Source: a virus. From it: DNA of 24,076 nucleotides. The stretch lies in the IMG/VR virus record IMGVR_UViG_3300021165_004422, positions 1 to 24,076 of that record; one strand, 5' to 3'. The notes beneath the pieces are model-generated. The model did not search any database. It had not been told where the DNA came from and saw nothing but the letters and a program-made list of their open reading frames with translations. A program made the translations under genes and the position numbers. Positions 1-24,076 of the stretch are shown piece after piece. The stretch's first letter is position 1. Each line of letters opens with the position of its first letter.

Positions 1-375
1 AATGTCAAATTTAAGTTCTTCAATGTTTTTAATAGGAACGTGAAGTACTCGAGAAGTGTCAATCCCAAAGCTTTCAAAATAACTTTGCGGGCTTCCAAAT
101 TCACTATCATAAAACATAAGAACAGCCTCCTTATACTTTTTAAGATATGCACTTGCCATAAGAAGCGCAAACGAAGTTTTGAAATGTTTCGAAGGACCTG
201 CCAAAATGGTAAGTCCGCTTGTAAGTCCTCCGTCAATGCATCCACTCAACGCAACGTTGATCATTGGTACACTTGTTGTGGTAATATCTTTTTCGGCATA
301 AAATTCACTTTCGCTAAGCACATCGGCTTCTTTAATGCGGCAATTCTTTTTTAGTTTTTCTAGTATTGTTGACAT
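1..375 (-). CDS. uvsX: UvsX recombinase (RecA-like), N-terminal 125 residues, runs off the window
   Basis: The minus-strand reading frame opens at ATG 375 and stays open to base 1, giving 125 residues of a protein that continues outside the window. It aligns by eye with T4 UvsX: an N-terminal region containing 'FYAEKDI', then 'PMINVALSG', then a Walker A region 'LAGPSKHFKTS' (about residues 63-73), then 'LMFYDSEFG' and a 'VLHVPIKNIEEL' segment. UvsX is the phage strand-exchange protein that forms filaments on ssDNA and drives recombination-dependent replication with UvsY (present at 21963-22409) and gp32 (not in the window). The start follows the stop of the upstream 113-aa gene by 5 nt, so the two are probably cotranscribed from the promoter at 876-904. 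No Shine-Dalgarno sequence precedes the ATG. The family call is firm; the C-terminal part cannot be checked here. Confidence 0.95.
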   Translation of the reverse strand, partial: MSTILEKLKKNCRIKEADVLSESEFYAEKDITTTSVPMINVALSGCIDGGLTSGLTILAGPSKHFKTSFALLMASAYLKKYKEAVLMFYDSEFGSPQSYFESFGIDTSRVLHVPIKNIEELKFDI

Positions 376-380
376 ATGTG

Positions 381-722
381 TTATTGTTGTTTGTTAAAAA
401 TGTATTGTCTGTTTTGAAAAATACCATTGCAATAGTATTCATCTTGTTTGCACAAGTCGGCTTTTATTTGAAGAATTTCCTCATTGCCCAAATCTTGTAA
501 TTCTGCTTCAATTAAAGTATTAATTTGTAATTCACGATCGCGTGTAATATATGTATGACAATCACTTGCAAAGTGTTGTACTTCCTGTGGAACATTAATA
601 TTACCATTGGTCACATCTTTGTGAAACGATAGCATAACATCAAACATAAAAGATTCCAAAAAATCACAATAGTATTCGTCCTTTTTTGCATGCACCATTT
701 CTGACAATCGTTGTATAATCAT
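381..722 (-). CDS. Hypothetical protein, 113 aa, upstream of uvsX
   Basis: This 113-residue acidic protein is not recognised. It has no signal peptide, membrane segment or obvious nucleotide-binding motif. It appears mostly helical, with an N-terminal stretch rich in Asp/Glu and aromatic residues ('KKDEYYCDFLESFMFDV') and three scattered Cys. Its ATG overlaps the TGA of the upstream 45-aa ORF (ATGA overlap), which argues for translational coupling and supports this start. It sits directly before uvsX in the same transcription unit. A recombination or host-takeover role is possible only by neighbourhood. The reading frame is real on the basis of tight packing and position; the function is unknown. 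Confidence 0.8.
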   Translation of the reverse strand: MIIQRLSEMVHAKKDEYYCDFLESFMFDVMLSFHKDVTNGNINVPQEVQHFASDCHTYITRDRELQINTLIEAELQDLGNEEILQIKADLCKQDEYYCNGIFQNRQYIFNKQQ

Positions 723-856
723 TGTTCGGTTTCCAATTGTTCCTGTGTTTCTGCATTTTCCTTTTTAATGCGTTTTTCATCAAGAATATTTTGTTCATAT
801 TCTTCTCCAGGCGGTGTTACTTCTACAAGTAACTGTTTTTCATTTTGTTTATTCAT
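719..856 (-). CDS. Small acidic hypothetical protein, 45 aa
   Basis: A short minus-strand ORF starts at ATG 856 and ends at TGA 719-721. The 45-residue product is very hydrophilic and Glu/Gln/Lys-rich, begins MNKQNEKQLLVEV, and contains a 'TPPGEEYEQ' segment. It is probably a charged helix or disordered. It is the first ORF after the promoter at 876-904, with a predicted leader of about 13 nt, and its stop overlaps the next start by ATGA. The packing supports a real gene despite its length. No family is recognised. Confidence 0.65.
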   Translation of the reverse strand: MNKQNEKQLLVEVTPPGEEYEQNILDEKRIKKENAETQEQLETEQ

Positions 857-875
857 ATGTTTTGTTGATAATTTA

Positions 876-904
876 ATTATATATTATTTTTGCGAATATG
901 TAAA
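876..904 (-). promoter_or_regulatory. Early-type sigma70 promoter for the uvsX operon
   Basis: On the minus strand a -35 TTTACA (899-904, in the context TTGTTTACA) is separated by exactly 17 bp from a perfect -10 TATAAT (876-881). The GTTTAC form of the -35 resembles T4 early promoters. Transcription would start near 869, just upstream of the 45-aa ORF at 856, and run through to uvsX. The promoter sits immediately after the stop of the preceding gene (910). Confidence 0.8.
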
Positions 905-909
905 CAACA

Positions 910-1239
910 TTATTCATCATAATCACTTCTGTATTCGTTCACTCCACACTCCTTACACTGGTCCCAAAGTAATCCAAATCCTTCATCTTGTATATCTGCG
1001 CTTTTCAAATAATGACAATAGCCATTTAACTGTTTTGGGAAATGTGGTATGACATCTAAAAATGGACAGACGCCGTTTTCATCATAACAATAGTTTCCCG
1101 AAGGAATTAATGTTTTGCATTGATCATTCGATAGATCGGCCGATACCAGTGCTGAAAGTGAGCCAATATCAGTAATGACATTTTGTGCACCAAGAGCGGT
1201 CAATGCCTCTGGCGTTTCATAAAGGTAATAGCTTTCCAT
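910..1239 (-). CDS. Cys-rich conserved phage hypothetical protein, 109 aa
   Basis: The protein is 109 aa from ATG 1239. The frame is also open to a TTG at 1257, but ATG 1239 follows the upstream TAA by one base and has AGGA about 8 nt ahead, so it is preferred. The C-terminal half carries the recognisable pattern 'ENGVCPFLDVIP' ... 'LNGYCHYL' ... 'LLWDQCKECGVNE'. From memory this resembles a small protein common in marine T4-like phages; its function is unknown. At least six Cys and several His in the C-terminal 60 residues could bind a metal ion, though they do not form a classical zinc finger. It is the last gene of the operon that starts near 3562. Confidence 0.75.
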   Translation of the reverse strand: MESYYLYETPEALTALGAQNVITDIGSLSALVSADLSNDQCKTLIPSGNYCYDENGVCPFLDVIPHFPKQLNGYCHYLKSADIQDEGFGLLWDQCKECGVNEYRSDYDE

Positions 1240-1240
1240 A

Positions 1241-1393
1241 TTATTTTCCTGCAACAATCATCAGTCCTAAATTGGACATTGCATAACTCATATACACAAG
1301 TGTCCATGCCCAATTGCCTTTGAATGCAAAGCTTATGCCTACAACAAAATACAACAAAAATGCTGCGCCAATTACATATGATTCAAAGTTCAT
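1241..1393 (-). CDS. Small predicted membrane protein, 50 aa
   Basis: ATG 1393 opens a 50-codon frame ending at TAA 1241-1243. The product begins MNFESYVIGAAFLLYFVVGI. It contains two hydrophobic stretches (about residues 6-24 and 30-47) split by a short 'FKGNWAW' turn, so it looks like a two-pass inner-membrane miniprotein. Its start overlaps the 3' end of the upstream 57-aa ORF by 11 bases and its stop is 1 base from the next start, a coupled arrangement that supports translation. The function is unknown; an early membrane-acting or superinfection-type role would be a guess. Confidence 0.65.
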   Translation of the reverse strand: MNFESYVIGAAFLLYFVVGISFAFKGNWAWTLVYMSYAMSNLGLMIVAGK

Positions 1394-1556
1394 CTGTGCT
1401 AAATATTTCATCAATGGACGAGTCTGCGTATGTTAGAAACTTTGGAATCATTTTCAAATACACGGCAAACTCGTCTATTGTAAGAGAATCAGGTAATGAC
1501 AGCACCATTGAAGTCCCATCATCTGTTTCCACTGTTATTTTAATTTTTTCCTTCAC
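1383..1556 (-). CDS. Small acidic hypothetical protein, 57 aa, GTG start
   Basis: The frame is open from just after the TAA of the upstream 73-aa gene. The only conventional start is GTG 1556, 5 nt beyond that stop. It gives 57 aa with alternating beta-like then helical character: 'KIKITVETDDG', 'SLPDSLTIDEFAVYLKMIP', ending 'DEIFSTDEL'. The composition (acidic, soluble, no compositional bias) and the overlap with the next start support a real gene. No homologue is recognised. The GTG start is the weakest element of the call. Confidence 0.55.
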   Translation of the reverse strand: MKEKIKITVETDDGTSMVLSLPDSLTIDEFAVYLKMIPKFLTYADSSIDEIFSTDEL

Positions 1557-1561
1557 GTCTT

Positions 1562-1783
1562 TTATTGTTGAAACAATGGTGGCATAACATTATATCGCTC
1601 CAAATATTGTTGAAAACTACCTAAAGGTGTTTCATTGTACACATAGTCAAATACAAAGTCTTCGTACTTATCTTCCAATTGTAAAGAAGCGACAAGATCA
1701 TCGTACAACTTATTTTGAACAGCCGATAGATTTGTAATATATGTTTTGTATTCCTCAATCTTTTGTAGTGATTCCGTATTCAT
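1562..1783 (-). CDS. Hypothetical protein, 73 aa
   Basis: A 73-residue acidic protein, predicted helical in the first half ('ESLQKIEEYKTYITNLSAV') with an aromatic C-terminal half ('FVFDYVYNETPLGSFQQYL'). It has no membrane segment or known motif. The start ATG follows the upstream TAA by one base (TAATATG), a junction seen repeatedly in this window. It belongs to the ligase operon. Function unknown. Confidence 0.75.
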   Translation of the reverse strand: MNTESLQKIEEYKTYITNLSAVQNKLYDDLVASLQLEDKYEDFVFDYVYNETPLGSFQQYLERYNVMPPLFQQ

Positions 1784-1784
1784 A

Positions 1785-1985
1785 TTATGCGAATGAATTA
1801 GTGTTTATGGAGCATTTTTGAAGTGCATCAAATTCCTCTTCAACAATTTTTGTGTATTGATCATGTTCATCCTTACATTTTGTTTCAACCGAAACGCTTC
1901 GAATAAGATCATTTTCTGCTCGATGACGCATTGCGATTGCCGCGATTAGTGCTTTCCGTTGTTTTAGTGCTGGTGTATTTTTCAT
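1785..1985 (-). CDS. Hypothetical protein, 66 aa
   Basis: A small, largely helical protein with a basic N-terminal half ('KQRKALIAAIAMRHRAENDLIR') and an acidic C-terminal half ('EEEFDALQKC'). No domain is recognised. It lies between DNA ligase and the next small ORF with 23 nt upstream of its ATG. No Shine-Dalgarno sequence is visible before the start (AATAATATG). Its status as a gene rests on gene packing. Confidence 0.7.
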   Translation of the reverse strand: MKNTPALKQRKALIAAIAMRHRAENDLIRSVSVETKCKDEHDQYTKIVEEEFDALQKCSINTNSFA

Positions 1986-2008
1986 ATTATTGTTTGTAAA
2001 AATTTGGA

Positions 2009-3127
2009 TTAATCAATTCCTTGGCCGTCGCGAAAACCAATGACGTATGGAAACCTTGGAATTCCATCAGGAGTAAGATTGAAGTATTTGCATGTGGCAT
2101 ATTGCCCAACATATGATGGCGCATCAGCCAACAATTCTTTCAAAAACGTGTGGTTACCTTTAATGTTTGAACTGAATCTTTTGCCGTCAGGTCGTTCCAA
2201 TGTGGCATAACCTGCCATTCCAGTTTTGTTGCCATTGCCTTCGCAAATTTCCACGATAAGATATTCATCATCTTGAAATTCCTTGCGCTTAAGCAGTGTG
2301 TTGCTACGTTTGAACTCGTAAAGATCATTAGTGCGGACCATTTGACCTTCATATCCATCTTCAAGAAGAATACCATACAGTGTATCAAGCTTTTGTTCAT
2401 CATTTGCCACATATGTTACAACAGGAACAACTGGAGTCTTTGGAGTAAAATTATATTCTGCACAAATGCTGCCAATCTTCATGTTGCGATCAAGAAATTT
2501 CATCTTACTGTCCGCAATGTCATACCAATGATATTGGATTGTTGCAGCACTTTCCTCAAGATCAAATGCTGTTGGTTTGGTCTTTTTGATAAGACTGCTG
2601 ATCTTATTAAAATCATCATGCAGTCCGTGGCAATACAATTCGCCGTCAAGAATCAAATCTGGATGTGCCGCAAACACCGGTTCCAATGCTTGCAAAATAT
2701 GTGGAATGGTTACCCATGGTTTGCCGTTGCGACTCTTTGCGCCATGACGTGTAATAATTGCACGCATGCCGTCCAGCTTGGGTTGGCAATAGACTGGAAA
2801 TGCAACTTTGTTTTTGCGATCTTCCCATTTTTTGGCAAGCATAGGCTCGATGAATGTAAACGTATCAATTTTTGATAGGTCCTCAAAACATCCACTGTCC
2901 ACTTTCTTTTTCCAGCAAGCGGTCGCTTCAAACATCGCCTGAGCATCGCCGTTCCGTTCGTTGGCACGACCGACGTTTGTGGGAATTGATTCAAACCATT
3001 CCGTGGTTACAATTTTACCACCGTGTTGGCCGTGATGTGTACGAGTGCGTGAACCGTCAATTTCAATTGTCCATTGCTGAACCGCACCGGTGCTTGTTCG
3101 AGAATATAGTGTAGGAAGTTGAGTCAT
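2009..3127 (-). CDS. ATP-dependent DNA ligase with WGR-like N-terminal domain, 372 aa
   Basis: The enzyme seals nicks in DNA by adenylylating a lysine with ATP. Nucleotidyltransferase motifs are present in order: motif I 'KLDGMR' with the catalytic Lys117, motif III 'LDGELYCHG' (about 160-168), motif IV 'YEGQMVR' (259-265), and motif V 'LLKRKEF' (278-284). An OB-fold-like C-terminus follows (about 285-372). Residues 1-85 look like a WGR-type domain ('WTIEIDGSRTRTHHGQHGGK ...', then 'NVGRANERNGDAQAMFEA'). This architecture is familiar in phage ligases and is shorter than T4 gp30 (487 aa). It probably joins Okazaki fragments and repair nicks with the replisome encoded nearby. The start ATG lies 6 nt after the upstream stop. 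The family is secure; whether it is an orthologue of gene 30 is not, so no symbol is given. Confidence 0.93.
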   Translation of the reverse strand: MTQLPTLYSRTSTGAVQQWTIEIDGSRTRTHHGQHGGKIVTTEWFESIPTNVGRANERNGDAQAMFEATACWKKKVDSGCFEDLSKIDTFTFIEPMLAKKWEDRKNKVAFPVYCQPKLDGMRAIITRHGAKSRNGKPWVTIPHILQALEPVFAAHPDLILDGELYCHGLHDDFNKISSLIKKTKPTAFDLEESAATIQYHWYDIADSKMKFLDRNMKIGSICAEYNFTPKTPVVPVVTYVANDEQKLDTLYGILLEDGYEGQMVRTNDLYEFKRSNTLLKRKEFQDDEYLIVEICEGNGNKTGMAGYATLERPDGKRFSSNIKGNHTFLKELLADAPSYVGQYATCKYFNLTPDGIPRFPYVIGFRDGQGID

Positions 3128-3133
3128 AATTTA

Positions 3134-3343
3134 TTAGTGGTTAATTGTTGCCGATGATGAGTACTCGCGCTCAAATTTAAGAGCGCGTTCAATCTTTTCA
3201 TTGATAAGCTTTTCAAGAACTTCGCGTTGATCGCGATCAACTAACCCTTCGGATATTAGATCGTAGGTAAGACCGTTAAGAGTCTGTTCAAGTGCACCGG
3301 CGAGATAGGGGTAACAGATGCGTGTATTGTTGTTGTCGGTCAT
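3134..3343 (-). CDS. Hypothetical protein, 69 aa
   Basis: A small protein that appears helical throughout: 'YPYLAGALEQTLNGLTYDLI', then 'EKLINEKIERALKFEREY' with alternating charges compatible with a coiled coil or dimerising helix. It lies between the 51-aa early ORF and DNA ligase, 6 nt before ligase. An AAGGA sits about 19 nt upstream of the ATG, too far to be a standard Shine-Dalgarno sequence. Not recognised beyond this. Confidence 0.75.
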   Translation of the reverse strand: MTDNNNTRICYPYLAGALEQTLNGLTYDLISEGLVDRDQREVLEKLINEKIERALKFEREYSSSATINH

Positions 3344-3388
3344 ACTATGATTGTATCGGAGTTCCTTACAGATTTTCTATTCTGGTTT

Positions 3389-3544
3389 TTAAACGTAATA
3401 CAGACGGTTGGTGCGGTCACAAAATGCCATCCATTGCATGGCGAGATTCGCGTTCTCCGCGCCGCCGAGCGGGCAATTATTCATGCGATGCCATGCGGAA
3501 CGCCCAAGGGCGCGATGAGAGTGTTTTCTGAAGTCGAGTTTCAT
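3389..3544 (-). CDS. Small basic hypothetical protein, 51 aa, first gene of an early operon
   Basis: ATG 3544 to TAA 3389-3391 encodes 51 residues beginning MKLDFRKHSHRALGRSAWHR and ending 'CDRTNRLYYV'. It is rich in Arg, His and Asn and is basic overall. It is the first ORF behind the promoter at 3569-3597 and one of the few genes here with a Shine-Dalgarno-like AAGGA (3556-3560, 11 nt before ATG). Its DNA is visibly more GC-rich (roughly half G+C) than the AT-rich neighbours, suggesting a different history or strong selection. No family is recognised. A fast-expressed small basic protein at this position would fit a host-takeover function, but that is inference only. Confidence 0.65.
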   Translation of the reverse strand: MKLDFRKHSHRALGRSAWHRMNNCPLGGAENANLAMQWMAFCDRTNRLYYV

Positions 3545-3568
3545 GTTGTGGTGTTTCCTTACAGGAAC

Positions 3569-3597
3569 ATTCTACCATAAAAAGTGGCTTTTGTAAA
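3569..3597 (-). promoter_or_regulatory. Early-type promoter for the ligase operon
   Basis: Minus-strand -35 TTTACA (3592-3597, within GTTGTTTACA), a 17-bp spacer ending TATGG, and -10 TAGAAT (3569-3574). A TTGAAAAAAG tract immediately upstream resembles an UP element. The same composite (A-tract, GTTTACA, 17 bp, TATGGTAGAAT) recurs at 13928-13956 and 16373-16401. The predicted leader is about 18 nt and carries AAGGA before the 51-aa ORF. Confidence 0.85.
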
Positions 3598-3648
3598 CAA
3601 CTTTTTTCAATAAAATACATTATTTTTACGGAATTATACGTCTATACT

Positions 3649-3680
3649 AAAAAAAGAGGGGTTATAACCCCTCTTTCTTT
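3649..3680 (-). terminator. Rho-independent terminator
   Basis: A perfect 9-bp stem (3653-3661 with 3668-3676, AAAGAGGGG/CCCCTCTTT) and 6-nt loop are followed on the minus strand by a T-run. It lies about 25 nt after the stop of the frameshifted gene (3705) and ends the transcript before the promoter at 3569-3597. The A-rich opposite flank could let it act in both directions. Confidence 0.88.
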
Positions 3681-3704
3681 TAGAATTTAACTTTTTTGTG
3701 ATTA

Positions 3705-3926
3705 TTAATATTGAACACCCGCGCCTCCGAAAGTACCTTTCGCCCCAGGTCTATCAACTTCTTTTTCTCGGCCGGGATAAAATTCTTTTAAGAAATCTAT
3801 TATTTGTTCTTTTAAGTTAAGACCTACAGTATGACCTTTACCATCGCTTAGAGGATCTTGAGCAATTTGAATTAATGCGAGCACAAGGCCGTTTTCATGA
3901 GTCTCGCTTTGAATATCAGAAACACC
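3705..3926 (-). CDS. Downstream (-1 frame) part of a frameshifted hypothetical gene, 73 codons
   Basis: From GGT 3926 to TAA 3705-3707 the -1 frame, relative to the ORF starting at 4093, encodes 73 residues of protein-like sequence: 'GVSDIQSETHENGLVLALIQ', 'GLNLKEQIIDFLKEFYPG', ending 'GTFGGAGVQY'. It has no good start of its own: no in-frame ATG, only a GTG at 3884, and an in-frame TAA just upstream of the overlap. The upstream ORF's frame-0 tail after the overlap looks unrelated and stops soon. The simplest reading is a single ~129-aa protein (56 + 73 residues) produced through a -1 shift around CTTAAAG (3927-3933). The alternatives are a real frameshift mutation, a sequencing indel, or a separate GTG-started gene. 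The product is unrecognised. Confidence 0.55.
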   Translation of the reverse strand, partial: GVSDIQSETHENGLVLALIQIAQDPLSDGKGHTVGLNLKEQIIDFLKEFYPGREKEVDRPGAKGTFGGAGVQY

Positions 3927-4093
3927 TTTAAGACACCATTAAAGTGATCCCAAGAACTTGAATATTTCGCTTTAATAGGTCCGGAAAAACCTGTGACGTG
4001 ATTAAGAAATCGCACCAATCTCTCGCGTCTTGTTCGTTCATTTGCGGACTCAACGAGAAATTTTTGAACTGTTTTTATTAGATTATCTTTCAT
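3872..4093 (-). CDS. Upstream part of the frameshifted hypothetical gene (frame 0, 73 aa as read)
   Basis: ATG 4093 opens a frame beginning MKDNLIKTVQKFLVES, with a basic 'ERTRRERLVRFLNHV' helix and 'SSSWDHFNGVLK'. After about residue 56 the frame-0 sequence becomes unconvincing ('VFLIFKARLMKTALCSH') and stops at 3872. The sensible continuation lies in the -1 frame (see 3705-3926). A late-promoter box (4103-4110) ends 9 nt before the ATG, so this should be a late gene with an extremely short leader. The N-terminal portion suggests a small helical, basic protein; its role is unknown. It is followed by a terminator, so it is the last gene of its transcript. Confidence 0.6.
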   Translation of the reverse strand: MKDNLIKTVQKFLVESANERTRRERLVRFLNHVTGFSGPIKAKYSSSWDHFNGVLKVFLIFKARLMKTALCSH

Positions 4094-4102
4094 ATGTATT
4101 CT

Positions 4103-4110
4103 TATTTATA
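4103..4110 (-). promoter_or_regulatory. T4-type late promoter box TATAAATA
   Basis: An exact TATAAATA octamer on the minus strand, 9 nt upstream of ATG 4093. In T4 this octamer is the whole late-promoter recognition element for gp55-directed RNA polymerase, and a gp55 homologue is encoded at 19272-19895. The predicted 5' leader is only about 4 nt. Confidence 0.75.
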
Positions 4111-4126
4111 CTTTTATTGTTTTTAA

Positions 4127-5068
4127 TTATAAGCTTTTACACACACATTGAATCGCTCTTGCTGATTCAACTTCCATAGGTCGGTTTTTATACCACCCAC
4201 CTGTATCAAAATCAATTTGTTTGCATAGTGCGGCAACTTCAGCAGGTGTAATAGGATACCCTTTTCTCATTGCATTACCTGCAATATTCAACATAATTTG
4301 ATACATTTTGGAATACCAACCGCCATTGGTAATAGTTCTGTATTCATTAATCATATTTTTATTGACAAACGGACAATCTTGATAGCTGTTCCAGCGATAA
4401 GAAGTGTTGGTTAATCCTTCTTTTTTGTATTTTTGAATCTTTAATCTTATTTCGTCAGGAAGCTTATCCGAAAAAGAAGATGCCTTGATACTGTCAATGT
4501 AGGAATGTTTGCTCATTAAAGCATCTGGATCAAGAAATGATTTACCGGCGACATCATATATGAAATTATTACTATTTGGATATTGAGCTGGAACATAGTA
4601 CATTCGAGACAAATCCTTAGTTTGAGGATCACCTAATGAATTAAATTCCTTGTTGCATGCATACCATAAATGACGAATTTTTGATGCCTCAACATGGCGC
4701 GTCATAGGAAGTATTACACGAAATTTTGTTTTTTCCGTTGTGCTGCTTGCACTTGAATAACATACATGAGTATATGGAGCAAAAATACTGGCGGCATTTT
4801 CAAAACTTCCTTCATAACTATCAATGTCCATTGCAACCCAACCGCCCCAGGAAGTCACATTATCATTTTTGCGTGTGGTATTTTGTACAAAGCAAGCGGG
4901 AGTTATTAAAGGACTACCATTTCTCTTTTCATGTTTTTTAGGTTTGTATCCTGGTTGCGCACTTAACTCATATAGTAAATTCTTAAAAGAATCCCAAGAC
5001 TTAAAAGACATCTTACGATGTGTTTTATTGTCGTAGACGCTGGTAAAAATTGTAAGACAATAGTTCAT
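4127..5068 (-). CDS. Archaeo-eukaryotic-type (AEP/PrimPol-like) DNA primase, 313 aa
   Basis: The protein has the layout of phage/plasmid AEP-superfamily primases. An N-terminal region is followed by an acidic motif 'WVAMDIDSYEG' (Asp81, Asp83) that would hold the catalytic metals. Next come 'YTHVCYSSASS' (100-109), 'KFRVILPM' (115-122) and 'DLSRMYYVPAQ' (152-162), and the last 80 residues resemble a PriCT-type helical domain ('MYQIMLNIAGNAMRKGYPIT'). It lies 3 nt after the polymerase gene and is probably cotranscribed with it, which fits a replicative role: making RNA or DNA primers for gp43. T4 uses the unrelated DnaG-like gp61; no gp61 or gp41 is seen in this window. A clear sxH motif II is not obvious, so the catalytic assignment needs structural comparison. 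Alternatively it is an AEP-derived replication protein with a changed activity. Confidence 0.7.
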   Translation of the reverse strand: MNYCLTIFTSVYDNKTHRKMSFKSWDSFKNLLYELSAQPGYKPKKHEKRNGSPLITPACFVQNTTRKNDNVTSWGGWVAMDIDSYEGSFENAASIFAPYTHVCYSSASSTTEKTKFRVILPMTRHVEASKIRHLWYACNKEFNSLGDPQTKDLSRMYYVPAQYPNSNNFIYDVAGKSFLDPDALMSKHSYIDSIKASSFSDKLPDEIRLKIQKYKKEGLTNTSYRWNSYQDCPFVNKNMINEYRTITNGGWYSKMYQIMLNIAGNAMRKGYPITPAEVAALCKQIDFDTGGWYKNRPMEVESARAIQCVCKSL

Positions 5069-5071
5069 ATT

Positions 5072-7627
5072 TTAACAAAAGAAATCCTCAAGACTTGCCA
5101 CAGGTTCTGGTTTCCAACCAATGGCATTTAAAATAAGCTGCAACGGTTCAACAAATGTTTTTTGAAATTGCAGTTCATAATCAATGTATGAGTGTAAACC
5201 AAACTCGACTGGCAGCCGATCAATAAATCCAATAACATTTTCATTTGTTGGATTTTGTTTTTTCAAATGTATGTATTTGATTTTATCACCGCCTTGAATA
5301 AGTTGATATTGCTGTTCCAAACCTTTTGTTACACACAAATGATTATGCATAAGAGCAGCACGAGAATTCATAGGAGTGCCTTTAATGTAAATTGAAGCAC
5401 GATCAGTCCATTTTTTAAGGTTACTTACACCACGTGGCGAAGCAATTGCTTCCGGCGGCAAACTGCAAAAATATGTTTTAAATTGAGCCAATGCTTTTTG
5501 AGTACAACTTTCGTCTTGATTCATAATTACTTTGAATAGTTCCTTAAATGCTTGCCTGCAAACTTTAGGTGTTGAACTTTTAATAGCCTCAATGCCCATC
5601 ATTTTAATTTTAGGTTCTGCATATTGAACGCCTTCATTGTTGTGCACATTTAAAATATAGCGTTTTTTAGCAATTGCAATTCCACGGTTTGAAATGCTTT
5701 CGCGTTTCATTACCATCTTATTGTCGTATGCATTGGTAAGTGTTGCAAATTTTGCAAACGATTTTTCCAACATAGGTTCAATTGACTTTTTGGCAAATTC
5801 ATCAAGAAACATTACTGGGTTTTTAGGATTAAATTGATCAATAATATCCTTCACGCCAATGTAACAGCTGTCAGTGTCCATCATAATAACACGATCCTTG
5901 GGAACATCATCTTTTAAAAATTTGGACAAGTGGTTATTAAAGCTTTCCTCTGCCCATTTAATCACAAGCTGACCTGTAAGTGTAATGCCTTCGGCCACCG
6001 CAATGTCAAAATATCGGAAAAACCTGTTTCCAATGGCACCATACAAACTGTTCAGCAAAATTTTGATGGCCATTTGTTCCGTTTCAAGACGATCAACGGC
6101 GGACGCAACCGCAAAATATGCTTTGGGATTTTGTTGCTCGTGTATTGTTTCCAATTCCTTCTTTTTGTCAATCATCTGTTTTTTAAGAAGCACACGTTTG
6201 GAATATAGCTCCTCAACAATTTGTGGCATAAACCCTTGTTTATCTCTTCGGAAACATGCTCCATTGGCCGCCGTGGCCAAATTAGGTTCCGGGCTTATGT
6301 GTTTCTTTTCCTGAAGAATCCGATCAACGTCCAAACCGTGCACCGTCATATGACGCACCAATGTTTCTGGGCTCATATTGTATTGCATAATCAAAGAAGG
6401 ATAAAGACTGTTAAGGTCAAAACTTAGTACCCATTCGTGCATTCCAACAGCTGGATCTTTCACATATCCACCAGGATATGCAACCGCCGCCTTGGGCACA
6501 CTTGGCGGAACGGCAATATGTTGTTTGGCCAATTTTCGGAAAATAATTGTATCCCAAATGGCAACAGTTCCTAATGTTTCGCTGTAATTAACACCACCAA
6601 AATATGAAAGAGTAAAGACAAGATTTAGCAATCCAAGTTTGGCCTCCAACCGTTCAACAAGTTCTACGTCCTTAATGTTGTAATCCAAGAAATGTTGGAA
6701 ATCATGTTCATACAATTTTGTAAGATTGTTGTGAGTGCCATAATCCAATTTATTTTCACCAAGAACAACTTCTGCAATATTGTCCAATTTGTAACTTTCT
6801 TGTTGGCCGTAAGTATTAAGCGTGAATTTTTTAAATAATTCCAAATAATCCAATTGTTGGACACCCAAAATTTCATAATAAATATTTGTTTGTCCTTGAA
6901 AAGTTTTGGATTTTTGTTCAACTTTGTTCCACGGTGATAGTTTGGACGCATCGGCATTTCCAAGCACACGAGAAATTCGGTTAATAAGATACGGAATATC
7001 AAAGTTAATAATATTCCAACCGGTAACAACATCAGGTGTATTGTTTGTGTCACCCCACCAATTTAGAAAATCGAGAAGCAATTCCGATTCATCAACAAAT
7101 TGTCGATATTCCTTTTTAAGATGAGGCACACTGCTTGCACTGACATCATAATTTTTAAGACCCCAAGCAATGTATGTATCACTGCGACTGCTTTTAATTG
7201 TTATGGTAACAATAGGATGCACCGCTTGATCCGGTTCAGGAAATCCACCGTCGGCTCCATCAACGCCACTAGGACATTCCAAATCCAAATAACATATATC
7301 AATTAATCTTTTGTCATATGGTATTGCATCCGGAAATTCCGCTTGAATAAATGCTGGAATGTGTCGTTCATTGCCATAAATTTTATAGCCGTTAACATCT
7401 TCATAACTTTTGGAAAACTCGCGGCATTCACTCATGCTTTCAAAGCGCATAGGCTCTAATGGAATACCGTCCAAGCTTTTCCATTTGGCGTTTTTATCTT
7501 TACTTTCAAGATAAACCGTAGGCCGAAAGCGATATGTGTTATAAACTTTTTTCCCATCATCATCATACCCACGATAGAGTATGCTGTTCATTTTTCGATC
7601 AACACATGTATAAAATCCATTCAGCAT
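5072..7627 (-). CDS. 43: DNA polymerase, family B, T4 gp43-like, 851 aa
   Basis: This is the replicative polymerase with 3'-5' proofreading. Numbered from ATG 7627, the exonuclease motifs are 'YLDLECP' (Asp115, Glu117), 'NFDIPY' (Asp210) and 'YNIKD' (Asp320). The polymerase motifs are A 'SFDLNSLYPS' (Asp404), B 'KILLNSLYGAIGN', and C 'MMDTDSCY' (Asp584, Asp586), followed by 'KKRY'. The extreme C-terminus 'ASLEDFFC' resembles the clamp-binding tail of T4 gp43. The length is close to T4 (898 aa). The frame is open to 7666, but N-terminal alignment with T4 gp43 ('FY' strand, then 'DDDGKK') and the promoter both point to ATG 7627. That ATG lies exactly 6 nt after the -10 box, so the mRNA may be leaderless. 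Cotranscribed with the primase downstream. Confidence 0.97.
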   Translation of the reverse strand: MLNGFYTCVDRKMNSILYRGYDDDGKKVYNTYRFRPTVYLESKDKNAKWKSLDGIPLEPMRFESMSECREFSKSYEDVNGYKIYGNERHIPAFIQAEFPDAIPYDKRLIDICYLDLECPSGVDGADGGFPEPDQAVHPIVTITIKSSRSDTYIAWGLKNYDVSASSVPHLKKEYRQFVDESELLLDFLNWWGDTNNTPDVVTGWNIINFDIPYLINRISRVLGNADASKLSPWNKVEQKSKTFQGQTNIYYEILGVQQLDYLELFKKFTLNTYGQQESYKLDNIAEVVLGENKLDYGTHNNLTKLYEHDFQHFLDYNIKDVELVERLEAKLGLLNLVFTLSYFGGVNYSETLGTVAIWDTIIFRKLAKQHIAVPPSVPKAAVAYPGGYVKDPAVGMHEWVLSFDLNSLYPSLIMQYNMSPETLVRHMTVHGLDVDRILQEKKHISPEPNLATAANGACFRRDKQGFMPQIVEELYSKRVLLKKQMIDKKKELETIHEQQNPKAYFAVASAVDRLETEQMAIKILLNSLYGAIGNRFFRYFDIAVAEGITLTGQLVIKWAEESFNNHLSKFLKDDVPKDRVIMMDTDSCYIGVKDIIDQFNPKNPVMFLDEFAKKSIEPMLEKSFAKFATLTNAYDNKMVMKRESISNRGIAIAKKRYILNVHNNEGVQYAEPKIKMMGIEAIKSSTPKVCRQAFKELFKVIMNQDESCTQKALAQFKTYFCSLPPEAIASPRGVSNLKKWTDRASIYIKGTPMNSRAALMHNHLCVTKGLEQQYQLIQGGDKIKYIHLKKQNPTNENVIGFIDRLPVEFGLHSYIDYELQFQKTFVEPLQLILNAIGWKPEPVASLEDFFC

Positions 7628-7633
7628 AAGAAT

Positions 7634-7662
7634 ATTATAACAAAAATCCGCAAAGATGTAAA
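7634..7662 (-). promoter_or_regulatory. Promoter of the DNA polymerase gene, interlocked with a terminator
   Basis: Minus-strand -35 TTTACA (7657-7662), 17-bp spacer, -10 TATAAT (7634-7639). The -10 is 6 nt from ATG 7627, so the A of the AUG is the expected +1. The -35 lies across the loop and last stem base of the hsp20 terminator, and the downstream stem arm forms most of the spacer. Confidence 0.82.
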
Positions 7663-7678
7663 CCAATCTTTGCGGATT
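7645..7678 (-). terminator. Rho-independent terminator after hsp20
   Basis: A 13-bp perfect inverted repeat (7645-7657 with 7666-7678; AATCCGCAAAGAT and its complement) with an 8-nt loop is followed on the minus strand by TTTTTG. It lies 24 nt beyond the hsp20 stop (7702). It separates the hsp20 unit from gene 43 while containing that gene's -35 region. Confidence 0.88.
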
Positions 7679-7701
7679 TAATAATTTTTATTGATTATTT
7701 T

Positions 7702-8103
7702 TTATCGAATTTTGATAATGCGAGGTTTCTTTTCTTCTGGAATAACCTTTTCCAGCACAATACTTAGAATTCCATTTTGGAGAGAAGCTTCTTTTACAAA
7801 GACATATTCCGCCAAAGTAAAGCGCCGTGTAAATTTACGAGCGCTAATGCCTTTGTGACAATATTCTCTTTCATCCTTTTCTTGTTGTTCACCAATAATT
7901 ACCAGTGAATTTTCTATTGCCTCAATGTTCAGTTCTTTTATACCAAAACCGGCAACGGCAAGTTCGATAACATATGAGTCATCGGATAGTTTAACCACAT
8001 TATGAGGTGGATAAACATTTGTATTTTCTTTATGTATATGACTAAACTCTTGAAAGAGTTGATCAAACCCAATGCCAAATGGCGCGTATGTATTGTTTTT
8101 CAT
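7702..8103 (-). CDS. Small heat-shock protein, Hsp20/IbpA-like, 133 aa
   Basis: An alpha-crystallin-domain chaperone that holds unfolding proteins in a refoldable state. The N-terminus 'GFDQLFQEF' is typical of IbpA-type Hsp20s. The crystallin domain spans about residues 35-125, with 'YVIELAVAGFGIKELNIEA', 'LVIIGEQ', 'KFTRRFTLAEYV' and the consensus 'LQNGILSIVL'. The C-terminal 'PRIIKIR' contains the I-x-I oligomerisation motif. Hsp20 genes are recurrent in marine T4-like phages and are thought to help virion or replication protein folding. It has the best Shine-Dalgarno sequence in the window (TAGGAG, about 10 nt before ATG) and a TATAAATA late box 94 nt upstream, suggesting abundant late expression. 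A terminator follows directly. Confidence 0.93.
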   Translation of the reverse strand: MKNNTYAPFGIGFDQLFQEFSHIHKENTNVYPPHNVVKLSDDSYVIELAVAGFGIKELNIEAIENSLVIIGEQQEKDEREYCHKGISARKFTRRFTLAEYVFVKEASLQNGILSIVLEKVIPEEKKPRIIKIR

Positions 8104-8196
8104 TTTTCGTTTCTCCTAATTAAGCGAGTTTTATATGTGTTATCAACAAACCCAATAACGGCATTTGTTGTTTGTTACCACCATGGCAACAAAACT

Positions 8197-8204
8197 TATT
8201 TATA
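8197..8204 (-). promoter_or_regulatory. T4-type late promoter box TATAAATA upstream of hsp20
   Basis: An exact TATAAATA on the minus strand in the 122-nt gap between the DUF5824-type gene and hsp20. It predicts a leader of roughly 88 nt, unlike the very short leaders of the other late boxes here. The leader holds a TAGGAG ribosome-binding site. Confidence 0.75.
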
Positions 8205-8225
8205 CAAATTTTCCCTAAAAGAAAA

Positions 8226-9152
8226 TTATTTTTTATCTCTTACTTCGGCCGCAAGGTCTGCATCTGCCTTACCCCACGTTCCTGGGCTTTTGGTGGCAAA
8301 TGAATTTACTCGTGCGTATCCCCACTGCTCTTGAGTTGCGCCAGGACGATGGCCGCTTTTCCATGCACCCATACCACGGCGCATTACAGCACGAAGAATA
8401 CCAATAGAAATTCCAGTTGCTTCACTTTTCTTTTGCAGCGCCTTTTCAATTTTTTCATTGTCAATAGGTCCTCGAGCTGTTGATTTTTCATGTAAGGATA
8501 CCGATTCGTCTATAGTACAAATATCTTGAGTGTTGTATTTTTGAGTTCCGCTGGAAGAACAACTTAATCTATCATACAAATATTTGTATTCTTTAGATTT
8601 ATCACCTAAATATTCTTTAATGTAATTTAATGCTTTTTGTTGAAACGGTCTATCAAAATCCGAATGTTGCGCCAACAACCAATAATTTTTCCAATCTTCC
8701 CTAGTAAAGGTCTTAAAATCAAAATTAATTTTTACAAATTTTTTTAAATTTTCTTTTTCACCGAAAATATCGTCTGTTGATCTATTTTTTAATTTAGCAT
8801 AAAGCGTTGACCCTTTTGTAAAATCACCTCCAGCTTTATTTTTTACAAAATTTGCATAGTCAGATCTTTCTTTTTGGTCTTGGTTAACCAAGGAAGATAA
8901 TATTTCAGATTTTTCTGTAATCTCTTGTTCTTTTTCACCAAAAAGATCTTTATATTTTTGTGTAAATTTTGAAACTTTTGATGTTTTACGGCCTTTGGTA
9001 TCACCGGGCATTTCTTTGTATGCGGCCGGATCATCAGAATCCATTGCCGCTTGTTTTGCCATTTGAGCTTTTTTCTTATCAATGGTACTAGGACTTAATC
9101 CGGTAAAATAAGCGTTTTCTGTTAACCAATCTTTAAAAGTTTGTAAACTCAT
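8226..9152 (-). CDS. Multi-domain hypothetical protein (DUF6624-like plus DUF5824-like), 308 aa
   Basis: Three segments are visible. (1) Residues 1-70: 'LTENAYFTGLSPSTIDKKK', then 'DPAAYKEMPGDTKGRKTSK' and 'FTQKYKDLFGE', a module recalled from several marine phage proteins. (2) About 150-215: 'YWLLAQHSDFDRPFQQKAL' and 'YLYDRLSCSSSGTQKYNTQ', matching my recollection of the DUF6624 signature (QH-D...Q, Y-DR, GTQ-YGTQ). (3) About 245-308: 'ISIGILRAVMRRGMGAWKSG', 'QWGYARVNSF' and 'GTWGKADADLA', the DUF5824 pattern. The middle 75-150 is Lys/Glu/Asp-rich and probably flexible. No enzymatic function is established to my knowledge. The start overlaps the regA stop (ATGA), so the two are cotranscribed. 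Domain names are from memory and need profile searches. Confidence 0.75.
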   Translation of the reverse strand: MSLQTFKDWLTENAYFTGLSPSTIDKKKAQMAKQAAMDSDDPAAYKEMPGDTKGRKTSKVSKFTQKYKDLFGEKEQEITEKSEILSSLVNQDQKERSDYANFVKNKAGGDFTKGSTLYAKLKNRSTDDIFGEKENLKKFVKINFDFKTFTREDWKNYWLLAQHSDFDRPFQQKALNYIKEYLGDKSKEYKYLYDRLSCSSSGTQKYNTQDICTIDESVSLHEKSTARGPIDNEKIEKALQKKSEATGISIGILRAVMRRGMGAWKSGHRPGATQEQWGYARVNSFATKSPGTWGKADADLAAEVRDKK

Positions 9153-9577
9153 ATTTTTTTCTTAACATTACCAATACTGTATTTGCACAAGCAGGTCCAA
9201 TCTTGTTTTGTTGCATGAGAAAGAATCTTAATTTGTTTAAGAGAAGTTACATCTTTAATATCCTCTCTGTTGCTTACGCGCAGCAAACCCCAATCGGAAA
9301 GCAATGTTACAATGGTATTGCGCCTGCAAAGATCTTCATATGTAAAAGTGCTTGGTTTGCCGTCAAGCAAAAACAGTTCTTTAAAATGAACTATAAAGTA
9401 CCGCCCTTGCTTATGCAATATGTGGCAACTTTGATATAATGTATTATGATCTTTTTTTGAAGCAACACCAATGCGACCTAATGTTTCTTTAATTTTAAGA
9501 AAATCATCTGGTTCATTCAAATATATTTCCACCATATTTGATGGGCTCCAATCAATCATTGTATTAAGATCATTCAT
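9149..9577 (-). CDS. regA: RegA translational repressor, 142 aa (or 128 aa from an internal start)
   Basis: RegA binds the initiation regions of many early phage mRNAs and blocks ribosome binding. It aligns clearly with T4 RegA (122 aa): 'VEIYLNEPDDFLKIKETLGR', 'LYQSCHILHKQGRYFIVHFK', 'LLSDWGLL' and 'KYSIGNV'. T4 RegA begins at the residue equivalent to Met15 here (ATG 9535), so the annotated start adds 14 residues ('NDLNTMIDWSPSN'). ATG 9577 is kept because it is the first ATG in frame after the late box at 9589-9596, but ATG 9535 is a genuine alternative. Position downstream of 62 and upstream of 43 matches T4. It ends in an ATGA overlap with the next gene. Its likely targets include genes 44, 45 and 43. 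Confidence 0.93.
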   Translation of the reverse strand: MNDLNTMIDWSPSNMVEIYLNEPDDFLKIKETLGRIGVASKKDHNTLYQSCHILHKQGRYFIVHFKELFLLDGKPSTFTYEDLCRRNTIVTLLSDWGLLRVSNREDIKDVTSLKQIKILSHATKQDWTCLCKYSIGNVKKKI

Positions 9578-9588
9578 AACATTAGTGT

Positions 9589-9596
9589 TATTTATA
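9589..9596 (-). promoter_or_regulatory. T4-type late promoter box TATAAATA upstream of regA
   Basis: An exact TATAAATA on the minus strand in the 31-nt gap between gene 62 and regA, 11 nt before ATG 9577. The predicted leader is about 6 nt if that start is used and about 48 nt if ATG 9535 is used. Function as a late promoter is inferred from the octamer and the presence of a gp55 homologue. Confidence 0.6.
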
Positions 9597-9608
9597 ATCT
9601 AAACGCCT

Positions 9609-10073
9609 TTACCGTCCACCAACCGTGCGAGATTTTCTCAAACATTCCAAAGCTTGAGCTGTAAATAACGGAAGTACATTGCGTGCTTTTTCGGCACTAT
9701 AGTTATAATGAGCCATAAGCATGGCCACATCAGCACCATCATCTGCTTTTTTTGACCATTTACTAAACCGTTTGCGCGGGCGAATTAAATGTCGAAGAAA
9801 ATCATATTGCATTTTAGGTGCACATGCATGTCGCGTGTTCATTTCATTGGCAAACAATACCGTATCTTGAAAATATGACAATCCTCGATTAATCATAAAA
9901 GGAACGTATTGTTTATCCACTGCATCAATGTCAGCCGAGGTGTCACTGTAATCCGCTCTTGAATTTTCCATCAAGTTTGCGCCTCTTGATCCTTCATTAA
10001 TGGAATTAATAAAATCAAACGGAGAAAGCTTTTTAGGGCCTACGGTTTTTTCTTTTGTTTTTGCCGCGGCCAT
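9609..10073 (-). CDS. 62: Clamp-loader small subunit, gp62-like, 154 aa
   Basis: With gp44 this subunit opens and loads the sliding clamp at primer ends. It has no ATPase motif, as expected. It matches T4 gp62 (187 aa) in 'SPFDFINSINEG', 'QYVPFMINRGLSYFQDTVLF', then 'IRPRKRFSKWSKKADD' and a C-terminal helix 'VLPLFTAQALECL'; the C-terminus is shorter than in T4. The frame is open to 10094, inside gene 44, but ATG 10073 lies one base after the gp44 stop (TAATATG) with a GGA about 11 nt upstream, so it is preferred. The gene order 44-62-regA is as in T4. Confidence 0.88.
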   Translation of the reverse strand: MAAAKTKEKTVGPKKLSPFDFINSINEGSRGANLMENSRADYSDTSADIDAVDKQYVPFMINRGLSYFQDTVLFANEMNTRHACAPKMQYDFLRHLIRPRKRFSKWSKKADDGADVAMLMAHYNYSAEKARNVLPLFTAQALECLRKSRTVGGR

Positions 10074-10074
10074 A

Positions 10075-11025
10075 TTATCTTTTCCAAAGTACATTGCTCA
10101 TCAATTCGGTCAAGCATGCAACCATGTTCAGTTCGCGATCAGCTACAAATGCTGCTTTATATGAATAATCAGCAAGAATCAGAACGGCAGATGGAATGGA
10201 AGCAGGTTCGGCAGTATCACTAAGCCCATCATAAATCTTACGAAAAATAACGCTGCTGTCAAGTGAACTGTTATTAACAACCCAACTGCGCATAGATTTG
10301 AAATCCTTATCGCGTAGGTATGTTGTAAGTTGAGCAATGTTTTGATCACTCATTCCTACAAGAATTTCCGTAGGAATGCTACCACTGGTAGAATATCTTT
10401 GGCATTCATTTAGCACTCGGCGCCAGTCTGGAGCATAACGAATAATCAATTCAGCAATTGTCTTTTCCTGGAACGATACACCTTCATTTTTAAGAATGGA
10501 AGACAACCGTTTCATAAACTCACCTGCCAATGATGCAAGTTGTTTTTTATTTGTGTTAAAATCAACAACACTGCAACGGCTGTGCAACGGTTCAATAATC
10601 CTATTTTTAAAATTACATGTAAGAATGAAACGACAATTGTTACTAAATTCCTCAATAAACCCGCGAAGTGCCGGTTGTGTAGATTGTGGATTTAAGTAAT
10701 CCGCTTCGTCCAAAATAACAACTTTATAACCACCAGTCAGTGATACTGTACTGGCAAATTGTTTAATCTTATTGCGCAGCACATCAATACCGCTTTCTTC
10801 AGATCCGTTAATCAAAATGTAATCAAGGTCCAGCATATTACACAATGCCTTGGCTGCAGTTGTTTTTCCAAGACCTGCAGTTCCAGAAAACATAAGATTT
10901 GGAAGTTGACCGCCAGACACAAGTTCATTTAATGTCTTTTTAAGATCGGCCGGAAGGATGCATTCGTCAATCGTCTTTGGACGATAGCGTTCACACCACA
11001 AATATTCGTTGTTGTTTGTGTTCAT
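10075..11025 (-). CDS. 44: Clamp-loader ATPase subunit, gp44-like, 316 aa
   Basis: A AAA+ ATPase of the RFC/gp44 type that loads clamp gp45 onto primer-template DNA. Numbered from ATG 11025: Walker A 'GTAGLGKTT' (48-56), Walker B 'VVILDEADYLN' (102-112), sensor 'LTCNFKNRII', and 'HSRC' (148-151) holding the trans-acting arginine finger. The length is nearly identical to T4 gp44 (319 aa). The frame continues upstream to 11064, but the added residues read through a perfect hairpin, so ATG 11025 (MNTNNNEYLW) is chosen. The T4-like order 45-44-62 holds except for two inserted small genes. Translation may be RegA-controlled as in T4; no binding site is claimed. Confidence 0.96.
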   Translation of the reverse strand: MNTNNNEYLWCERYRPKTIDECILPADLKKTLNELVSGGQLPNLMFSGTAGLGKTTAAKALCNMLDLDYILINGSEESGIDVLRNKIKQFASTVSLTGGYKVVILDEADYLNPQSTQPALRGFIEEFSNNCRFILTCNFKNRIIEPLHSRCSVVDFNTNKKQLASLAGEFMKRLSSILKNEGVSFQEKTIAELIIRYAPDWRRVLNECQRYSTSGSIPTEILVGMSDQNIAQLTTYLRDKDFKSMRSWVVNNSSLDSSVIFRKIYDGLSDTAEPASIPSAVLILADYSYKAAFVADRELNMVACLTELMSNVLWKR

Positions 11026-11040
11026 AATATAGTATATAAA

Positions 11041-11071
11041 GGCGCACTTGTATGTATATGACAAGTGCGCC
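11041..11071 (-). terminator. Perfect hairpin between the dsbA-like gene and gene 44 (possible attenuator or terminator)
   Basis: An 11-bp perfect inverted repeat (11041-11051 with 11061-11071, GGCGCACTTGT and its complement) with a 9-nt loop lies in the 53-nt gap before gene 44. It is followed on the minus strand by TTTATAT rather than a clean U-run. It ends 16 nt before ATG 11025. It could be a partial terminator, an RNA-processing site or a translation-control element. Confidence 0.6.
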
Positions 11072-11078
11072 GGTTGTG

Positions 11079-11333
11079 TTAAATTGTTGTAATTCCTTTG
11101 TACAAATCTTTAATTACACTTGTTTCATTTTCAAATGATGCAGCGTTCTTTTTGTAATAAAGTTTTGCAACTTTTCGGATTAAGCTTTTTTCAACATCAA
11201 GTGCATCGCTTGTTGCATTAATAATTTCTTTAATTTGATCACGAGCTTCATCCATTTTTGAAAGCTCTTCACCAATTTCCTTAATCGCACCAAGCATGGC
11301 ACGTTGTTCATTTACATCTTTCAGTTGGTTCAT
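11079..11333 (-). CDS. dsbA: DsbA-like dsDNA-binding protein (T4 late-promoter-associated), 84 aa
   Basis: The C-terminal 60 residues align by eye with T4 DsbA (89 aa). The segments 'ARDQIKEIINATSDAL', 'LIRKVAKLYYKKNAASFENE' and 'IKDLYKGI' correspond to the T4 helices containing 'LLALYHKDNRDVFEAET'. T4 DsbA is a small helical dsDNA-binding protein reported to bind near late promoters and stimulate their use, which fits with the gp55 and TATAAATA boxes in this window. The N-terminus is Glu-rich and helical. It lies between the 74-aa gene and gene 44, in the sliding-clamp transcript. The symbol is given on similarity alone; the match is short. Confidence 0.7.
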   Translation of the reverse strand: MNQLKDVNEQRAMLGAIKEIGEELSKMDEARDQIKEIINATSDALDVEKSLIRKVAKLYYKKNAASFENETSVIKDLYKGITTI

Positions 11334-11342
11334 ATTGTATTA

Positions 11343-11567
11343 TTATGCGGTAAAATCAAGTTCAAGTTGGTCTTTGACACGTTCCTGTTCAGGTTGTTGT
11401 CTTGGCGCAACATGTGCTTTCAGTCTTTCAAATAGTGATCCAACAACCACCATTTCATCGGCTTCAAATGCACCGCGTTTTGTAACTGCGGTAATAATGT
11501 TGGCCATAAGAACAACGTCATTGACTGGCAATGAAATTGAATAATTTGTTTCTGTATTTTGGTTCAT
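11343..11567 (-). CDS. Conserved small phage protein downstream of the clamp gene, 74 aa
   Basis: The core 'SISLPVNDVVLMANIITAVT', 'RGAFEADEMVVVGSLFERL' resembles a small protein that I recall near gene 45 in marine T4-like phages, where it has no assigned function. The C-terminus 'KDQLELDFTA' contains QLELDF, which fits the bacterial clamp-binding hexapeptide pattern QLxLxF. That would be notable next to a clamp gene but is only a pattern match. It starts 3 nt after the gene 45 stop and is cotranscribed with it. No membrane segment. Confidence 0.7.
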   Translation of the reverse strand: MNQNTETNYSISLPVNDVVLMANIITAVTKRGAFEADEMVVVGSLFERLKAHVAPRQQPEQERVKDQLELDFTA

Positions 11568-11570
11568 AAA

Positions 11571-12242
11571 TTATAGATTAAATGCTGAGGTTTTTTCCAG
11601 CGCGATAAAGTATTGCACAGGTTGTGATGCGTTTTGCCAATGTGAAATAAGCTTGCTGCTTATTTGAACGGTATAGTCGCCAGGAACTACCTTAAGGTTA
11701 CCAATCAAAAAGTGTAGATCAAACGATGCCTTTTGAGCATTGGCGTCATCAATAACAATGGAAAAGGTATTGGCGGATGAGTTTTTCGGATCACCAACAC
11801 TTAATGTTACAATGCCATCTGCACCTGTAATTGATGCAATTGTATGTCCTAGTGCGCCAGCGGCCTTGCGAATTTGAGTGAGAATTTCCTCACTGATGGT
11901 AACAACAAGATCGGATGCTGGCATTTTAATTTTACTACCAGGAGTTGTAAGAATGCTCGGGTCTGCAAAACGATATGATGCTGTGCTGCGGCCGCTTTTA
12001 AAGCGCACGCTGTCTTCAGAAAAATCAAGTTCAGGATTATCCATAAGTCCAAACATGGAAATAAATTCATTAAGATCATAAATTCCAAACGTGCTGTCAA
12101 ATGTGCTTACCTCCGAAATGGCCATAATGTTTTTTGCCTCAGAAATTGTTGAAATAGGTTCATTTGCTTTGATCAGCAAATTGGAATTAATGGATGCAAA
12201 GTTTTTTAGAATATCAAGTGTTTGCGATGTTAGTTTTGTCAT
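11571..12242 (-). CDS. 45: Sliding clamp (processivity factor), gp45-like, 223 aa
   Basis: A trimeric ring that tethers polymerase gp43 to DNA and also acts as the mobile activator of late transcription with gp55. It aligns with T4 gp45 (228 aa) along its length: 'TLDILKNFASINSNLLIKA', then 'FGIYDLNEFISMFGLM', 'GRSTASYRFADPSI', 'EILTQIRKAAGALGHTIASI', 'LKVVPGDYTVQIS' and 'VQYFIALE'. Family members lack catalytic motifs, as here. The ATG lies exactly 6 nt after the -10 of the promoter at 12249-12277, so a leaderless message is predicted. A strong terminator isolates it from the upstream winged-helix gene, giving gene 45 its own promoter. Confidence 0.95.
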   Translation of the reverse strand: MTKLTSQTLDILKNFASINSNLLIKANEPISTISEAKNIMAISEVSTFDSTFGIYDLNEFISMFGLMDNPELDFSEDSVRFKSGRSTASYRFADPSILTTPGSKIKMPASDLVVTISEEILTQIRKAAGALGHTIASITGADGIVTLSVGDPKNSSANTFSIVIDDANAQKASFDLHFLIGNLKVVPGDYTVQISSKLISHWQNASQPVQYFIALEKTSAFNL

Positions 12243-12248
12243 AATTGT

Positions 12249-12277
12249 ATTATATGTTATTTTGTTGGAAATGTAAA
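12249..12277 (-). promoter_or_regulatory. Promoter of the sliding clamp gene
   Basis: Minus-strand -35 TTTACA (12272-12277), 17-bp spacer, perfect -10 TATAAT (12249-12254). Six bases separate the -10 from ATG 12242, so the expected +1 coincides with the start codon. The promoter follows the terminator at 12292-12325. Confidence 0.82.
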
Positions 12278-12291
12278 GGGATTTTTAACAC

Positions 12292-12325
12292 AAAAAGGCG
12301 GGCGGACTGTTATGGTCCGCCCGCC
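12292..12325 (-). terminator. Rho-independent terminator after the winged-helix gene
   Basis: A GC-rich perfect 10-bp stem (12297-12306 with 12316-12325, GGCGGGCGGA and its complement) with a 9-nt loop is followed on the minus strand by TTTTTG. It begins 9 nt past the stop of the 85-aa gene and is the most stable-looking hairpin in the window. Confidence 0.92.
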
Positions 12326-12334
12326 GTTTGTTAA

Positions 12335-12592
12335 TTATGCCGAAACGCGGTATGGAGTTCCAAGGCGATAACGGCGCACTTTGTCACCGGTACGAGTTTT
12401 GCGATCATTAAGATAGATTGCAAAACCTTCTCCGCGAAGCTTATTAATAACTCGGGAAGGATCGGCAATACCGCTTTCCTTTGCTTCAGCAACCGAAAAT
12501 TCGTTTCCTTCAAGAAGGAAAGAATAGAGTGCATCTGCTTGAGTCATGTTTTTCGCGAATCGCGCCAGTCGTTGTGTTTGTTTCTTAGTCAT
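12335..12592 (-). CDS. Winged helix-turn-helix phage DNA-binding protein, 85 aa
   Basis: A small basic protein with a likely helix-turn-helix at residues ~17-55 ('ALYSFLLEGNEFSVAEAKES' then 'DPSRVINKLRGEGFAIYLN') and a wing-like strand pair 'IYLNDRKTRTG...RRYRLGTP'. This layout matches small helix-turn-helix proteins frequent in tailed phages, often annotated as transcriptional regulators. Targets are unknown. It is the last gene of the cobT/cobS transcript and is followed by a strong terminator. A 71-nt gap separates it from the cobS-like stop; I see no clear promoter or Shine-Dalgarno sequence there. Confidence 0.78.
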   Translation of the reverse strand: MTKKQTQRLARFAKNMTQADALYSFLLEGNEFSVAEAKESGIADPSRVINKLRGEGFAIYLNDRKTRTGDKVRRYRLGTPYRVSA

Positions 12593-12663
12593 ATATGTTT
12601 TTTGTTTTTCTTTTTTTCGGCCTATTTCACATTTTTTGGTGTAGGACCATTCACCAAAATTTT

Positions 12664-13878
12664 TCAGAATGGAATCTCCTCGGGAACAACCTCAGGAATC
12701 GGCGGTGTCACAATTGCGCCTTCCTCATTTAATTGAATTGCGTTGCCGTCAATTTTTGTGTAAAGGTCCAGGAACGCTTCACGCGTTTCATTTTCAAATC
12801 GGCTGATGCACATGTTTATCGCCGTCAGGCGGTCATTAAAGACACTGTAAGCTTTTACAATGTGGCACAGGCGGCGAGTAGAAATAAGTTCATCGACACC
12901 TTCGGCTTCGTATGTTTTGCGAATAACCGAACTCCAGCCGACAAGCTTTTCGGCAAATTCATCATCCTTAATGTCAAGTGCATCAAGATGTTTTTTGACA
13001 ATATTGTGCTCGGTTTTAAAGTTTGGATACGGTTGATCAATTGTAGCAACAAACCGTTCCATAAATGCATCATCAATAATACAAGCGGCGCTGTACCGAC
13101 CGTCATCAGAACCGCGACCTTTGGTATTTGCCGTGGCGATAATATTGAATCCGGGTGCTGGCGTAACAACTTGGCCGATCTTTTTAATAAGAATAGGCTT
13201 ACCTTCCAGGACACCTTGAAGGCACATAATTTTGTTGGACCCGCGGTCAATTTCATCAATAAGAAGAATGCATCCGCGCTCCATGGCTTTTACAACAGGT
13301 CCTTTGTGAAAGACCGTTTCGCCGTTGACCAAGCGGAATCCACCGATCAAATCATCTTCGTCGGTCTCTGGGCTGATTTGAACTCGAATGTACTCGCGCT
13401 TAAGTTTGGCGCACGCTTGTTCCACCATCATGGTTTTGCCGTTGCCAGAAAGGCCGCTAATATAGACGGGGAAAAACATTCGGCTTTGAATCACCTTTTT
13501 AATGCTGGCATGTTCACCCCATGCAACAAAGGTAGGATCGACCGGTGGGACGTAAACATCATCATTGGTAAAGGAGTTGATTTTTGCTGGAGCCGGAATG
13601 GACATAGCAAAGACAGCCGGAGGAGTGGCAACGGAAGATTCACAATTTTGTTGCTCAGGCGAGCATGGACCGCTCATGCGAATTTTGAAAAGGCTGCGCA
13701 AATCATATTTGCCGTAGCCGACTTTTAGCGCATCGGTCATAAAGGTTTCTTGAATTTCCTTGTATTTCATGCCGGCGGCGCGACCTGCTTCATTAATGGC
13801 GGTCGTTCCAAAATTCGGCTTTTCGCCGTAGGCGAACAATTGGTCCAAGGTGGATTTGGCGGATTCATTTAGTTTCAT
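12664..13878 (-). CDS. CobS/MoxR-like AAA+ ATPase, 404 aa
   Basis: A MoxR-group AAA+ ATPase like the CobS proteins common in marine T4-like phages. Numbered from ATG 13878: Walker A 'GLSGNGKT' (142-149), Walker B 'CILLIDEID' (203-211), sensor-1 region 'IIATANTKGRG' (246-256), and an arginine-finger-like 'FMERF' (272-276). The N-terminal 65 residues form a separate helical domain. The frame is open to 14142, but that extension overlaps the cobT-like gene and runs through the promoter at 13928-13956, so ATG 13878 is chosen. Family ATPases work with a VWA partner to remodel protein complexes or insert metal; the VWA partner is the gene directly upstream. In phages the role is unknown, and cobalamin synthesis is doubtful without other cob genes. 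Confidence 0.88.
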   Translation of the reverse strand: MKLNESAKSTLDQLFAYGEKPNFGTTAINEAGRAAGMKYKEIQETFMTDALKVGYGKYDLRSLFKIRMSGPCSPEQQNCESSVATPPAVFAMSIPAPAKINSFTNDDVYVPPVDPTFVAWGEHASIKKVIQSRMFFPVYISGLSGNGKTMMVEQACAKLKREYIRVQISPETDEDDLIGGFRLVNGETVFHKGPVVKAMERGCILLIDEIDRGSNKIMCLQGVLEGKPILIKKIGQVVTPAPGFNIIATANTKGRGSDDGRYSAACIIDDAFMERFVATIDQPYPNFKTEHNIVKKHLDALDIKDDEFAEKLVGWSSVIRKTYEAEGVDELISTRRLCHIVKAYSVFNDRLTAINMCISRFENETREAFLDLYTKIDGNAIQLNEEGAIVTPPIPEVVPEEIPF

Positions 13879-13927
13879 AATGTAGTGTGGGGTGTGTGGT
13901 TTGGAGAGTGTCGTTCCCGATGAAGTT

Positions 13928-13956
13928 ATTCTACCATATTTTGCACGGTTTGTAAA
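13928..13956 (-). promoter_or_regulatory. Early-type promoter of the CobS-like gene
   Basis: Minus-strand -35 TTTACA (13951-13956, in GTTGTTTACA), 17-bp spacer ending TATGG, -10 TAGAAT (13928-13933), with a GATAAAAAG tract upstream. The predicted leader to ATG 13878 is about 43 nt and lacks a Shine-Dalgarno sequence. Confidence 0.85.
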
Positions 13957-13981
13957 CAACTTTTTATCAAAAGATTCATTT

Positions 13982-16366
13982 TTATGCAATAATTTCAGCA
14001 AATTTGTTAAGAAACACACGAGATGTTCTTTTCTCGGAGGCGAATTTGGTAAAATCCTTGGCAAGTTTGGTTTGAACACTTGATTCGGTAAAGCTTTTGC
14101 CAGAGGATATGCTGTCCGATTCAAAAGAATTTTCTTCAGCAATGTTCAGATTTTTTTTATTTTCAAAAATGAAATATGCGTCATAGTTAAATGCTCCTTT
14201 GACAAGCAGGCATTTTTCCTTCTTATTTTTTTTGGTTTCAGTTTTAAACTTTTCGGATGCCGCAGCCCAGGAAAGCGATTCTTTATTGTTTGAATTGTAG
14301 ATAAAGGAATCAATTCCATTGGTTTTCAAATCTCTTTGATTTTGAGCAACAAAGAATCCCAAAACGGTAGTACCGCAAGTGATTTTTAGATTTTCAATAA
14401 GATCGGAATATAGTTTTTTGAGAGAACCATTATTGTCGTAATAGCTTGAACTCTGAGTAAAGTTAATTTCACGACCGTGAACGTTAATCATATAGCTTGG
14501 AGTGTAAGTTACAGTATTGATTGATTTCTTACGGAATTGGCTATCCGAACTATTGTCATACAACATTAAGCGAGAACCGTCACCATCCGTAAGAAATACG
14601 GTATTCATTTTTTGAATTTTATGTTTGGCTTTAAAAGTTTTTACAATGTCATGAGCAACAATAATAGTTTCCATCAAAGGAGTGCTGGACATTTTTTCAT
14701 AAAGTGTAGGCATATTAAAATTGCAACGAGCATTGGAATTAAAATTGAACACTTGTGCTTTAAGCTCACGAACAGACAATTCAAACTTATCTTTTTTCAT
14801 ATCACTGTTAAGCAATTGGAAAATATGAGTTGAATCATCAAGGCGGATATTCAATCCAAATGGAGTTGAAGAATTGCACGAGGATGTCCTTTCAGAATGA
14901 TAAGCTGACAGATCATCAGGGCCGGTAAAACCATAAACCTCAAATGGAATTCCCACCGCCTTGCAAAAGTAAACAAGTTGTAGTGTTTGGTCAATAACAT
15001 CTTCCAAAGTGTAGCGCATGGAACCGCTATAGTCGATGAAAAATACCATACCGTGAGATTTGGCATCAGCCAAAGAAGTGACGCTTTTGAAAATCTGATC
15101 TTCAAATTTGTATGAATGAAGCTTATTGACATTAATAGAACCAGATGCACTTTCGCGTGAACGGCTGTATTGAAAAGCGGATTTTCTCCGTTCAAACTCC
15201 TTAATAAGAACAGCAATATGTTTCTTGGTCGAAGTTTTAAATTGCGCATAATGCGCCGTAAATTCCGGATTGGTCAAACATGTGTTGTAAAAAGGACAAG
15301 TTTGACGCGCATGCATAACCTTGTCCACAGGAACAACAACATTCATTATTTGTTCTTTTTTCGGAGCATTAATTATAGAATAATCAATGTTCTTTTGAAG
15401 ATCTTTCAAATTGGATTCAAATTCATTTTGCGTTAGCGATTCGAAAGGATCCGTGTCGTCCGAATAATTCGGTTTAAAGGAATCCTTTCCTTTGCTGGAG
15501 CCGGGTGTTGTTGATTGATCATCAATCTTCGAGCACTCTTTAGTGGAATCGGTAGATGAGTCATCAGAATCAGCATCCGATGCATTACCATCTTCATCAC
15601 CATCACCTGCGGCATCACCTTCACTATCACCATCGGCTTCCGACTTTTGTTCTTTGGATGCATCAGAAGCATCGGAGTTTGTTTCCTCAGAACCATCTTG
15701 TTCTTCAGAATCTCCGCCGACCGATTGTTCACCTTCATCTTGTGATTCATCTTCATCTTCAGATTCATCTTCGCCTTGAGATTGATTTTCCTTATTCTTT
15801 TCTTTTTCGGCGCCGACAAATTCATAAATGTCTTTGCAAATTTCAAGAACTTCATCATATGATTCGGCGGCCAAACAACGATTGTAAAGCACTTCCTCTT
15901 CCGCACTCAAAGGAATATCCATCAAATTGCCAATCTTACCTTTAAGGTTTAGGCGATCAATAAATCCGAATTTTGTTAAATCCTTATTGTTAAGTTTGAA
16001 GAAGTCCTTTTCAATAAAGTGTTTGTAACCTTCACGAAAGGAATAAATAAGGCCGGGATAATTGTCGCGGACCATTCTTTCAATGCGGATATCCTCAACA
16101 ACGTTGCCAATGGCAAATGGAGCACCTGGGATTTTTTCGTGAAAGCGTGAAATTGCATCAGATGGAGTATGAAGAGCATGACCAACTTCATGTCCTACAA
16201 GCAAATCGGATACAAACTTGCTGTCGGTGTTCCATGTTGGAAGTCCCAACGTTCTGTTTTTAACATCAAAGAATGCCGTATTGTAGTTTCCCACAATCAC
16301 GTTGATGTTTTCCTTGGCCAAAAGCTTGGCAAGCATTGTTGGAGTATTTGTATTTGCAACCTTCAC
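13982..16366 (-). CDS. CobT-like protein: zincin-type metallopeptidase domain, acidic linker and VWA domain, 794 aa
   Basis: Numbered from GTG 16366. Residues 59-63 are HEVGH (HExxH zinc site, in 'LLVGHEVGHALHTP'), followed by 'VVEDIRIERM' (about 89-98), whose Glu/Asp could supply the third ligand as in gluzincins. Residues ~195-285 are an extremely acidic Ser/Asp/Glu/Gly linker, as in CobT. The C-terminal half has a VWA fold with a MIDAS motif 'FIDYSGSM' (Asp445, Ser447, Ser449) and 'VFLTDGDGSR'. Such proteins pair with MoxR/CobS ATPases. Start choice: GTG 16366 lies 6 nt after the -10 box and would be leaderless. GTG 16372 would be upstream of +1, and ATG 16336 is an alternative that removes 10 residues. 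The substrate is unknown; a chaperone-protease role in phage assembly or replication is inference. Confidence 0.85.
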   Translation of the reverse strand: MKVANTNTPTMLAKLLAKENINVIVGNYNTAFFDVKNRTLGLPTWNTDSKFVSDLLVGHEVGHALHTPSDAISRFHEKIPGAPFAIGNVVEDIRIERMVRDNYPGLIYSFREGYKHFIEKDFFKLNNKDLTKFGFIDRLNLKGKIGNLMDIPLSAEEEVLYNRCLAAESYDEVLEICKDIYEFVGAEKEKNKENQSQGEDESEDEDESQDEGEQSVGGDSEEQDGSEETNSDASDASKEQKSEADGDSEGDAAGDGDEDGNASDADSDDSSTDSTKECSKIDDQSTTPGSSKGKDSFKPNYSDDTDPFESLTQNEFESNLKDLQKNIDYSIINAPKKEQIMNVVVPVDKVMHARQTCPFYNTCLTNPEFTAHYAQFKTSTKKHIAVLIKEFERRKSAFQYSRSRESASGSINVNKLHSYKFEDQIFKSVTSLADAKSHGMVFFIDYSGSMRYTLEDVIDQTLQLVYFCKAVGIPFEVYGFTGPDDLSAYHSERTSSCNSSTPFGLNIRLDDSTHIFQLLNSDMKKDKFELSVRELKAQVFNFNSNARCNFNMPTLYEKMSSTPLMETIIVAHDIVKTFKAKHKIQKMNTVFLTDGDGSRLMLYDNSSDSQFRKKSINTVTYTPSYMINVHGREINFTQSSSYYDNNGSLKKLYSDLIENLKITCGTTVLGFFVAQNQRDLKTNGIDSFIYNSNNKESLSWAAASEKFKTETKKNKKEKCLLVKGAFNYDAYFIFENKKNLNIAEENSFESDSISSGKSFTESSVQTKLAKDFTKFASEKRTSRVFLNKFAEIIA

Positions 16367-16372
16367 GTGCAC

Positions 16373-16401
16373 ATTCTACCATAAAGAAGCCGATTTGTAA
16401 A
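16373..16401 (-). promoter_or_regulatory. Early-type promoter of the CobT-like gene
   Basis: Minus-strand -35 TTTACA (16396-16401, in TGTTTACA), 17-bp spacer ending TATGG, -10 TAGAAT (16373-16378), with a TTTTTTGAAAAAAG tract upstream. The -10 is 6 nt from GTG 16366. Confidence 0.85.
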
Positions 16402-16465
16402 CATCTTTTTTCAAAAAACCGAACTTTTTTACGTTTTTTAAGGTAATCCTTAGGATCTAAACGGT

Positions 16466-18187
16466 TTATGTTATGGATTTGATTGAAGTAAAGTTCTTTT
16501 TCTTCTCAAATTCAATCTTTCTTTCAAATTTCCCTTCCAGCAGGTCTTGCTTATGACTGATCACAAAAATTCTTGTTTCTTTATCAAGGTCTTGTAGGAT
16601 CCGGAGTAAGTTTTCAATGCTTTCAATGTCCAGCGATGCATCAAATATTTCATCCAATATTAGAATGTTTGTGCTGCTGCTGTTTTTCATTTTGGCAATT
16701 TGTCGCCACGCAAACAATAAGCTCAGGTCAATCTTTTGCTTTTCTCCTTCACTAAAGGAACTGTATGAAAAGTCATCGCGGTGGCGCGAGCGGATTGTTT
16801 CACTGAAGTTTTCATCCAATTCAAAACTTACAAAGAAATCAAGCATTTGAAGATAGTTATTAATAAGCTTATTCATAACCGGAAGATATTGCCGGATTAT
16901 TTTTGTCTTAATACCTGTATCTTTTAACAATTCGGCAATAACTTCATTGTATGTGCGTTCCTCAAGCTGATTGGATTTAAGATCGGATAATGTGTCACGT
17001 GTATTTTTTAAGCTTTCAAGTTCATCAATCACAGTTTGAAGTTCTTTTTGATCACCGCTTGAATTTTTCAGGTTAATAAGATCCGACACGCGTTTTTCAA
17101 ACTTAAGCACCAGTGCTTGGTTGCTTTGAACTTCATTATTCAATTTTAGCAAACGTTGCAATTCCTCTTCGGCTTGCGCCAATGATTTTGAAGCATTGGC
17201 CATTGACTCGCGCAGTAGTACATAACCTTCTTGTAGCTTTTGCGATTTGTCACCGCATTCTTTTATCTTTCCATCACGTACATGTGAATCAATGGTTTGG
17301 CTACATGTTGGGCATGTATCATTTGTTGTGTAAAAATTTGATTCAATTTCAATTTTCTTAATATTGTCATTAATTTGCTTTTCATACAATTGCAAACTTG
17401 ATTTTGTTTTGTTGTCTCGGTCGTGTTTGGTTTTTGTTTTACCATAGTTTTCACCGTAAACTGTTGCCAATGATGTATTGGTGTTTATAAGAACATCAAT
17501 TTGGTTTTGAAGATCATTAATTTCTTCATCATATTTTGCGGCATTGCTGGCATTAAGCTCGCGTAGTTTATCCAAATGTTTGTGCTGTACAGCAATAAGA
17601 TCTTTTGTATGAGCTATTTGATATTCGGTATCCTTAATTGTATCCTTGAGTTTTGATTGTGTTTCTTTTAGCACCACATTCATTTTACCAAAAATACCAA
17701 TGTCCAACAATTCCTCAATAACCTCACGTCTTTGATGTGAGGGAAGCTGCATAAACGGAATAAAGTTTCCACTGCCAAGAACAACAACTTGGTGAAAACT
17801 TTTATGATTTAATTTGAGAATATTTGTTTCAAGTAACTTTTGGTAATCGCGGCTGTGTGATTCTTGATTAACCATAGAACCGTTGCACCATATTTCAAAA
17901 CTATTAGGCTTCATTGCTCTAATAATTTTGTACTCGCTGGCGCCGACGGCAAATTCAATTTCAACTTTACAACCTTTACCGTTAATGCTATTAATAAGCT
18001 GAGGCTTTGTAATGTTGCGATGCGGTTTGCCAAATAGTACAAATGACAATGCATCCAGCATAAGACTTTTACCACTGCCGTTGTGACCGACAATTAGTGT
18101 TGATGATATTGAATTAAGATCAATTTCAATTTCGTTGTCGCCAACACTTAGGAAATTTTTATAGCGTATTTTTTTAAAGATTATCAT
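16466..18187 (-). CDS. 46: Recombination endonuclease ATPase subunit, gp46/Rad50-like, 573 aa
   Basis: An SMC/Rad50-type ATPase that with gp47 resects DNA ends for recombination-dependent replication and host DNA degradation. Walker A 'GHNGSGKS' (34-41) is at the N-terminus. Long coiled-coil arms flank a zinc hook 'CPTC' (292-295). The ABC signature 'SFSEGEKQKIDLSL' (477-490) is followed by Walker B 'ILILDEIFDASLD' (508-520). The length is close to T4 gp46 (560 aa). It follows gene 47 by 3 nt, as in T4. In T4 the next gene is near 45; here a CobT/CobS block intervenes. No Shine-Dalgarno sequence precedes ATG 18187. The stop is followed by about 65 nt of AT-rich DNA before the cobT promoter, with no convincing terminator. 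Confidence 0.96.
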   Translation of the reverse strand: MIIFKKIRYKNFLSVGDNEIEIDLNSISSTLIVGHNGSGKSLMLDALSFVLFGKPHRNITKPQLINSINGKGCKVEIEFAVGASEYKIIRAMKPNSFEIWCNGSMVNQESHSRDYQKLLETNILKLNHKSFHQVVVLGSGNFIPFMQLPSHQRREVIEELLDIGIFGKMNVVLKETQSKLKDTIKDTEYQIAHTKDLIAVQHKHLDKLRELNASNAAKYDEEINDLQNQIDVLINTNTSLATVYGENYGKTKTKHDRDNKTKSSLQLYEKQINDNIKKIEIESNFYTTNDTCPTCSQTIDSHVRDGKIKECGDKSQKLQEGYVLLRESMANASKSLAQAEEELQRLLKLNNEVQSNQALVLKFEKRVSDLINLKNSSGDQKELQTVIDELESLKNTRDTLSDLKSNQLEERTYNEVIAELLKDTGIKTKIIRQYLPVMNKLINNYLQMLDFFVSFELDENFSETIRSRHRDDFSYSSFSEGEKQKIDLSLLFAWRQIAKMKNSSSTNILILDEIFDASLDIESIENLLRILQDLDKETRIFVISHKQDLLEGKFERKIEFEKKKNFTSIKSIT

Positions 18188-18190
18188 GAT

Positions 18191-19270
18191 TTATAGTGCG
18201 TCAAGTTGTTGCGCCTCGGCATACAATTCTTGTAATTTTGATTTTATTTTTTCTTTATCCAAATCAGTTTCAACAGAATCAACATAAGAATTTAATAATG
18301 TGCTTGTGTCGCTAATGCAAATGGAATCATCTTGGACATTCGCGCTTTGATATTCAGCAAATGATTCTACAATTTTAAGATCAAATGGATCACACGCATT
18401 AATCTTATCTATATATTTGTCAAACGCATACGGATCCTTTTTTGCCGCCACAACAACTTTTACAAATGAACCGGCAACATGTGATAGATCAAGCTGTTTA
18501 ATTGCTTCAACCGCATTATCATAAATTGTATCGTCATACACAAGTTTTTTAAAAATACACAAACTGTTTCTTACTGCAATCAGTTGTCTTTTTGATGTGT
18601 CAAGAATGTGAAAATATTTTGGATCATTGCAATCGGCCCAGGTATGTTCGTATGCAACGCCAAGGTAATGAATATTTGAGTTGCTGCTTTTTGTATGATA
18701 ATGGCCGCTAAGCACCATTTCATATCTATGAAACAATGATGCATCCATGCCGTGACTTGTTGACGGAGCACCTTTCATCATTTCAAATCCTTGTAATTCC
18801 AAATGTGCTCCAATAATAGGTGCGTTTGCAGTTTCAACAAATGCCATACTTTCGGCATAATTTTCCGCGGTGATCCATGGCAGCAATGCCATACTCATAC
18901 CGTCATAATCTACAACGGTAGGCGCCATGTGAACATTTACACAATCATTGTAATGGCTTAATATTTCAACAAGACTGCACAAGTCGTTTGTATTTTTAAA
19001 TGCACAATCATGATTGCCTGGAATAATATCCATTGTCATACCATATTCTCTTAACTTTTCAAGAAACATGGAGCGATTGCGTGACAACGTTTTGGTGTAC
19101 AGCACCTTTCTGTTGTCAAAATAATCACCAAGGTGCACAATTCTTTTTATGTCGTGCTTTAAGCAATACGGGAAAAATACTTCACTGTAAAACCTTTCGG
19201 CATAATTTAAAAAAATGTCACTGCTGTTTTTAATACCAGCATGTGTGTCGCACAATATTGCAATTTTCAT
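18191..19270 (-). CDS. 47: Recombination endonuclease nuclease subunit, gp47/Mre11-like, 359 aa
   Basis: A metallophosphoesterase nuclease. Metal-binding motifs are in order: 'CDTHAG' (Asp8, His10), 'HLGDYFD' (46-52, Asp49), 'PGNHDC' (84-89), 'GAHLEL' (about 154-159) and 'SGHYHT' (188-193). It matches T4 gp47 (339 aa) in order and spacing. It forms the Mre11-Rad50-type complex with gp46 encoded 3 nt downstream. ATG 19270 follows the gene 55 stop by one base (TAATATG), so 55-47-46 look like one operon from the promoter at 19903-19930. Residues ~320-359 are acidic and helical, and may contact gp46. Confidence 0.96.
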   Translation of the reverse strand: MKIAILCDTHAGIKNSSDIFLNYAERFYSEVFFPYCLKHDIKRIVHLGDYFDNRKVLYTKTLSRNRSMFLEKLREYGMTMDIIPGNHDCAFKNTNDLCSLVEILSHYNDCVNVHMAPTVVDYDGMSMALLPWITAENYAESMAFVETANAPIIGAHLELQGFEMMKGAPSTSHGMDASLFHRYEMVLSGHYHTKSSNSNIHYLGVAYEHTWADCNDPKYFHILDTSKRQLIAVRNSLCIFKKLVYDDTIYDNAVEAIKQLDLSHVAGSFVKVVVAAKKDPYAFDKYIDKINACDPFDLKIVESFAEYQSANVQDDSICISDTSTLLNSYVDSVETDLDKEKIKSKLQELYAEAQQLDAL

Positions 19271-19271
19271 A

Positions 19272-19895
19272 TTAAAATTCTAAAAACTTATCAAGCAGTC
19301 CTTCACGTGAAGAATTATGTTTTCTTTTATCAACCTTTTTAAGTTTTTCCGATGCTGCTTTTGCTGCTTTTTCCTCATTGTCATAATTATAAAATGCATC
19401 ATTCTTTTGCCGCATTTTTTCAATCATGCTTTCATTACCGTTGGCTGAATTTTCATCAAATTCTGCAAAATTACCAATGCTGCCATGTTCGATCAATGCT
19501 TGTTTAATGCTCATTTGTTTCTTTTCCTTGGCAATTCTACGCAAAAAGGCAAAGTAACTTATTTGTGTAAAGTATGAAAAGGCATTGGCCGCACCTGTTC
19601 TTGTAGGTGCATCAAATTTGAAATTGTTTGCGGCTTTAATACAATTTTCAACGGCGTCCATAACCATGTCATCTCGATATGTGTATTTGACAAAGTTGGG
19701 ACTTTTTGATAGACCGTAACAAATTTTCAAAAAGCATTCACCGATGTAGTCGGTAAGTGGTCTTGGTTCTTTTCCTTCAGCCAAGTCCTGCTGCACTCCT
19801 GTTACATGTTCATATAATGCTTGAGAAAATTCTTTGTTGTTCACATAATCTTCGCCGCGTGATCTTCGTTTTTTTATTGGATATTCGTCGTCCAT
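19272..19895 (-). CDS. 55: Late-transcription sigma factor, gp55-like, 207 aa
   Basis: gp55 directs host RNA polymerase to TATAAATA late promoters together with clamp gp45. It matches T4 gp55 (185 aa): 'YVNNKEFSQAL', 'DYIGECFLKICYGLSKSPNF', 'DDMVMDAVENCIKAANNF', 'NAFSYFTQISYFAFLRRIAK'. These cover the sigma region-2-like core. The C-terminal 'GLLDKFLEF' is a hydrophobic/acidic tail consistent with clamp binding as in T4. There is a basic N-terminal 'KKRRSRGE' before the conserved part. ATG 19895 lies 7 nt after a -10-like TAGTAT, so the mRNA may be near-leaderless. It heads the 55-47-46 unit. Four exact TATAAATA boxes elsewhere in the window provide its expected targets. Confidence 0.94.
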   Translation of the reverse strand: MDDEYPIKKRRSRGEDYVNNKEFSQALYEHVTGVQQDLAEGKEPRPLTDYIGECFLKICYGLSKSPNFVKYTYRDDMVMDAVENCIKAANNFKFDAPTRTGAANAFSYFTQISYFAFLRRIAKEKKQMSIKQALIEHGSIGNFAEFDENSANGNESMIEKMRQKNDAFYNYDNEEKAAKAASEKLKKVDKRKHNSSREGLLDKFLEF

Positions 19896-19902
19896 AGATG
19901 TA

Positions 19903-19930
19903 ATACTATACGGTCTACAAAGAATGTAAA
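19903..19930 (-). promoter_or_regulatory. Promoter of the gene 55-47-46 operon
   Basis: Minus-strand -35 TTTACA (19925-19930, in GTGTTTACA), 16-bp spacer, -10-like TAGTAT (19903-19908), with TTTTTTGAAAAAAAAG upstream. It lies 7 nt before ATG 19895. The -10 is weaker than at the other early promoters. Confidence 0.7.
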
Positions 19931-19976
19931 CACTTTTTTTTCAAAAAATAAATATATATATTTCTAAACTTTATGG

Positions 19977-20004
19977 TTTACATCAAAAACTATTATGATA
20001 TAAT
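19977..20004 (+). promoter_or_regulatory. Possible plus-strand (antisense) promoter in an AT-rich gap
   Basis: TTTACA (19977-19982), 16-bp spacer and perfect TATAAT (19999-20004) on the plus strand, divergent from the gene 55 promoter. Transcription would begin near 20011 and run antisense to the 138-aa gene. No plus-strand gene follows. The 19931-20010 stretch is almost entirely A/T, so a chance match is possible. Confidence 0.4.
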
Positions 20005-20029
20005 AATATTAAGGTAACCGCAAATGCTG

Positions 20030-20446
20030 TTATGATAACATCTGGTCTTTAAAATCCTTCCAAAAATCCTGTTTAGCAAGTTCTGGTAAATTTGATTGAT
20101 CAATTCCAATTTGTTTGGATGAATGATTGGATAGTAATGAAGTAAGATTATTGTATACCAATTGATTAAAATATATTGTTTTAAGTTCTTCACTTGCTGC
20201 TGTTTCAGATTCGATTGCATGCATGTGTAATACAAATGATGTATCATCGGCATACGGAATTGCCGGAAGCAATGTTGTGTTGTATACGCCATCAGATGAA
20301 ACCAATGTTTTACATTCTAATACACATTGGAGAAATATTGCTTCGTCATCAACATCTTCCAATATTCCAATCAATTGTTTTCCGCTGACGGTGTTGAATA
20401 TTCTTACATCCAAACTTTCCAAAAAGCTTTGTTCTTCTTCATTCAT
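20030..20446 (-). CDS. Hypothetical protein, 138 aa, possible Sm-like N-terminal domain
   Basis: The N-terminal half ('VRIFNTVSGKQLIGILEDVD', then 'EAIFLQCVLECKTLV') has the alternating hydrophobic pattern and Gly placement of a small beta-barrel, reminiscent of Sm/Hfq-like folds found in small marine phage proteins. The middle contains 'ADDTSFVLHMHAI'. The C-terminal 60 residues are helical and end 'KQDFWKDFKDQMLS'. The start overlaps the uvsW TGA by 4 bases (ATGA), giving strong support for translation and cotranscription. The function is unknown, and the Sm-like assignment is a weak structural guess. A 134-nt AT-rich gap follows before gene 55. Confidence 0.72.
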   Translation of the reverse strand: MNEEEQSFLESLDVRIFNTVSGKQLIGILEDVDDEAIFLQCVLECKTLVSSDGVYNTTLLPAIPYADDTSFVLHMHAIESETAASEELKTIYFNQLVYNNLTSLLSNHSSKQIGIDQSNLPELAKQDFWKDFKDQMLS

Positions 20447-21960
20447 AATGGCATGGGAATTTCATAAACTTTGTACTCGAAACTTTCCTTTTCATAAATT
20501 TTAATGCGTTCAATTGCATGTGTCATTGTATAATTCTTTTTCTTTTTCCAACTGAAATTATCCGATATGTCATACACCACAGTTCCAACACCGTTGTCGG
20601 ATTTTCTTAAACCTCGCCCAATACTTTGAAGTACTCGAATTTGGCTTTTGGTCGGTGCGGCAAAAATAATGGAATGTAAATTTTTTATATTTATCCCTGT
20701 AGAAAATGTGGCCGAAGAAGCTACAATAATTGCATTCTTTTCATTTTCCACAATACCTCGAATGTTTTCTCTATCCATCGCATTAACTTCTCCGCTGACA
20801 TAAAACGCTTTGCGATCTTGTTCTTCAGAAGTATTGATCAATGCCTGTATTTGTTTGTAAAGAGGTTTGCCATGCTTGGATACAAGGTTAAACAATACAA
20901 GCGTGTTACCTTTTTGATCACATGCCAATTTGGAAATAAAAGAATTGCGTCCAGGGTGTGATACAATGGCATCAATTTCATGTTGATAATCCATTTTGGA
21001 TACCAATTTTTTAAGCTCGTCATCATGATTAAGAACAAGGCATTTGATTTTTAAAGATGCAAGTGTATCGTTATCCATTAATTGTTTTGTAGTAATTACA
21101 CGATGAACAGGACCAAAATTACCAATAAGCACAAGTTCGTTACAAACGCTGCCGTCAATTGTTCCTGTTGTACCAATACGATATTGTGCATTGACAACAT
21201 TGGCCATAATACTATTAAGACTTTTGGCTTTAAATAAATGCGCTTCATCTCCAATAACCATGCCGTATTGTAAAAACCACGATTTTGGTAGAGTAATAGC
21301 ACTTTGCCAAGTTGTAACTACAACTCTGCTTGAAAACGCATTTTTTTCCTTACCGCTATAAATTTTATGTACATCAACGGCGGCATCAAATCCATCATCT
21401 CGCTTGCTGTAATCATCAAAATCTTTGCTCATTTGCTCCACCAAACTTGTTGTTGGAACTACAATTAAAACCTTTTCGTCATGATGATCCAAAAACCAGC
21501 GGATCATCATGTAAATAATGAGAGATTTGCCACTCCCAGTTGGACTGATTACCAAGCTGCGCCCTTCGCTTAGCGCGTGAGCAAAAGCCGAAACTTGGTA
21601 ATCACGCGCAACAATATTGTCACCATTACCTCCAGTTAAGTTTAAAGTTTTTGAATATTCAATTAAATGTTGTTTATCCGTAGGAACGCGTTGAGATATA
21701 TCAACGTCAATTTCCACTGTATATTTTCTACTGTTGGCAAACTTAATTAACTCCAACAACAGCCCGTATGGTAATGTATGATTGCGTAAATCGAGCAGTC
21801 GGCATTTGCCGTCCCAAATCTTATTGCGGTACGCCGGCATAAACTTATAACCGTCAACCATAAAAGTAAAGTGTTCACATGCTTCCATAAGAATACCATG
21901 ATCATCGCTGCCTATTTTAAGCACCGATTCATTTACTTTTTTTACCGAAATATTTGCCAT
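20443..21960 (-). CDS. uvsW: UvsW-type DNA/RNA helicase, 505 aa
   Basis: A superfamily 2 helicase that in T4 remodels forks, unwinds R-loops at origins and switches replication to the recombination-dependent mode. The N-terminal ~110 residues match the T4 UvsW substrate-recognition domain region. Motifs: Q-like 'ARDYQ' (118-122), Walker A 'PTGSGKS' (140-146), 'IVVPTTSLVEQM', DEAH box 'GDEAH' (237-241), 'GTTGTIDG' motif III region (263-270), and motif VI 'QSIGRGLR' (445-452). The length equals T4 UvsW (503 aa) within two residues. It lies 2 nt after uvsY. No Shine-Dalgarno sequence. Confidence 0.96.
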   Translation of the reverse strand: MANISVKKVNESVLKIGSDDHGILMEACEHFTFMVDGYKFMPAYRNKIWDGKCRLLDLRNHTLPYGLLLELIKFANSRKYTVEIDVDISQRVPTDKQHLIEYSKTLNLTGGNGDNIVARDYQVSAFAHALSEGRSLVISPTGSGKSLIIYMMIRWFLDHHDEKVLIVVPTTSLVEQMSKDFDDYSKRDDGFDAAVDVHKIYSGKEKNAFSSRVVVTTWQSAITLPKSWFLQYGMVIGDEAHLFKAKSLNSIMANVVNAQYRIGTTGTIDGSVCNELVLIGNFGPVHRVITTKQLMDNDTLASLKIKCLVLNHDDELKKLVSKMDYQHEIDAIVSHPGRNSFISKLACDQKGNTLVLFNLVSKHGKPLYKQIQALINTSEEQDRKAFYVSGEVNAMDRENIRGIVENEKNAIIVASSATFSTGINIKNLHSIIFAAPTKSQIRVLQSIGRGLRKSDNGVGTVVYDISDNFSWKKKKNYTMTHAIERIKIYEKESFEYKVYEIPMPL

Positions 21961-21962
21961 AA

Positions 21963-22409
21963 CTATGATCCGCTGGTAAACCTTCTAAAATCCAAGATAT
22001 TTTTAATCGTAGAATGGCGCCATTTAATATTGTCCAATATATCTTTTAGTGTGTCAACAATTGTTTGCTGATAATCCATAGTTAAGCGCAATTTTGAAAT
22101 GTCAGGATCTGTTTCATAAAACATATCCATATCACTTTTTAATGGTTTGGCCATTCCTGCAAAAGGATCATAGTTCCATCCACGAGAATCCATATCTGCT
22201 TTTGGCATTTTACCGTTGTAATATAACCACTTGTCTTTTTTCAAAATGGCCATTTCCAATTCTTTCTTTTTGCCTCGCAATTTGGCAATGCTGTACAATT
22301 CGAGATATTTGGAATGCAAACTTGCGCACGCAATGCTTGTGACGTCAAGATGCACTTCGTCTATTTTGCTGTCCTGTTTCCATAATGTTAGTATTTCATC
22401 AAGTGTCAT
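21963..22409 (-). CDS. uvsY: UvsY recombination mediator, 148 aa
   Basis: UvsY loads UvsX recombinase onto gp32-coated ssDNA. The protein resembles T4 UvsY (137 aa): a helical N-terminus 'LDEILTLWKQDSKIDEVHLD', 'ASLHSKYLELYSIAKLRGKK', 'LYYNGKMPKAD', and a C-terminal helical part 'IVDTLKDILDNIKWRHSTIK' ending 'ILDFRRFTSGS'. The uvsY-uvsW adjacency, as in T4 and related phages, strengthens the call. The ATG has no visible Shine-Dalgarno sequence. An upstream minus-strand TATAAACT is only a partial match to the late octamer and was not called a promoter. Confidence 0.9.
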   Translation of the reverse strand: MTLDEILTLWKQDSKIDEVHLDVTSIACASLHSKYLELYSIAKLRGKKKELEMAILKKDKWLYYNGKMPKADMDSRGWNYDPFAGMAKPLKSDMDMFYETDPDISKLRLTMDYQQTIVDTLKDILDNIKWRHSTIKNILDFRRFTSGS

Positions 22410-22427
22410 AATGTATATTGTTATAGT

Positions 22428-22886
22428 TTATATATCAATAAATTCGAATCGGTCATAGCGGAACGTCACGTCAACATATGCATAGTCAGTGGCGGTGTTT
22501 TGAACATTAAATTCAATACCACTGCATGATGTCGGAAATGCATTTGTAAATTTTACTTGGCGAGAAACATTATTATGCCCTGTCATAAAATGCAATATAA
22601 GTTCTTGTGTTTTTAACTTAAACTCATTGGTATTATGCAACATCCAATTGTACATTTCATTGTATGATTGCAATTCTTCATCAACGGCAATACGGATTGT
22701 AAGCGGTTCATATTGAAGTACATCATCTGGAACAAATCCTTGTCTGTTGCGGAATGATGTGTTTGCTTCGCCTAGTGATATGCTTGGAAAAGAAGCACTT
22801 ACGGCAAAAAATTCAGAAAGCTTAAATTCATTTGTACCACCGATGGTAAGTTTAAATCCGGTAAGTGCTAATAAGTTGTATTGCAT
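22428..22886 (-). CDS. Tail-tube-fold structural protein (gp3/gp19-like), 152 aa
   Basis: The pattern 'LTGFKLTIGGTNEFKLSEFF', 'SFPSISLGEANTSFRN', 'LQYEPLTIRIAVDEELQSYN', 'EMYNWML', and a C-terminal strand 'AYVDVTFRYDRFEFIDI' is typical of the tail-tube fold shared by gp19, gp54 and gp3-type proteins in T4-like phages. The position directly after gp23 and before uvsY matches where gp3 (tail terminator/sheath stabiliser) is found in marine relatives, as I recall, so gp3 is the leading candidate; a baseplate or tube protein is the alternative. A late box (22893-22900) ends exactly 6 nt before ATG 22886, and the gp23 terminator lies just upstream, so it has its own late, probably near-leaderless, transcript. 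Confidence 0.72.
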   Translation of the reverse strand: MQYNLLALTGFKLTIGGTNEFKLSEFFAVSASFPSISLGEANTSFRNRQGFVPDDVLQYEPLTIRIAVDEELQSYNEMYNWMLHNTNEFKLKTQELILHFMTGHNNVSRQVKFTNAFPTSCSGIEFNVQNTATDYAYVDVTFRYDRFEFIDI

Positions 22887-22892
22887 ATGGAA

Positions 22893-22900
22893 TATTTATA
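22893..22900 (-). promoter_or_regulatory. T4-type late promoter box TATAAATA before the tail-tube-fold gene
   Basis: An exact TATAAATA on the minus strand, 6 nt before ATG 22886. It starts about 4 nt after the T-run of the gp23 terminator. By T4 spacing, +1 would be at or one base before the AUG. Confidence 0.85.
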
Positions 22901-22902
22901 CT

Positions 22903-22936
22903 AAAAAAGCGGTTGGCCTTTCGACCAACCGCTTTT
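22903..22936 (-). terminator. Rho-independent terminator of the major capsid gene
   Basis: A perfect 12-bp stem (22905-22916 with 22925-22936, AAAAGCGGTTGG and its complement) with an 8-nt loop ends in TTTTTTAG on the minus strand, 24 nt after the gp23 stop. It is symmetrical enough to work in both directions. Between the stop and the hairpin is a second short inverted repeat (AAGGAT/ATCCTT). Confidence 0.93.
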
Positions 22937-22960
22937 ATGTTAAGGATTATCCTTTAAGGA

Positions 22961-24076
22961 TTAAGCAAATGCTTGGTCAGTAGGAACATAAGAACCACCA
23001 CCAAGGTTGGTTACAGTAAATCTACGGAAGTATGGGTTTCCACCATCGGAACCAACTGGATCACCGGTAGCACCGTTACCGCCTACACCAGCAGCAAATG
23101 GGTTGGCAACAAGACCGTAACGTGTTTTGAAACCAATTTTTGGTTGGAACGTGTTAGGATCAACGGCGCGAACCATTGTCAAAGGAACGTATGGGCAATA
23201 GAATACACCTGCATCGTATGCGTTTGAACCGCGATAACCGACAGTGATATAATCAGTTCCAGCAAACGGATCAACAAATACTTTTAAGCGACCGTTGATG
23301 ATACCTGCAAAAACATTGCCTGTGTCGTCAACATTAAGGTTTGTGGCAAGAGCAGGAGCGTAATCAAGAACACCCGCAGCCGCAAGAGCACTTGCAACGT
23401 TGGATGAGCAGATTACGATGTTACCTTTACCACGACGTGTTGCTTTTGCAACGGCGTTCGCTTCGATTTCGATTTGATAGATAAGTGACTTGAACTTTTC
23501 AACAGCCCAGCGACCATCGGCATCTTCGTGAATATCGAAACCACCTGTTGGATTACCAATTGAGAGGGCTGCATTACCACCACCTGAAAGAGAAGCACTG
23601 CCGGCAAATGTTGTGTTACGAATACCACCGACAACAGCTTTATCATTAACAAGGTTAAGCACTTCACGGTTGATTTCCGCAAGGATTTCAACAGAGAGAA
23701 TGTTTGCAAGTTCTGCTTCAGCATCAAGGCCGTGAACGGACTTAAGGTCTTGAGCAAGTTCCATTGTGTATTCAGCTTTAAGAGCACGTGTCTTAGCAGT
23801 AACAGTTGTTTTATCAACTGTGAAACCCATTTGGCCAAAACCTGTGGAATTGGTACGACCCGCTTGAAGAGCACCGGAAGCGGTTGCCTCTGAATTACCG
23901 TCAAGAGCTTCACCTTCTGCAGTTGTAACTGGACCAGCAAAACGTGTATCAGGTGCATTGAATAATGCTTCAACATCACCTGTACGGTTGTTAGGTGTTG
24001 TTTGATATTGACTGCGCATTGCGAAGATCAAACCGGTAGGCATTGTCATTGGTTGAACACCAGCAATATCGTAAGC
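22961..24076 (-). CDS. 23: Major capsid protein gp23-like, C-terminal 371 residues, runs off the window
   Basis: The frame is open to base 24076 (the first full codons read 'AYDIAGVQPMTMPTGLIFAM'), so the ATG at 24049 is not the start; the gene begins beyond the window. T4 gp23 is 521 aa and the visible part corresponds to the mature shell region. Diagnostic segments are 'AEYTMELAQDLKSVHGLDA', 'ELANILSVEILAEINREVL', 'GRWAVEKFKSLIYQIEIEA', 'RRGKGNIVICSSNVASAL', and the C-terminal 'GFKTRYGLVANPFA'. It forms the hexameric capsid lattice. The prohead-protease cleavage site near residue 65 of T4 gp23 is outside the window. The gene is followed by a strong terminator; its promoter is not visible. 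Confidence 0.97.
   Translation of the reverse strand, partial: AYDIAGVQPMTMPTGLIFAMRSQYQTTPNNRTGDVEALFNAPDTRFAGPVTTAEGEALDGNSEATASGALQAGRTNSTGFGQMGFTVDKTTVTAKTRALKAEYTMELAQDLKSVHGLDAEAELANILSVEILAEINREVLNLVNDKAVVGGIRNTTFAGSASLSGGGNAALSIGNPTGGFDIHEDADGRWAVEKFKSLIYQIEIEANAVAKATRRGKGNIVICSSNVASALAAAGVLDYAPALATNLNVDDTGNVFAGIINGRLKVFVDPFAGTDYITVGYRGSNAYDAGVFYCPYVPLTMVRAVDPNTFQPKIGFKTRYGLVANPFAAGVGGNGATGDPVGSDGGNPYFRRFTVTNLGGGSYVPTDQAFA

Follow-up and report, generated by a model that had tools for sequence, protein, structure and literature searches.

How does a T4-type phage initiate translation of a gene whose promoter runs directly into its start codon? T4 itself is the textbook example of regulated, Shine-Dalgarno (SD)-dependent phage translation, complete with nucleases that cut SD sequences and with translational repressors. 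The question is raised by gene 43, encoding the DNA polymerase (851 aa, 5072-7627, minus strand; Pfam PF00136 and PF03104), in the window analysed here, i.e. the whole 24 kb (24,076 nt, 37% GC) of the viral record IMGVR_UViG_3300021165_004422 from IMG/VR. The promoter of this gene (7625-7662, minus strand) consists of TTTACA (7662-7657), a 17 bp spacer and TATAAT (7639-7634), with the ATG (7627-7625) following after only 6 nt.

The initial annotation had listed four promoters of this kind, all on the minus strand, and each was found where it had been placed, with TTTACA, a spacer of 16-17 bp, a -10 box and 6-7 nt before the start codon. Besides gene 43, they belong to gene 45 (sliding clamp, 223 aa, 11571-12242, PF09116; promoter 12240-12277, with TTTACA at 12277-12272, 17 bp, TATAAT at 12254-12249, 6 nt and ATG at 12242-12240), to a cobT-like gene (16364-16401; TTTACA 16401-16396, 17 bp, TAGAAT 16378-16373, 6 nt, GTG 16366-16364) and to gene 55 (19893-19930; TTTACA 19930-19925, 16 bp, TAGTAT 19908-19903, 7 nt, ATG 19895-19893). 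As the -10 hexamer of sigma70 promoters spans positions -12 to -7, the predicted +1 coincides with the initial nucleotide of the start codon and, for gene 55, precedes it by 1 nt. At all four genes, the predicted +1 is thus located 0-5 nt before the start codon, the interval taken here to define a leaderless gene, and this geometry is best interpreted as that of leaderless transcripts. The start codons of genes 43 and 45 are credible, since the N-termini of both proteins align with RB69 proteins of solved structure (residue 4 of gp43 with residue 3 of RB69 gp43; residue 3 of gp45 with residue 2 of RB69 gp45). Those of the cobT-like gene and of gp55 draw their support entirely from relatives. 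In the cobT-like gene, a second GTG abuts the -10 box, but the one 6 nt past the box was retained as the start because closer relatives have ATG or GTG there. A further promoter-like TTTACA/TATAAT pair (19977-20004), on the plus strand and hence antisense in orientation to the genes, lies in the interval separating gene 55 from the gene next to it; it is conserved in three relatives (G001, G002 and G004), together with a common downstream stretch similar to GTAACCGCAAATGCTGTTA, and could possibly produce a small antisense RNA.

Profile searches detected gp43, regA, gp62, gp44, gp45, gp46/47-like proteins, uvsW, uvsY and gp23 in the window, which also holds ligase, primase, hsp20, a cobS-like gene, the gene in the cobT position, gp46, gp47 and gp55, gp23 being partial. 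The assignment of gp55 relies on position and related loci, as Pfam gave no match. Core replication and late-transcription genes follow one another in T4-type order, identifying the window as T4-type (Kyanoviridae-like). A DNA-level search against named phages returned no near match, and the nearest ones by protein are C48C1 (gp43, 47%) and HTVC008M or Melnitz (gp45, approx. 45%). In the gp43 tree, the nine members with start-proximal promoters (one of which, G013, was labelled as such by hand) were grouped with an SH-aLRT of 100; judged from sequence comparison, the window is a member of a well-supported clade of uncultured T4-type phages. Neither psbA nor psbD was detected (0 of 12 contigs), which, these contigs being fragmentary, is weak evidence against cyanophage membership.

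Genome-wide counts were performed on nine clade contigs, fetched whole (512 called genes, starts being called mechanically as the first ATG), with C48C1, HTVC008M, Melnitz, S-ShM2 and T4 as controls. The clade contigs are mutually related, so that counts are not fully independent and p values are optimistic. Two peculiarities of gene content were recorded along the way. The gene 43 frame of contigs G009 and G010 (L022-L025) stops at 497 aa versus approximately 850 aa in relatives, and the polymerase gene of these contigs is, from its reading frame, apparently split, interrupted or frameshifted. In addition, two of the proteins aligned from G006, G009 and G013 (alignment A3) match IscB/Cas9d-type NCBIfam models (E approx. 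1e-10 to 1e-13), and may possibly be ordinary HNH endonucleases.

Conservation of the 6 nt spacing in related phages had been proposed as a check on the leaderless reading, and within the clade it held. Indeed, relatives sharing 53-89% gp43 identity have the ATG of gene 43 at 5-8 nt from its -10 box, and gp45, cobT and gp55 display the same spacing in closer relatives, while losing it in some distant ones. Outside the clade, near spacing is mostly gone; gene 43 keeps it in C48C1 and in two short contigs, so that at this gene alone the arrangement is wider than the clade. Most of the more distant T4-type loci (gp43 below 47%) exhibit TTGACA-type promoters and a longer leader, often with an SD of the AAAGGATA type. 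When strict promoters were counted independently of gene calls and summed over contigs, an ATG was found 5-8 nt after the -10 box in 36 of 96 cases in the clade (approx. 10 expected from other offsets) versus 4 of 27 in the five T4-type controls (approx. 3 expected), with a peak of the clade's sigma70-type promoters at 6 nt before the ATG. Among genes with an upstream gap, near promoters precede 80 of 311 in the clade versus 10 of 259 in the outgroup (Fisher's p = 5e-14, optimistic as the contigs are related); approximately three-quarters of these clade genes have no recognized near promoter. The suspicion that leaderless-type spacing is rare in T4-type phages was also borne out, in T4, S-ShM2, Melnitz and HTVC008M.

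Late promoters share this geometry. The box TATAAATA occurs 57 times in upstream regions of the clade versus 5 expected, and it precedes gp13-, gp14-, gp20- and gp21-type genes, which assigns it to the T4 late promoter class. In the nine clade contigs, and again irrespective of gene calls, an ATG follows 4-8 nt on in 54 of 105 boxes (14, 21 and 13 at 5, 6 and 7 nt, respectively, versus 2.2 per background offset), compared with 5 of 56 in the controls; in the late region of T4, 0 of 16 boxes are near an ATG and 14 ATGs are found at 18-32 nt. T4 late transcription begins approximately 6 nt past the late box; a 5 nt spacer would thus set +1 on the A of the ATG, and one of 6-7 nt would leave a leader of 1-2 nt. 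The T4-type late leader, with an SD between promoter and gene, is not what the clade displays. The window itself provides an example on the minus strand (22884-22900), where the box (22900-22893) is followed by 6 nt and by the ATG at 22886 of a predicted near-leaderless late gene (22428-22886), a module also present in G001 and G002. An exception of an intermediate kind is regA (9149-9577, minus strand), whose late box (9578-9596) is separated from the gene by 11 nt, in the window as well as in G001 and G002.

SD-like motifs, sought at -18 to -5, precede 22 of 512 clade genes versus 21 for a background window of the same size placed farther from the start; the outgroup displays them on 194 of 456 genes (43%) versus 42 in the background window (clade versus outgroup, Fisher's p = 3e-50, again optimistic given the relatedness of the contigs). 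The same holds for clade genes separated from the previous one by at least 15 nt (16 of 311 versus 17 in the control window) and for tightly spaced genes (6 of 201 versus 4): SD-like motifs are at background frequency, operon-internal genes included. Neither this near-absence of SD nor the start-proximal late promoters had been noticed in the initial annotation. Conversely, a U immediately before the start codon, U(-1), is found in a proportion of 0.63 of clade genes versus 0.34 in the outgroup and 0.26 for all ATG trinucleotides, rising to 0.78 in clade genes located 0-14 nt behind the previous gene. That U(-1) pairs with A37 of the initiator tRNA is a known idea.

Loci carrying gp23, fetched after the hypothesis was formed, served as an independent check. 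Among the 47 genes of the five loci with gp23 identities of at least 69%, SD was present on 4% and U(-1) on 60%, and late boxes were near the start in 9 of 15 cases; the three loci at 60-63% identity were intermediate; and those below 59% (66 loci, 642 genes) had SD on 52% of genes and U(-1) on 34%, with near late boxes in 37 of 197 cases and an ATG at 15-33 nt in 116 of 197. Plasmids of Synechocystis and Leptospira biflexa, used as yardsticks, are unlike the clade (SD 27-31%, U(-1) 29-34%).

The clade is thus SD-free throughout and leaderless in part only. In most of its members, gp23 has a CA-rich leader (AACAACAACAA) in place of an SD, which recurs in the clade (L178-L182). Within the window, gene 3389-3544 has a leader behind its TTTACA-17-TAGAAT promoter and cobS probably has one; these SD-less leaders, at 3389-3570 and before cobS (approx. 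13882-13930), contain the sequences GTAAGGAAACACCACA and ACTTCATCGGGAACGACAC, which recur in relatives. Other starts are preceded by terminator-like hairpins on the minus strand. The hairpin at 7644-7679 (14-bp stem, 8-nt loop, then a T-run) holds most of the gene 43 -35 box in its loop, and 10 of 10 relatives retain a stem of 13-17 bp, albeit of different sequence. The hairpin at 22905-22936 (14-bp stem, GAAA loop) lies directly before the late box of gene 22428-22886, so that hairpin, late box and ATG succeed one another from 22936 to 22884, as they also do in G001 and G002. Modules of this type would prevent transcription from running in from upstream, and the message of the next gene would begin at its own AUG. 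As a general module, the combination of terminator and promoter was rejected, since it was found at no more than 9 of 80 near-promoter genes.

Taken together, we consider it quite likely that this clade has abandoned SD initiation, that both of its promoter classes often set +1 on the AUG or within approximately 2 nt of it, and that adaptation to the host is the likeliest cause. The host RNA polymerase, and later the polymerase programmed by gp55, would start on or beside the AUG, and this 5'-terminal AUG would most likely be read by 70S ribosomes with initiator tRNA. Such 70S initiation on leaderless messages has been reviewed (PMC9031893) and, by analogy, is plausible for the messages predicted here. 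Operon-internal genes and genes with leaders (gp23, cobS) would probably depend on translational coupling, on A-rich unstructured starts and on U(-1) extending codon-anticodon pairing. As to the cause, we infer that these phages have most likely adapted to a host whose ribosomes seldom use SD, a reading that fits best because operon-internal genes are affected too.

Several searches addressed the host and its translation apparatus. A gp43 profile search of GTDB contigs yielded no relative. The phage ribonucleotide reductase query (RNR) retrieved five loci, one of them being a phage-like contig of 4.4 kb from a Flavobacteriales MAG, but the case for Flavobacteriales as host was judged too weak, since the binning of phage contigs is unreliable. 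The best match of a tRNA-Met query against 299 genomes of one phylum was 76% identical over near-full length, and a Bacteroidota-type promoter set was not evident in the clade (TAnnTTTG: 22 found versus 13 expected). On the phage side, contig G006 carries approximately 22 tRNAs and a tmRNA. Its large tRNA cluster (L133:16203-19922 and L134:110-984) includes this one-piece tmRNA (L133:17996-18326; Rfam RF00023, 118 bits), with the tag AQQQKALIT according to ARAGORN and, in another frame, ATTKGINNLALAA with the canonical end. At L133:14525-14599, the same contig has a tRNA-Met with the C1xA72 mismatch of the initiator acceptor end and an initiator-typical CCCGCAACCA end, without the three G:C pairs of the anticodon stem.

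This equipment suggests another possibility, namely that the host uses SD normally and that, during infection, the phage itself modifies the ribosome or changes how much initiator tRNA is available, in favour of SD-free and leaderless messages, all the more as a surplus of initiator tRNA favours leaderless translation in Escherichia coli (PMC9031893). Yet the tRNA-Met of G006 lacks the three G:C pairs, its initiator-like pattern was not seen in the other clade loci (themselves fragments), searches for a phage bS21 and for RegB found none, and the genes expressed first in infection are already devoid of SD; we regard such a phage-driven switch as unlikely. The bolder version, in which a T4-type lineage moved its whole genome to 5'-terminal-AUG and U(-1)-assisted initiation at both promoter classes, itself promoting the switch via ribosome or initiator tRNA, seems to us similarly doubtful.

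The initial annotation had proposed a deliberate design in which certain early genes only are leaderless, either so as to evade repression that acts through leaders or so as to favour 70S initiation during takeover. Genes 43, 45, cobT-like and 55 do show the geometry and the T4-type controls mostly do not, and leaderless early messages remain well supported by geometry and conservation; their restriction to a few early genes does not, since late gp55-type promoters are built alike and SD is gone from operon-internal genes, both of which point to a genome-wide mode of initiation. A takeover design is accordingly very unlikely. Even less probable, in our view, is that transcripts start further upstream, from other promoters or by read-through, the close boxes simply arising because the gaps between genes are compact and AT-rich. 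AT-rich upstream regions do yield many weak -10-like words in a relaxed scan, but a single spacing stands out as a sharp peak for both strict promoters and late boxes, the equally AT-rich controls (T4, 34% GC; HTVC008M, 32% GC) have no such peak, and the terminator-like hairpin would isolate gene 43 from upstream transcription in all ten relatives. Chance AT-rich matches were likewise ruled out by the phasing of both promoter types relative to equally AT-rich controls. The preferred reading thus remains that of a clade adapted to an SD-poor host.

A literature search that covered few subscription journals retrieved no description of T4-type phages that are leaderless or lack SD. Bacteria poor in SD are already known, as are leaderless genes; a T4-type phage clade of this kind appears to be new. 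Devoid of SD, and with AUGs often at predicted transcription starts in both regulons, it would constitute a natural experiment in switching the mode of initiation. In addition, phage sequence alone could hint at the initiation mode of a host, and hence at its identity, and the start codons of such phages may be misassigned by gene callers that depend on SD.

Compared with known systems, the closest parallel for the promoters is found in bacteria, where a -10-like signal approximately 12 bp before the start codon is read as the mark of a leaderless gene, such genes averaging 19% in Actinobacteria and 39% in Deinococcus-Thermus (PMC3160421). There as here, +1 is expected to coincide with the AUG or to lie close to it, but the clade is one of T4-type phages, involves a late promoter class too, and has no SD on its other genes. 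Bacteroidetes and many Cyanobacteria, neither SD-led nor leaderless (PMC3160421), resemble the clade in their background level of SD and their A-rich starts, whereas the clade adds TTTACA/TATAAT promoters fused to start codons and a strong U(-1). Closer by descent, C48C1 (OQ984149), the nearest named phage by gp43, has the gene 43 TATAAT 7 nt before the ATG, as in the clade, but carries SD on 35% of its genes and U(-1) on 44%. T4, HTVC008M, Melnitz and S-ShM2 share the gene content, the order around 43-62-44-45-46-47-55 and the late box; they differ in having SD on 34-57% of genes and, for T4, late boxes 18-32 nt upstream of the ATG. Finally, the leaderless message of lambda cI is expected to start with AUG, as predicted here, but concerns a single gene, whereas the arrangement of the clade is genome-wide.
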